Assembly: GCA_001766655.1 (NCBI GenBank)
Contig: MJCC01000003.1
Location: 1,468,109 to 1,532,108, forward strand
DNA length: 64,000 bases
Source: Phytomonas francai
Taxonomy: Eukaryota > Euglenozoa > Kinetoplastea > Trypanosomatida > Trypanosomatidae
Direction: 5' to 3'
How positions within the stretch are numbered: position 1 is the stretch's first letter; the number at the start of each line of letters is the position of its first letter. Positions 1-64,000 of this stretch are shown in pieces. The translations under genes and the position numbers were made by a program. The notes below the pieces were generated by a model. It ran no database searches, was not told the DNA's origin, and saw nothing but the letters and a program-made list of their open reading frames with translations.

Positions 1-1314
1 GAGCGATATCTTTGTCACCAATGATCTTTTTATAGCTGTCTCGTTTATTTTCAGTCTTTGTTTTTTTTAACCTTGCACATCTCCATTCACAATTATTTTA
101 TGCTCCTTCAAATAATACTAATTGAGTTTTTTGAGTGAATTGTGTAGAAAGGGTAGGAGCCATCGCTCTTCATTCCAATAACAAGACAACATACTGTCCC
201 CTATTTTTCGGATTTACAAGATGATCAAGCCCTTAAAGAATAATGGCTATTGTACAAGGGGTCCCATTACAGACTGTTTTCTTTTTTTCCTGCCATTTCT
301 TGCTATATCATTCATTCCATTTTTCTTCACATGACTAGCTTTTTGTACATTATATAGTGTATAATGTAACTATTTTTTTTATAAATAAATAAATAAATAT
401 ATATATATATATATAGATATGGATATTTTCTCTAATTGATAGCCTATGCATATTGAATTTCAGATAAACAAAACTGACTCTTGTATTGGCAAAAAAAAAG
501 TTCACATAAGTGCCGTCCTAATATATTCGATAATAATTTCCTAAAAATAAATTTCTCATTTTTTTTGTACAACATTCAACTTAAAAAAAGAGAAAATTTT
601 ATGTTATTTACAGCGTGTTTTATATTTATAAGTATACTTTGGATGCCTGTGTGAGATCTTTTTCGTTGGGGATCTTCCCCCCTCCCTTTTTATCGTCTAT
701 TTTACTTTGTTGCACTAACGTTTGAATGTTGTTCAAGGAAAAATTAAACAAACAACGGTCTACAGAGGATATTCCAGATACATAATGCATGCAACTAAAA
801 TTTACCTTGAAAGAATACTTTTGGAACCCTTAACCTCCTTTCTACTGAAAAAAATCTAGTGAATTTCTTTTTTACCCTTCCCTAAATTCAGTAAACAATG
901 TGCATAGGTTTACATTCTCCAAACCACATCCATTGTTTCAAATTTAATTCATAACATAGCAATTTTTGACAAACAAAAGAAGTTCTCTTTTCGGTGTATG
1001 CTATTTTCTCCGAAATGGAAATTTTCCATTTCCTCTATTTACAATCTTCTATGAACTGCACAAATGTACGTAATTTTGATTGTTGAAGTAATTTATACTC
1101 CCTATATGCTTAATTTGCGTGCACTCGAAATATGTGATCTTCATTAACGTCTTTATTTTCCGATCATTGCATTCAATAAATAAGCAAAAAAAAAAAAGCA
1201 ACAGCATCAGTAAGGCTAAATTCTTGCCGTAATTGTTATGGTGGAGGTGCTTGCATTGAGAAAGTGTATTAGGGTAAATATACGCATATTTATATATCTA
1301 CCTGTGCAAGTTAG
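1..1314. other. AT-rich spacer, no gene seen
   Basis: No reading frame here looks like protein. The stretch is AT-rich, with T-runs and a compound TAAA/TA microsatellite near 381-414. The last 50 bases hold a weak pyrimidine-containing stretch and an AG two bases before the katanin ATG (TTAG then ATG at 1315), so the splice acceptor of that gene is probably in the final 100 bases. Confidence 0.6.
378..414. repeat. (TAAA)n followed by (TA)n microsatellite
   Basis: A run of about four TAAA/AAAT units passes directly into about nine TA units. The same compound arrangement recurs at 17756-17788. Confidence 0.85.
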
Positions 1315-2874
<1,560 letters not shown>

Positions 2875-3345
2875 CCTTGCGTGCGCTGCATCGGCGGGGA
2901 CTAAAGACACGGCGGGAATGTGTATTCACGCATGCTTCTTCCCCCCTTCCCTCTCTGTCTCATGTTGCTTTATAAAAGAAGAGGGAGTGTTGGGTACCGC
3001 CAGACTTCCGTCTTTGATGTCACAAACTTTCGAAAGTAATACCTAGTGGCTTACCGAGTAGGTGGGGTTTCCCGTGTGATTGTCACTCCCCCCAGTCACA
3101 GGATTAGACTCTTGTAACGTATGGGTGCACATGAAGCGGCATACCTTGTGTTGTATCCTGTCAAAATATTCCGTGTGGTCCCCCCTTCCCCATGAAACCC
3201 ATCGACTCTCCCCCCCATTTTATTATTATTATTATTATTAATTTCTTGCTTCCTTGCGAAGCGACAAAGGCTAGAGAACCACAAAGTGCGCGACACGCAG
3301 ACAATCGAAACCCGGGAGCAGGTAGTACCCGTCGGACGCCAGGCC
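2875..3345. other. Spacer with pyrimidine tract and (TTA)n repeat
   Basis: No gene is seen. A C-run near 3210-3216, an ATT/TTA trinucleotide repeat at about 3218-3241 and a T/C-rich stretch ending in GCGAAG near 3261 form a plausible polypyrimidine tract and trans-splice acceptor for the next gene. Confidence 0.5.
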
Positions 3346-3386
3346 ATGCCCGACCCCCCGCTCCCGTGCGCCCTCGCGGCGCGGAA

Positions 3387-3771
3387 NNNNNNNNNNNNNN
3401 NNNNNNNNNNNNNNNNNNNNNNNNNNNNNNNNNNNNNNNNNNNNNNNNNNNNNNNNNNNNNNNNNNNNNNNNNNNNNNNNNNNNNNNNNNNNNNNNNNNN
3501 NNNNNNNNNNNNNNNNNNNNNNNNNNNNNNNNNNNNNNNNNNNNNNNNNNNNNNNNNNNNNNNNNNNNNNNNNNNNNNNNNNNNNNNNNNNNNNNNNNNN
3601 NNNNNNNNNNNNNNNNNNNNNNNNNNNNNNNNNNNNNNNNNNNNNNNNNNNNNNNNNNNNNNNNNNNNNNNNNNNNNNNNNNNNNNNNNNNNNNNNNNNN
3701 NNNNNNNNNNNNNNNNNNNNNNNNNNNNNNNNNNNNNNNNNNNNNNNNNNNNNNNNNNNNNNNNNNNNNNN
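3387..3771. other. Assembly gap (385 Ns)
   Basis: Run of N. It falls in or just before the 5' part of the coiled-coil gene, between two GC-rich flanks, and hides that protein's N-terminus. Its true length is unknown, so reading frames cannot be joined across it. Confidence 1.
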
Positions 3772-5968
3772 CGCGCTCGCCGCGATGACCCACCACGAGA
3801 GCGAGCGGCGGCGCTGCCTCGCGGCGCGGGAGCGGGTCGCGTGGGCGGGGCTCGAGGCGCACGCGGACAGGGGCGCGCAGCGCGCCACCTTCAACGCGCG
3901 CGAGGCCGCCGCGCGGCAGACGGTCCTCTCCAAAGAGGGCGCCACGCGGAGCGGCCTCGTCGCGGCGCACCTTGAGTTTCTCCGCCACGTTCACTGCAGC
4001 GAGCTCGCCTTCCAGCGGCTCTGGGATGCCCTCCTTCAGTCTCGAGACGCGCTCGAGAAGGAGTGGGCCGCAGGGGTGAAGCCGCTCCTCGACATGATGT
4101 CGGCCCACAAGCGGGGCGTTCTGGAGGCCATCAGACAACGCACGGCGATGCTGGACGCCGCCGCAAAGGCGCACCGTGATCTCGTTGAAGAGGAGACTGA
4201 CGCACGGCACCGCATCCGGGACGAGATGACGGAGGAAGGCCACTCTATCGAGGAGCGCACGCGGCTCTTTTCATTGCAGCGTAACGGGATCGCAGAGATG
4301 GAGCTCTCGGTTCGCCAGAGTATTGTCGAGGAAATGGAGAGTGGGTTTCAGCAGCTACATGCTGAGTGCCTTCGGGCCCGGTGGGAGTTGGAGGAAACAA
4401 CACACCGCATGCAAGAGGTGCGCGAGCGCGCGCTGCAGAACGCGCTGGCGGCCCTAAGCGCCATCGTCCAAGAGGAGCGAGATGCGTACGCGAACCTTCT
4501 AGAGCGTAAAGCGCATGAACACGAGCAGCGACTTCGATGGATCGAAGAAAAAGCGCGCTCTCGCGCGAACCTTCTCCAACGCTCGCTTTCGGGACACGAT
4601 TGCATCGTAGCTGAAGAGGCCAAAGCTAGACAAGAACTCATGCGGGATCTCGAGAAGGGGGAGATGCGCATATTAGAATGGGTGTCTCTAACGCAACGCC
4701 TGCAACAAGAGTTATGCGCGGAAGTGGAAGCGGAGAAGCACGAAATAAGCAAGCAAGAACACGAGCGGCGTCTTCACTTGATGTTTTGTATGGCTGGTGA
4801 GGAGGAGGCGATTCACCGCCGCGTGCACTTCCAGATGAAGGTGCTTAAGAACCAGCTTCACGAAGAAGCAAATGGACGGCGTATCCTTCTTCAGCAGGAA
4901 TCCCTGGACTTTGATATGTTGGTGTGGCTTTTTTCGACCGAAATGGACGCGCATGAGGCACGTCTGCAGGAAGAAATCTCACAACGGAGAAACCTAGAGC
5001 AAGGATGCCTGATCTATAGGGAAATAATCTGCACAACAGAAGAGAGTGAATGGCAAAGACTCCTTTCCGTGGCGCAGCAGGAACGCAGACAAATTTGGTC
5101 TGCATACCATCAGCGCCGCCAGGTGGAGCTTCAGCACGCGGAGTCCCACGCGCGGCGGGAGCTCTGCCAGGATGAGCGGGAGCGCCGCGATGGGCTGTGC
5201 GCCCGCATTCTCCTAGCGCAGCAACAGCACAACGAAGAGGTGGTGCGACGGTTTGCGGCACAGCGGGCGGCCGTAGCGACGACGGAAAAGGAGGCCAGAC
5301 TCTGTCTGATGCAAGAGGTGGAAAAAGGATACGGAGATATATACCTATTGGAGCGTCAAAAGCATCTCGAGCTCGTTTTGGAGGCTGAGAGGCAGATCCA
5401 GGAGAAACTGTACGCACTCCAGGAGTGCCAATGCGAAGATGTGCGGCTGTATGACGAACAGGAGCTCCTTCCCGAGCCCACGGTCGACGGAGGCGCAACA
5501 TTAACCTCGGCGGTCTCCAACACCGACACCGGGTACGCGTGCAATATGAAGCTTGAGCTCATGCTACAAGCTTTGGGCAACCCCACCATCGACCGATCGT
5601 CCCTTTCCGGGGAAAGCATTGATTCTGTCATGCAGGCCATCGACATAGTCAATAGTCAACGTGCTAGACTACAGGACGAGCTCAAATACGCGGAGAAATC
5701 TGCACTGCATGCTGCAAAGCACCTCTCCCAAGCGGACGCCACGCTGGCTGAGATGAAAGAGAGGAAAGAGTCTTACATAGCAAAGCAAAGCAGAGATACC
5801 CAAATCCATGAGCGTCGGCTGGCAATGGATAGGTTGGAAAAGGAACGTGGGGAAGCAGAGATCGCAACCAATAATCTGCTGCTGGACGAAACTCTTTTAA
5901 AATTAGAAGAGAAAAGAAACGCCTTAGAACTACTCAGGACATCCATTAACAAACAATATGGAAGGTAA
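3772..5968 (+). CDS. Long coiled-coil protein, 5'-truncated by the assembly gap
   Basis: At least 727 residues from the ATG at 3785. The frame stays open back to the gap edge, so the real start is probably further upstream. The first ATG after the likely splice acceptor is at 3346, just before the gap. The product is almost entirely charged helix, rich in Glu, Arg, Gln and Ala, with repeated short blocks of the kind ERRR-L-x-x-EE. A less helical Thr/Ser/Gly-rich break occurs around residues 560-600, followed by a second coiled coil to the end. No catalytic domain is visible. Proteins of this type in trypanosomatids are usually cytoskeletal or flagellar, but that is inference. I do not recognise the specific family. 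GC content falls strongly from the gap edge toward the 3' end. Confidence 0.8.
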
Positions 5969-6470
5969 TGATGGATTTGTGTTTCTGTACTCCTTTTTTA
6001 TTTTTTTTTATTAGAATTCCAGACTTAGATGCTGTTACATTTCACGATTAGTGTTCCTTCTTTAGGGGGGGGGGGATGACATTGAGCTTATTAACAGAGT
6101 ATCTGGCAATAGAAACAAGCTCGGTCACCTATAAATACTGATCAATAACCTTGGTAATTTTTTTTTTAAACATATAGAACTCTAATTGTACGCTAATGTT
6201 CCCATATGAGATATGAATATATATATATATCTAAAAAGTGGATCGTCGAATGCTGCTTTGGTTCCTGAATTGGCGCCTGCAGCCAGCGGATTCGGCGGGG
6301 GAGGGGAGTTGAGTTTAATGCACGAGATATATGATTTCGCTGTTTATAACCTTTTTTTTTTCTCTCTCTCTCTCTCTCTCTTTTTAGTGGGCAACTCCTT
6401 TCATTTATTCAATCACGTTAACCAAAGCCAAGCTAATAACAAAAAAGAAACGAATCGAACTCAGGTGCCT
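5969..6470. other. Spacer with splice-acceptor region
   Basis: T-runs, a G-run near 6066-6075 and a short TA repeat near 6218-6230. No gene is seen. An open stretch from 6213 continues into the next gene but lies upstream of the splice acceptor, so it is unlikely to be translated. Confidence 0.6.
6348..6387 (+). promoter_or_regulatory. Polypyrimidine tract and trans-splice acceptor
   Basis: An uninterrupted T-run, (CT)n and T-run of about 38 pyrimidines ends in AG at 6386-6387, which is the trypanosomatid spliced-leader acceptor pattern. No ATG lies between 6388 and 6470, so the first AUG of the mature mRNA is at 6471, giving a leader of about 83 bases plus the spliced leader. Confidence 0.8.
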
Positions 6471-7640
6471 ATGTCCGAAAAGTTGGACGTTATTGTTTTT
6501 GGTGCCACGGGCTACACGGGCAAGCTGACCTGCAAATACATGAACCAACTGAAGCCCGGTACATGTACTTGGGGGATTGCGGGGCGCAGCAAGGAAAAGT
6601 TGGATGAGATGAAGAAGGAGTTGGAGAATGACCAGCTGCCGATCTTCATTGTTGATCTCACCAACCCAGAGACGATCGACGCAATGTGTCAGAAGGCTGT
6701 CTGCATTATAGCCTGCGCCGGCCCCTTCACCCGCGTGGGCATGCCTGTTGTTGAGGCGTGCATGCGCCAGCACACGCACTACATCGACTGCACGGGGGAG
6801 TTCCCTTTCGTACGCCTCGTGTCTGAGCGCTTCCATAACGAGGCCAAGGAAAAGGGAATCGCGCTGGTTTGTTCTTGCGGCTTTGACAGCGTCCCTTCGG
6901 ACCTTGGAAACTATGTTGTGCACCAAAAAGCCGAGGAACCCCTGATGAAAGTCGTCTCTCTCTACGAGCTGAAGAGCGCAGGACTCTCATCTGGAACCAT
7001 GCATACCATCCTGGAGCTGCGATCCCTCATGAAGAAGGAAGACGCATCGCCCTGCAGTTTGAACCCCGAAGGATCCGTGCAGCCCACCGCGGCGGATACG
7101 CAGAGCGGCATGTCGTACAACTCGACGGTGAAAAAGTGGGTGGGGCCGTTCATGATGGCTGCCTCCAACGAACGTATTGTGCGGCGAAGCAACGCGCTTT
7201 CAGGGTCCGCCGCCAGTTATCTGGAGGTGACAGGGGGAAGCTTCTTCGATACCCTCTCCTTGAGTGTTGGCAGTAACATATTCAAGCTCTTAATGGCCTT
7301 TCCGTTCACGCGAAAACGTGTCATAAAGCGCTTCCCCAAGGATGTGGCGCATGGGCCCGACGAAGCGACCAAGAAGGCGTCGAAGTTCAAATGCACCTTT
7401 GTGGGTATCACACAGTCCGGAAAGAAAGTCGTGACGGAGCTCTCGTCGGATACGGATATGTACGATATAACGGGTGTGTTTCTGTCTGAGTGTGCCCTCT
7501 TCGCGTGCAGTATGGCTAAGAATAAGCAAATAAAGGGTGGGGTGCTCACCCCCGCCGTTGCTTTCGGGGAGGATCTTGTGAAGCGCGCGCCGGAAATCGG
7601 GCTTAAAATCTCAACCACGATTGAAAATCCGAAAAAATGA
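6471..7640 (+). CDS. Saccharopine dehydrogenase-like oxidoreductase
   Basis: 389 residues from the ATG at 6471, chosen because it is the first ATG after the pyrimidine tract and AG at 6386-6387. An in-frame upstream ATG at 6213 lies before that acceptor. The N-terminus has the Rossmann dinucleotide motif VIVFGATGYTG at residues 7-17. It is followed by the family block CAGPFTRVGMPVVEAC, a YIDCTGE motif, and a GFDSVPSD-type motif. These match the SCCPDH-like family (YNL200/SCCPDH group), which is usually about 400-430 residues. The family binds NAD(P), but its substrate is not established, and it is not the lysine-pathway enzyme itself. A hydrophobic stretch around residues 260-285 could be membrane-associated, as reported for lipid-droplet members. 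Confidence in family is high and in reaction low. Confidence 0.88.
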   Translation: MSEKLDVIVFGATGYTGKLTCKYMNQLKPGTCTWGIAGRSKEKLDEMKKELENDQLPIFIVDLTNPETIDAMCQKAVCIIACAGPFTRVGMPVVEACMRQHTHYIDCTGEFPFVRLVSERFHNEAKEKGIALVCSCGFDSVPSDLGNYVVHQKAEEPLMKVVSLYELKSAGLSSGTMHTILELRSLMKKEDASPCSLNPEGSVQPTAADTQSGMSYNSTVKKWVGPFMMAASNERIVRRSNALSGSAASYLEVTGGSFFDTLSLSVGSNIFKLLMAFPFTRKRVIKRFPKDVAHGPDEATKKASKFKCTFVGITQSGKKVVTELSSDTDMYDITGVFLSECALFACSMAKNKQIKGGVLTPAVAFGEDLVKRAPEIGLKISTTIENPKK

Positions 7641-9252
7641 AGCAAATAATTTTCCGTTTTAACTTATCATTTATGAAATTTTCCACCCTATAAGAAAAAA
7701 ATAACATAACACGAGTAACTATTTTATTTATTGCTTTCCAATGGACCATCGAGTACGCAATCAGAAAGTGTCACACTATTTTAGAAATGCAGCATATAAT
7801 TCCTAGCATTACTATTATTGCCATTATTACTAATTCTATGACTATTGTAACCATTATTTTTTTTTTTTGCTTCTGTTCTCATAATATAAACGTTGGGATT
7901 TTTTTAATGAATTTAATTTTGATCGCGATACAATCCTCAGTCGTGATGGCGACTTCACGATAAGCTGAAGCACCTTACAAATTCCACCCATTCTGCTGAG
8001 CTTTCTGTAATTGTCCACCGGCTACAGGATCCCTCTTTCCCCATCCCTTCTGTTCCACTACTAGACTCAACACCGGGATGTGCTAGCGGCAAGTCGAAAT
8101 CCCACACTTAAAAGTAGATCACGAAAATCAGCTCTACAACTATAGTATAGTGCGAATGACTCTTTTTCGCTACCACTATGTGCAGGGTTAGCTGCCATGA
8201 CTCGACGCGGTTTCCTCATGTGGCATACCGGCACTGGGTTTCAGAACACTGCCTGGTTCTATTGAACGGAACCCCGCAAACGAAAAAGAAATGCGAAGAT
8301 CTTTTAACGCCAGAAAATGTTGAGGAGAGACACACCGCTAAGCAGAGCTGCACACTATTTAGGGGAAATCGACCCTGCATTATAGATGCACTCAGCTTCG
8401 TCTGACGGCATCTAACCTGATCGTTGCGCTATTCGCTATGCGACGGCGCGCCGCAGAATGCTGTCGCTTTCGGCCATGCGCGGCCCTTCTGAACATCTTT
8501 TCGCGAGGATAGCTTGCCGCTCAATAATGTCGTGGTTGAAATTGTTGCAAAAAATGCCAGGAGCTACGGAGCCGTTGGGGTGCTTAGTCTAACTGCGCGG
8601 GCGATGTCGCCGCGCAAGGCCAAAAAGGCTTAGCGGGCCCCCCTCAAACCAGGTGGTAAGTCCTGCAAGCGTGTGGTCGACGATCGCTTCAGCCTAAGTG
8701 ACTACGTTCTGCAGTTCCCGCCACGGCGGCCCGTCGCCTTCTCTATAAAGATCAAAAGGTAAAATAATGAATCATAAAGAGGGGGGGGGGGCTCATAGCC
8801 ACCCTTGCACAAACACAACTTTTGTTTGTCAGGTTACTGGGTGCTGTGGCTACAGCGAGGGAAGAACTTCATTTCCGGTGATGGTGGTTTCTCTCGAAAT
8901 GGTCCTTCAGTGCTGCGTGCGCGGCGCGGCGCGGCGCGACCCTGCAGGGTTACATCAACCACAACCCCCGCGGGAAGGGGTGCTCTTCTCCTCCCTCTCC
9001 CCTCCCTCCTCGCCCTCAACAGCGTCATGACACTCTGCAAAACCTTAAACGGGCGGTGCTCGTGAAAAAAAAAAACAGATAGTTAGTTCATACGATTTCT
9101 AGCAATAAATGCCGGTGGGGTATGCATATGGGGGTTTCCAAAACATGTCCTCGTTCTCGCACCTTTTCCCTCCCCTGCAATATCTATAAGCAAAGTCCGA
9201 TGGAGAATCGACAGTCATATTTATATCTTCTCCGTGTGTAGGTATTAAAACG
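7641..9252. other. 1.6 kb spacer with a GC-richer relic-like core
   Basis: 7641-7990 is AT-rich. 8000-9060 is markedly GC-richer and has only short, broken open stretches on both strands; the longest is about 75 codons at 8178-8405. I recognise no protein, tRNA or snRNA in it. A G-run lies at about 8779-8790 and pyrimidine tracts at about 8988-9010. The core has the look of decayed coding or mobile-element sequence, but nothing identifies it. Confidence 0.4.
9212..9241 (+). promoter_or_regulatory. Probable trans-splice acceptor of the E1-like gene
   Basis: A pyrimidine-rich stretch (TTATATCTTCTCCGTGTG) ends in TAG at 9239-9241, eleven bases before the ATG at 9253. Confidence 0.55.
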
Positions 9253-10145
9253 ATGAGCTTAAGGGAGAAGTACATTCGCTATGATCGTCAAATCCGCCTG
9301 TGGGGGAAAACTACTCAGCAGCGGCTGATGGAGACTGAGGTGCGAATGTTTGATCTGCGCGGGGTGGACGCTGAAATAGCGAAGAATCTCGTCCTGGCGG
9401 GCATCAAATCCCTAAAGGTGCTCAACACCACGCAAACGATCAAAGCAGCCGACCTGCGCAACAACTTGCTTGTGCAGAAGGGCAACGCGTCCATGACCTG
9501 CGAAGAAGCGGGGGTTGAGGCTCTGAAGGTGCTCAACCCTTATGTGCACATTGCTCTGAGTAATATTGATGAGGTCAGTGCAGGGGGCGTTGCTGGAGGA
9601 CATGGAATCAGCATCGCGCTCGTGCACGATGTTGTCGAGTTGGGTTCGGTCGTAGCACAATGTGGTGGTTCCAGTGATGTTGTTGTACTGAGCACTCAGT
9701 GCGAATCCTACGTACTAACGTTCTTTTTGTATCGCGATCAAACGACAACGATGGAGCAGCAATGGAGGCAGCTTGTAGAAGACCCCATCCGGATCCATAA
9801 CAAGCCCGCGGCGTACCAGAAGATACTCCTCGCCCTTCACCTCGGGAAGTCCGCCCCAACGTACGCCAGGCTGCTGACCAGCGCGATGGACGCGGTTGAG
9901 AAGCTGCAGTTGCGCGGGCTGGGCGCGGGGGATGTTGAGGAGGTGCTCGACCTGAGGGGGCGCGACCCGGGCCCGGCGGCCTGCACCCTGGCGGGGGCTT
10001 CCGTGGCGCAGCACCTGATCCGCCACGCTGGGGAAGGGGGGGGGGGCGGGCGGCCGTGGCGCTGGATGATTTGCCGAGGGGCCTCAGAGGTGGAAGTGGG
10101 GTTGGATTAGCTATTCGGGAAGGTGATCCTTCGGAAATGCAGTGA
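9253..10145 (+). CDS. AOS1/SAE1-like SUMO-activating enzyme subunit, 3' end frameshifted at a poly-G run
   Basis: The frame from 9253 gives 285 residues ending at 10110. It opens with the ubiquitin-like E1 signature YDRQIRLWG (residues 9-17), then a degenerate nucleotide-loop region and AEIAKNLVLAGIKSL. That last segment resembles AOS1/SAE1, the non-catalytic half of the SUMO E1, more than the NEDD8 E1 subunit. AOS1 pairs with UBA2 to adenylate SUMO in the nucleus. Near the end the family segment CTLAGASVAQHLI is readable, but after eleven Gs at 10036-10046 the predicted tail becomes unlike the family. Shifting frame by one base at the G-run gives an ending at 10145 that contains VALDDL then GGSGVGLA, closer to the usual FxFDGLxGxG tail. 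A one-base error or a true slip in the homopolymer is therefore likely. AOS1 proteins are usually about 340 residues, so it is also short. Confidence 0.75.
10036..10046 (+). repeat. Poly-G run (11 Gs) inside the E1-like gene
   Basis: Eleven consecutive Gs, interrupted only two bases before by AA. The reading frame of the AOS1-like gene appears to change here. Confidence 0.9.
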
Positions 10146-10414
10146 CCCCGGCACACGCGGCGCCCCCCTCGCTATCTTATTCGCCCCGGGGCGTGTCGCA
10201 AAGCATGGGAGGCGGGCGCGCCCACAATATAATCGAACGTGCGCCAGACCAGCCTAGAAAACGGATAGAAAAGGAAAATAAATAGAAAATTATGGGTTTA
10301 ATGTCATTGTATCAGTAAAAAAAAATGAATGAATCAGTCGCTGTATGAGAAACCAGTGCACCTAAGATATATATATATATATATATATATGTATATTTAA
10401 AAGGGAAAAAAATG
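10146..10414. other. Convergent strand-switch region
   Basis: Plus-strand genes end to the left and minus-strand genes end to the right, with only about 270 bases between. It holds GC-rich sequence, then A-runs and a TA repeat of about 12 units at about 10367-10390. In trypanosomatids such convergent junctions are transcription termination regions. Confidence 0.75.
10367..10390. repeat. (AT)n microsatellite at the convergent junction
   Basis: About 12 AT units directly in the convergent strand-switch region. Confidence 0.9.
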
Positions 10415-13400
10415 TTATCCCGATAGCAATAACTTAAGCTGTTCTGCTTCTTCCTCGGAAAGTTGCGCAATTTCCTTGCTCACACTTCGTGCAAGTTGGG
10501 AAAGCTCTTGACGCGCTACGGGATGGTAAACCATGAGGAATCCGAATGTATCCAACATTGCGCGTCCAGCTGGCGCTGCTAGCTCTTGCTGCTTTGCCAA
10601 GGACACACATTGATTGCCCACGGCCTGTAAGAGTGGTATCTGTCGCCAACCACAGTCCATTACTACAGAACACAGTTTTATTATACTACTACTGGTTAGT
10701 TGTCCCACATTGTCGGCAATGAGCGAAGCGAGCGGCTCTATGCTTTTGTCGTTTTTTAAATCATAGTTCATCTGTCGTAATGCACTAAGAATGTCTACTA
10801 TGTCATTGACGTTCTGAAAATGTTTGACTTCATGTGTGATATCTCGCAGAAGGACCTGAGCCATCACCTTATGTTCCTTTCCAACATTCCCGTACGCTTT
10901 AATCAGTTCGCATTTATCGGCAAGGCTGAATTCGCCTGTGCGAACGACAATTTGTTGGCCCATTTGCTCATAAAAGCTGTCGTTCAACAGCATTACACGA
11001 CTATGCGCTAAGACGGAAAAGAAAATATCCTTGGCGGAAAGATCTTTCGCATTGTGAATACAAACCTGCGTGAGACGATCGAACAGGGGTTTGTCAAGAT
11101 ACTTAACCATCCCAAAAGCGTGTAGAGCGATAGTTATGGATTTGCGGTTCATGGTTGCTCGCACTGCACGCATGGAAAGTTTGCCTGAAAAAACGTTATA
11201 CAAACTACGTTTCGTGCAATGTAGACGCGCGAAGCCGTCCAGCATATGCGCTATGTCAGGACCACTCCAGAAAAGATCCGCGTTATCGACGACGTAATCG
11301 GAGACCCTCTCCATCACAATTTGATGGCTCAATCTTTGACCAGCGTGTTGCAGCCGTCCTAAGCCCCACACACAGTGTGCAATTTGCGAAGACTTGAGTC
11401 GATCCAGCTGACGCGGAAGCATCTCCACAACCTCATCGGTGAACCCTTCAGCAAGGTGGCCATCAGAAATAAAGCGGCAAAGATCAACATATATCTCTGG
11501 TTCAAGCGCCAGAAGATTATCCGAAATGAGCTGCAGCAGAGTTTCTGGAAAATCGACGAAGTGGCCTCCCGCAACTAACCTCTCATACTGTGCGCAGTAC
11601 GATACTAAGAGACGAGCTATAGGTGAAGGATCGACAACGGAATCACAGCCGGTGCTTTGGAAAACATTCGTAAAGAAGCCGATCAGTGCCGCTGTCAAAC
11701 TTATGTTAGCGAACCCCACTACTGGTGAGATGAAACTGACGGCATGTGTGGCAACTGAGAGGTGCAGCGTCCCGTTGAGCACGTGCGGCACGAGGGCACC
11801 CTGAATCTGAGAATCTGTCGCAAAACTCCGAGCTCGCCTAGCCAGCAGCCCAGCAGCGACGAGACACTCAGGTGCACATGAGCCGATTTCACTTTCCACG
11901 CGATGCAACAACTGATTCCCCAACCCCTCCAGCTCAGGCGCATTGTATTCTGCCTGAAAAGCAGCGATCTCTAGTAAAGTCATGTGTGCGTCCGTGCAGT
12001 CGTGCCCATCAGGTTGGAAGCACAAGTCCAAGAGTGCTTTAAACCTAATTGCAAGTTTGTCCATAAGTTCTAAGTTGCTCACATGGTTGTCAAGCCTCAA
12101 GAGCTGCATAATGGCCAGCCATTCGGTATTTGAGAGCTCTTCGGTCGACGCGGCCCGATCGAGTGCCGACCGTACAAGCGCTTTATCCGTGTCAAGTGCC
12201 AGGGTTTGGATGGCCGCAGCAATTGCGTCTCTAAGTGGCCACAATGGTGAACAGCACACGGCAGCAATTCTTTCCAGCAAATGCCGTTTCAATATTGTCT
12301 CTGCAGTCTCAAATGATTGAGGCAAATCGACATGCCGTGGTTGTGGCAACGCTACTGCACCTGCTAAATCTAATAATAACGAAAGCGGCGTGTTGTTAAG
12401 AGCAGAGAAATCCAGACTGCGCATGGCCAGCTCGGTAGCAGTCAATAGTGCACCCGTTCTATCCCACTTTGCAGCCCTTAGGAAGGCAGCCAAACCTCTT
12501 AAACTTAGCGAACGGGCGACCGACGGGGACCGTATCATGATGGCATGCGGAACTTCACTTTGGCGCGCTAGGACACATGCCGCATACGCAACATGATCTG
12601 GCTGAGCGTCCCCCAGCTCCTCTGTAAGTGTGTGTAATATGATTCCCGGAACACGTCTTCCATTGGTGGCCTCTGTGTAAGCCTTCAGCACGTTGGGAAC
12701 TTGCTCTAAGCTGTTGCTGGACTCATGTTTGCCGTTTAATGCATCGACTAGACGAGGAAAACGTCGCACATCGGCATAAACTACCTGATTGAGTTTGCGC
12801 ATACCCTCCATACTCATTGCATCTGGTTGCTCCATGGTGTGCAGAACTGCCCCTTCCAGTGCTAAATAAGCGACTGGATCTTCAATTTTATAAAAACTCA
12901 ACAATTCCAAACACTCTACCGCGTCCTTGAACGAAGTATCCTTGGTATTCATTAGAGAACCGTTAGCCTGCACTTTGTTCTGGAGGAGGAGGTACACATG
13001 CGTGCTTACCTTTGCTGCGTCCCATACATGTTCACTGTCATTACAGCAGTCCGTATAGCTCGTCTGAAACTTGTCCAACAGAGACTGCCTGTGTGCGAGC
13101 CATCCCTCACAAACCGCCTGAGCGAAGGATTCATACTTCTGCAGAAAGCTCCTGCAGTGATCTTCAGTGAGGCATGCAGACTGCAGTTGCCCAAGGACGA
13201 TGTCCACTGCTTCTTTGTGTCCCCCAAGATAAATGTAGGCTAAGAAAGCAAAATGAAGAAGGTTTTCTGGGCGCTCTTTCGATCGAAGCACATATTTGGT
13301 ATGATGACGGATGAAAGTGTAGAGTGTTACATTGAAGTAATGCCCAGCGCAAATAGCGGCGGCAATAATGCGCGTAAGTTCCACCAGGCGAAGCCGCCCC

Positions 13401-13741
13401 CGAGGTTGGTGAACGTTCTCACAGCCTTTATGAATCTGCTTGGACAACTGCTCAACTAGCGAAGGGGAACGCCATCGCAATGCTGATGCCCCACCACCGA
13501 TCATGCCGAGCTCCATAAAAGTGCACTGTGGGATAAAACGTATGGACTGTGTTACCAACGCAGCAGCATCTGCTTCATTGAAGCCTAACACATTAGCTGA
13601 CGAAGGATTTGATGCGGTACACGGAAACAACCGAAACGGTTGAAGTTGAGCTACGGCTGCAAGGGACACGCACAACTGTTCCTTCGAGAGCGATGACGCT
13701 ACAATAGGTGTACTGAGACGCTGAAGCAGTCTGAGAATCAT
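10415..13741 (-). CDS. Large helical-repeat protein (OPR/FASTK-like), probably mitochondrial RNA-related
   Basis: 1108 residues, all-helical, with no catalytic motif. From about residue 780 to 1000 there are tandem ~35-residue helical pairs of the type IAHCVWGLGRLQ, IAHMLDGFARLH and ITIALHAFGMVKYLD. These look like octotricopeptide or FAST-kinase-type repeats, which bind organellar RNA. The N-terminus (MILRLLQRLSTPIVASSL) is basic, hydrophobic and free of acids, so it fits a mitochondrial presequence. Trypanosomatid mitochondria use many such proteins in RNA processing and in the ribosome. No RAP domain is seen at the C-terminus. Mitochondrial RNA function is inferred from architecture only. 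It is the last gene of the minus-strand block. Confidence 0.7.
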   Translation of the reverse strand: MILRLLQRLSTPIVASSLSKEQLCVSLAAVAQLQPFRLFPCTASNPSSANVLGFNEADAAALVTQSIRFIPQCTFMELGMIGGGASALRWRSPSLVEQLSKQIHKGCENVHQPRGRLRLVELTRIIAAAICAGHYFNVTLYTFIRHHTKYVLRSKERPENLLHFAFLAYIYLGGHKEAVDIVLGQLQSACLTEDHCRSFLQKYESFAQAVCEGWLAHRQSLLDKFQTSYTDCCNDSEHVWDAAKVSTHVYLLLQNKVQANGSLMNTKDTSFKDAVECLELLSFYKIEDPVAYLALEGAVLHTMEQPDAMSMEGMRKLNQVVYADVRRFPRLVDALNGKHESSNSLEQVPNVLKAYTEATNGRRVPGIILHTLTEELGDAQPDHVAYAACVLARQSEVPHAIMIRSPSVARSLSLRGLAAFLRAAKWDRTGALLTATELAMRSLDFSALNNTPLSLLLDLAGAVALPQPRHVDLPQSFETAETILKRHLLERIAAVCCSPLWPLRDAIAAAIQTLALDTDKALVRSALDRAASTEELSNTEWLAIMQLLRLDNHVSNLELMDKLAIRFKALLDLCFQPDGHDCTDAHMTLLEIAAFQAEYNAPELEGLGNQLLHRVESEIGSCAPECLVAAGLLARRARSFATDSQIQGALVPHVLNGTLHLSVATHAVSFISPVVGFANISLTAALIGFFTNVFQSTGCDSVVDPSPIARLLVSYCAQYERLVAGGHFVDFPETLLQLISDNLLALEPEIYVDLCRFISDGHLAEGFTDEVVEMLPRQLDRLKSSQIAHCVWGLGRLQHAGQRLSHQIVMERVSDYVVDNADLFWSGPDIAHMLDGFARLHCTKRSLYNVFSGKLSMRAVRATMNRKSITIALHAFGMVKYLDKPLFDRLTQVCIHNAKDLSAKDIFFSVLAHSRVMLLNDSFYEQMGQQIVVRTGEFSLADKCELIKAYGNVGKEHKVMAQVLLRDITHEVKHFQNVNDIVDILSALRQMNYDLKNDKSIEPLASLIADNVGQLTSSSIIKLCSVVMDCGWRQIPLLQAVGNQCVSLAKQQELAAPAGRAMLDTFGFLMVYHPVARQELSQLARSVSKEIAQLSEEEAEQLKLLLSG

Positions 13742-14906
13742 TAACTAGGGAACTCGCCAAATGTCAATTATGTTGTCACTTTTTCTGTTTTCTTTGATGT
13801 TAGTCTTGCGGGGGGAGAGGGAAGCTAAAAATATTATCAGAGAAAAAGCGGATAATACACATTCAGAAAAAAAAAAGTCTTGAAGAACAATGTTCCTCTA
13901 AAAGATAGTAATTTCTAAATGAGATTAAAACATCATATTGGTGGTCGATATCCCTCGAAGAGAAAGACTACACGCAATTACTTTTGCTAGTGAACACACT
14001 CTATTGGAAAAGTCCAAGGGGAAAGTGTACTCTTCTGATATGCTACCCGAGTGAAAATATTTAATTAAGGGACAATGAGAATGATAAATAGGGTCTTGTG
14101 GGATATTAATTTTATAATCAATTCCAGGTGGCACACCGCTGTAATGGTTACCTACACTTGGCAGGGAAGGCATCACCTAGTATTACTGAGAGCAGCAGTG
14201 GCAAAAAAAATGCTTCACGTAATCACATCTGAGGCAAGAAGGCGCTGGCAATTCTGGGGTCTACAATACGTGTGATAAACCATACGTTCTAAATTTCTTA
14301 AACGGGGATGGGCATCGTTGGTTCCTACTTCGATCAACATCTGTGAGGCATGGCATACCTATAACGGCTAAAAAGATGGTTGCAGTTTGTCCGCCGGGCA
14401 CAAAGAATGGCAAGATAACACCCTTGCTCAATTGAGTTCAGATCGTGAATTACACCCCTAGATCTTCGCCTGTCCCACAATTCTTCACTTTTCAAGGGTC
14501 TAAAATCCCCGTGATGACTCGGGCGCTTGAAAAGGTTTTCAAGTTGAACCTTCTTCCGTCAGATACGTTAATGCCGACTACGTCGGCATTTGTGTGGGCG
14601 ACAGTAGAAACAGGCATGGATTTTACAGCGAGTTAAGCATGGTATAATATCAATAATTTCGTCATGAAAGAAAAAATGAACGCTGCACCCAAGCAACACA
14701 CGCTAAAACTGAAAGTACATTTATGACCAATTGTACGCAAAACTAAGGGGGCAAGAGTGAAAAAGTCAATTACGCATTAAATTTATACATGCATTGCTAG
14801 ATTTTGTACGAGTGAGGAAATCAACTACAGTTGATAGTGTGGAATAGTAAATTTAGTGGTTAAAAAACTGCTTGTGTTTAAATCACTGGCAAGCGTATCA
14901 TAGCCG

Positions 14907-15001
14907 CACGTTTTGTCCACAATATTTTCCAGTTTCGAAATAAAATTGTAGGCTTCATGGAAAAGAGGCGAGGTGTGAGTAAGGAAGAATGCGCAATACG
15001 A
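14907..15001. repeat. Block P, copy 1
   Basis: About 95 bases starting ACGTTTTGTCCACAATATTT and ending at GCGCAATACGAG. They are repeated essentially identically at 15186-15280. Confidence 0.9.
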
Positions 15002-15059
15002 GAAAAGAGTGCCCAGCAAACTAAGGATATTCCTTCCACTAATATAATAATACGATTTT

Positions 15060-15060
15060 C

Positions 15061-15091
<31 letters not shown>

Positions 15092-15184
15092 GATCCCCTT
15101 CCGTTTAGTTCAAACTTTGAAATCTTGAAGCATCCACTTTTTGTTGTTGGACGATGCTTTCGAAGCAGATCCCCCCTCTTAGAA
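15060..15184. repeat. Block Q, copy 1
   Basis: About 125 bases: a T-run, a G-run, then GGATCCCCTTCCGTTTAG through CCCCCCTCTTAGAA. It is repeated at about 15334-15458. Copy 1 stops exactly at the N at 15185. Confidence 0.9.
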
Positions 15185-15185
15185 N

Positions 15186-15280
15186 ACGTTTTGTCCACAA
15201 TATTTTCCAGTTTCGAAATAAAATTGTAGGCTTCATGGAAAAGAGGCGAGGTGTGAGTAAGGAAGAATGCGCAATACGAG
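15186..15280. repeat. Block P, copy 2
   Basis: Second copy of the block at 14907-15001. It starts immediately after the single N at 15185. Confidence 0.9.
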
Positions 15281-15333
15281 GCAATAGCCTCGACATGGTG
15301 TGTCGTCTTCCTCAAACCTTTTAGGTTCCCTTA

Positions 15334-15334
15334 C

Positions 15335-15365
<31 letters not shown>

Positions 15366-15458
15366 GATCCCCTTCCGTTTAGTTCAAACTTTGAAATCTT
15401 GAAGCATCCACTTTTTGTTGTTGGACGATGCTTTCGAAGCAGATCCCCCCTCTTAGAA
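15334..15458. repeat. Block Q, copy 2
   Basis: Second copy of the block at 15060-15184. The sequence joining P to Q differs completely between the two copies (about 58 and 53 bases). Confidence 0.9.
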
Positions 15459-15483
15459 AATGTTAGTGAACAGGGGTGACTAC

Positions 15484-16449
15484 TTACCGAGTGAATATTT
15501 GTTTTTCCTTGCGCCACTGTCTTCGAGACAATTCGACGAAGGTTGCACTGTCATGCAATTGGTCCAATTCAGCGGTGGAGAGATCGGCATGATTGTACTC
15601 TGCAAAGTGCGACACCAGAAGTGAGGCGGTGCTAATTGGTACTAGGGCGTCGCTTTTATTGAACAGTGCAGTCTCCAGCCCCAGCGAAGACGTACAGAGA
15701 TGGTGAACCCCCACCTCAAGGGCCTTACCTATCAGTTTGGGTGTGTGTGCCGCATCACACAATGCAAGTGACAAGCATGAGGTCGGAATACCACATGATA
15801 GCGCCGTCTTCAACGAAGTCTCAAGCCAACGTGCACTGAGGCCAGCGCTTCCCTCCTCTAGAATAACCTGCGCACAACCACCATCAGCACCCAACAGAGT
15901 GGCCGCATATTCAGAGACACGTATAGGCGGAATGTAATGGCCTTCAAATTGACACGTCAATCCAGAGCGTATCCATGCACGCCAGCTAACATGGGACGAG
16001 ACTTCCATGTTTTTAAACAAATCCATCACTTTTTGAACACAGTCACCGTAGTAGACTTCGATAGGACGTTGGAATAAGAGTCTTGAAGAAAGTGGGCCAC
16101 TAGGGACCGGAATACAAAAAGTGCGGTAGGAAGGATAGCGGCCGAGGATGTCGCCCATTTCGCTGCAAGTAGCTAACACAACCAAACGGTGATCCCGTGT
16201 CAGCACCTTCCACTCATTCTGTAGCTCCGCGGCGGCATTACGCTCCATCCAGTGGACCATGCCTACTGGCACCAATACCTCGGCAGCCCTGGCAACCGAA
16301 AAAGCTCCTGTGATGTAGTCCAATAAAAAGTGCATAAAGCGAGGCGTGGGTGAGGTGCCACAGGAAGAGCACCAACGCCACAAGGCGACTGGTCCACATT
16401 CTAGTAAAGATGCTGTGGCAGACACAGACGCAACAAGTGACTGGGTCAT
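15484..16449 (-). CDS. HMG-CoA lyase-fold protein lacking the catalytic residues (putative pseudoenzyme)
   Basis: 321 residues. No motif stands out at first, but the protein can be aligned by eye along most of its length with HMG-CoA lyase, a TIM-barrel enzyme of leucine breakdown. ECGP at 17-20 matches the VEVGPRDGLQ strand, WRAWIRSGLTCQFEG at 156-170 matches VRGYVSCxLGCPYEG, LALCDAAHTP at 228-237 matches the VHCHDTYGQ metal loop, and VGVHHLCTSSLGLE at 246-259 matches MGVxxVDSSVAGLGGCPYA. In each, the functional residues are gone: no RD pair after GP, no HxH metal ligands, no catalytic Cys in the glycine loop. The frame is intact and of near-normal length (the family is about 300-325), so it looks kept rather than decaying. 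Its present role is unknown. The stop codon lies only about 25 bases from the duplicated Q block, so the C-terminus deserves checking. Confidence 0.6.
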   Translation of the reverse strand: MTQSLVASVSATASLLECGPVALWRWCSSCGTSPTPRFMHFLLDYITGAFSVARAAEVLVPVGMVHWMERNAAAELQNEWKVLTRDHRLVVLATCSEMGDILGRYPSYRTFCIPVPSGPLSSRLLFQRPIEVYYGDCVQKVMDLFKNMEVSSHVSWRAWIRSGLTCQFEGHYIPPIRVSEYAATLLGADGGCAQVILEEGSAGLSARWLETSLKTALSCGIPTSCLSLALCDAAHTPKLIGKALEVGVHHLCTSSLGLETALFNKSDALVPISTASLLVSHFAEYNHADLSTAELDQLHDSATFVELSRRQWRKEKQIFTR

Positions 16450-16770
16450 GAGCTGTCTCTTTCCCCACCCGCCCCCCTCGCCTCTGCTCTGGCTTTATTT
16501 TTCTGATGTGTATTTCCTAAATGAAACCTCTCCCTGTGACACCTTCATTTAAGTCTAGTAATTCATTATGGAAGGCAAAGCGCTCATGGTACACTTGCAA
16601 TGAACGTCTCGTTGGGTAAGACATCTCATGGCAAAGAAGCAGCAAACGTTATTGCAAAGTATTGGTACTAAACAAGACGCTTGTCCATTTTAGTCTATTA
16701 CAAGTTTTTTCTCTTAACTCTTTATTATAACATGGTGTGCACACTGAAAGAATGAACAAAATGCGTAACT
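16450..16770. other. Short spacer
   Basis: No gene seen. A G/A-rich stretch on the plus strand beyond the ATG at 16449 is preceded by CCCGCCCCCC, and T/A-rich sequence fills the rest. Confidence 0.5.
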
Positions 16771-17712
16771 TCAGTCAGTGTGAGGCTTAATCTTTGCACA
16801 GTTGGCACCAATACGCTTTTGTCTCCAAAGGTAGACAAGAAAGAAACCCCAAATAAAAAATTGTAGTTGATACGCTAACACAAATAATCTTGATGCCTGG
16901 TTGCTCCCATGAATCGAAACCAGAACAGCTAGTCCAAAGGCCAAGACGGGGATCGCCATCAAGTATTTCCAACACTGTCTGCAGCTTACTCTATCCAACA
17001 CAGGTGTTACACACCAAAGCGACATCAGGGGGCACCATCGCCGCGCAACACTGCATACCCAATACATGACGAAGGGAATTTCACATCCTCCAAAATCGTG
17101 AATTGGCTCGCTGCAAGCCCTTACCAGCATTACGGTTTGCATCAGTAGCCCCAAAACAGAAAGCAGAGCTGTGCTCACACCACAGAGCGCCATGAAGTCA
17201 TGCGTAACGAAGCCAACGGTAAATGAAAGCCACGCACAAAAACTGCACGGTAGTATAACGGGGAAAAAAAGCGGACCTAGAATCCGGTGTGAAAAGCTTG
17301 AAAAATTCTCACCTACTTGCCAGCCTTGCGGCCAGAGCGCTTCCTCTGTTGCAGGAAAGTCAAGTGAAAGGTAACGACTCATGTTGGTAGCGTATTGAAG
17401 CATGAGGCTCAAAATTGAGGCAATTCCGAGCCAAAGCGGATAGTTAAACATTTCAGCAAATGCAAGGTGTGAATCGAACAATGTCCTCTCGGTACTTGTG
17501 GAGGTGTCAAATAACTCATCATTTTCGTCCCTCGTGGTGAATTCCTCGTCCTCTGGCAATAAACCGCGCACCCATTGAGAGTCGTGGTCCTTTTCCTGTA
17601 GGTTGTTAAAGTAAGTATCAGGGTCTTGTACTACCGCAACGTCTTCATCGCTTTCGCTGCTTCTACTAACATTATTAGATCTAACAGGACCGTGCGAAGG
17701 GGAACCAAGCAT
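16771..17712 (-). CDS. Multi-pass membrane protein of unknown function
   Basis: 313 residues. The first ~85 residues are hydrophilic and acidic, with Ser/Asp/Glu-rich patches (SSESDEDVAVVQD, ELFDTSTSTERT), so they are probably cytosolic and phosphorylated. About five or six hydrophobic segments follow, around 90-110, 138-165, 167-195, 212-230, 250-268 and 275-296, and the end is short and basic. An acidic N-terminal tail followed by a compact helical bundle is seen in several endomembrane families such as Yip1-like proteins, but I see no diagnostic motif and do not assign it. The ATG at 17712 is the first in frame. Confidence 0.7.
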   Translation of the reverse strand: MLGSPSHGPVRSNNVSRSSESDEDVAVVQDPDTYFNNLQEKDHDSQWVRGLLPEDEEFTTRDENDELFDTSTSTERTLFDSHLAFAEMFNYPLWLGIASILSLMLQYATNMSRYLSLDFPATEEALWPQGWQVGENFSSFSHRILGPLFFPVILPCSFCAWLSFTVGFVTHDFMALCGVSTALLSVLGLLMQTVMLVRACSEPIHDFGGCEIPFVMYWVCSVARRWCPLMSLWCVTPVLDRVSCRQCWKYLMAIPVLAFGLAVLVSIHGSNQASRLFVLAYQLQFFIWGFFLVYLWRQKRIGANCAKIKPHTD

Positions 17713-18235
17713 ACCAGCTACGTTAATATATATATATATATATATATGCTTGAGTATAAATAAATAAATAAATATATATATATATATAAGTATAGATGGA
17801 AATTCTATGCGAATTTCACCCTCACTTGTCTCAAATCGTCTACTTTAGGGAGTTTAATTTGTAAATTACGTTCGTTTACGTGTTTTCAAACAAAGGATCA
17901 ATATAAGTAAAGACAATGATTTTAGATGGTGTAAAGGGCTTTTTTAAGAATTCGAGAAAGGAGTATTGCACAAAGATATTAAACGGGCAATTAATATTTA
18001 GTTCTCTTGGGAACATCTTTTTACAAAGGTGGGTCTTGTGTTATTATGCGCCTCCTTAACCACGCCCCTCACTTAGACACTATTAAAGGTCTTGAGGCGT
18101 GACTGAAACCTAAGAATAGATATGAACCAATTGCAGCTGTTGGTAATAGCATTTCAGACTCAACTTTTCACATTTTTGACCATTCTTCTATCCACCGTTC
18201 ATCACTGGTGGACAGACCGTGGGACGGTACGAGTC
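17713..18235. other. Spacer with compound TA/TAAA repeats
   Basis: No gene seen. A TA repeat (17725-17748), TAAA units (17756-17773) and a second TA repeat (17772-17788) lie directly upstream of the membrane protein gene. The rest is AT-rich and falls in the 3' region of the HIT-finger gene. Confidence 0.6.
17725..17788. repeat. (TA)n / (TAAA)n / (TA)n compound microsatellite
   Basis: Two TA runs separated by a short unique stretch and about four TAAA units. It resembles the repeat at 378-414. Confidence 0.9.
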
Positions 18236-19810
18236 CTAGGTAGTCCTCCCATGATTATAAGGCGCTGTCGATCTGGGCGTGCTATTATCGCCACGAGGTT
18301 TTTGATTATTCTGTCCAGTGTGTTCGTGAGAACCTTTCCAAGAAAATCTAGATTCTCTGCGCGCCCTTTTGCTTCCTCTGAGCTGTGATGTGCCCTGCCT
18401 CCAACTTTGCTTATTCCATACAGAACTTGAATTACGAAGGTGCCCACTTGCAATATCATCAGCGGAATCTACCATTGAAACTTTCCTTTTGTCAGTGGCA
18501 CGAAAGCTTTCGCGGATAACCTCCTTATCCTCGCTGGTTACGAGCGGGTAGTGGGGCAGATCAGCCTCATAGACAACAATAAAAACCGGATATTCATTTA
18601 TAAAAAAGAGTACTCGCAGCGCCTCGTTCAGAGTATCTCTGGGGTTCAAATGGAAATATTTTTCCTGATTTCCGAGACGCTCTGCTTTTGCTAGAATAGC
18701 CCATCTACCAGCGGATAAGAATCTAGAAATTTTTTCACGAGTGCCAAGGTGCTGTTCAATCAACTGATTTGGATCTAGGGGAACAAATGGCACCAGTGGT
18801 TCTGCTTCGACAGGCTTCTCACCAAGACTGTTGAGGACTTGAGGAGCATTCACGAAGGAACCTTGCAGCACTTCTTCATGTGTTACCGGATCTGTGACTG
18901 CAGAGGATGAAGGGCAGGTTGTACTTTGCTCAGTATCACACATCCCGACCTGTGCTGTTGACGCCAGCCTCGGAGGAGTGTCCACACTGTGCGTTTGAGG
19001 CTTGTTATTCGAATCGGTGCCCTTCCCAGGAGTGCTATGGCCCACATATCCGGATACTTTATTGTATTTCCGATTGATGCGAAAGCAGGGCAGCGGGGGA
19101 TTAATGGCCCAGCAGTACTCCATAACATCTCCTAACTTATGTCGCTCATTCGCCCAGTCGGTTGAGACTGAAAAAGACTCCATATGGTTCCTGGACGCCT
19201 CGCCAGATTCGGTCGCGCGCCTCGGGCAAAAAATGAACTCACACTTCCATGTAATGGTGTTGTTGCAGCGGTCGTAACGGCTAGTGTTCCCATCACGTTT
19301 TCGCATTCCTTCAGACATGATTTGGCAAATCACACCTCTTTTACCTGCCTCTTCGCGCAGCGTGCGTAAGTTTTTGGGAAGTGCGTGAAATTTATAGTGA
19401 GGCACATTAGGCATGCTAAAGGAGCGCTCAGCATTGTCAATAACCCGCTTACAGTTCTCCAGAAAACGATAGTCTCGCTGCATCTGGTGACTAGTGTAGT
19501 CGCTGAGGTCCACATGCTTGGCAACAGACGGTATACCAGAGCAGTTGTACTGGTGCTTGTGCTCATTAATGCAATTTAATGAACAAGTGTATCGATTGCA
19601 CTCAGGGCACGTATATTTGGTCAGCGCTGAGCTGCAAATGCAACACTTTTTCTTCAATTCCAGCGCATTGGCTGGCGCAGGCAGCGCGCCAGTAGGACTC
19701 GTAGTAGGGCTCATATTTGTAGACTTCCTTTCTGTGGCTTCAGTGGGGTGAGTGCGATCAGATTCGTCAAAATCATACACTGAAGAATCATTTTGAGTGT
19801 ACTTCGTCAT
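18236..19810 (-). CDS. HIT-type zinc finger protein, BCD1/ZNHIT6-like snoRNP assembly factor
   Basis: 524 residues. A HIT zinc finger lies at residues 56-90 with the expected ligands: C56/C59, C68/C71, C76/C80, H84 and C90, including the hallmark CSLNCINEHKHQYNCSG. A second conserved block around 370-450 (IEQHLGTREKISRF, then FFINEYPVFIVVY) matches the C-terminal domain of the BCD1 family, which ends in short strands with an EYP motif. BCD1 is needed for box C/D snoRNP assembly and so for rRNA modification in the nucleolus. The tail is basic with Arg/Ser/Gly and could bind RNA. Between the two blocks is a low-complexity linker. Other HIT-finger families are less likely because of the EYP block. 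Confidence 0.78.
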   Translation of the reverse strand: MTKYTQNDSSVYDFDESDRTHPTEATERKSTNMSPTTSPTGALPAPANALELKKKCCICSSALTKYTCPECNRYTCSLNCINEHKHQYNCSGIPSVAKHVDLSDYTSHQMQRDYRFLENCKRVIDNAERSFSMPNVPHYKFHALPKNLRTLREEAGKRGVICQIMSEGMRKRDGNTSRYDRCNNTITWKCEFIFCPRRATESGEASRNHMESFSVSTDWANERHKLGDVMEYCWAINPPLPCFRINRKYNKVSGYVGHSTPGKGTDSNNKPQTHSVDTPPRLASTAQVGMCDTEQSTTCPSSSAVTDPVTHEEVLQGSFVNAPQVLNSLGEKPVEAEPLVPFVPLDPNQLIEQHLGTREKISRFLSAGRWAILAKAERLGNQEKYFHLNPRDTLNEALRVLFFINEYPVFIVVYEADLPHYPLVTSEDKEVIRESFRATDKRKVSMVDSADDIASGHLRNSSSVWNKQSWRQGTSQLRGSKRARRESRFSWKGSHEHTGQNNQKPRGDNSTPRSTAPYNHGRTT

Positions 19811-20417
19811 ACCGCGTGCAATCGATCAAAACAAGCCCACGATAGACTTTCAGTCGTGTGCTTAACAATGGTAGGCTTTACTGTCTTTAAGGTCCCAATA
19901 TAAGCTATATGGTGTCGAGCCTATTAAAGATTTTACGGGTGATGTTACTAGTAAAATGCCTTTACAAAACTAATTGAATTTTTGTTCCTTTTTAGACACA
20001 CAATTTATCGGTGTCATGCGTTGTTTTGGAATTTTGATCTTTATACATACATTAGGTGCCAAAGCAGTAAATAATAATTTTTGTAAAAAAAAAATAGGTC
20101 AAAAGTAGTGACAACACCCGACAAATAACAACATAGCATATTTTACATTCATCAAGAGCTTCGAAGAACATCGACGGTCTGCATACAAAAACATGTGTCT
20201 ATCCTTTCGAAGATCGTGCGAAATAATATACCATACATGGCACACTTGTAACTTGACATACACTTTACTGTTTGCATACAAGGGCTTCGAATCAAATTAG
20301 TTCTCTCCTGAACTGTTTTACCACCTAGAGGCTTGTAGACACAGTTTGAACTCGCTGTGCGAGTAATGTACACCACCACCATATGAGCCGCAACGCTGAG
20401 GGAAGTGTATAACGGGA
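19811..20417. other. Spacer
   Basis: No gene seen. AT-rich, with an A-run near 20084-20095 and short unsupported open stretches. Confidence 0.5.
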
Positions 20418-20906
20418 CTAGCACTCTAGAATATTAGAAAGTTTTAGAAGTTCTAACGCGCATCTTGGGGGAACTTCCAACTCGGGACGCTTAGCATTCA
20501 CATTGCCCTCGTACTTGCGCTTATAGCAAAGATATGAAAGAAGCGTGTCAACGGCCAGGGGAGTAGCATTCGGGAAGCTGATCCTTATTCCGACCCCATT
20601 TGCGGTATGATCTTCCTCGGAAACAGTCTGGCCTTCACCACCAGGAGCTTCCAGAGGTGGTGAACCATTTGATTCATAGTTTGGCACATCGAAATCGATG
20701 CATACATTATTTGTGTGTAGCGGGGCTTTTTTAACGAGGGCTTTCCTAAGAAATGGGGACATTTGTAGACATTCTTGGTGTGCTATAAACATGTAATTGT
20801 CAGCCGCTAATACGAACGCGAATTCTAGGGGGTCAATAACAACAGTGTCGATATGTGTGGGCGGCGGCATCTTCTTTTGCATAACGTTAAAAGGTAGGCC
20901 ACTCAT
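20418..20906 (-). CDS. Elongin C-like protein with an internal insertion
   Basis: 162 residues. The C-terminal ~45 residues match elongin C closely: LLSYLCYKRKY, then a short linker, LEVPPRCALELLKLSNILEC, with the invariant final ALELL-x-x-xN-x-L-x-C. The N-terminal strand-helix (PLEFAFVLAADN, then MSPFLRKAL) matches the SKP1/BTB-type start. Between them lies a ~45-residue Gly/Glu/Ser-rich insertion (about 61-105) absent from animal elongin C, which has about 112 residues. Elongin C bridges SOCS/VHL-box receptors to cullins and also binds elongin A. Three in-frame Mets (1, 9, 13) could each start translation; the first is used here. Family assignment rests on the C-terminal match. Confidence 0.82.
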   Translation of the reverse strand: MSGLPFNVMQKKMPPPTHIDTVVIDPLEFAFVLAADNYMFIAHQECLQMSPFLRKALVKKAPLHTNNVCIDFDVPNYESNGSPPLEAPGGEGQTVSEEDHTANGVGIRISFPNATPLAVDTLLSYLCYKRKYEGNVNAKRPELEVPPRCALELLKLSNILEC

Positions 20907-21323
20907 CTTTGGGCAGTGAGCGCCAGGCGGGACGGGGAATTTCCTTCTCTTTCCTAAGCCTGCTTTGGTAAAAAAACGTGTCTGGTGTTTACCTTTGGAG
21001 GACTAGAGGGTTAAATGTGTGAATTCATGCATAGCACGTGTTTTTTGAGTAAGATCAAATAATAATAAAATTAAAATAAATTGTTTATGCACTGCCAATA
21101 TATATATGTATTAAATATGATATTTTATGTACCTATTAAAATCAAACGTCTTTTGTGTAAACTGATTCACATGGAAGCTTATATACCCTATTTCCGAAAA
21201 TAGAGGTCCGGTGTCGCAAATGCATGAAATATATATATATATATATATATATATCGAGAGGAATACAGTATACACCTTGAGTAGCAACCGAGCTGGTAAA
21301 ATGGCGGGCCAAACTTGTGCGTT
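20907..21323. other. Spacer with (AT)n repeat
   Basis: No gene seen. An AT repeat of about 13 units occupies 21228-21254. Confidence 0.6.
21228..21254. repeat. (AT)n microsatellite
   Basis: About 13 AT units between FAD synthase and elongin C. Confidence 0.9.
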
Positions 21324-22031
21324 TTATTTTCCCTCTATTTTCTCCCTTCCCTTGCGCTCAAATTCGTCTGACTCCAACAACCACGCTGGAGCGTACTTTC
21401 CGCTATATCTTAATAACTTTGGATTCTTATGTGTAGAACGGCAGTCTCCAAGGGATGTATAGCCTAAAGAATACAATACGCAATAAGGCACATTTGCTCT
21501 TAATATATGATTCCAAACATCACTATATGACCAATTCAGAATTGGATACGTACGCACCATGCTTGGCCACCCATCTGTGTTTAGTTCCCATGGATATGAC
21601 GGTGGGTCCGAAAGATCGCTTTTACGAGTTCCCATAAAAGCAACCTTAATCTCAAACTGCTGTTTCATACGCCAGAGGCCTTGCATTATGCCATCCCGTG
21701 AGTCTATTTTATGTAATTTAATTCCCTCTAGGTGCTCTTTGAAGTAGTTGCTTCGAAATTGAGCCATTTCAGGAAATTCGGCATCTGGGTTTTCCAAGAA
21801 AAAAAAAGTAATTTGCTTTAGTGCCTCTAGTCCAAGCACTTCACGCATAAGCTCAACAACAACAACACAATCCTTCCCGCCATTGAAAGAGACAGAGATG
21901 TCCCGAAGAGGGAAAATTTTGCGTGTTAGGAGGATGATCTCCTTCGCATCCTTGAACACGTCATTAGTAAAGCCGGAGAAGCTGCGCTGAAGCTGGTCAA
22001 CTGTATTCGGAAGGTCGTAGTTAAGCGACAT
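21324..22031 (-). CDS. FAD synthase (FMN adenylyltransferase), PAPS-reductase fold
   Basis: 235 residues. It makes FAD from FMN and ATP. The PP-loop-like motif SFNGGKD lies at residues 48-54. The second half carries the FAD1/FLAD1 signature blocks: RKSDL near 133, then TDGWPSMVRTYPILNWSYSDVWNHILR, VPYCVLYSLGYTSLGD and PAWLLESDEFERKGR. Length is that of the stand-alone eukaryotic catalytic domain, without the N-terminal MoaB-like domain of animal FLAD1. Its product would serve flavoenzymes such as the FAD-linked G3P dehydrogenase encoded 6 kb away, although that proximity may be chance. The start is the first in-frame ATG. Confidence 0.93.
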   Translation of the reverse strand: MSLNYDLPNTVDQLQRSFSGFTNDVFKDAKEIILLTRKIFPLRDISVSFNGGKDCVVVVELMREVLGLEALKQITFFFLENPDAEFPEMAQFRSNYFKEHLEGIKLHKIDSRDGIMQGLWRMKQQFEIKVAFMGTRKSDLSDPPSYPWELNTDGWPSMVRTYPILNWSYSDVWNHILRANVPYCVLYSLGYTSLGDCRSTHKNPKLLRYSGKYAPAWLLESDEFERKGREKIEGK

Positions 22032-22745
22032 GTTAACGTTTATTTAGTAAAATGTTATGGTGCAAGCAATTAGACGGATCAACTATTCATAAAAAAAAGG
22101 TGGAAAAAAGAATAACCAATTGCTCTAGCGGGGCAATTTATTAACTAAGTGGGCTTTACTAGTATATATCTACCAATTTGTCTATTGGAAAACAGATAAA
22201 TAGATGCTTAAGGCACTGACGCTACAGGGAAAAAAGGGGGCAACAGATAATTAATAGTAGCAATAATAATAATAATAATAATAATAATAGATTAAGGGAA
22301 TTCACAATCATAACATATACTAGGGGGGGGGGGAGGGGGTTATAAAGATAATAAGTGCTTTTTTGTAATACTCAAGATGAATATGTGAAAGCATGGCTTT
22401 ATAGAACCTAACATCCCCTTGGGCACACTCGAGAAGCATACTAAAAAGATTCAATTTTGGAAGGATATATGACATCATCTTTGTTCGAAAAGCTTCTTCA
22501 GAATTGCATTTATGGAAAAGAAAATGTGAACAGAACATACAAATGAATGAAAATAATACATATGAATAAAGTAGCGCGATCCGTTTCCTTAAAAGGGAAT
22601 AGGAAATTGAAAACAAAAAGAGAATATCATAAAAAGAAAAATAAGCAGACTATCATTTTTCCCTCTCTTCTTCTCTCTCCCAGAGAAGGAATAGCTGAGT
22701 GGAAGCGATTCCCCCCTTTACTCGCCCTTTATTTCTGATATGCCC
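22032..22745. other. Spacer with (AAT)n and G-run
   Basis: No gene supported. It contains an AAT repeat at about 22261-22289 and a G-rich run at 22323-22340. A ~98-codon open stretch at 22320-22616 on the minus strand has no ATG near its beginning and is poor in coding character. Confidence 0.5.
22261..22289. repeat. (AAT)n trinucleotide repeat
   Basis: About ten AAT/ATA units. Confidence 0.9.
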
Positions 22746-25700
22746 TCACGTGCCGATTAAGTTCTCCCAATGACGTAGTGTTAATGGCCTTAGGAGCAAC
22801 TGAGCAAAAAGTGAAGAAGGCAGTGGTACCAAGCTACAGTAAGGAACCTCCCACCTCCTCTGGGCGAGATCAGACTCATCCTGCGTAATTGAGTTAATGT
22901 CTGCAATGAGGCAACTGGTGACGAACTCGTCCCAGCGATGAAGTCCACTATCAACAAACAATTTTACTGAATTTTTAAAACGGCTCCTGCATTTCGCTTT
23001 GTTGATGCTGCCGGCTAAACTCATACAACGAGTGACACAAAGCGTCGACACATAAAGCAAATCGACACCATAGGATTGCAATCGTTGGTACGTGCCGCAG
23101 GTGTCATGGGTCATCATTGCCCGAGCAATACAGGCTGCACGCTCTTGCTTGTTAAGAAAATGAAGCCACTCCGTAAGACTGCGTTTGCGGAGTAAAAGAA
23201 CAACGTTATCGGGAGTAGCCACCTTACTCACTCCGCCGCAGGCCTGCACCCACAATGATACAAACTCAACTAATGTGTCCTTGCCCAAGATATTGCTAGG
23301 CTCGTGCGAAAATGCCTTCTCAATGGCCAAACGCACGAAGTCAGTGTCCACTTTCATGTGAAGGCGTTGCGACTGACTAGAGAAGGGTCTCCTATGTGCA
23401 ACAGGTTGTGAAGTTTGTACGGCGTCTACTGCTAGGTCGGCGCTGAAACCATTCAAGAAGATAGGAAGTAACCGTTTTCGACCCTTACCAGAAATGAGGA
23501 AGCGCCCTACGAGAAAAATCGGGTCAACACCGGTGCGCTGCTCGAATACATCCCATAACTGGGTCATTCTTTGATGAGCAGACGACCCACCGTGCCATAA
23601 ATCCTCCGCGGTTCGAGAAGAAAACAAGATTGCAAACGACACTAGACAAAGCAAAAAGAGGCGTGTGTCGTCGGTGCATACTGTATTATTAGATGTCGCA
23701 AAGGAAGCCAGGAACGTGTTAAAACACGTCTCCACGAAAAAAGGCAGTGGTGGGTCCGTAGCACGGCTGAACTCTGCGTGCGCAATACCCTTCCCATCAA
23801 GAGAAATGAGATTCAAAAACAAAAACACCCTTAAATACAGAAGGGCACGCGGATAGTCAGAATTATTGCTTATATTTTGCTCCAGTGGACTTTTCGCGCA
23901 TTGAAAGTCCGATGAAACTTCTATACCACCAGGAGGCAAGAAAAAATGTCCCAAGAGGTCCCCATCGGGTGGCGATCCAAAGTAGTGCTCACAACACTTC
24001 CCCGCAGCTCTTATAAGCCCATCCAAAATAGTAGGGTGCGTTGACCATCGTGCAATAAGTGTAAATATATCCGCGTCGAGTTGCGATGGAAGACATACTT
24101 CCCCCTCAGCAGAAGATAGCCCAATAATGTGGTGCAAGAGCACGCCCCCATCCACACAACTCGCCGCATCCACATACTGTGTGAAGTACTCTTGGATGTG
24201 AAGCCACCCCTCCAGGTCGCGCGAGATTGAAACCAAGTGGACTATAGAGAATACAGGAGAGCTTACTACACTTCTGTCAATCGAAAACACAGGCATAATA
24301 TGATCCACAACATACCTCCAGTATTTACGAAGGACAAGCTGCCAAAAAGAGCTCACCGCTGCAGAAACTGCAGACGAGTCTAGCCTTTTCGTTCCGCTTA
24401 CCAACCTCAGAAGCTGTTTTCGGGCTGCATCCGCGCATAGATTAACATCTCCTACAGAACACAATAGACACCCCGCGAGAGAAAGAAGCCAACATACCCT
24501 ACTCTCAGTATCCACCTGTTGATTTTCCTTACTATCGTTCAGCAGTGTTTGAATAATCGAAACAGTTAATTGGATGTAATCCCAAAGCTTAGCCAAAGGC
24601 AGGTTGTGCGCGCAAGAGCTAACGGCAAACTTGTAGGAAAGCTGGACAGAAGCTGGGGCAACTGGCGCTTCTACGATGCTATTAATAAATTCACTTAGCA
24701 ACGTGCTTAATTTTTCGCAAGAATTCTTATGAGCAGCATCACGAAGCGTCGTGCCGTCCGTGCTGCATGGCGACGGCAGCAAGATTGGTAAAAAGTAAGC
24801 AACTAAGGAAAGAGCGTACTGATTTGGGAATGAGGCTTGCAATCGAGCTAAGGTCGCATAACCTGGGGAGCCCCCAAATTGGTTCTTTACCAGGCGTTCA
24901 AACGTGGACCTTCGGCTCCAATTCTGCACCCAGCGTGCACTGGGGTCCGCTTGAGAAAAAAAATCTAAATGAGGAAGCGCTGCGTTGTTCAGGAACAAGA
25001 ACAAAAGTACACCCACTTCATCGTCCAGAAGTCCTAGCCAATTATCAGGAAGCTCCTCTGTAAAGCGTAGAATGCAGGTGAGAAAGAAGTTAGACCGGGA
25101 GGATACCCCCTTTTGCTCCTTCGGCTGCAGTACATCTCGAGAAATGTCCGAAAGCATTTGCAAAAGAAGTGCCCCACGTTTCCGAGCCCCTGCCAAGTGA
25201 AAGTAACGCAGCAGAATCTTTGAACCCTCCTTCGGGTTATCCTGTACTGCTGCAATGAGGACAGAGATGAATTGGTGCCATTTTTGTAACTGCAGCACCA
25301 CCTCTGGGCACTGATCCAGCAATATGGTAACATTAGCAAGAAGGGTGGAGCTGTCACATTTCTTTATGCCACTCCACTTGTGATCCGCTTCCGAACTTGG
25401 CAGACATAAAGTGTCGTTAGGAGGGCATGATATTTCATCGGTGTCTGAGGCGCTATTTTTTATTGAGGAATCCTTTAGCACATCTTCTAGAGCTTCTAAA
25501 GCGTTGATGTAAGTAGGAAAATGGCAGTTCACCTCGACATCGGCTACCTCCATAGTGATATCTTCGCCAAAAGACAGCACGTTCACTTCCCCTGCCTCCA
25601 TGATGTTGGTAGACGAGATATCATTAGGAGGTACAGTTGAAAGCATATGGGAGGCGAGGAATGCTTCTCGAAAACTGCTTTTCAACTCTCTCCAATCCTC

Positions 25701-25955
25701 CCTACTCAACCACTCTTCCAGCAGCCGCGTCTGCAGCTCTGGTGGGTTGTACTGTTTACACAGACTAGCCACCTTGCTGCCACTATGAGCAACACAGTGT
25801 TGAATACGCTCGGCGACGGATGCTTTCAGACGCTTGATGGCGAAGATTTCGTCGAAATCTGGGCATAATATGGAAAGATTAGTTACTAGTGACTGTGTTG
25901 TTGTGTTTGAACACATCTCAGACACCTTAATAATATGTTTATCCAGGTTCATCAT
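22746..25955 (-). CDS. Large helical protein of unknown function
   Basis: 1069 residues with no recognisable catalytic or zinc motif. The sequence is mostly amphipathic helix with Leu-rich stretches throughout, consistent with an alpha-solenoid scaffold. An acidic, Ser-rich and less ordered segment lies at about residues 110-190. No signal peptide or clear membrane segment is present. The start has two consecutive ATGs (25955 and 25952). Base composition is like the neighbours, so it looks like a resident gene of the block. I cannot assign a family; a profile-profile comparison would be needed to test HEAT/ARM-type scaffolds. Confidence 0.75.
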   Translation of the reverse strand: MMNLDKHIIKVSEMCSNTTTQSLVTNLSILCPDFDEIFAIKRLKASVAERIQHCVAHSGSKVASLCKQYNPPELQTRLLEEWLSREDWRELKSSFREAFLASHMLSTVPPNDISSTNIMEAGEVNVLSFGEDITMEVADVEVNCHFPTYINALEALEDVLKDSSIKNSASDTDEISCPPNDTLCLPSSEADHKWSGIKKCDSSTLLANVTILLDQCPEVVLQLQKWHQFISVLIAAVQDNPKEGSKILLRYFHLAGARKRGALLLQMLSDISRDVLQPKEQKGVSSRSNFFLTCILRFTEELPDNWLGLLDDEVGVLLFLFLNNAALPHLDFFSQADPSARWVQNWSRRSTFERLVKNQFGGSPGYATLARLQASFPNQYALSLVAYFLPILLPSPCSTDGTTLRDAAHKNSCEKLSTLLSEFINSIVEAPVAPASVQLSYKFAVSSCAHNLPLAKLWDYIQLTVSIIQTLLNDSKENQQVDTESRVCWLLSLAGCLLCSVGDVNLCADAARKQLLRLVSGTKRLDSSAVSAAVSSFWQLVLRKYWRYVVDHIMPVFSIDRSVVSSPVFSIVHLVSISRDLEGWLHIQEYFTQYVDAASCVDGGVLLHHIIGLSSAEGEVCLPSQLDADIFTLIARWSTHPTILDGLIRAAGKCCEHYFGSPPDGDLLGHFFLPPGGIEVSSDFQCAKSPLEQNISNNSDYPRALLYLRVFLFLNLISLDGKGIAHAEFSRATDPPLPFFVETCFNTFLASFATSNNTVCTDDTRLFLLCLVSFAILFSSRTAEDLWHGGSSAHQRMTQLWDVFEQRTGVDPIFLVGRFLISGKGRKRLLPIFLNGFSADLAVDAVQTSQPVAHRRPFSSQSQRLHMKVDTDFVRLAIEKAFSHEPSNILGKDTLVEFVSLWVQACGGVSKVATPDNVVLLLRKRSLTEWLHFLNKQERAACIARAMMTHDTCGTYQRLQSYGVDLLYVSTLCVTRCMSLAGSINKAKCRSRFKNSVKLFVDSGLHRWDEFVTSCLIADINSITQDESDLAQRRWEVPYCSLVPLPSSLFAQLLLRPLTLRHWENLIGT

Positions 25956-26536
25956 GTTGGTAGTATAACTTGAAGTATAAAGCCAATTAATACAAATTTT
26001 AATAACTTCTAAATGCTGCTACAATTCTAAAAGATGCCATTACCTCAATGCAAAAGGACTTTTCCCGGTATACTGTATAATTATATGGAAGAGGCTAGGG
26101 GAGGGAATAGAGAGATTGGGAAGTGCCATAAGATCTAAAAGTGTAACACAAATTTATATACATCAGTAGTTTACTAATTACTTAAAACAATCATACTAAA
26201 TATAAATAAATCCACGCAAAGAGACACACGTATCCATACGCATGTATTACTACCACTTGGAAATGGTGCTAAGTCTACAGCGCCCTCCTAATTTTGCTAT
26301 ACTACACGTTCCACTAAAAAACGCTCCCCTTCTCTAAGATATTGAATCAAATGAGAAATCGATCAGCAGAGAAAAAGACGAAAAAAAAAGAGCACTACGC
26401 TAGAAAGGAGTATGAAAGGGAGAAGTGAGGAGCTCCTCCTCCTCTCCCTCCCAAGTTGCAACTCCTACACCAAAAGAGATACGGAAGATAATCATGCCCC
26501 TTTCAATTACGTACAAGGGCAAAAATCAAGACTAAT
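25956..26536. other. Spacer
   Basis: No gene seen. AT-rich to 26340, then purine-rich with an A-run near 26382 and CTCCTCCTCCTCTCCCTCCC at 26432-26451. Confidence 0.5.
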
Positions 26537-27424
26537 TTAATTTTCTTTTCTATTCGCTAATGCATCAAGAGGCCCACGGTAAATGTATTTGAATTCGGGA
26601 CGTGCTTTGATAAGTGGCACATTATCATTTGTCGGGACCTCGTAAAAGTTGGGATTCTCCACGAACTTATCGCGTAACGGTGTTGTTGTGAGAAAATACG
26701 GATTCTTTCGTGGTGGATAATCAGTTTTTGTGTTAAAGGACGGCTCCCAAGCTGGGATCCAGCACGCTGAAAAGAGGCTCCAATTCTCACCAGGGCGAAT
26801 TCCGTAAACATGGTAGTCAAAACGTCGAAACCATTCCTTTTTATAAGCGGCATACCTCTCCCACATTTCCTTCTTCTTTTCTAGCCGCTCCTTGTCTTCT
26901 AACACGCCGTACTTCCGACACTCATAGTCGTTTGGTAAGAATCCAGAGAGACGGAACATACTGCGGTAGCAGAATAACATCTCAGAAAGAATAAATGTGG
27001 AAACAGTGATACTCCTATTAACCATAAACGGTACCCTTGAGGCGTGCGTGGATGCTTTTGAACGAGCCCACAAAGCGTAGCCGTATCCCGCAACTGCAGA
27101 AATGAGGTGTTCGTACCATCGAATACCCATCATGCAATCCGTAATGTGAGTCCTATCATCCACAACAGGGTACGGTGTCCCCAAAATGTGATAAGCAAGA
27201 TTGAAATTGGTAAAATCAGAGTTTATAATTGTCTTATAAACGCCGTCACGTCGTTCAATGGACTGTGTCGTGCGCCAGAGCTGGAAAGACTTCCATGCGA
27301 GCTTCTCCTGGTCAGTTAGTTCACGATCTACACTAGGGGCGTACCGCCGGTGCTCAGTGGCGACAAAGATGGGCTTTCCGTCAGCGTTCACCCCCCCTAC
27401 TCCAAGCTGCTCTGCTGTAGTCAT
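26537..27424 (-). CDS. Conserved-looking protein, possibly a mitochondrial membrane-complex subunit
   Basis: 295 residues, rich in aromatic residues and Arg. One moderately hydrophobic stretch lies around residues 105-120 (HLISAVAGYGYALWARS) and a second around 135-150. The C-terminal third is Pro/Tyr/Asn-rich with a charged tail. This composition (basic, aromatic, one or two weak membrane helices) resembles trypanosomatid-specific subunits of respiratory complexes, but I recognise no diagnostic motif. The mitochondrial location is a guess. The ATG at 27424 is the first in frame. Confidence 0.65.
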   Translation of the reverse strand: MTTAEQLGVGGVNADGKPIFVATEHRRYAPSVDRELTDQEKLAWKSFQLWRTTQSIERRDGVYKTIINSDFTNFNLAYHILGTPYPVVDDRTHITDCMMGIRWYEHLISAVAGYGYALWARSKASTHASRVPFMVNRSITVSTFILSEMLFCYRSMFRLSGFLPNDYECRKYGVLEDKERLEKKKEMWERYAAYKKEWFRRFDYHVYGIRPGENWSLFSACWIPAWEPSFNTKTDYPPRKNPYFLTTTPLRDKFVENPNFYEVPTNDNVPLIKARPEFKYIYRGPLDALANRKEN

Positions 27425-28177
27425 GTGGGTTCGACTCTTTCTGAGAAGGAAATAAAATACACACAGAGACGAATAAAAATAAAATAGGAGTAACTTCCTA
27501 TTGATAGCTACTATTGAACAACTAAGTTATTTACTAGATGAAATGTTTGAAACATTTAACATTTTATGAATGTTTTTTTTTTTTTATGTCACGAAAGAGA
27601 AATAGTTTTGACAAAGGCGTGGAATCAAATCCTTGGAAAAGGATAGATACTCATATATTATTCATTTTTATACATAAGGCATGTATCATTATTGCTGATT
27701 AAAATTTTGCTTTATGAGTGTAACGAATTGCTCGATGGTTTTACGTGAAAATCATGCCTAAAGGGGTAACATTTTCATTTAAATCTCCACTTTTATTTAT
27801 TTCTGCACGAGCGTTTTCCTCCCCGAAGCTTTCTCCTTGCAAACTTAGTTAAGATTTTTAATGGAGAAAGACGACAATTTTCAGAGATTTTTCAAAAGTT
27901 TTAATTCACCATAAGACCCTCCTTGGTCCAAAAAAAAAAAAAAAGAAGTGGTATATCAATGAAAATTTATAATTTCAGTATTTAAAAATTAGATTATTGA
28001 GTTAAAATGGTAGAGCCTGCAAAGAAATCACCAAGATGAAAGTATTTGTAATTTAAGGATGCAGCCTTACGGTATCTACTTTATATTACCTAAAGATTCG
28101 TTTCTCTTAAAAGTAGATTCATAGTTGATTATATAACAATAAGAGAAAACGAAAAATGGATATACAAGGTGGCTACA
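27425..28177. other. Spacer
   Basis: No gene seen. Very AT-rich, with a T-run near 27575-27587 and an A-run near 27931-27944. Confidence 0.6.
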
Positions 28178-29998
28178 TTAACATTTAAATGAGTTCATGG
28201 CGGCGTAGGCGTGTGCTTTTTCTTCGTTGATTTTAGAGCGACTCCAATTCTTTACCTGTCCCATCAACTCGGACACACGAGGAATTGCCGCCTCTGCGGC
28301 CTTTACATTGACAAACGACATTCGGGTTCGCCTGGATATAAAATCCACGACGTGCTCGCAGTGCTCTCTTTCTGCCGACCACAACACCTCAGCCTCAACC
28401 ACAGGACATCCTTCAACCAGTCGCTTGAGGTAATTTTTATTGTCCTTGTACGCTAGAGCATACAGTTCGCCATAGGAATCACCGTAATTCCCTCTCCAGT
28501 GCTCGTGAACGTCCTTTGGAATATCCTTCGCCGGCACTACGGGAACGCTGTCGAAGTTACGAGAACCATACAACACCATGCTGCTAGTACTGCATGGCTT
28601 AAACGTCTTTACCCCCTTCATGACGGTATCACGTAAGGTATCCACAGTTTCCTCAGCTATCTTGCGGTATGTCGTCCATTTGCCGCCAGTCACAGTCACC
28701 ATGTGTTTATCCTGATTTACTGTGATAACGTGTTCCCTAACCATATTTTCAGTGCTCTCATCACCATGGCCGCGGCGGTTAAGCTTCGCCAGTGGCCGAA
28801 TGCCGGACCAGGCAGACATAACGGCTTCCCGTGGCATATCACCAAAAAATTTCCGTGCATTTTCCAAAAGAAATTCAACCTCCTTGCTTTTGGGTTTCGG
28901 GTCATGTGTGATAACTGTTTTCTCATCTGTGGTACCAATAAGGCAGCCCCCGAGCCATGGAATCGTGAAGATGACACGCCCATCAGATGACGGAAACACC
29001 ATAGCCTCATGGTTACGGGGGCAATACTGTTTCTCAATGACAATGTGCGTCCCTGACGAAGGAACGTTCTCAACGGAATTCTCAGCTCCGGAAAGCTTTT
29101 CCACCATACTGGCAAATGGGCCAGTAGCATTAACGATGGACTTGGAATATACAGTTAGCTCCTCGTTCTTCAAGCAGTCCTTGAGGGTCAAACGCAGAAG
29201 CTTCTCTCCAGACGCAAGGTCAACCTCTTCTGCTTTCTTTACTTCAGTATAATTTGCGGTTACAGCACCGTACGACGCTGCTGTCATGGCTACAGAAAAG
29301 CATAAGCGAGCGTCATTCATCTGGCCATCAAAATAGCGTACTGCTCCAAGAAGAGGCTTGTTGTGGCTATTTACCTTGCGCAAATTTGGGCAGAGAGAGA
29401 TAGTTTTGTACGCCGTCAAGTATCCTGAATAAGCGATTGTGCCGCCATAAAGGGCCGCAATGAAATCATACAGCTTCGCCCCTCCCCAGTACGTGACAAC
29501 CTCATAGGGGGTGTAGCACGGAAGGATGGTTGCGAGTCCGTGACAGAGGTGTGGCGCTTGGTGGATCATAATGCTGCGCTCACTAAGTGCCTCAGCTACC
29601 AGCTTCATCTGCATTAAATCACACTGGAAAACTGCCTTTTCAAGATATCGAATGCCACCATGAATAAGCTTTGTGCTCCGGCTGCTTGTTTCGCTGGCAT
29701 AGTCACCCATTTCCACAAGACCCACGGAAAGGCCGCGTGTAACTGCGTCCAGTGCTACGCCTGTTCCCACGGAGCCCCCACCAATCACCATCACGTCAAA
29801 GGAGTTTTCTGGCGAGTTATGCTCTTTTAGTTTTTGAATGCACTCGCTTCGAAGAGGAGGTGTATTGTACACAAAAGGCGGGTTTGCTTTCGAGTTGAAT
29901 TTGTGCCGAGTCCACGAGGGGTCCGTGTATGTGCCACCCATGGCCCCAGCAAACAAAACGGCACCGGCACCGACGATTAACTTGGCTGTAGAGACCAT
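28178..29998 (-). CDS. FAD-dependent glycerol-3-phosphate dehydrogenase, mitochondrial
   Basis: 606 residues from the ATG at 29998. The frame extends eight codons further only through a TTG, so 29998 is the start. It oxidises glycerol 3-phosphate to dihydroxyacetone phosphate and passes electrons to quinone on the outer face of the inner mitochondrial membrane. In trypanosomes it is half of the shuttle that reoxidises glycosomal NADH. The N-terminus has a hydrophobic segment (LIVGAGAVLFAGAMGG). The FAD Rossmann motif VMVIGGGSVGTG lies at about 69-80, followed by SSRSTKLIHGG, the GlpD signature. Further blocks are VNATGPFA, PWLGGCLIGTTDE and a TVTGGKWTTYRK FAD-binding block near 430-440. The C-terminal domain matches GlpD/GPD2, without the EF-hands of the animal enzyme. 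Confidence 0.95.
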   Translation of the reverse strand: MVSTAKLIVGAGAVLFAGAMGGTYTDPSWTRHKFNSKANPPFVYNTPPLRSECIQKLKEHNSPENSFDVMVIGGGSVGTGVALDAVTRGLSVGLVEMGDYASETSSRSTKLIHGGIRYLEKAVFQCDLMQMKLVAEALSERSIMIHQAPHLCHGLATILPCYTPYEVVTYWGGAKLYDFIAALYGGTIAYSGYLTAYKTISLCPNLRKVNSHNKPLLGAVRYFDGQMNDARLCFSVAMTAASYGAVTANYTEVKKAEEVDLASGEKLLRLTLKDCLKNEELTVYSKSIVNATGPFASMVEKLSGAENSVENVPSSGTHIVIEKQYCPRNHEAMVFPSSDGRVIFTIPWLGGCLIGTTDEKTVITHDPKPKSKEVEFLLENARKFFGDMPREAVMSAWSGIRPLAKLNRRGHGDESTENMVREHVITVNQDKHMVTVTGGKWTTYRKIAEETVDTLRDTVMKGVKTFKPCSTSSMVLYGSRNFDSVPVVPAKDIPKDVHEHWRGNYGDSYGELYALAYKDNKNYLKRLVEGCPVVEAEVLWSAEREHCEHVVDFISRRTRMSFVNVKAAEAAIPRVSELMGQVKNWSRSKINEEKAHAYAAMNSFKC

Positions 29999-31338
29999 TT
30001 CGGATTTATTATTTTTACACAATAATAGGCAATTACCAAGGAGTCTTTAATTAAAAGTTGTGCTTCTAAACAAAATGGCTACGGTAGACAAAAATTGTGA
30101 GTAAAGGAAAATAACATCAAATCAAAAAAGGAACATATATGTTTACTTGTATGATGATACGCGTTTGGGAGATCAAAGAAAAAAGAGTCAGAGCACTGTC
30201 AAAAGCTATAGACTGGTCTCATAGATTTATGTGTACCTAACAAGAGGTAATGCGTCAAGGCGAGAATCAATAAGATGGATGAGAATAACGAAAGTTAAAA
30301 CGAAAAGGGGAAAAACCTTCTACGTTCACTTTATATATATGTAGATAGATCGACTAATTGAGTTTTTCCACCCATTTAATGTTCACATACTATGAAAAGG
30401 AATATTATCCACTTCTCCTTCAATTCAAAGGAATCATTATTAGAATTTTTAAAATATAGAGTATGCTTTCGGCTCAGGGATAAATACCATGTAGAACCTC
30501 TAATCATTCGAAGACTCGCAGCTCCCTTAAGCGAAATCCATAGGGGTGAAATTCCGATGAACTCACGAGGCCAACGCATCTCTGCTCCAGAGGTCTTGCA
30601 TTACCAGAAAAAAAACATATCAAGGGCCAGAGAAAACAAAAATAGGTGTTGTAATTATTTGACATAGACAGCTTGCAGTGAAGTCGCAATGCTCCCCCCG
30701 ATTGCTCTTTAATTCATCATCCTAAAAGAAGCCATTTTGAATTGAAAGCTCGAAATCCCTTTTGAGTAGAACTCAACTTAGAATATCTATTAAGCTCTGA
30801 TTGTGGCTCTCGTTTGTTGAGACGTCGCACTATAATGTGGGAATCATCCAAATACTTCCGTATACAGACTGAACACTATCACCCTGACCGTTATTGTCTC
30901 CTTTTAACTACTATACAGCGAAAATGAAGCATACTCTTTAAGTAAACAGGTTGTTGATGTTCGCTTATACTCCTTTCCCAAGCAACTTATTTATAATCGG
31001 TATAGAACACCGAAATGTGAAAGGAATACTTCGATTTTATTGCAACACCCTAAGTAGCTTATTCTCTTTGATGATTTTCTTTCAAAGACTCGCCAGAGCG
31101 TGGCGTTATATTCTCTACCATAACCCCTTTCTAGAAGGAAAAAGATGTCGTGAGAATACTTTATGAATAAATGTGGCAACACAATTTTTTTTTTTAAAGG
31201 GCATAAAATTGTATCCAAGGGCTATCCATGGGGTTTTTAAGGTTTTCATCCACGCTGATTTTGTACAAGGCTAAAAAGAGCAAAATTAACACCAGTACCA
31301 CTGCTGTGCGTTTTGCCAGATGCATAGAAGGAAAACAA
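29999..31338. other. 1.3 kb spacer
   Basis: No gene supported. Several short open stretches of 60-90 codons lie on both strands (for example 30392-30667), but they are AT-rich, mutually overlapping and unlike any family I recognise. Confidence 0.5.
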
Positions 31339-32370
31339 TCATACAAGGCTAAGTGGTGCCCTGCCACTGATATCTAGCTTAGGGTGTTCCAACATCGACT
31401 GTGGCGGAAAAATAGTATGCATAAGGCTATCGATCAGTTTTAACCGGCGTCGAACAGTTACTGTTGAATTCCTCCTCTGCATTTCACGCCTAGTGGTAGA
31501 TGAACAGAGTAAAATTAAATACAGAAAAGCCATCCCTCCCACCGCCAGAGTGATTGAAATGTTGAAGACAAACAAAAAAACAGCACCAATATGCATTTCG
31601 TTTAAGACAGTTGGAATCGAGTCAGGATCTGAATTAGCACGTAAATGATCATTCCCATTAACATCGCGCTTTGCGGCTGAAGCTAAAAGGGGCGTGGTTT
31701 GGTTTCTCTTAGCCGGGAAAATGACATTGTTAAGAAAGAAATTCACTGTCCAAAATAATCCCATTAGTGAGGCGAATGCAACTGAAAACAAATACAGGAT
31801 AAACCAACGCAGGCTGCGTATACCGACACAACCACCAATAATTTTGCAGTGGTGGTCGTGCTCTAAAACGCAAACGCCACAAACATAGCAGTGCGATGTA
31901 CGTGGAGGCCGGCGTATGCCACACACACGGCAGTATACCAATGACAACTCCCTGCCAAGGGGATCTTCTTCGTTTGGATTTAGACGCGGGTACACACCGG
32001 GATCAGTACACGTTAAAAGAAAAGATGACGCAAAGGCAGTAAGTAGAAGCCCTACCACAACACTCAGTTCCAACGTACTTATTTCAGTCCATAGGATGTA
32101 AATATTAGACCCCGCAAGCACTAAGGTGATAGTCGTGGGGATACAAATTAGAAACCAATCTGGGCTAAAGTAGAAGTTGAAACCGCAAATTTTTTTCTTC
32201 TTTATTCGGCCCAGAGCCGCCTCAGACATGTTGCATCGCGTGCTGTACTCTGCATATTCTTCCAATTGGATAGGCAACTGAAGCGAACTGGAGGGCTGCG
32301 TGACCTCCTTACCAGGGATTGAGTAAGAATTAGAAGCTGTCGACTGTTTCATGATTAGTACAGGAAACAT
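31339..32370 (-). CDS. DHHC-type palmitoyltransferase
   Basis: 343 residues. It attaches fatty acids to cysteines of target proteins at membranes. Four hydrophobic segments lie around residues 70-92, 95-118, 190-212 and 262-288. Between the second and third is the cysteine-rich domain, with CRVCGIRRPPRTSHCYVCGVCV and the catalytic DHHC at 172-175. After DHHC the usual PWVGNCVG is replaced by KIIGGCVG, so the conserved Pro-Trp and Asn are missing. The motif essentials (Asp-His-His-Cys and the zinc Cys/His set) remain. A second in-frame Met occurs at residue 7. Trypanosomatids have about a dozen DHHC enzymes and I cannot say which this is. Confidence 0.92.
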   Translation of the reverse strand: MFPVLIMKQSTASNSYSIPGKEVTQPSSSLQLPIQLEEYAEYSTRCNMSEAALGRIKKKKICGFNFYFSPDWFLICIPTTITLVLAGSNIYILWTEISTLELSVVVGLLLTAFASSFLLTCTDPGVYPRLNPNEEDPLGRELSLVYCRVCGIRRPPRTSHCYVCGVCVLEHDHHCKIIGGCVGIRSLRWFILYLFSVAFASLMGLFWTVNFFLNNVIFPAKRNQTTPLLASAAKRDVNGNDHLRANSDPDSIPTVLNEMHIGAVFLFVFNISITLAVGGMAFLYLILLCSSTTRREMQRRNSTVTVRRRLKLIDSLMHTIFPPQSMLEHPKLDISGRAPLSLV

Positions 32371-32984
32371 TTCCTTGCTTAAAAAATTGGTAACCTGTGA
32401 AGCTTTGTCGCGACTATCTAGTTGGAAAGATATGAAGTGGTTTGAAATCCCTTTGAAAACTATAATACTATATTGTGATATCTTATTAACAGAAGAAAAT
32501 CAGTGTGCTTGCAATAGATAAATGACGGAAAAATGGGTCACCATAATAAAAAAGCGCGCGAGCGAGAGGGGGGAGAATTATCCTAGTATTCTGCAAAAGA
32601 CTGACAAACCAAACACTATTAAGCAGGTACCCCTTGTAAATTGAAGTGCACACACTTGCCAGCAAGATTATTTGCTTTTCCTTTTTTAAGCCAGAATACA
32701 AAATAAAGAATTCAATTTCTTTCTATTCAATGGTATCTCAGTGTATTTATTCTAGTCACTGAGAAGCGAGCGATAGAGCCAAGTGTGCCAATACGAAAAT
32801 ACAATAATCAGTACACAAGACAAATCACATAAAATATAAATCGCCAAACTAGCGGCAAAAACATCTATATGCATTTTTTCCTCCATCTGGAATACTTCTC
32901 GGAAAAAAGTGAAGGACATCGTAATGGAGTCTTACCAAAAAGAATATTAAAAAATCTAATGCGTGAAGGTTCAAGCTCTGGATA
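32371..32984. other. Spacer
   Basis: No gene seen. AT-rich. Confidence 0.6.
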
Positions 32985-33410
32985 TTAGAGACCACTCTTA
33001 GAATATGCTTCCTCGCGAGTAGCATTGTATTTGGCTACCGCCTTTGTCCCCTCACTCATGGCGTGTTTAGCTATCTCCGGAGGAAGAAGAAGTCGAGCAG
33101 AGGTCTGAATTTCACGCGCTGTTAGTGTCTTAACCTTGTTTATTTTTGCAACAAACACTGCCTCCGATTGGATCTTGTTGAACATATCCTCAATAAATGA
33201 AGATAGAACTCGGACAGAGGTTTTGCTTAGAGACCCACGCTTTATAACTTGGTGGAAGACACGATGGATGTACAAGTCCCAATGCTGCCTTTTTTTGTGT
33301 GTTTTGCGCTTGTGTCCAGCACCAGGTCGTGCAGCTTTTCCGGCGAAACGTTTACCTTTGCCTTTGCCACCGAACGGAATCGGGCGCTTTCCACCTTTAG
33401 TCGGGGGCAT
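32985..33410 (-). CDS. Histone variant H2B.V
   Basis: 141 residues. The N-terminus (MPPTKGGKRPIPFGGKGKGK) is the Gly/Lys-rich tail of the kinetoplastid H2B variant, not that of the major H2B. The histone fold follows with WDLYIHRVFHQVIKRGSLSK, LSSFIEDMFNKIQSEA, KTLTAREIQTSARLLLPPEIAKHAMSEG and a longer than usual tail. H2B.V pairs with H2A.Z in nucleosomes that mark the starts of polycistronic transcription units in trypanosomes. Canonical trypanosome H2B is about 112 residues and multi-copy; here there is a single gene. The start is the only in-frame ATG at that end. Confidence 0.93.
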   Translation of the reverse strand: MPPTKGGKRPIPFGGKGKGKRFAGKAARPGAGHKRKTHKKRQHWDLYIHRVFHQVIKRGSLSKTSVRVLSSFIEDMFNKIQSEAVFVAKINKVKTLTAREIQTSARLLLPPEIAKHAMSEGTKAVAKYNATREEAYSKSGL

Positions 33411-34056
33411 ACTTACCAGCTGTTCTTCGTCTTTCCTTTGGGGTTATTAGCCAAAATTCAAAGTGGGTTAGAGATCTTGCTATTATTGTTTTCAGGCTGT
33501 TTAATGCTGAAATTGGTGCCGCAGAAGTGCATGTGAAAAATAGCGTAGAAAAGTAAGAATTTCGAAAAGCAAAACCATCTTTCATACAAAAATATTCAAG
33601 GGATTCAAATACATCGACAAAAAGCAGTTCATAAAAAGATAGAAAAATGCGCAATTTTAAAAAGGTGGAAAGGGCAGGATAAGTTCTAAGAAACAATAAC
33701 AACTCAAATAAAAAAATGGCCACTATTATAGCAATCTATAATATTCAAATGTCAGGATGTTTAAATTGATTTTTATCTTAGAGATAGCAATTATGATGCC
33801 ATGGAGCGAGTAAAGAGCACATCTCCAGAGTAAACTATAGCAAAAATACACTTTCTGTTGCTTTCAAGATGTTCTTCATCGCATTTGATATTTCGCAATA
33901 TTTGCATGAAATATCCGGAATCATTCGGCTATAGACGCTGCCTGGTTCATAGTCCCCTATAGAAGTACCAAAGAATCATAACCCTTTGCACATGATCCTT
34001 TTCATTGTGGATAGGTTAACTCTGCACACTATCAATATTAATCCATCGTGAATTTA
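33411..34056. other. Spacer
   Basis: No gene seen. Pyrimidine-rich on the minus strand just upstream of H2B.V (complement of 33421-33450), which fits a splice-acceptor region. Confidence 0.5.
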
Positions 34057-35802
34057 TCATGCAGAACTGGCCTGCTGACGGTGATTCAAGGATTGAACCC
34101 ATTGGGTTGACAAGGAGAGTATAGATTCACGAAGGTAGACGTATTCCTCGGGAGTATTGTACACAAAGGTGCTGATACGCACGTAGAGCCTTCCTTCCAC
34201 AAATTTGACAGGCACCTCAATTTTATAGAAATCATGAAGTAAGTCTTGAATGTATCTGGCAGTGATCAACTTGCTCTGTAAGGCTTCTGGAAGTTCGACG
34301 AGAGACATAAACGGAGACATCCGTGCCACCTTGCGGGTCCGAAAAGACTGAGCAAGCATGTCTACAGCCGAAATGAGGAGGTTGTTGCAGTACTGACGGA
34401 CACGATTGCAGTCCTGGGATTCCCAAAAATCAACCAATGCGGGAATGCATAAACTCGCACCAAAATCGAAAGTTCCACTCCTCATGAATTTTGAATGAAA
34501 CCCGCCTGTCGCACCGTGCGAGCGCACAACACTCGGAATCTTGCATATGTCTTCTTGGCGCACCCACATGAAGCCAACAGATTTGGGCGACGAAAACCAT
34601 TTGTGAAGGTTGGCGGCAAACACGCTAGGTTGGGACTCTTGATGAACTAAATGAAAATCAAGATCGACCCCAAGTGGCGCGTGCGTACCATCAACACTAA
34701 TTTTGTTGACACCTCGCTTTCGCAGGGCAGGTATAATATGACTGAAAATAGGGAAACAAAAAGCTGTTATGGAGGTGATATAATCAATCACCATCACCGT
34801 ACACTGAGGAGGAAACTAGCCACAGATTGCTTCTGCAATCGCGCCGTAGTCACCCATGACTTCCTCGTCGTGGAGGTATTTTGAAAGAAGCACTTCGTGG
34901 CATGTTGCTCCAACCTCTTGACAACGAAGCAACAACATATTGTACACTGCCAGATATTCGGTATCCATGTATGCTACGACATCCCCTTTTGTGATCAGGC
35001 CCATAGCGCAATTCATGCCAAATGTAGCATTTTGTACAATAACAAGCTGTTTCGGATCTGCATGAAAAAAATGAGCAATGCGTGAAATGCTATATATAAG
35101 GAGCTCAAAAAGCCTTCAGTCTATGAAATCCACAACTTCGGTTTCAATTTCCTCCTCGTACCAGTGCTTGATAGCAATAGCCCCGCTCAAAGCACTACCA
35201 AAGGCGCCGTGGTTAATAACGGCCATGCTGGATGTTATACCAATGAATTTATCACGAAATTCGAGACCAATTGGACACGCAGAGACGGCATCCATACGAT
35301 AAGGGCGTTGATGAGCGTTGCAGTCGGCAAACATCGCTGATCTAGAAGGATTGCTAGCACCGGGGGGGGGGGGGGGGGGAACAGCGCATCCCTCTTCGCT
35401 GCATTGGCTCATAACAACAGAGAAATCAAATTCCTTTAGGCTTCCCGTAACATGGTGAGACATTTCAGGAGCGTCCTTGGGTTGGGTTTCATCCAAAGTT
35501 CTTTTTACTGTATCTCGAAAGAAGCTGAAGTGAAACATCCGAAGCCTCTCTAGTTCGTGGGCAGAAAGAATCTTCCGAGCAAACAATGGAAAGAATGACG
35601 GTGGTGCCTGGCACTCCGTGTCAAGTGAGCGCATAAGATCGTCAATGTTGGGAGAGCGGAATGACTCAAACCCCTCATAGCTCGATATTTTGTCTCCCAA
35701 CCTCGCTGCTTTTGCTTCATTCAACTTATCCTGGAGCACATCAGTTAGTGCGATATTTTCCCACCGAATTGGAACTGCTAACTTATCGTAGTGCACTTCC
35801 AT
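34057..35802 (-). pseudogene. PLP-dependent class V aminotransferase (isopenicillin N epimerase-like) with two nonsense codons
   Basis: One continuous frame of 581 codons runs from the ATG at 35802 to the stop at 34057, broken only by a TGA (35116-35118) and a TAG (34816-34818). All three pieces fit one protein. The first holds an N-terminal region and the block VINHGAFGSAL. The second opens with RIAHFFHADP and VQNATFGMNCAMGL. The third has VIDYITSITAFCFPI, the VDGTHAPLG motif, and NLHKW, where Lys (codon 34600-34602) would carry pyridoxal phosphate. This is the order of isopenicillin N epimerase-like/cysteine desulfurase-fold enzymes. No frameshift exists, and an 18-base G-run (35362-35379, read as six prolines) keeps the frame. 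Each stop could come from a single C-to-T change. A young pseudogene is the simplest reading; sequencing error or readthrough remain possible. Confidence 0.8.
35362..35379. repeat. Poly-G run (18 Gs)
   Basis: Eighteen Gs on the plus strand, read as a proline run in the aminotransferase-like frame. Confidence 0.9.
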
Positions 35803-37243
35803 TTAGAAGTATGTCCAAATATACAGAATACCAATGAAGACTACAACAAAAGAAATTCTTTTCAGCATGGTTTAATTCTATAAATTAGGAAAGAAAATGC
35901 TATTAAGACAAAGTAAGTAAATCAATAACTCAATTTGAAAATAATGATAGCGACCCTTTTCTACCAGTCAGTTTTAAAATCAGGGTTGCTATTCATCATA
36001 AATACTTCAAAAAAAAAAGAATTTTCACGAAATGGGGGTATGCAGAATACCCATTTACGCGGGAGGAAGGGAGGGGGATATTTGCACTCACGTTCATATT
36101 AAATGCCCGAAAAATATAATTATATTAAATGGTCAATATTGTAAATAATACGATAGAATTTTCTCTAGCTGCTTAGATTTTCAAAGAAGTTTTAACAAGG
36201 CGAATATCATCATAGAATCGAACGAGTACCTTAGTTTTGTTAAAGCAGCCTCTACGATTAAGCAAGACAACTATGGAAGCAGTCTACAACAGGAAGATCC
36301 TTAGTCGTTGAATCTTGAAATTCATTTCAAATTAGGAAAAACAAAAAACTATAGATGAATAAAAAGGGTGCAGGATATGCGTATGGAATTCATCGGAGAC
36401 TAATGTAAAATTAAAATTTGTGTTTCGCAATTTGGACTTTAGTGTCATCAATTGCTATTTAGTAGAGCTTACAAACTGAGAAATGAAGGTAGCAGAAAGG
36501 AAAAAAGGATATAAAAGGGAGTGCACAGGTTCAATAAGAGGTGAAATGGTGAATTTAATGGAGTAGACTCCGTCCTAAGTTTTATTTCTTGATTTCAGGG
36601 GACACAGCATCAGCCTTAGTCTTCTATACCTACTAAATTGCCCAATGGGGCTTTTATAAATAGAGTTACTGGATAGAAAAGTGTAATAAATGAAGAATCT
36701 ACTTATCGCTAACGTGGTTCTTAGCCATAACTACATAGGATTCCGATGCTATCTAGAAGGGATTCTATAGGGACATACAGGGGTGAGTGTAAAAAGAGTA
36801 TAAAAGAATCATAACGTATGACAAGTGTTAATGATTTTTTTTAAAGGATAATAAGTCAAAAATAAATCCTTTGTTCACTCTTCAGACAGAAAGTACACTG
36901 AGAACAAATTTCGAGACAACCTCAAAAACAAGTTTCAAAAACAATATAAAAATATTTTACTTCGTTAAATAAGAGAGCACTCAACAAAATTTAATATCAG
37001 AAAAAAATTCCAAATAGTGATGATACGCCGGACTTTCACTGTCACCAAACTGCAAGGACACACATTTCATAATAAAGAAACTCATCTCAACAAGGGATTC
37101 AATATGGCATGAGCCAACAAATATTCTTTTCCTGTTGTGAATGGCAAAAAAAAGGGGGGGCTCTCAGTATTTTAAAATTAAAACGAAACAATAACAAACA
37201 ACTGAAACGCTTCTTCGATAGCATAATTGTGGGTAGTGAATAA
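35803..37243. other. 1.4 kb gene-free spacer
   Basis: AT-rich with no supported reading frame on either strand, and no tRNA-like or other RNA gene that I recognise. Confidence 0.6.
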
Positions 37244-38488
37244 CTAATAAACCCCTTTAATGAGGTTTGACTCATTTTCTTGTAATGTTTTAACGAAGCC
37301 CTCATTTGGTTGTGCCGCAGGTCGTGCTTGTCTGATAATCGATATGGCCTGTTCATATGAAATATGCATCTCCTTCATGATATATGCCGCTGCAACAGCA
37401 ACGGAGCGGGACAACCCTGCAAAGCAATGTACAAGAACACCAGATTTTGCTTTTCTAGCTTGGTCAATAAACTCAAAGGCCTCCTTGAAAATGAAGGCAA
37501 TGTTCTCCCCTGGAAAGTCGTCAAACATAATAACTCTGTGAATCATACCTAGCTCAATATTTACATTCATATTTCTTCCTATGGTTAAAACATATTTAAT
37601 GCCACAATATTGATAAACCGAAGCCGCTTGGGCCGTGCGCAATGATCCAATGTATAGAAAATCTATCACTTTGTCAGGGTAAATCTTGTTCAATGAAAGC
37701 GACAGCCATGGCAAGTTTTTTGACCAATCTTCTGCCACAATCTGCTCAACATACGGTGGCCTATTATCTATTCTAAGTAATGTTTGTTCAACCTTCACAC
37801 CGGTATTCCACATCTTCGCAAGTACACATTCAAGAAGAATTTCATAGGGAAGCGCCTTGATCATTTCTTCGTTCTGTCCAAGCAGGACTTCCCTCAAGAA
37901 TTGACAATGCTCAAAAAAAACAATCGGAAACTGGTTTAGGACGTTATTCTCCAGACCTATCTGCTCCAGGGAAGGCAAGATTTTCCGATCGGAATCGAGC
38001 TGTGGAAACGTTGATATCTTATTGCCGTTGAGCATCAATATCTTAAGTTTCGGCAAATAAAATAAAGACTCAGGAAGGCGCTCTAATTTATTTGAGTTGA
38101 CGAAAAGACTACTCAAATGATAGCAATTGGGATGAATAAACATTTCCCCTGGCAATTCAACCAAATTATTCTGGGAAAGATTAAGTTGAGTAAGCGACTC
38201 CAATAAAAGTCCAAGAGGTACTATAGTTAACTCAAAAGCGGAAAGGTCGCACTCACCATAAATTTGGCTTTGCAGGATTTCCTTCGAAATTTCGCTACCA
38301 ATATTGTGAGGTGAGGGCGGTTGGAGGGTCTGTTTTTTTTTCACAGGTTGTACTATCGGTTGTTCGGCTCCCGAACAGCTGGAGTGTCTACTACTAAAAG
38401 TGTCAAAAACTAAATCACTGTATGACAGCCCACTCGTCACAGAAATTGTGGCAGGTTCATCGTCAATGCTTTCCTCTAAACTCGACAT
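37244..38488 (-). CDS. Leucine-rich-repeat dual-specificity phosphatase
   Basis: 414 residues from the ATG at 38488. The frame extends upstream only through a TTG at 38599 and across the pyrimidine tract, so MSSLEESIDDE is taken as the start. After a Ser-rich N-terminus, about four or five leucine-rich repeats cover roughly residues 85-215 (LTQLNLSQNNLVELP, LSSLFVNSNKLERLP, LKILMLNGNKISTFP). A dual-specificity phosphatase domain lies at about 270-410 with the P-loop HCFAGLSRS, nucleophile Cys355 and Arg361. The general-acid Asp is probably in FDDFPGEN. LRR-DSP fusions form a known group in kinetoplastids. The substrate cannot be read from the sequence. Confidence 0.9.
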   Translation of the reverse strand: MSSLEESIDDEPATISVTSGLSYSDLVFDTFSSRHSSCSGAEQPIVQPVKKKQTLQPPSPHNIGSEISKEILQSQIYGECDLSAFELTIVPLGLLLESLTQLNLSQNNLVELPGEMFIHPNCYHLSSLFVNSNKLERLPESLFYLPKLKILMLNGNKISTFPQLDSDRKILPSLEQIGLENNVLNQFPIVFFEHCQFLREVLLGQNEEMIKALPYEILLECVLAKMWNTGVKVEQTLLRIDNRPPYVEQIVAEDWSKNLPWLSLSLNKIYPDKVIDFLYIGSLRTAQAASVYQYCGIKYVLTIGRNMNVNIELGMIHRVIMFDDFPGENIAFIFKEAFEFIDQARKAKSGVLVHCFAGLSRSVAVAAAYIMKEMHISYEQAISIIRQARPAAQPNEGFVKTLQENESNLIKGVY

Positions 38489-38771
38489 TGAGACCACTAA
38501 TATGGAAAAAAATAATCCTAAAAAAAAATAGTCATGACAAGCCAAAAACGTATCACGTAAAACATGTGAGGGAAAATGGCAATGAAATAAAGCAAACAAA
38601 AGTCATCAACAAAGTCAAATTATGTATATATAAAATACAAAACAAGGTTCAGATAGACAGAGCACTATAAAGTTTTTTAAAAACATCGATCTAGCATTAG
38701 AATACTTGACCTAATGCTTAAGATGATAGGCAAATAAAAACGTTTATGTATGTTCAATTACCGGAGAACGT

Positions 38772-38818
<47 letters not shown>

Positions 38819-39590
38819 GCGTGTGGAATATTAGATGAATCCCTTTTATCCATAAAATGTTTATACAAGTACATGTAAATATTTTTTTCCGAAGATAAAC
38901 AGTAGAATTACGAACACCTCAATAAAATTCAAGTATGTTTTTCTTTTAAAAAATAATATAAACATTTTTTTTTTTATGACTCATCTTGTTATTATTGATT
39001 TTAATCAACATAAAATTAATAAGATGCGCTAAATTTTTAATTGAATCACGCATTACTCAAAGAGTCACCCTTTTTGTGCGAACATGTAACAGTATTAACA
39101 AAGACAAGAAAACTACTTTACCAACACACCCAAAAGGGAAAAGGAATCTTCAAATCGTCATCACTATATGCTTCACACTTTAAAAATATATGGTATTTAC
39201 ATTTAAAGGCCTAGTTGACCAAGCCCAATAGCACAAACGCGTTTGTAGGTTTGCTGTACCTGAAACGCGCAAGGGACGACAAATTTCTGATGCCATAGTT
39301 TTAAGGGTATCAGACATATTTAGAAAATGCTAGCTTCCAATGAAGGTCTCGGGGGTTTAAAAAAAATAGTAGATCCTGAATAGGCAGCTTTGAATGAAGT
39401 AGGGAGGAAAATATGCAACATATTATCATTACTTTGCTGTAATGTTGCAATTGTTTCTCAGAATTCAGTCAATAGCATGTGTTGGAGCAATGCCTAGCAT
39501 ATATAAAACCAAAATGGATCACGTTAGTGAGGGCAACGATTTAGCATTTCGAACAATATAATTCCTATTTTCGAAAAGCTACATTTAAAT
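38489..39590. other. Spacer with long (AT)n repeat
   Basis: No gene seen. A-runs just upstream of the phosphatase ATG (plus strand 38504-38529) read as T-tracts followed by AG on the minus strand, a good splice-acceptor candidate. An AT repeat of about 20 units lies at 38774-38815. Confidence 0.6.
38774..38815. repeat. (AT)n microsatellite, about 20 units
   Basis: The longest AT dinucleotide repeat in the window. Confidence 0.95.
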
Positions 39591-42500
39591 TTATTCCGAA
39601 GATTTCTCGCATGCAACACACCCCAATACACCCAAATAACCATCGTGTTCAAGAAAATGCGCAATAGTTTCACCAGAAGACCAGTAACGCATTGTGGCAC
39701 TAATGATACTGCAAACAAGGTGATTGTTACGCACAAAACCGCCGGTAAAGAAAATGTTTTTCACGCCGTGTATTTTGGCATGAAGATAGGCTAGTTGTGT
39801 AACATTACCAGCGATCATATTCAGTAAGGAGCGCACAATGTCAAGTGAAGAGGCATCTGACAGTGCCCTATCTGAATTTTGTAGGTGAAACGGTGCATTT
39901 GTCGTTTTCGAGATTGGTGAAAGAAGCTCCCCAGTATTGTCGTCAGCAAAATGGTCCACAGGACTAGCACAGGCTGCTGCGTAAAAATGTTCTGCTCCAA
40001 ATTTTCCAAACGAACTTGCCACACTATCACAGGACAACATGGCAGGCAGTTCCTTCGCATTATAGCCATAAATGTCACCTACAAGTAAATCCACATTCTT
40101 ATTATCTCCTGGACCATCCAGACGCATAATTTCCAACACTTCCTCCCAGGATGTTAGATTAGTAAGAATTCGAGTAAGACCCCAAAAAGTAGCGCCACCA
40201 ATAGGTGAGCCACCAATCCTCACATGCGAACCATCTGAACCGAGGCACTTGATGAAGGAAATGCCGGAACCAATATTAATGAGCAGGTATGGGTACGGCG
40301 AGAACGAGTCGCCAGACCCTGTAAGTTGATGCGGCATATGTCTTCCGGAAGCCAAATCGACGGTAAAAATTGAATTGAGTGCCTGTTCAATAATTAAGTT
40401 TAAGCCTTTCACTATTGCATACATTTCTTTGACAGTGTCAAGCTCAACGTTAAGGGCTTGCCTCACTAGCGGGGCATATTTGTATGCCCCGCCACCCGTA
40501 GCACGCATATGATGTGTATACTCCTTTTTATAATAATTCATCAATTTATTCGCCGCGAAGAATTCTACAAACTCATGGGTTTTCTGTGACGGAACCTTCG
40601 CGAAACGAATCCTTCCGACATAAGAGCGCGGGCATTGCTCTGATTCACACCTTGCCTTGTCTTCATCCTCGAAGAAGCAAAAAAATCGCCCCCCTAGTGC
40701 ATCGGTGAGTGAGGACGCCTCATGTACGACGGAAGGCGGTAAATCAACTTCTTGCATGCCAGGCAGCACGACGTACGCAATTTTTGTAAACGTGCCTCCC
40801 ATATCAATTGCTATTGGTATCTTCAGCAGCAGTGCTTCGTTACTTGAGGGGGGACTTATGATATTAATTCGTTCGCTATCGGTTTCACCCAAGCTGCTAT
40901 TGGATAGAGCAGCCATATTCGTGATCGAGTGAAGGCTCCCTTCTCTGTAAAAGCGGGCTAGAACAGAATGAAAATATGTTTCCATGCAATCACGACGGTT
41001 TTTACCGAAAGCGTTAAGAAAGCCATTGTGGTCGCGAAAAGCATGCGGGTGAAGGTGAATAAACTCTATCCTCTGCGAGTGATGCAAGTGATGCTCCTCA
41101 GCTATTTTATTCAGATCCATTCGAATAATGTCAGACCCCAACTCAACCAGGTCTCTCCAAGTAAAAGGCCTGGGATGAGTTGTTTTCTGACTCTGTTGGC
41201 ATTCATACTCAATTGTATCACGGTTAGGATACACCACCGCCACCAGCGGTTTCATGGACTTACAGAAGAGAAAGATATCGTTTACGTAACGAGAGCAAGC
41301 AAATAGACGTTCAAGCTCCTCAGCTATCGCGTACTGGTAATCAACCGGCCAAAGAATTCCAGAAGAACTCCCAAGAAGCGTGAGAGTCCGGGACTTTTCC
41401 CAACATGCGGCGATCTTCAGGTGCCGCCGCTCCATGCATTGGTTAGTAATAGTGAGCTCACCAATTTGAGCTTTCTCAGACAATTGATTCATCGGTTCGA
41501 GTTTTAACCGAAGACCAGGTGCCGGTATACCATCGACCAGAAGGAGACCCACGGAGTTGATATAGCTCACTTCCCGTAAATTAGATGAATAGCACACCGA
41601 TATGTGTTCAATCAGGGGAAAGGAGGAGCTCTCCTCGGTGATATTCAATATAATGCGCCTAACATTTCCGCCAAGCTGACGCTCAAAGGTTCTAAAGAAA
41701 AGGAAGCGTAGGAGTGAAGAATCTCGTCTATTGAAATAAATAAGACGCGAGCGGAGCTGATATGCGCGCTCAAACATCCAGTTGTACAATGATATGCGAC
41801 TTTGACTCGCACGACTAAGCTGAAAACTGCTAGCATTGAACATTGAAGAAGAGGCGACGAGTATGGAAGGTTTGAATATTAAAAAAGCCTCCTGCAAGCG
41901 CGCGGAGTCAGTCATGGCGATGGCATTCCCTTGGGCAAGAAGACCTAGAATGCACAGACGGTTGAAAAGGGACGCGTAGGACGAAAACCATAGCATAGAA
42001 TGTTGCTGTTGATCCCCAGGAAGGACAGAAATTTGAAGCATATTTTTGATATCACGCAGAACTTGGCTCTGCGTCATGGGGAACACGACGTCGGCTTCCG
42101 AGTTGGTCGCGTTGTCCAAGGAGTAGCTGAAGATGGTGTTTGGGGTTGGTTTCGCGGAAGGCTGCTTCTGCTTTAGGCGTCCGCTAAGCTCAACACTTTC
42201 AAAAGGAATGAGGGAAACGTTCAAGTCCTTTGCAGCAACTAGGTCATCACTATCTACAAAGGGATGAAAGTGTATAATTTTCTCCAAAGACACAGAACGG
42301 GAGGTGAGAAGCGCAGCCACTGCGTCACGGCCTGCAAACACTACCTTGATGTGATTCTGGTCTAAGAGGGATCGAATCTGGCTCCGCTTCCCAGCTAAAC
42401 CGAGGGTATTAAATCCGTAAATAATGCAGGCGATGTCAAGGATTGATGCATTACAACAAGCTTCGCATTGCACACCAATGGTATCGCCAAACTTTAGGCC

Positions 42501-43934
42501 GAGGTTAAGAAGGCCCGCGCCAAGCTCCTGCGCGCGGGCGTCCGCTGCGCCATAAGAAATCCAGCTCACTTGGCCCATGTAGCCTGTGCTACCGAAGCAG
42601 CGTCGCCTGCGATAGCGAATGACGGAACGCTTCCACATATCATTAAGCGTGCTCACGTGGGGCAAAGGGTCGGGAACTCGAGGGGAAAGGCGAATCTCAG
42701 CTTCGCCTTGGATGACCTTATCGGTAACATGTGTAAAGTGGGTTTCGTCAGATAAACCGCTCAGGGTGTGGCGCGAGAAGCGTATAATGAGCCAGATGAG
42801 ACACGTAAGAATGAAGGGTTTAAAACTGACAGTAAGCGTCATCCATGCGAGACAAAAGAACACAAATAGATCGAGATGGTACGTAGACGTGGGATTCGAT
42901 TCTTCGTGATGCACTTGTTCGACAAGTGGAGAAATTTTTAGCAAAAATGTCGACTGCGGTCGCTTGTGTTGATCATGTCGGGCGGGGACTGAAATGACAG
43001 TGTAGATACCAAAGTGATCCGAGAGGTATGTATACGGGCGACGACTACTCACAATAAACTTTTCCAAACGAGAACCCGACGCCTCGATTGGATTAAGAAT
43101 GAAAAAGTAGTCCTCGCGCTGCGGGATAGATGGGCCCCCTTCGAGTTTCTGGCGTGTAGGAAAGAACAGCTTCGGTGGACGAGTTGGTGGGTTGAATCCG
43201 TTCTCTTCAAATATGATATCCTTAATATTGCCAAGAGCGTGTAGCTCATTTGTCAAATCATTAAAAGCACCTGATGGATAGTTAGTGTTCGATTTAATAC
43301 CATGTATATTAAAACTTCCAGAAACAATAAAAGGACATTTAACTTCTAATGAGCCCTCTATATTATTTTCCAGTTGCTTCAGGACAGAATCAATGAAGGA
43401 AACCATTTGCTGAACTTGAGAGGAATCGGACGGCGCCCGTTCCTCAGGACGTAAATGAACATTAAAGCACACAATTCGTCCACTGCCGTTACTATCGGGG
43501 ATTGGGATCTCAATTTCGGCAAAAATGCACCCCTTTAACATGAGATGCGATGCGTCTTCTTCCCTTCTGAACGTGTAAGAGCCTCGGTGGCATATAGGAA
43601 ACCTCGATGCAATGATAAGACCGTTGTCGGATATGACGTCATGGCGCAACATTGTACAATAGGATGGCTGCCTCGAAATGACGTAGTGATGAAACCCCCT
43701 CTCCTTCAACCCATCCAGCAACACTTTCTTAAAACAAAAACGTTTCTGGAAAGCATAGGGTAAAATGCTGGATGCATAAACTTCTTGAAGTAAGAGGATG
43801 TCGTATGAGTCTAATAGCTTGAGAAATGTTTCAATACGCTCATACTGATAGCCACCGCATCCCCGCGGAAGGATGTTAAAGTTGTAGCTCAAAACGCGAG
43901 CCTTTGCCACATTTTTTTCGCCAATAGGTTTCAT
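39591..43934 (-). CDS. Trimodular fusion: EEP/sphingomyelinase-like + acyl-CoA-synthetase-like + pantothenate kinase
   Basis: 1447 residues from the ATG at 43934; the frame before it opens with TTG. (1) Residues ~10-320: endonuclease/exonuclease/phosphatase fold like neutral sphingomyelinase, with Glu51 in LLLQEV, FNVHL, and SDHFG with Asp306/His307. The GDxN motif reads SGSFN, with Ser207 where Asp is expected. (2) About 355-395: two membrane segments. (3) About 450-960: long-chain acyl-CoA synthetase-like domain (ARAQELGAGLLNLGLKFGD, PGLRLKLEP, GELTI, and a tail starting WPVDYQYAIAEELE), but no TSGTTG-K phosphate loop. (4) About 1040-1447: eukaryotic-type pantothenate kinase with IAIDMGGTFTK (Asp1044), RATGGGAYKYAPL, INIGSGISF, IGGSPIGGATFWGL and FFTGGFVRNN, apparently intact. 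Pantothenate kinase commits pantothenate to CoA synthesis. Trypanosomatids are known to carry a large pantothenate kinase; whether the front modules are described I cannot say. Confidence 0.85.
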   Translation of the reverse strand: MKPIGEKNVAKARVLSYNFNILPRGCGGYQYERIETFLKLLDSYDILLLQEVYASSILPYAFQKRFCFKKVLLDGLKERGFHHYVISRQPSYCTMLRHDVISDNGLIIASRFPICHRGSYTFRREEDASHLMLKGCIFAEIEIPIPDSNGSGRIVCFNVHLRPEERAPSDSSQVQQMVSFIDSVLKQLENNIEGSLEVKCPFIVSGSFNIHGIKSNTNYPSGAFNDLTNELHALGNIKDIIFEENGFNPPTRPPKLFFPTRQKLEGGPSIPQREDYFFILNPIEASGSRLEKFIVSSRRPYTYLSDHFGIYTVISVPARHDQHKRPQSTFLLKISPLVEQVHHEESNPTSTYHLDLFVFFCLAWMTLTVSFKPFILTCLIWLIIRFSRHTLSGLSDETHFTHVTDKVIQGEAEIRLSPRVPDPLPHVSTLNDMWKRSVIRYRRRRCFGSTGYMGQVSWISYGAADARAQELGAGLLNLGLKFGDTIGVQCEACCNASILDIACIIYGFNTLGLAGKRSQIRSLLDQNHIKVVFAGRDAVAALLTSRSVSLEKIIHFHPFVDSDDLVAAKDLNVSLIPFESVELSGRLKQKQPSAKPTPNTIFSYSLDNATNSEADVVFPMTQSQVLRDIKNMLQISVLPGDQQQHSMLWFSSYASLFNRLCILGLLAQGNAIAMTDSARLQEAFLIFKPSILVASSSMFNASSFQLSRASQSRISLYNWMFERAYQLRSRLIYFNRRDSSLLRFLFFRTFERQLGGNVRRIILNITEESSSFPLIEHISVCYSSNLREVSYINSVGLLLVDGIPAPGLRLKLEPMNQLSEKAQIGELTITNQCMERRHLKIAACWEKSRTLTLLGSSSGILWPVDYQYAIAEELERLFACSRYVNDIFLFCKSMKPLVAVVYPNRDTIEYECQQSQKTTHPRPFTWRDLVELGSDIIRMDLNKIAEEHHLHHSQRIEFIHLHPHAFRDHNGFLNAFGKNRRDCMETYFHSVLARFYREGSLHSITNMAALSNSSLGETDSERINIISPPSSNEALLLKIPIAIDMGGTFTKIAYVVLPGMQEVDLPPSVVHEASSLTDALGGRFFCFFEDEDKARCESEQCPRSYVGRIRFAKVPSQKTHEFVEFFAANKLMNYYKKEYTHHMRATGGGAYKYAPLVRQALNVELDTVKEMYAIVKGLNLIIEQALNSIFTVDLASGRHMPHQLTGSGDSFSPYPYLLINIGSGISFIKCLGSDGSHVRIGGSPIGGATFWGLTRILTNLTSWEEVLEIMRLDGPGDNKNVDLLVGDIYGYNAKELPAMLSCDSVASSFGKFGAEHFYAAACASPVDHFADDNTGELLSPISKTTNAPFHLQNSDRALSDASSLDIVRSLLNMIAGNVTQLAYLHAKIHGVKNIFFTGGFVRNNHLVCSIISATMRYWSSGETIAHFLEHDGYLGVLGCVACEKSSE

Positions 43935-45073
43935 ATCCTTTGCATACAATTCTTGATGTAACAGTAAAAAAAAGAAAGATTAAGTAAAAATTCAAAAATG
44001 AGACGTCACAAAACAAAAATCTTCTTTTGACCATAAATTATATTAAGTTGACGTATAAACACTAATTTTTTATGAACCACCATATACAATTGTACCTGAG
44101 AAAATCGAGCTGCATTTGCCGTGGGAAATAGGCTTAGAATTACAAGGATCGAGTAAACAGGAGAAAGGTAGAAACAGAAGGAAGGAAGGTCAATTTTTAG
44201 GTTTACCCGAATCGACATGGAAAATCACATACCAAAAGGATATATATATATATATATATACACTAAGTCCTCTTTTGCCGCCTATGAACAAGATACTACA
44301 CAATGAGTTCTACAGGATCCCTCGGGAATGAGGTTACGTAGAGAATACCCCCACAACTACACAGTTTATCGTTTCAAAGCAACCCCATTATCATGTGAAT
44401 ACTACGCAAGATGGGGAAAACCCTATAAAATGGGCAGGGAAAAGCAATGCTTGTTGTAATTAGAAGGAACCCTCAAATAAAATTTACAGGAGAGTCACGG
44501 TGTTTCAAAATTATGAAAAAATGATGGAACCATCCATGTCAGGTATTCCAAGTCCTCAAAACCAAGAAAATAAACTACGTATACGAGGGGTATTAGAGAA
44601 TAAAGAGGTGCAAGTGGCGAGGAAAAAAGTGCCTATGAACAAAATGTAAAAAAGCGGCAGCCCATACTAAAGTGCCTTGCAAGTGTATACTCACACCTCA
44701 ATGCGTCTTTTCCTAAAGCATTGTGCAGCATTTTTTTAATTATGCGAAGTATTAGCGTAGGTGGCACCGGCAAACATAACCAGCCCGAATGTATGCATCA
44801 CAGCAGGCAGCTATCATCACAACCTTGTATTCATAATTCACATTAACATTATGTGGAGGAGGAGAAAGAATTTTACTAAATATTAGGAAAGCATTGATGT
44901 TTCTTCTGTCTCATCTTCCTTTTTTCGAATCGTTGTGCCGCTTTAGTTCGATCACTCGTCCATTCTTAATTTCTATCCATCTACCCAAAATATTTAAGAG
45001 AGTGTCCTGTTCAGTCCTGAATAGAAATATGTATAGAATTCATATGCCAATCAATGATGCTATAGGTTTGACT
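43935..45073. other. 1.1 kb spacer
   Basis: No gene supported. A TA repeat lies at 44240-44260. A-runs near 43964-43975 read as T-rich tracts on the minus strand upstream of the fusion gene. Confidence 0.5.
44240..44260. repeat. (TA)n microsatellite
   Basis: About ten TA units. Confidence 0.85.
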
Positions 45074-45442
45074 CTAGACATCTTCGCTTTTCCATACAAA
45101 GCGGCATCTCGGATTTGCACATGCAAAGTATAGTGTCATGTCTTCTTGCGGCTGTCCTAAAGGGTTGACAAAGCATGTAACATCGTTGTGTTCGCATTTG
45201 GGACATTTCTTGGTCGGATCTCGTTGCGCAGTCGGGTCACTCGCAAATTCTTCTAAAAAATCCGTTTCGCCCACAGTATCACTCTTTATTTTTAGATTTA
45301 AAACATGGACCATCTTATATTCGTCGTGTATTTCGGTCATTTGGCAATAGTTACATCGCCAAAGCATGTTACGTTGAGGGTCACATTCAGGATACAACAA
45401 ATTGTTGCAGCGAGCGCAGAAGAGCATAGGCGCAGCGTTCAT
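45074..45442 (-). CDS. RNA polymerase II subunit RPB9
   Basis: 122 residues, the usual RPB9 size. Two zinc ribbons are complete: Cys9/Cys12 with Cys30/Cys33, and Cys80/Cys83 with Cys108/Cys113. The linker contains the RPB9-type SDPTAQRDPTKKCPKC, and the end (YFACANPRCRFVW) is the TFIIS-like C-ribbon signature. The homologous subunits of Pol I and Pol III share this plan; the SDPT motif before the second ribbon favours Pol II. RPB9 affects fidelity and start selection. The start is the first ATG, only nine residues before the first ligand. Confidence 0.9.
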   Translation of the reverse strand: MNAAPMLFCARCNNLLYPECDPQRNMLWRCNYCQMTEIHDEYKMVHVLNLKIKSDTVGETDFLEEFASDPTAQRDPTKKCPKCEHNDVTCFVNPLGQPQEDMTLYFACANPRCRFVWKSEDV

Positions 45443-45829
45443 CTTGCTAAAGAGAATCTTACTTAGTGTTTATGACACGTTTGGACTTGATTTTATGTGA
45501 TAGATAAATTTGTTTCCCTTTTTCCTGTGCGAAGGAAAAGGAAATTCCTTTTCCGAGATAAAAACACTTATCTAAAAATCAAAAAAAAAAAAGAACGTTT
45601 GTAATGCAGTTATTGGGATTAAATAAAAAAAGGGGAGAGGGGAGAAATGTCAGCCATGTTTGAAACAAACGGTTAGTGAAAGATAGAAAATCAAAAGGTA
45701 TCGCTTTGATCTAAAAGGACAGGGAAAAGTAACCTGTTTTCACAACACATTCCATGGCCTAAAAGATAATATATTACTGAATACCCTTTCCCTAACAACC
45801 TAGATTTCACAAAAAAAAATATGTGGGTA
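45443..45829. other. Spacer
   Basis: No gene seen. A-rich on the plus strand, so T-rich on the coding strand upstream of RPB9. Confidence 0.5.
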
Positions 45830-46447
45830 TTAATCCTTTCTTCCTTTAATCAAACGGGTGACAACTTTGTCTTTTGTTACAATCATGGCGACAGCGCCGT
45901 ATCCCGAGAGACTGTCACGATCGCAAGCCGACAGCATGGACTGAGCAGCAATTTCAAAAAGCTCTTCTGGCCCGAGGCCAGGCCGCCAGAGAGCCTCACA
46001 CATACCATGCAAACTATTTGCACATGTTCCAGCGCAAACGTAGTCCTCGGGCTCGCAAGGAGCCCCCAAAAGATCCATAGCACAAAGGTAAACTTCTCCT
46101 GTATTCTTATTTAAGCTAGCAACAACGGGCTCCACAAACCAAGGACCGAAGCGGGCCTCATATAGGAGAGATGCCACAAGAGATGCGAAAGCCCTTCCAC
46201 TTATATCACGCTCCTCACGCAACTTGTATAATTTGGTTCTGAAGGTTAATTTGTTCGAAAATGTGAGTTGGTCTGTTTGCAAGCCGGTCAGCCCATACAC
46301 AACTCCATCATTGACAAGATGTAATTTTGGCGCCTCCATGGAAATTGTTTTGAACCTCTCGCCCAGGCGGTTGTCTGATAAAATCACAAAACACTCCCTG
46401 CCTGCCATAGCAAGGACTGAACCTCCGTTGTATTCCATAATAGACAT
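45830..46447 (-). CDS. Proteasome subunit beta type-3
   Basis: 205 residues, matching PSMB3/PUP3 in length and order. It opens with SIMEYNGGSVLAMAG, followed by LTGLQTDQLTFSNKL, LLYEARFGPWFVEPVVASL, DYVCAGTCANSLHGMCEALW, and DRDSLSGYGAVAMIV near the end. Beta-3 is a non-catalytic member of the 20S core: it has no N-terminal propeptide or active threonine, in line with the sequence. It assembles in the two inner rings. The start is the first ATG and aligns with the family start. Confidence 0.95.
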   Translation of the reverse strand: MSIMEYNGGSVLAMAGRECFVILSDNRLGERFKTISMEAPKLHLVNDGVVYGLTGLQTDQLTFSNKLTFRTKLYKLREERDISGRAFASLVASLLYEARFGPWFVEPVVASLNKNTGEVYLCAMDLLGAPCEPEDYVCAGTCANSLHGMCEALWRPGLGPEELFEIAAQSMLSACDRDSLSGYGAVAMIVTKDKVVTRLIKGRKD

Positions 46448-48479
46448 GATTTTATCGAAATTTTCAAAGCGATATATACCTTAAAACGGTGGCTACCAAA
46501 TAAGGTTGGCTTTCAACAGTGATATGAAAAAAAAAAAAAAGAAGGGAAACGCCTGGGTTTAAGCATAAAAAATAGGTATGCACAAATTCCGACAAAAAAA
46601 CACAAAGCGGTATGGTTAGAGTTTGGGTGCAGGTCTTTTCGCCTAGTAATGCAATCATTGTTTGGTTTAAAATACTTATTAAATTTTAAAAAATCTCAAA
46701 TTTGTATCAGTATGAATAATAATGATAATAAAGATAAACCGTCTGCAATAGATCGTTATGCATTGACAATTAAAATGAGAAGGAATAAACCCATGTCAGT
46801 ATACTACAGCTACTTTCTATACTTTTATGGTAGAGTAAATTTAGCCTCATACTGAATAATTCCTCAGAATTCAATTGTAAATATATGAGGATACTATTTG
46901 GAAAATCCATGTTCAAAACGACATGCAGGACGCTGTATGACAAAGAGTCCCGCAAAAGCACATCCTGGCTTTTAGAAAAATACGTTCTTCATGATAAATA
47001 TACTTAAGGGAAAAAATAAAAAGTAAAAAAAAACGACATTCATAATAAAAGCGATTAGAGAAGTATACTTTGGAAAAAGATTGTCATAAAAAATACCGAT
47101 TCCAAATCCCCTAAATTGAAACAATGGACAGTGAAATTCAGAAGACTATGCCTAAACAATGAAAAAAAGAATAAACGGGTGGTTAAGGGATTAAGACATT
47201 AATGAAAAGAATAGACAGTTATACTTTACCATGAATAATAACCGCCCCATTAGCACGATCGAACTTTTTTTTTTCAAAAATTCGACAACTATCAGCAAAC
47301 CTAAGGTAGAAGAAAGGAGCATATGCTACGCAGAATAGCAAAATCAACACTACTAAAAGTTGTGAAATAAATCGCTTGGTCAAGTTCGCTCGGAAAAAGT
47401 AGGAAATACTTCGAAGCGCACCTGGGGTAATGTATGCCATAAATTTCCTGAACACTATTTAGAACCGTATACAGTGGCGCATCCCTGAAATCTCATTATC
47501 GCACAGAATCGATTGAGCTTGTGCTCAATACGACTCACTCAAGCGCTCATCGTTATGAGCTAAAAAATGTTATAGCACATCGCAAGTGCTTTCACAGAGT
47601 GTTATGTTCCAATAGCACATTTAAAAACTTACCGATGTGGAGATTCAGGTCTGTGTGGTCCTCAGAGTCCGACTAAAGACTTTATAGACAAAAAGTATTA
47701 GAATTACGCAAGACAGTTTTAACTCGATGGACAATGCGATCCTATTACCTACAAAAAAAACCTAGGCCTCTATTGCGAACTCACTGCTGCTGCTGTTGGC
47801 ACTATTATATTCTCGATTCATGTCTAAGGGCGTACATAGAGTAGCAATTTTGTATTGTGTGACTTACTTTTTCCAGTTAAGCAATACGCCACTCACCTTC
47901 TTGTCCACTTTTCCCATTTCCCGGAATGAAAGGAAATAGAGCTCTGAGAAAGCTTAATTTATTCTGTGTAAAATAGGCGTTTTTCCCCCTTAGAATATAT
48001 CCAACTAGAGATTCTACTTTTATCAATTGCAAAACGCAATCCTTCAGTCTACCTCATATTCATGAAAATCTCTAGCGATATCAGCCCTCCACATCGTCTT
48101 CAGACGCGTATGATTTTACATAATCCACTATTTAACTAAAAATACAACGCAAAAAGTATCTGGATAACACTTGTAGAAGAACGACTATGATGAAAAGACA
48201 GGGTAAAATAAAAGGAGAAAGAGGAGAGGAAGTAAACTGAGAAAAGTCTTAGTAATAAGAAAGTGAATGTGCGTTCTCAAGATTAATAAACCCGTGAAAG
48301 TTAATTTTAAATATCGGAAAAACGCAACAATAGTGACAAAGTACTATACATAAGCCATCTACATAACACTGGAAAAAAAAGACAACCTTTTCTATAAACA
48401 TGCTGATTGTCACATTTATCGTACTAATCTTGTTTGTTTCCGAAAACGTGACCGAGTATACAATTGAAATGCTCCTCCG
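46448..48479. other. 2.0 kb spacer, gene-poor
   Basis: An A-run at about 46526-46540 would be a T-tract upstream of the proteasome gene on the minus strand. Apart from one small membrane-type reading frame (47219-47440) I see nothing coding. No tRNA or snRNA is recognised. Confidence 0.5.
47219..47440 (-). CDS. Possible small single-pass membrane protein
   Basis: 73 residues from the ATG at 47440. A basic amphipathic N-terminus (about 1-27, ending TKRFIS) is followed by one strong hydrophobic helix (QLLVVLILLFCVAYAPFFYL, about 28-47) and a charged tail. This is the layout of small subunits of mitochondrial inner-membrane complexes and of many unannotated trypanosomatid microproteins. It lies on the coding strand of the block in an otherwise empty 2 kb. 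I recognise no family, and it could be a chance frame. Confidence 0.35.
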   Translation of the reverse strand: MAYITPGALRSISYFFRANLTKRFISQLLVVLILLFCVAYAPFFYLRFADSCRIFEKKKFDRANGAVIIHGKV

Positions 48480-50033
48480 CTACCGAGAAACCATTTGACG
48501 GCTCACATCACCAATGAATTTGTTGCCATCTACAACAGTATTAATATCAGCAAATCCTTTCTTCTGTTCCTGTGCGAGTCGCACTACATTGGGAATTTGG
48601 TTACACATTAAAAGAGCATTATCTTGACACATCACACTGTCATTCACAGTTATGTCATCCAGGTATTGTTTTAACATGCTTTTCAAATGTTGTTGTTCCT
48701 GTTCTAGGTTATTCTTTTCTTGGCTGATTGCTGCACAGTCAAGCACTACCTTATTATACCTAGACCAAAAGCGGTGCAAATTTTGCCAATTTGAAGAGGA
48801 CAATGGGCTACCCTCATCAGCAGGGCATCGTGACGTCGGCTCGTCATTCCCCTTGGAGTCCGTTAGTGCAAGCCGCTGCCTAATATCTTGCTCAATTTCT
48901 GCTGGAGTCTGGTTTGAATCCAAGCGCAACACCTGCTCCCTTTCGGTTTCTAAGGGCTTGCAAAGCTGAACAAGACGCAGTAGACTGTCAGCTCGCTTCT
49001 CAAGAATTCCCAACGATTTTTCGCTAGCGGTTGCATTTTTGATAAGCTCCGTTAAAAGTCGTGCTTGAGTTCGCCTCCAATTCTGCATTTTGCCCTTAAG
49101 ATACTTTAGATGGGCTAAAGTAGCATCGCGCTCCATCATCATTGCACGATTTCGCTGCTCCCACTCACTCGCATTTCTTGCTATATTCAACCTCCAAGAT
49201 GAAACATCTTGCTGAAGCTTATCAATTTTCTTTAGCTGCAAGGCGATGTGCTCTGTAATTTCCTGATCCTCCTTTGACTTGTCCGCGTACTCCTTCATAC
49301 TTATCTGGGATGCTGACATGAAATCTTTGTAGTGCTGGTCCAATTCCTTACGTATCTCTTCAGTCGCGCAAAGCATTTTGTCTTGTACTTTCTTCTTGAA
49401 CTCCTCCATTTTTTCTACTGCTGTCTCATGCGATTCAGACATTTCCTCTTGCTGCTGCTTTTCAAGAAGCTCAGCCTCTGCAGCAATATTTTTTAGAATC
49501 AACTGTAGATCCTTTAATTCATTTTGATGATTGCGCACCAACTCTGAAAGTTCAAGCTCAAAATCCTTTTTCGTGCTGAGTAAATCAGACTGAAACTCCT
49601 GCTCAAGGTGAGAAGTATGATGGGCCTGCAGTAAATGAAGAGAGTCTACCACCTCCATGTGCGAGCGAAGAGCGAGTTTGTGTTGCTCCTCGATTTCCTC
49701 TAAGTTGGAGGAAAGAAATGAAACTGCCAAATTTTTTTGGACAAGCGCATGTTCAAAGGTGCGTTTTGCCGCATTCGCACTTGCAATAAGCTCTTCCTGC
49801 TTGCACTCCCGCAAAAAAGAAATCCACCGTGCCTCAACGAGTTTCAGAGAAATTTCGGTCATGTTTTTCTCTGATTCTATTATTTGTTGTAGCTTTTCCC
49901 GTCTGATAAGATGCTCAATGCGTTTTTTTTCACATTCCTCAACTCTTGCACGCTCAAGTGCAACAGGGTCTAAATTTTTCTTTTTCCGGGCCTTACGCTG
50001 CCCATTTCTAGATACTTTCGATGAGGAAGACAT
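48480..50033 (-). CDS. Dynein regulatory complex subunit 2-like (CCDC65/NYD-SP28 family)
   Basis: 517 residues, almost wholly coiled coil. A basic N-terminus (RKARKKKNLDP) is followed by segments typical of the NYD-SP28 family: WISFLRECKQEEL, LSSNLEEIEEQHKLALRSHMEVVDSLHLL, and an FELELSEL block. Length fits DRC2 (about 480-500). DRC1 and DRC2 form the backbone of the nexin-dynein regulatory complex on flagellar doublet microtubules. The DRC1 alternative is less likely because that protein is longer (about 700). The start is the first ATG. Confidence 0.78.
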   Translation of the reverse strand: MSSSSKVSRNGQRKARKKKNLDPVALERARVEECEKKRIEHLIRREKLQQIIESEKNMTEISLKLVEARWISFLRECKQEELIASANAAKRTFEHALVQKNLAVSFLSSNLEEIEEQHKLALRSHMEVVDSLHLLQAHHTSHLEQEFQSDLLSTKKDFELELSELVRNHQNELKDLQLILKNIAAEAELLEKQQQEEMSESHETAVEKMEEFKKKVQDKMLCATEEIRKELDQHYKDFMSASQISMKEYADKSKEDQEITEHIALQLKKIDKLQQDVSSWRLNIARNASEWEQRNRAMMMERDATLAHLKYLKGKMQNWRRTQARLLTELIKNATASEKSLGILEKRADSLLRLVQLCKPLETEREQVLRLDSNQTPAEIEQDIRQRLALTDSKGNDEPTSRCPADEGSPLSSSNWQNLHRFWSRYNKVVLDCAAISQEKNNLEQEQQHLKSMLKQYLDDITVNDSVMCQDNALLMCNQIPNVVRLAQEQKKGFADINTVVDGNKFIGDVSRQMVSR

Positions 50034-50258
50034 GATTTAAAGAATTTAAAAATGAAATAAAGAGGGAACCTACCCTATACTAGTCAAACAAAGTGGCCTG
50101 TGTATAGAATCAACAAGAAAGTGTTTGGAAAATCAAAATACAGGAATGAAGCTTTACCAATCCGAAGGTACACATACACGAAAACAAGAATAGAGCCAAG
50201 TATCGAGTTTCTAAAGGGAAAAGCAACCATAATAACAAATAAGCTAATGTACGATCCT

Positions 50259-52988
50259 TCAAGTATTTCTCGTTTTATTTTTCCGTTTCTTTTCAAGTAG
50301 TTTTTGCAGCGAAGCAATCTCAGCGGCACGGTTGTTTTGCTCAAGGCAACGAATGACTTGATTAACAACATTATCCTTGACACTGGAGCTATGATGCCGC
50401 ATTAACTCTTGAAAGATTCGCAGCGTATCAGACCAGGTATGGCTTGACACAATTCCTATGGTCATAGTAAAAATTGACAAAGGAGGCTTACTAAACGCCT
50501 TCTTTGCTTGATCAAAAACTAAAATTGCATCCTCCCACCGATTGTGTCTACCTAGAACAGATAAGATGATTAAGTATGTATTGACGTCCCTATACGTCAC
50601 GGCAAGCTCGTTAAAAAATTCAATTGACTTTTCCCATTCCGACGACCTCCCAAGAGTAGTGAGAAGAGTGTTCATGGTGGTCGTATTTATCGGGACTTCC
50701 TTTTCTTTCATTGTTTGGAAAACCAAAATCGACACGTCTGGTTTACCAACAGCCGCGCCTAGGGCACAGTTGTAAATCAACGTTAACGCTTCTGAGTTGC
50801 TAGCGCCTACATCTCTAACTTGCTTGAGTGTCTCAAGTGCCTCCATCCATTGTTTATCTCTAGCGTAAAGAAACATGGTCTCTGTAATAGCGGAGAGATC
50901 CACCTCAACACCTGCATCCAAAGCTGAGCTACGATCAATGCCGCTGTCCGTATTGAGGGATGGCAACGATAAATTAATGTCCTTTACAGACAGATCGGAA
51001 AGAGGTTCCCGGCACAAATTTCGGAGAGCGTCATTTATCAGAGCAACTGCAGTCGGCAGAGCCTTTGGAATTGGCACATATTTACCGAACGTGTCGGCGA
51101 GTTCTGCTATTTCAGAGTACATACTGCGCGTGAAAAGAAGAGGGGTAAGACATCGGAGGGTTCGAGACGGCCTAAACCCCGGGATAAGCTTTGCAATCTT
51201 TACGGCAGCGCGCAAAACATCCTCTGTTGGAGATATTTTTGCTGCCTTGATAGCAATGAAAAGATGCATTGGCCGTATTCCGATGCATCGAATTTGTTCC
51301 TCAATTTCCTTAAAGACAAGCATCGGATTCTTTACATCAATAGCTTTGAAAGCGATTGATTCAAGTACTTTGGGATCATTCTTGTCAAGTCCACGCTTTG
51401 CCATGTCAGAGAGCACCTCTTGGATACTGTCACGGTTTGTTTGACGAATGAGCTGTGCGTACACTTCCTCATCGGCAGATGTGGACGAAGTAAGTTGTTG
51501 TAGAAGATGCCGACGCTGAAAGCCCTTCTCCGCAGACGCAAGCGCAAGCTTCGCATGCTTACCCATACGCCCTGTCGCTGTTATGTTTTTCGTAGCGAAC
51601 GAAATAACCTCTGCCCTTGCTTGGTCATTCAGGCAGTACGAATGCTTAAGTAATAAAATGTCAAGTTGATTCGTAGGGTCCGCCATGTGGGACTTTGAAA
51701 TGTTCACAACACGAATGGCCTCCTCCCAATTACCATGATGTAAAAGGATGGTGGCGGCCTTCTTGACGAGATTCCTATCTAATGTTTTTTTGGCGTCCTC
51801 GCTCAAGGTGTTATAAATGGTTAGAAACTTCTCGCCCTTGTGCAGTCCAAGTTTTAATTTACTCTTTACGTCCTCGCTAACCTTAGAGGATTCGAGGAGC
51901 TTTACGAACTGCTCCACGAACTCGAATCGCTCGAAAGGGTCAAGGCAACGCATCTTTAAAAGCACATGATGGCTAGCTGAAGGGATAAGCGAAGCAGCCC
52001 GACTACCGAGATCGATAATATTTTTAAAAAGCTTAAGAGACTCCTCAAGCGATGTAGAGAAGTAAATGTCACGTAGTATACTCATCTCCCCCGCAAGATA
52101 GTGCGCCTTAGTGGTAACACTGGTTCGCTTCTCGATCCAGCTACTTCCCAAGATTTGGTGGTCTCGCTCGAGTTTTGCAGCAGCGAGAAGATCCGCCTCC
52201 TCTTGTTTTTTTTTCTGGATTTGTGCTAGCTCTAATTCCCGCTGCTTCTCCCAGGAGTCGACAGAGACCGTTTCCGCCTCTACACTCTGCGATGGAGTCT
52301 TAAAAAATAGCTTTTCATTGCTGGAAATACTACCCAACAGAGATGTTTTTCGTGAGGGGGAGCTACTCGCTTTGTCAGGAAGGCGGTTTTGCGGAAGCTT
52401 GTCGATTGTCGTTAGAGTAAAATTGTTTTGCTGAGGAGCGTAAAGAGTCGAACGCGCTTCAAACAACGGCTTGTCCTCTGCAATGGGAATATCGCCAAAA
52501 ACGTCTGAGAATTGTTCCTGCTCTTGAGACACCGGTGTTTGGCTAACCTTCTCATGTCGAGCATATTGTGTGGTTGAAGAAACAACAGTCGCCTGTATGT
52601 TTGTTTCTGTCATCGAGTCCTTTTTATCAAGCGCCTCAGATGTTGTTGTTGGTAGAGGCATTGCCGGTAGGCTTTTAATCTTTCCAAGAGAAACAATGGA
52701 TGGAACATCGAGGTGCGGTACTTTTTTCGAAAAGCTTTCCACTGACGGTTGTTGTCTCAAAGGTGACGAAGTTCTTTGGGTAGCAAGAAACTCTACTACT
52801 TTATAAGATACCCCTCCAAGAGAGCCTCCGCGTGCCTTACTTTGACTATGAATGCCTTTGAGGTGATGCGAAATCCGCTTATCACCCCTCTCGAGAGCAT
52901 TTATTGCGCCTGTCTTTTGTGCGGAGTCAAAAATGACCTTGGCGGCTGCAGCAAACGATGATGTATAACCCTTACGAGGCCCAGGCAT
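50259..52988 (-). CDS. Pentatricopeptide repeat (PPR) protein, probably mitochondrial
   Basis: 909 residues from the ATG at 52988; the frame before it opens with GTG. PPR-type helical pairs are clear in the last ~220 residues (NTTTMNTLLTTLGRSSEWEKSIEFFNEL, NTYLIILSVLGRHNRWEDAILVFDQA, STFTMTIG-like). Weaker helical repeats run from about residue 300 to 700. The first ~260 residues are low-complexity, Ser/Pro/Lys-rich, after a basic start (MPGPRKGYTSSFAAAAK) compatible with mitochondrial import. PPR proteins bind specific organellar RNAs for processing, stability or translation, and trypanosome mitochondrial ribosomes include many. The target is unknown. Confidence 0.85.
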   Translation of the reverse strand: MPGPRKGYTSSFAAAAKVIFDSAQKTGAINALERGDKRISHHLKGIHSQSKARGGSLGGVSYKVVEFLATQRTSSPLRQQPSVESFSKKVPHLDVPSIVSLGKIKSLPAMPLPTTTSEALDKKDSMTETNIQATVVSSTTQYARHEKVSQTPVSQEQEQFSDVFGDIPIAEDKPLFEARSTLYAPQQNNFTLTTIDKLPQNRLPDKASSSPSRKTSLLGSISSNEKLFFKTPSQSVEAETVSVDSWEKQRELELAQIQKKKQEEADLLAAAKLERDHQILGSSWIEKRTSVTTKAHYLAGEMSILRDIYFSTSLEESLKLFKNIIDLGSRAASLIPSASHHVLLKMRCLDPFERFEFVEQFVKLLESSKVSEDVKSKLKLGLHKGEKFLTIYNTLSEDAKKTLDRNLVKKAATILLHHGNWEEAIRVVNISKSHMADPTNQLDILLLKHSYCLNDQARAEVISFATKNITATGRMGKHAKLALASAEKGFQRRHLLQQLTSSTSADEEVYAQLIRQTNRDSIQEVLSDMAKRGLDKNDPKVLESIAFKAIDVKNPMLVFKEIEEQIRCIGIRPMHLFIAIKAAKISPTEDVLRAAVKIAKLIPGFRPSRTLRCLTPLLFTRSMYSEIAELADTFGKYVPIPKALPTAVALINDALRNLCREPLSDLSVKDINLSLPSLNTDSGIDRSSALDAGVEVDLSAITETMFLYARDKQWMEALETLKQVRDVGASNSEALTLIYNCALGAAVGKPDVSILVFQTMKEKEVPINTTTMNTLLTTLGRSSEWEKSIEFFNELAVTYRDVNTYLIILSVLGRHNRWEDAILVFDQAKKAFSKPPLSIFTMTIGIVSSHTWSDTLRIFQELMRHHSSSVKDNVVNQVIRCLEQNNRAAEIASLQKLLEKKRKNKTRNT

Positions 52989-53214
52989 CGCATGTAGAAA
53001 AGCGGGGTACACAAATAAGTGAGTATAAAGGAAATAAGTGACTTACAAAAATAGTCCGGAGGGGAGTAAGGGAAAATGGGGAAAAATAACACATAATTAA
53101 ATTGAAATAGAACAAGTGCGGTATTATTACTGCTTTTAAAGGGTAGCGTGTCGATATTCTAGCAAACCTAATTCCTTGTTTCCAACGGAACATCTTTAAC
53201 CGCCCTGGAGCTGC

Positions 53215-54510
53215 TTACATAATGTAGGAAGCAATCGAAGTTCCGAAATGATCGTGCAGACGACATGCATCAATGACTGCATGGAAAGGTTGCAGCAACG
53301 AAACAAAAACATCATCATTGGAGCAATCTAGAAGCGTGTCTAAGGCGTATATGGGTATTTGATCATCCCCAGATGATAAGTCTATTAAGGAAATTTGTTG
53401 GAGAAGTACTATTAATTCCAAAAATGATGCACGGTTTAAAGTGACATGTGACCTTCCATATGTATTGTGTTGCTGACGAATAAGAACAAACAAGCGTTCA
53501 AGGAGGAGACGGCAGTTGCCCTCGCTACAATGGGAATGCATCCGTTCGGTTTCCTTGGCCAACACACAAATAGCGATAAAGAGAACAGGGGATCGGATAG
53601 TTTTTATGAATTCGGAAAATCTATCTTGAAAAACTTGTCGCACCACACCGTAAACCTCCTTCACGGTGATAACTGCCTCGGCAGGAACATATGAAAAATT
53701 GTTCTCCTCAATCCTCATAACAACTCGACACACTGCCGCCGAGGCAGACTGAAGCAGCCTTCGACCATCACCATAATGAGATGCGGTTTGATGGCACAAC
53801 AGGTTTATAGCTTGGTCTTGAAAAAGCTTAGGCTCGATACCACTCAGACGCGATACCAATATCTCCTTGAGTTCGTGAATCCCATATGGCAAAAAAACAA
53901 GCTGCTTGGTGATGTCTAACCGACTTTTTGTTTTTGTATCCACTGCTAAATCCATTGAATTGGATATGGTGATAAGTTTGCAGCATGCAAACGGCAAAAT
54001 AAGCCAATCAATGACTTTGAAGAGTGCCTTTGCATGCTTTTCAAGCACCTTGTCTACCTCATCAATCACAATAACACACAAAGAGGGGGTGGTGCCCCAA
54101 CCATTCCGAAATCGCTTTTCAATCAGGGAAGAGCACTGATCAACCGGGCACTTTTCGACGTATCCGAGACGTGTTTGCATGAGATGACAAAATAAAGTCC
54201 AGTAGATGTCGGTACTCTTTTGAATGACATAGCCGTTAAGGAAAACTGCCGTCGGCTTTCCAGACTCCTGTGTCGCTAACTGCGTAAGGGCATAGTGAAT
54301 TGTAGCTGTTTTACCCGTTCCAGGCATACCGAAAAGCTGCATGGTGTGGTGAGCAGGCTCTTTTAAGAAATCGACAATCGCTTTGCAATGCTCATCACGG
54401 CAAACTATCTGTCTTGAAAAGGTCATGTTTGAGACACTAAGGGCTTGAATGCCATCTTTTAGTGCCCTCAATAAAGTTTCACGTGTATAATTCTTTTTCC
54501 CTTTACTCAT
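53215..54510 (-). CDS. ORC1/CDC6-like replication origin-binding AAA+ ATPase
   Basis: 431 residues from the ATG at 54510. The upstream extension opens with GTG and runs into a GT repeat and T-tract, the likely splice acceptor. Walker A GMPGTGKT at 61-68, Walker B VIVIDEVD with Asp150/Glu151, sensor 1 in ISNSMDLA, and a C-terminal winged-helix-like region. The size, with no BAH domain, fits the trypanosomatid ORC1/CDC6 protein of about 430-440 residues, which serves as both Orc1 and Cdc6 in origin licensing. The SRLDITKQLVFLPY segment contains the sensor 2/arginine finger region typical of the family. Confidence 0.92.
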   Translation of the reverse strand: MSKGKKNYTRETLLRALKDGIQALSVSNMTFSRQIVCRDEHCKAIVDFLKEPAHHTMQLFGMPGTGKTATIHYALTQLATQESGKPTAVFLNGYVIQKSTDIYWTLFCHLMQTRLGYVEKCPVDQCSSLIEKRFRNGWGTTPSLCVIVIDEVDKVLEKHAKALFKVIDWLILPFACCKLITISNSMDLAVDTKTKSRLDITKQLVFLPYGIHELKEILVSRLSGIEPKLFQDQAINLLCHQTASHYGDGRRLLQSASAAVCRVVMRIEENNFSYVPAEAVITVKEVYGVVRQVFQDRFSEFIKTIRSPVLFIAICVLAKETERMHSHCSEGNCRLLLERLFVLIRQQHNTYGRSHVTLNRASFLELIVLLQQISLIDLSSGDDQIPIYALDTLLDCSNDDVFVSLLQPFHAVIDACRLHDHFGTSIASYIM

Positions 54511-54860
54511 ATCTTCGACACACACACACACACAAAAAAAAAAAAAAAAAGGAAAAAATGAAAGTTAAAAACCGAAAAAGTGAGAAGGATGTAGGGTTCA
54601 TTGAATTGAATCTTTCGAGCTTCCACTGTGTTGCAGGTTAGAAAATGTAACCATTACAGTGCGATTCTTATCCTTAGCTACCATTTCTACGAATATACTA
54701 CAGATAACTAGAATTGAAGAATTATCCCTAACGCGCGGTTAGCCTCCCGCGAAAGAAAAAAATACTGACAGAACAACAATAGTCCATATAATCAGAAAGA
54801 GAAATACAAACACTAAAATAATCGCACTATTTGAAATTAAACAATCAGGAAAAAAGTGAG
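54511..54860. other. Spacer
   Basis: A (CA)n repeat then an A-run at 54519-54551 (GT and T on the coding strand) lie directly upstream of the ORC1/CDC6 ATG and probably form its splice-acceptor tract. The rest is AT-rich with no gene. Confidence 0.6.
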
Positions 54861-55253
54861 CTAAGTGAGTCCTAAAATGCCGAAGATGCTGCGGCATTTT
54901 AAGAGTCGATCGGCTGTAACTAGCTTAATCTTTCCGTCTTCAACAAAATAAATCTCTCTCCAGAGGGGCAAAAAGCGAAAGAACCATTGCCCGATATTAC
55001 CGCTTTCCACCATCCCTCGGTCCCATGTGAATTTCCGCTGGAAGGTTCCTTCTCCAATTTCCTGAATCGGCACAGAACTAAGGTAGTCCCTCTTTACAAA
55101 ATTCTTTTCATCCGTTAAAAGCTCATGAATTCGCTTTCCATGATGCATTCCTCCCCATGGGCAGCCAAAAGAAGCACCGGGAGCCAAAAGCCGGTACGCC
55201 TCCTCACTCTTCCCTTCCCTTCGCAGGCGTAAAAAATCCTCGACCACTTGCAT
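54861..55253 (-). CDS. NTF2-like/SnoaL-fold small protein
   Basis: 130 residues. The pattern of an N-terminal helix (VVEDFLRLRREGKSEEAYRLLAP) followed by curved sheet strands (FQRKFTWDRGMV, WFFRFLPLWREIYFVEDGKIKLVTADR) fits the NTF2-like cone fold. Many members carry small-molecule or protein-binding roles rather than one common reaction, so no activity is assigned. It sits between two genes of the same block on the same strand. It is intact and begins at the first ATG. Confidence 0.6.
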   Translation of the reverse strand: MQVVEDFLRLRREGKSEEAYRLLAPGASFGCPWGGMHHGKRIHELLTDEKNFVKRDYLSSVPIQEIGEGTFQRKFTWDRGMVESGNIGQWFFRFLPLWREIYFVEDGKIKLVTADRLLKCRSIFGILGLT

Positions 55254-55451
55254 CGAAACTCTGAACCTTATAGTCTCTCAATTGGCAAAACAGGGGGAAA
55301 TAAACGGGAAAAGGGGAAAGAATTATCTGTCCGTTTCATTGAGCGGACAAGGAAGATGGTATTTTCGAATTTAAAAAGCATTTTATTATTCTTGTTTACA
55401 TTTGTAGTTATTGTTTAAAATTTAATGGGAAGAGAGGAAATACAATGTTGG

Positions 55452-57083
55452 CTAAAATACCTTGGAGTCAAATGATTCCCTGGGTGACTTATCGGGATAA
55501 TCAAGAGACACTTGGAGATCAAAATGCTCCTTCTCCTTCAAGTTCGATTCAACCGCCGACTTCGCAAGCTGTGAAAGCTGCAGAGGATAAGTCGGATCTA
55601 AAGCCATACGGACAGCCTCAGCAACATCATCCTCTGGCTCATCCGTTGTCTCCTGAAGCATGTGCATTAAGCGCTTTTTATAGTCATTCCAGTCCCCGCC
55701 GAGCATTTCGACATATTTCTTCAACTGCTTTTGGCGCTGAAAACTCGCCTTCCGCCTGCCCCAATCACGGCTCTGTGGCGGGGGTTTTGCGCCAGGTATT
55801 TGATGGAAGAAGGCAAAGTTATGAATTGAAGTGAGCTTGTGCAGTATCCACAATTCGGACCGCATTTTTTTCTTCAAATCCGAAACCATCGAGACTTTAG
55901 GACCCAAAAACTGGTGTCGAAGAAAGCCACCATAACGTATTGGGGCATCATAGTAATCTAATAATACGAACCGACGATTATGCTTAATTTCATACTCGAT
56001 GGGATGCGGCTCTGACGAATTTAAAATAGAACGCAGGTTGGTGCAGCAGATGGCAATGACTCCAGTGTCTGACAGAAAGTCTAAAGCCTTTTCAAAAAAC
56101 TCCTCTAATCTTCCAGCAACCCCTTGCATGCCAGGAGCAAACATACTAGTATAGTCGGTTAGAGAGGACACAATTTCCTCATCAGGATAGAACACAAGGA
56201 TGTCGTATTTTCTTGGGCTTCTGTCATCCTGAGCAGGAAATAGCTCGGCGGTCTGAAAACTAATACCCGATAGCTTGTGGTGTGTCGTGGCATCTTTTGT
56301 GCAACTCGCAATTGCTCGCGGGCGTGGATCAACGCCACGAACAATCGGTACATTCATAAGCTTAACAGCAAAAGGCACCACTCCTGAGCTGCAGTTCACA
56401 ACTAATGCTCGATTAAGTCCCAAGGTAGGTCTAAAATTGGTCAGCCACCTCTTGAGCAAAATAATTGGTTCAAGTGAAGAACGGGAGGGCAACATGATCC
56501 CGTACGGTGGGTGCAACCGAATCGCTTTTGGAAGCAATGGTGCAACGGATGCGCCCTCCTCAAATGCGAAAAAGCTCTTAATCAGCTCAACATACTCGGC
56601 GTATTGTAAATGAGAATGCTCGGAAATGGGGTAGTACTCTTCAACAAAAAGTTGGAATCGCCTCCAAAGAAATTGTGACCACTTGTAGTTATCAAAGTAA
56701 AAATTTTGAACCCCAAAGCTTTGGTTTAGTTCCGGATTATTAAAATCGTCCAAGGACCAAAAGTCACGCCGTATGAGAATACGGCTAATCAATTCCTTTT
56801 CATTGGCTTGGGAAGTTACAAGATCTTGAGGCGATACCAAGGGGTACTCGGATTGGCATAAGCTTCGGACACCAATAAAAACTTTATGAATGGTTTCAAT
56901 GCTGTTGAGTGGAGCCACAAAGTGGCCCGCCCTGATCAAAGAATAGACAGCGTCAATGGATTCAGTATCATCCAATGGAACGTAACCAAGTGGATAGCGC
57001 ACGGGGTCAAGCGTTGCCTCCGGACGCAAAATAAGAGAGCGTGAGAATCTGAAGGCCCATCGTGCTCGGAAAAGCCTTCTCAT
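55452..57083 (-). CDS. SAM-dependent methyltransferase-fold protein, probably mitochondrial
   Basis: 543 residues. The N-terminus (MRRLFRARWAFRFSRSLILR) is an Arg-rich, acid-free helix, a classic mitochondrial presequence. A Rossmann methyltransferase core begins near residue 225 with ALVVNCSSGVVPFAV as a degenerate motif I, then GVDPRPRAIA as the acidic motif. KYDILVFYPDEE and DTGVIAICC follow as later strands. Motif I lacks the normal GxGxG, so SAM binding is uncertain. The C-terminal ~120 residues are charged, with an unstructured tail. Such proteins occur among mitochondrial ribosome assembly factors of trypanosomatids; this is inference. It is the first gene of the minus-strand block, next to the divergent strand switch. 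Confidence 0.65.
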   Translation of the reverse strand: MRRLFRARWAFRFSRSLILRPEATLDPVRYPLGYVPLDDTESIDAVYSLIRAGHFVAPLNSIETIHKVFIGVRSLCQSEYPLVSPQDLVTSQANEKELISRILIRRDFWSLDDFNNPELNQSFGVQNFYFDNYKWSQFLWRRFQLFVEEYYPISEHSHLQYAEYVELIKSFFAFEEGASVAPLLPKAIRLHPPYGIMLPSRSSLEPIILLKRWLTNFRPTLGLNRALVVNCSSGVVPFAVKLMNVPIVRGVDPRPRAIASCTKDATTHHKLSGISFQTAELFPAQDDRSPRKYDILVFYPDEEIVSSLTDYTSMFAPGMQGVAGRLEEFFEKALDFLSDTGVIAICCTNLRSILNSSEPHPIEYEIKHNRRFVLLDYYDAPIRYGGFLRHQFLGPKVSMVSDLKKKMRSELWILHKLTSIHNFAFFHQIPGAKPPPQSRDWGRRKASFQRQKQLKKYVEMLGGDWNDYKKRLMHMLQETTDEPEDDVAEAVRMALDPTYPLQLSQLAKSAVESNLKEKEHFDLQVSLDYPDKSPRESFDSKVF

Positions 57084-58142
57084 TTAGGAAAAATCAAGTA
57101 CTTGGGCATCAATACTACGCTTAGTAAAAATCTAAGGAGGAAGATAGAAACAATGTATAATGAAGCATGCACCGTAGTTTTAACGGTACTAACATATCTC
57201 TAGATTTTCTAGCCAAAAAGGAGACATAAATAATAATAATAAAGACTGTTTCTTTTCAATAACCAGAGCCTCGAAGATAATATTTTTTGAAAGTAAAATA
57301 GAGATAAACAATAATTTTGAAAAAAAAAACTTGGTAAGGAACCCATCGAATTGCAACAAAAAAAAGAGCACAAGTGCAAATTCATTAAACTAAGAATGTT
57401 GAAATACATCAATATAAATAAAACAGACTTAGATATTCGAAACTTAAAAATTCTAAAACACACGCAAAAAAAAAACATAAAGGTTCAGGGAAAGCTAGTA
57501 ATCGGACTAAAGGCAGACAGATGAGATGCATAGACACAGATTCTTCAACTCAAAAAATGTCTGAATTTGAAATATGAAGAATAAGGTAGAAGTCCTTCAT
57601 CACTTCGTCTAGAGAGAAAACACAAACGAAGTTATTTAAAATAAAATTTATGCATACTTATAATAAAGACATTCATCCCCTTTTATTTGTCACTATCTCG
57701 GAAAAAACGTTAGTTTATCGTCATATTTTTAAAGATACTTCTTCTCTGTAGTCGATACAAGAATTCTATTTGTTGGATTCTAAAATTCAAAAAAAAAAGC
57801 TATCCGCTTCTCGTGAAATTCTTTAGCCATAAAAAACCTGAACGTTTACATTTCATTGAGTAGTTTCCTTTTAACCACGTATTAAAGCACCCAAAGTATT
57901 CCTAGAATAGACGCATCATCTCAGCAGCGACACTTCACGAAAGTGGATAAGTATTAAACAATTTTCCCGAAGGAAGGATATACAGTATTATAGAAATGTT
58001 CATTTTGATTGACATTTTCTGTTAATAATAATGATAACAATAAGAAAAGTATATCCCAGCTTTCTCTGAAGAAAAAAGATATTTACGGAAAGACTAAGGG
58101 CATGCCCGCGCATAAAGGCGACTGAATTCTAGGGGGCAAACC

Positions 58143-58166
58143 TCCCCCCCCCCCCCCCCAAAAAAA
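58143..58166 (+). repeat. Poly-C run followed by poly-A
   Basis: About 17 Cs then 7 As (58143-58166). It is the only long C-run on the plus strand in the divergent region. Confidence 0.85.
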
Positions 58167-59480
58167 GGAAAGAAATCATCTAACATGCTTGGCGGGGAAG
58201 GGTCCCATTTCCCCCTCCTCAAAATGAATCAATAATTTCACAAGGGTCTTCAAGAGACAATGGATCTTATTCCATAACGCCCGATGCATCTATGAATATC
58301 CCCCACCCTTCCCCCTCGTAGATATGTTCATCATTATAAATATGGGGAAAAATTCAGTGACTAAAAGAATGCAAAAACAAAAAAGCGCGATGCTGACACA
58401 CATCTATCCCCAATGGGTCCCGTGCGGGGGACTGCGATGGTGCAAATAGGGGCGTGCCGCCATGCGCTGTTCATTCGCAAGCCTTCGGAAGAACGAGTTC
58501 AGTTTGCGAGCAGAAGCCCCTTGGAATCTTGCTGTCGACATCCATACGCAAATCCCTGCTTCATTTAGTTATGCGTTCGGCATTTTTTATGGCTGAATCT
58601 TTGGGGGGGTGTAGTTTCAGTATACCTCATCTGTGCCTTTTCAAAAATGTATGCGGATAATGCTTGCACTTTCTTGACGTTTTCCATTTCTACCAAGTGT
58701 CAAGAAATGTTAATAGAACCTAACGGTGTTGAACAGGATCTTCTTCGCCCTGGTGTGATTGTTTATCTGTGACCATGTGTGCACAGTAGTAACTCTAGGT
58801 TGCGGTGCTGCCAGCGATGTGGGACCTAGCACACAGCAACAAGGTTCTGCAGACAAGAACCCCTTTTACACATTACCTTGGGTGCAGCGCACTGTGCCTG
58901 TGTTTGTCTAATACGATCACTGTCATACTAGTGGATGTTTTTGCAGTAGTGCAAGGCACAGGGTGAGTCTCTTAATTGTGCGCTGTGCCTGTTGAGATTT
59001 AAAGGATGCTGGCAGGCGTAAGGTTGAATTGCTCTTAGCTACGATGGATCGACACCTCTACTTTATGCGTCTCATCAGTTGTACCGTTTTTCATACAGCT
59101 CGACGTTCCCTGTGTGGGGTCAGTGTCTGAACAGGATAGGCATTGAGAAATGATCCCATGGAAATGCACATCCTCTTGGTATCCGCTTGCCTTGAGGAAT
59201 CCGCTCTATACAGGAAGCATTTTTGCCTTGTTGCTTAGGTTTTGGTTTGTTTCCATGCCGCTTGTTGTGGGGAAATTTTCCTTTGATGACGAAACCGTTG
59301 ACAAATACACTGCACACTGACCGTACATTGTGAGGGCTTTTCATAGGTCGAGGTGACTCTTACTTTGTGCCATCTATTGATACTGCAAGAAATCCGAGGT
59401 GTAGAATCTTCGTGCTGGAGTTGGGAAGGCATACAATTCGTGGAAAGCTGCCACAATTGTTTCCATACATATAGCTCGAG

Positions 59481-59855
59481 ATGAAGGGGATCAACTTTGT
59501 GTTTTTAGAGCGCCAACATCTCTGGGCTCTGCATCTGGGCAAGACAAAGGGCTCGTTTAATTTTACCGTAACGGGATACCACATCATTTTTGAACCTTTT
59601 AATTTGACCCTCACTGGGTCGGGTGGGTGCTTGCGTGGTGTGACGCACAGCGAATGCAATGAGCTGGACATTGCCATTTTGACTACAGGAACGTATGGGT
59701 TCTTGGATAGCAAGATGCTGCTTCGAGCTGCGGTTAGAGGCAAAGACGTTCAAGATTGTGTGACCGGTGTGCGTACCCGAACAGCGAGAGCTGAAGTCAT
59801 AATCAATTTACACTGCTTACACAAGCACCCCCTCGGTGCACTGCACGTTCACTAG
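59481..59855 (+). CDS. Unassigned open frame within the strand-switch region
   Basis: 124 codons from an ATG, on the same strand as the ESAG3-like gene. It is hydrophobic early (FVFLERQHLWALHLG) without a clean signal peptide or transmembrane helix. No family is recognised. Length alone is weak evidence, and an overlapping minus-strand frame of similar length exists, so it may be chance or the remnant of a gene. Confidence 0.2.
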   Translation: MKGINFVFLERQHLWALHLGKTKGSFNFTVTGYHIIFEPFNLTLTGSGGCLRGVTHSECNELDIAILTTGTYGFLDSKMLLRAAVRGKDVQDCVTGVRTRTARAEVIINLHCLHKHPLGALHVH

Positions 59856-60979
59856 CGTTGCCATTTCAACATATGTGACGTTGCGGGATGCCAGCTCGGT
59901 GTCTCTTTTCTGTGCATGTCAACTCGTTTCAAAACAGCATTATTCTTCCTCACGCTACTATTTCGGATTAGTTTGTGCACAAAGCACATGAATTATCCGA
60001 GCGTTACAGACTGAACCACTGCGCTGTATTAGTGTTGGCCATATATCTTTTCCGGCAATCTCTATTCAAATTAGTGGGGATCGAAGTATGCTTGCGCCGA
60101 CAGATTGTATCCTTGGTGATTTCCCACCAATTATTCCTTCCCCTGATCACACTTGCTTTGCCCTTCCATACATGCAATTCCAAGCTCCTTACACTTTTGC
60201 TCGGTCAGCTGCTTGTCAACTATTCTGAAGAGCGACACTGAGGTAATTGCATCCCACTGTGGACCGTGTTGGTTTCTGCAGGCAGGCCAGGTGTGCGTCC
60301 CTCAGAGAAGGGGGGAAACACGGAGGAGGGGACTTGTCCGATGAGCACACTCGACGCATCACCCGAGTGGGCTGGTGGAGCGGGCACTCTCAGATATTAC
60401 TGCCTCACGTGGTAAAGTTTCTTGGATACAAAAATTCAGGTCGGAGACTTTTTCCTCTACCCTGTATGCTGAACATTTCCAAGGGGCGCCAAGCATGATG
60501 CGCTCAGTCGTACAGACACACAGTCTCGAGACTTTTTGTTTCACCTTTGCAACTTTTCTTATCACACCGATCTGCGTAGATTCCATGGTTTCGATCGATT
60601 ATGGGCTAGAGAATTATGCTTCCCCCCGTTGGTTGGGTTTCGAGCGTTTCGGACCCCTACTTTCACCCTTTCCTAAACCACACGGTGCGTCTTTTCTCAG
60701 CGTTAAAACCGCTGTTCAAGACCACTGCGAGAACTATGGACACACAGGATGGCGTGCCGTGGGAATTTGCTAACGGTTATTTAGAATTCATAAGCAACTG
60801 AAAAAATTGAGATCACTACCAGAGGACAGCGTGCTTTCCTCTTTTTTAAATTCACATTTTAATTACTCTACATTCTTTTTTCTTTCTGACTCATTTTAAT
60901 ATGTTTAGACATAAGGACGGATAGCAGTGTGTTCTCTTTGTTTGGAGGCATAGAGGATCAGCACTCGGAAGGGTTTACG

Positions 60980-62539
60980 ATGGAAGAGACTAAAATAATG
61001 ACATTTTCGATAGAATTTCTGCAAAAACGATTGCGAAACGACGTTTTTATGCGTCGTTTCCGGCGGTCTCTTCTCGTTGGACTCTTTTGCATGCTTTTCA
61101 TAGTCCTTTGCATACTTTTTTTCGACAATTCAAATCGGACTCCCATTGCGCCCTCGGTGCTTCCCCATGGTGGCACGCCGGACATGTTTGTTTATTCTAC
61201 TACGGGGACTCGTGTGGTTGTTTTCGTTATGAGTGACAAAATTGATGACGCCCTTTGCTATTCCGTGGGCTCGGCCTACTTGAGTGGGCTTCCCGTGGTG
61301 GTAGCTGGCTATGACATGCCATTTCGTGGATTTCTATCCAAGTTCGACTTTTTGGAGAGGGCCATCAAGAATGCCAATCTGAATCCCGAGGACGTAGTCA
61401 TTGTAATAGATTCCGACACAGTTTTCACGAGTGAGGATATTCACCCGTTCCTCGATCGTTTCATCGCGCAGTCCGCCGCGATTCCAAAGGAGCTGGACGC
61501 GCTGGCTGTGCGGCAGGGCCGTGCGATGGCACCGTTCATAGTGAGCACTGAAGCTGGTTGTTTCGCACCGAATGTATTCAAAGATTGGCAGGTTTGCGTT
61601 GCTGGTTATAACGCTCTCGCGGAAAAGGTACGGAAGTATGCCGCCGCGCATCCCGAGCATAATCTTGCGTTTCCTTTTGACAAAGCACCACAAGGCCAGG
61701 TAAACTCGGGTGTCGTGATTGCCCGTACGTGGGCGTACGAGGAGTTCCTGCAGAAGGCCGTGAATTTAGCAAAGACACAAGCTCCACCGTCCAAGACCCC
61801 AAATAGGTGGGACTGTGATCAGTCCGTCTATACAGCACTCTTTATAGATGCCCTAACATAGGAGGTGGAGAAGGACGTTTTCTCGATGCCATTAAAAGAG
61901 CAGCAGACAATGCGGTCCCCCTACGGTGTGCGTGCGGGATTCCTCGATTTAGATCGCGCGAATGCGTTGTCGCTTTCGACACTGATATTCGTTGTATATC
62001 TGTCCGAACTGAACGATGAGCGCTGGGCGAAGTACCTTCCATTCAGTTGGTTCAATCACCTGCACTCACATGACATATCTGATTTCAAGGGTATGTATTC
62101 GTTTGTGGGTGACCTTTACAGACGAGCGTACGCCGCACACGATAAGAAAATATACACGAGGCTGGCGGTGCCCAGGTGGGTTGACGGGAAAAGGACTTCC
62201 CGCATGACCCACATCAGTCTCACACCGCCACTGTGGACGCCCAGGCTGAGGCCCATCGACACAGTCCACAACCCGACCCGTCATACGTTTCCAGTAATCT
62301 TGCACACACAGGGCTTTCCCGACGGGATGACAAAGGTGATGCACATGGAACATGTCTCTGTAGGTGCAGGGTGGCTCGCACCGATGGTGCACGACTCCGA
62401 TGCAGAAAAAGTGGCGGTGGAGTATCTGGCATCTGCGCCGTTGTTTCTATCGACACACAATACCATCCTTCAAGATTCTTACCACGCGAAATGTGGCTTC
62501 CCATTTGAGAGAATTATAAAAAGGGCAAGAAAGCTTTGA
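60980..62539 (+). pseudogene. ESAG3-like glycosyltransferase-type gene with one in-frame TAG
   Basis: The frame starts at the ATG at 60980; the codon opening the longer frame at 60929 is GTG. It reads 519 codons to the stop at 62537-62539, interrupted only by TAG at 61859-61861. The N-terminus is a short basic cytosolic tail (NDVFMRRFRRS) and one signal-anchor helix near residues 29-48, as in a type II Golgi protein. A PLOD/glycosyltransferase-like domain follows: VVAGYDMPFRGFLSKFDFLERAI, VVIVIDSDTVFT with its DSD metal motif, GQVNSGVVIART, and WDCDQSVYTALFI. After the stop the same frame continues with an ESAG3-type C-terminal half (LPFSWFNHLHSHDI, then a serine- and histidine-containing tail). 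ESAG3 genes occur in VSG expression sites and in chromosome-internal copies, many of them broken. Function is unproven. Confidence 0.65.
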
Positions 62540-63550
62540 GGCGGCTTGCCTTTCCTACTGCATGGATACTTGCACAACACCCTTTCATATGCTATCTACT
62601 TTTACAAAGTTAAGAGAAGCACGTTGAGAAGTTTTGTATCTTACGAAGTAACCTTTCAGACAGATCTTGCGAAGAAAATATGTCAAGCGAGGTTGGACTT
62701 CAGGTCACTTTTCCACTGTTTATACACCAGCACATAATCCCATACCAATGCTAATATGGTAGTTGATTTTCTGTTTTATTTTATTTTATCCCAGCCTTCT
62801 TATCACCCTTTTCACAGGGTTGGTTTCCTTAGATCCCTCATCGGCGATTTAAAACGCAACAGCATTTTTTTTCTATCTAGTGTAACATAGGGTCCCAGAA
62901 TGGAGAACTCAAGTGCCTAGTATGGATTATTGTCGCACAATATAGACGGTAGAAGTTGTGTTTCGAATCTAATACTGTGTAGCTCCGAGGTGGTTGTTTT
63001 TAATGCTAGTTCCTTTGCAGATTAAACATTCCTTTGGAAGGCTGCTGTAACCTCTGAGGTTGTATCTGTGTGTACAGGTATGTACCCATGGAGCACACTT
63101 TCTTCGGCTTACGAGTTCTTTCCGAATAACATGGAATGCTAGTGTGGTATCATTTGTCAATGAGGTACTTTTAGTCTCATTTGTGCAGCGTATCAATATC
63201 CTCCCTCTGCGTATTTTTTCAATGCTTAGGTTGTGTAGTATCCACTGATTTGGATGAAAAGACGTTTCAGATGAAACAATTCAATCATCGAACATTTTCT
63301 TTGACCAAATAAATATCCAAACCTGTGGTTTTAAGTCAATTGACGAATTCACACCCTTTGCGGTAGTCGATCATGCTTTGTAAAAAGGGAGGGCCAGGGG
63401 AAACCAGCAAGGATTCACCGCTACGATACCCATTTAGACTTGTTTACACTTTAACCCATATATTTTGCCCCTATCTATTCCTTCTTTAAATGATCGAGTA
63501 TGCATCCTTTATTTTTGTCTGACTGAGACTAACACGGACCAACCACTACA
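62540..63550. other. Gene-poor sequence
   Basis: No gene supported. Moderately AT-rich. Short open stretches overlap on both strands. Confidence 0.5.
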
Positions 63551-64000
63551 TTATACATTCCTTTTTTTCTTAATATTTCTTTTTTTTTTCCATACCTTAA
63601 AGATTGCTATATCTGGGTGGAAGCCGTAAGATAGCATTTCTTTAAAATTCAGAAATACTTTCCGTTCGATGCGATTCGTGTGTTTCATTTGCATTTGAGT
63701 CTCTGTGATGTGTGCTGAAGCTGGGATAGAGTGGCACTCAGCTGCTATTCTCCAGCGGGTAGAACATGTTCGCAGGGTGCCAGGAGAGAGGCAGGGGGAG
63801 GAGGGGAGCACAGGGAAACGCGCGCGAAAAGGCTGCACCCTGCTGCGGGGCTGGCACGGCTGCCTCCTCTGACGCCCTGCGCTGGAGTGTGGGTTGGGGT
63901 TAGGGGCTCGCTCCGCAGCCTGTGCGTGTGTCGCCAGTCGATAGCACACGGACTGAATGATGGCATAATCATCGCATCCTCTACGATTGGTTATAGCCAT
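63551..64000 (-). CDS. Open frame running off the window edge, uncertain
   Basis: 149 codons on the minus strand, open at the right edge, so the start may lie outside. The middle (63740-63930) is GC-rich, Pro/Arg/Ser-rich and looks more like composition-driven open frame than protein. The end (about 112-149) is basic with ordinary composition. No family recognised. It could be the 3' part of a convergent gene or only a GC-rich island. Confidence 0.2.
   Translation of the reverse strand: MAITNRRGCDDYAIIQSVCYRLATHAQAAERAPNPNPHSSAGRQRRQPCQPRSRVQPFRARFPVLPSSPCLSPGTLRTCSTRWRIAAECHSIPASAHITETQMQMKHTNRIERKVFLNFKEMLSYGFHPDIAIFKVWKKKRNIKKKRNV

What the first reader, a model, noticed from the sequence alone, without database searches (positions are those of the whole stretch)
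39591..43934. Three-module protein: sphingomyelinase-like + acyl-CoA-synthetase-like + pantothenate kinase, with the first two modules altered at catalytic motifs
Seen: one uninterrupted 1447-codon frame joins an EEP/sphingomyelinase-like fold, two membrane helices, a long-chain acyl-CoA-synthetase-like domain and a full pantothenate kinase. The EEP module keeps Glu51 and Asp306/His307 but has Ser207 in place of the GDxN aspartate. The synthetase-like module lacks the TSGTTG phosphate loop. The kinase module keeps its nucleotide and TGGGAYK motifs. Known: pantothenate kinase is the first step to CoA, acyl-CoA synthetases consume CoA, and eukaryotic pantothenate kinases are regulated by acyl-CoA. 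Inference: the dead synthetase module may act as an acyl-CoA or lipid sensor that controls the kinase at a membrane. This could be a lipid-responsive CoA synthesis switch.
Basis: partly seen in the sequence, partly recalled or inferred. Interest (0 to 1): 0.82.

Follow-up and report, generated by a model that had tools for sequence, protein, structure and literature searches.

The report
Kinetoplastid three-module membrane pantothenate kinase
In this relative of trypanosomes the enzyme that starts coenzyme A synthesis is fused to a sphingomyelinase-like domain, a probable membrane hairpin and a dead fatty-acid-activating domain, an arrangement shared by other kinetoplastids whose purpose is unknown to us.

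Summary
The frame is real: 1447 codons on the minus strand. It joins a neutral-sphingomyelinase-like EEP domain, a hydrophobic hairpin, a complete but dead adenylate-forming (ANL, acyl-CoA-synthetase/CAR-like) fold, and an intact type II pantothenate kinase (PanK), the only Fumble match in this genome. It is not an oddity of this organism: 37 of 40 relatives found, from Phytomonas to Bodo, cover every module (three models start late), and databases already name several "pantothenate kinase subunit". The two "altered" modules differ. The ANL phosphate loop is absent in all 45 chains that reach it. The EEP keeps nine active-site residues in 26 of 38 chains; its GDxN aspartate was lost in three separate clades (Ser in 3 of 3 Phytomonas, Asn in the Bodo group, Thr/Cys/Ser in an unnamed clade). 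In Phytomonas the EEP shows no sign of loosened constraint. The kinase keeps the residues matching human PANK3 E138, R207 and W341 in 38 of 38 chains, so acyl-CoA may act on it directly. Best reading: a membrane-tethered PanK whose pseudo-ANL and, here, pseudo-EEP have non-catalytic regulatory or structural roles. The acyl-CoA-sensor idea is untested but not excluded. The architecture is annotated; seven paper searches found no description of it.

The parts
39591..43934 (-). whole gene: EEP - hydrophobic hairpin - pseudo-ANL - linker - PanK, 1447 aa
   Evidence: full-length relatives
42981..43910 (-). EEP module, aa 9-318, neutral-sphingomyelinase-like fold
43314..43316 (-). Ser207 codon at the GDxN aspartate position
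   Evidence: Ser in 3 of 3 Phytomonas chains, Asp in 29 of 38 chains
42765..42881 (-). hydrophobic hairpin, aa 352-390
   Evidence: 19-residue hydropathy peak 1.91 here, 1.67 or more in the 38 full-length chains; helices 352-368 and 371-390 in the model
40920..42704 (-). pseudo-ANL (acyl-CoA-synthetase/CAR-like) module, aa 411-1005
42048..42140 (-). degenerate A3 phosphate-loop stretch, aa 599-629
40815..40919 (-). fast-changing linker, aa 1006-1040
   Evidence: 66 and 51% identical within Phytomonas; model pLDDT under 50 at aa 999-1033
39594..40817 (-). type II pantothenate kinase module, aa 1040-1447
   Evidence: Fumble E 4e-93; yeast CAB1 and human PANK1-3 by sequence; PANK1-3 and CAB1 among Foldseek matches
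43938..43979 (-). polypyrimidine tract (43966-43979) and AG dinucleotides (43952-43953, 43938-43939), a possible spliced-leader acceptor
   Evidence: read by eye; no transcript data

Best explanation
A kinetoplastid, membrane-tethered type II pantothenate kinase. The C-terminal kinase phosphorylates pantothenate (inferred from complete motifs) and is probably feedback-inhibited by acyl-CoA at its own active site, as human PANKs are. The EEP unit plus hydrophobic hairpin tethers the chain to a membrane, with both ends in the cytosol. The middle ANL fold was an acyl/aryl-adenylating enzyme that lost ATP handling early in the group; it is kept as a non-catalytic regulatory or scaffold domain. The EEP is probably still a metal-dependent phosphohydrolase in most relatives, but in Phytomonas it has become a second pseudoenzyme kept for structure, tethering or ligand binding. 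Shown here: architecture, predicted folds, motif states, conservation, separate losses. Inferred: membrane attachment, topology, feedback, and every regulatory role.
For: 40 relatives, 27-83% identical, 37 covering all modules, including Bodo saltans; EukProt entry P0044 has all three Pfam domains. Kinase residues D1044, E1170, S1223, R1239, W1418 unchanged in 38 of 38 and in 8 of 8 further chains, with E1170, R1239, A1306, W1418 matching PANK3 E138, R207, A269, W341. One Fumble match in the genome, with CoaE and DFP matches present. ANL fold complete but A3 pattern in 0 of 46 chains and A7 Asp in 0 of 40 at the aligned column, while 30 positions are invariant in 37 chains. EEP: sphingomyelinases lead among EEP chains by profile and by structure; nine active-site residues kept in 26 of 38. 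Asp lost in three separate clades. Phytomonas EEP is 86-87% identical against 82-83% for the kinase, and its share of the EEP tree is 0.039 against 0.064 of the kinase tree.
Against: No experiment on any member was found. The hairpin helices are short and of middling confidence. Relative placing of ANL and kinase is uncertain (pTM 0.60). ANL motif columns rest on alignments at about 12% identity. Lys978 at the A10 position is kept in 22 of 43 chains, so residual binding or chemistry in the ANL is not excluded. The low Phytomonas EEP share could also mean that its kinase sped up: stem lengths are 0.396 (EEP) and 0.417 (kinase), whereas in the Herpetomonas and Leishmania groups the EEP stem is longer than the kinase stem. 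P0035 (Angomonas) begins at ANL residue 433, so the EEP may be dispensable there or the model is short. P0043 and P0046 keep the GDxN Asp but have lost other EEP site residues.
Confidence: 0.6

Rival explanations
1. One reading: the dead ANL binds acyl-CoA or fatty acid and directly turns the kinase on or off at a membrane.
For: Complete ANL fold with 30 positions invariant in 37 chains; solved matches include fatty acyl-CoA synthetases; human PANKs are inhibited by acyl-CoAs (PMC6199309, passages).
Against: No ligand evidence; best ANL match by Foldseek and by profile is the carboxylic acid reductase adenylation domain (top ANL family in 3 of 4 chains), which I recall does not use CoA; the kinase keeps pocket residues of PANKs, so a second sensor is not needed.
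Confidence: 0.25
2. Bifunctional enzyme: in most kinetoplastids the EEP hydrolyses a lipid headgroup or a CoA-route phosphate (compare PanK-DUF89 fusions), opposing or informing the kinase; Phytomonas and the Bodo group lost that half.
Against: The Asp of the nSMase P-loop/DK-type motif is kept in 4 of 38 chains at the aligned column, Glu in 19; substrate unknown; loss in three clades, plus other site changes in P0025, P0026, P0028, P0043 and P0046, shows the activity is dispensable.
Confidence: 0.35
3. Pure scaffold: EEP and ANL only tether and dimerise the kinase at a membrane, with no ligand.
For: Both modules lack catalytic motifs here and stay conserved.
Against: Nine EEP site residues kept in 26 of 38 chains suggest EEP catalysis is selected in most lineages; invariant positions in the ANL.
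Confidence: 0.3
4. Assembly or gene-model artefact joining separate genes.
For: Only that three relatives have shorter models.
Against: Same chain in many separately sequenced species; no stop in 1447 codons.
Confidence: 0.01

Closest known systems
Kinetoplastid 'pantothenate kinase subunit' / 'Endonuclease/Exonuclease/phosphatase family/AMP-binding enzyme/Fumble' (database names, e.g. Leishmania donovani P0010, L. naiffi P0011)
   Same: Same modules, order and similar length; this gene groups with them as an orthologue
   Different: Phytomonas has Ser for the GDxN Asp
Type II pantothenate kinases, yeast CAB1 and human PANK1-3
   Same: Kinase module, with E138, R207, A269, W341 of PANK3 matched
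   Different: The solved chains hold no EEP or ANL (lengths 360-386); PANK3 A337 and R306 positions are Thr and Tyr here (counted by hand)
PanK-DUF89 fusions (PANK4 type, name recalled)
   Same: PanK fused to another domain (P0047, P0048)
   Different: Partner is DUF89 (PF01937), not EEP plus ANL
Neutral sphingomyelinases (nSMase1, Isc1, trypanosomatid ISCL/TbnSMase)
   Same: EEP fold followed by hydrophobic helices; best structural match
   Different: Fused; DK/P-loop Asp not kept; catalytic Asp lost here. The genome has a separate 640-aa gene that looks like ISCL by length and motifs (L004, my reading)
ANL superfamily: fatty acyl-CoA synthetases and CAR adenylation domains
   Same: Whole fold including C-terminal subdomain
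   Different: No phosphate loop and no A7 Asp

Membership tests
Type II (eukaryotic-type) pantothenate kinase | Fumble/PanK domain above cut-off | tested here: met
   Pfam 312.6 bits against cut-off 28.5. Against: NCBIfam TIGR00555 229 bits, under its 247.6 cut-off, as in the 4 relatives scanned
Type II (eukaryotic-type) pantothenate kinase | Residues matching PANK3 E138 and R207 | tested here: met
   E1170, R1239, 38 of 38
Type II (eukaryotic-type) pantothenate kinase | Phosphorylates pantothenate | not testable with these tools
   needs an assay
EEP superfamily | EEP fold | tested here: met
EEP superfamily | Complete catalytic set with GDxN Asp, Glu, Asp-His | tested here: not met
   Glu51 and Asp306-His307 present, GDxN Asp is Ser in this protein; so a fold member but not shown to be an active enzyme
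Neutral sphingomyelinase | P-loop/DK-type motif (His115 to Lys122 in ISCL) | tested here: not met
   Ser at the aligned Asp position, Lys134 kept; motif from PMC2784226 passages
Neutral sphingomyelinase | Two C-terminal transmembrane helices | tested here: inconclusive
   one long hydrophobic stretch, modelled as a hairpin
ANL acyl-CoA synthetase | ANL fold | tested here: met
ANL acyl-CoA synthetase | A3 phosphate loop | tested here: not met
   0 of 46 chains against 7 of 7 controls
ANL acyl-CoA synthetase | A7 Asp | tested here: not met
   0 of 40 at the aligned column
Kinetoplastid three-module PanK | EEP, hairpin, pseudo-ANL and PanK in one chain | tested here: met

The most novel reading that the evidence does not exclude
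A single-chain control device for CoA synthesis at a membrane, present since early kinetoplastid evolution. A dead adenylating domain senses acyl groups and gates the pantothenate kinase, while an EEP hydrolase half, intact in most species and separately silenced in Phytomonas and the Bodo group, couples lipid headgroup or phosphopantetheine turnover to CoA supply.
Probability: 0.18. Interest if true: 0.82.

Novelty: new variant of a known kind. Interest (0 to 1): 0.52.

Why it matters
PanK is the rate-controlling step of CoA synthesis in mammals (PMC6199309, passages). Here the one PanK found carries about 1000 extra residues that stay 26-39% identical even in Bodo and P0041, built from a lipid-enzyme fold and a dead fatty-acid-activating fold. 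That makes lipid control of CoA directly testable in laboratory trypanosomatids. The three separate losses of the EEP aspartate are a natural experiment on whether that activity matters. ANL pseudoenzymes with a clear physiological partner are unusual (general knowledge, not searched).

Tried and rejected
Rejected: assembly artefact; relaxed decay of the Phytomonas EEP. In the Bodo clade, by contrast, the EEP share is raised (0.144 against 0.061 for the kinase), and slightly in P0031/33/34 (0.072 against 0.064), which fits some decay there. A recent copy of this genome's ISCL-like gene as source of the EEP: that gene (L004) is the best match among the EEP loci fetched, but at only 24% over 241 aa, E 0.003; an old common origin is not excluded.

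Led nowhere: profile search with A1 gave 25 hits, all seen before. Seven paper searches found nothing on this fusion (open-licence PMC library only; few of the listed papers were opened). PMC3833962, PMC2927427 and PMC11018031 were looked at by passage only and say nothing on the architecture there. A strict A3 pattern matched only 4 of 7 true synthetases, so a relaxed one was used. In the same call TGD occurs somewhere in the ANL region of 3 of 46 chains and a loose A8 pattern in 16 of 46, this protein included. The VIA listing for the ANL+kinase model showed only ANL rows, so the kinase rests.

Rows dropped: P0020, P0035, P0040 (N-terminally short) from the 38-chain counts; P0028 also from the 37-chain invariant count; P0042, P0045, P0046 also from the 40-chain ANL alignment. 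One search dropped the same three and used a topology copied.
Full report
Observation. The frame lies on the minus strand, 43934 down to 39591, 1447 codons with no stop inside. A polypyrimidine tract and AG lie just upstream of the ATG, as expected for a trans-spliced gene (inference). Pfam finds Fumble (E 4e-93), AMP-binding (E 2e-10) and a sub-threshold Exo_endo_phos (E 0.001).

Whose gene. The best relatives are Phytomonas sp. EM1 and Hart1, 83% identical over the whole chain. The tree puts the window with them (SH-aLRT 100), so the genome is Phytomonas or close kin (inferred from this one protein). The genome, 17.4 Mb, has a single Fumble match, 12 EEP matches and 12 AMP-binding matches (lower bounds, and some AMP-binding matches are pieces of one frame). 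One of the AMP-binding and none of the EEP matches is this gene. CoaE (2) and DFP (1, partial) matches are present.

Relatives. One search gave 40 relatives; P0020, P0035 and P0040 start late, the other 37 cover all modules. Several are named 'pantothenate kinase subunit' or by all three domains in databases. Searching from the most distant one, P0041, added P0044 (EukProt PhM_4; I recall PhM-4 as an early-branching kinetoplastid isolate, not checked) with all three Pfam domains over cut-off, P0043, a fragment P0042, two very long unnamed chains P0045 and P0046, and two PanK-DUF89 chains. P0045 has an EEP by Pfam; P0046 aligns at EEP motifs only.

Is the Phytomonas EEP decaying? Window against EM1 and Hart1: EEP 86 and 87% identical, ANL 83 and 83%, kinase 83 and 82%, linker 66 and 51%. 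On a fixed tree the Phytomonas clade takes 3.9% of the EEP tree, 5.6% of the ANL tree and 6.4% of the kinase tree. There is no sign of relaxed constraint, so the Asp-less EEP is probably still useful; a faster kinase in this lineage would give part of the same pattern. In the Bodo clade the share is higher for EEP (14.4%) than kinase (6.1%), pointing the other way there.

Membrane stretch. The 38 full-length chains all have a hydrophobic stretch after the EEP (peak 1.67 or more); the model breaks it into two helices. No residue in aa 331-410 is invariant in 37 chains. A hairpin with both ends cytosolic is the natural reading, since the kinase needs cytosolic ATP and pantothenate (inference).

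Kinase module. Human PANK3 E138, R207, A269 and W341 align to E1170, R1239, A1306 and W1418 (counted by hand from the construct numbering, offset 6), kept in 38, 38, 36 and 38 of 38 and in all 8 further chains. PMC6199309 (passages) reports E138A as inactive, acetyl-CoA as feedback inhibitor, and R207, A269', R306' and W341' as contacts of an activator that makes the enzyme refractory to acetyl-CoA. R306 aligns to Tyr here as in yeast, and A337 to Thr (Thr in 25 of 38). So direct acyl-CoA control is plausible but not certain.

Interpretation. The strongest claim is structural: the kinetoplastids sampled run CoA synthesis from a PanK built into a probably membrane-tethered chain with one pseudoenzyme shared by all (ANL) and one module (EEP) that has been silenced more than once. 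A bifunctional enzyme in Asp-bearing species is at least as likely. These readings overlap, so their odds need not sum to one. Literature: no paper on this fusion was found in seven searches of an open-licence library; subscription papers are not covered.

Noticed in passing
L021/L022 (G000:C4:484309-486270, minus): A second divergent AMP-binding protein (open frame 1312 aa) near several acyl-CoA synthetase genes, with an altered phosphate loop; possibly another pseudo-synthetase.
   Followed up: partly
L023/L025 (G000:C35:701491-702690, plus): A 530-aa frame matching the AMP-binding profile in two pieces with the middle unmatched.
   Followed up: no
window 37244-38599, minus: Downstream neighbour: leucine-rich repeats plus dual-specificity phosphatase domain in one chain.
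   Followed up: no
window 45074-45442, minus: Upstream neighbour, 122 aa with several CxxC pairs, looks like RNA polymerase subunit RPB9 to my eye; Pfam gave no match at E 0.001.
   Followed up: partly
P0045 (2344 aa) and P0046 (3019 aa): Very long unnamed PanK chains with EEP-like N-termini; P0046 has Ser for the Asp of SDH. Their hosts are unknown.
   Followed up: partly
P0035 (Angomonas deanei, 1004 aa): Gene model starts at the ANL module, so either the EEP is lost there or the model is short.
   Followed up: no
window 28178-30022 and 31339-32370, minus: FAD-dependent glycerophosphate-oxidase-like protein and a DHHC palmitoyltransferase, about 7-11 kb away on the same strand.
   Followed up: no
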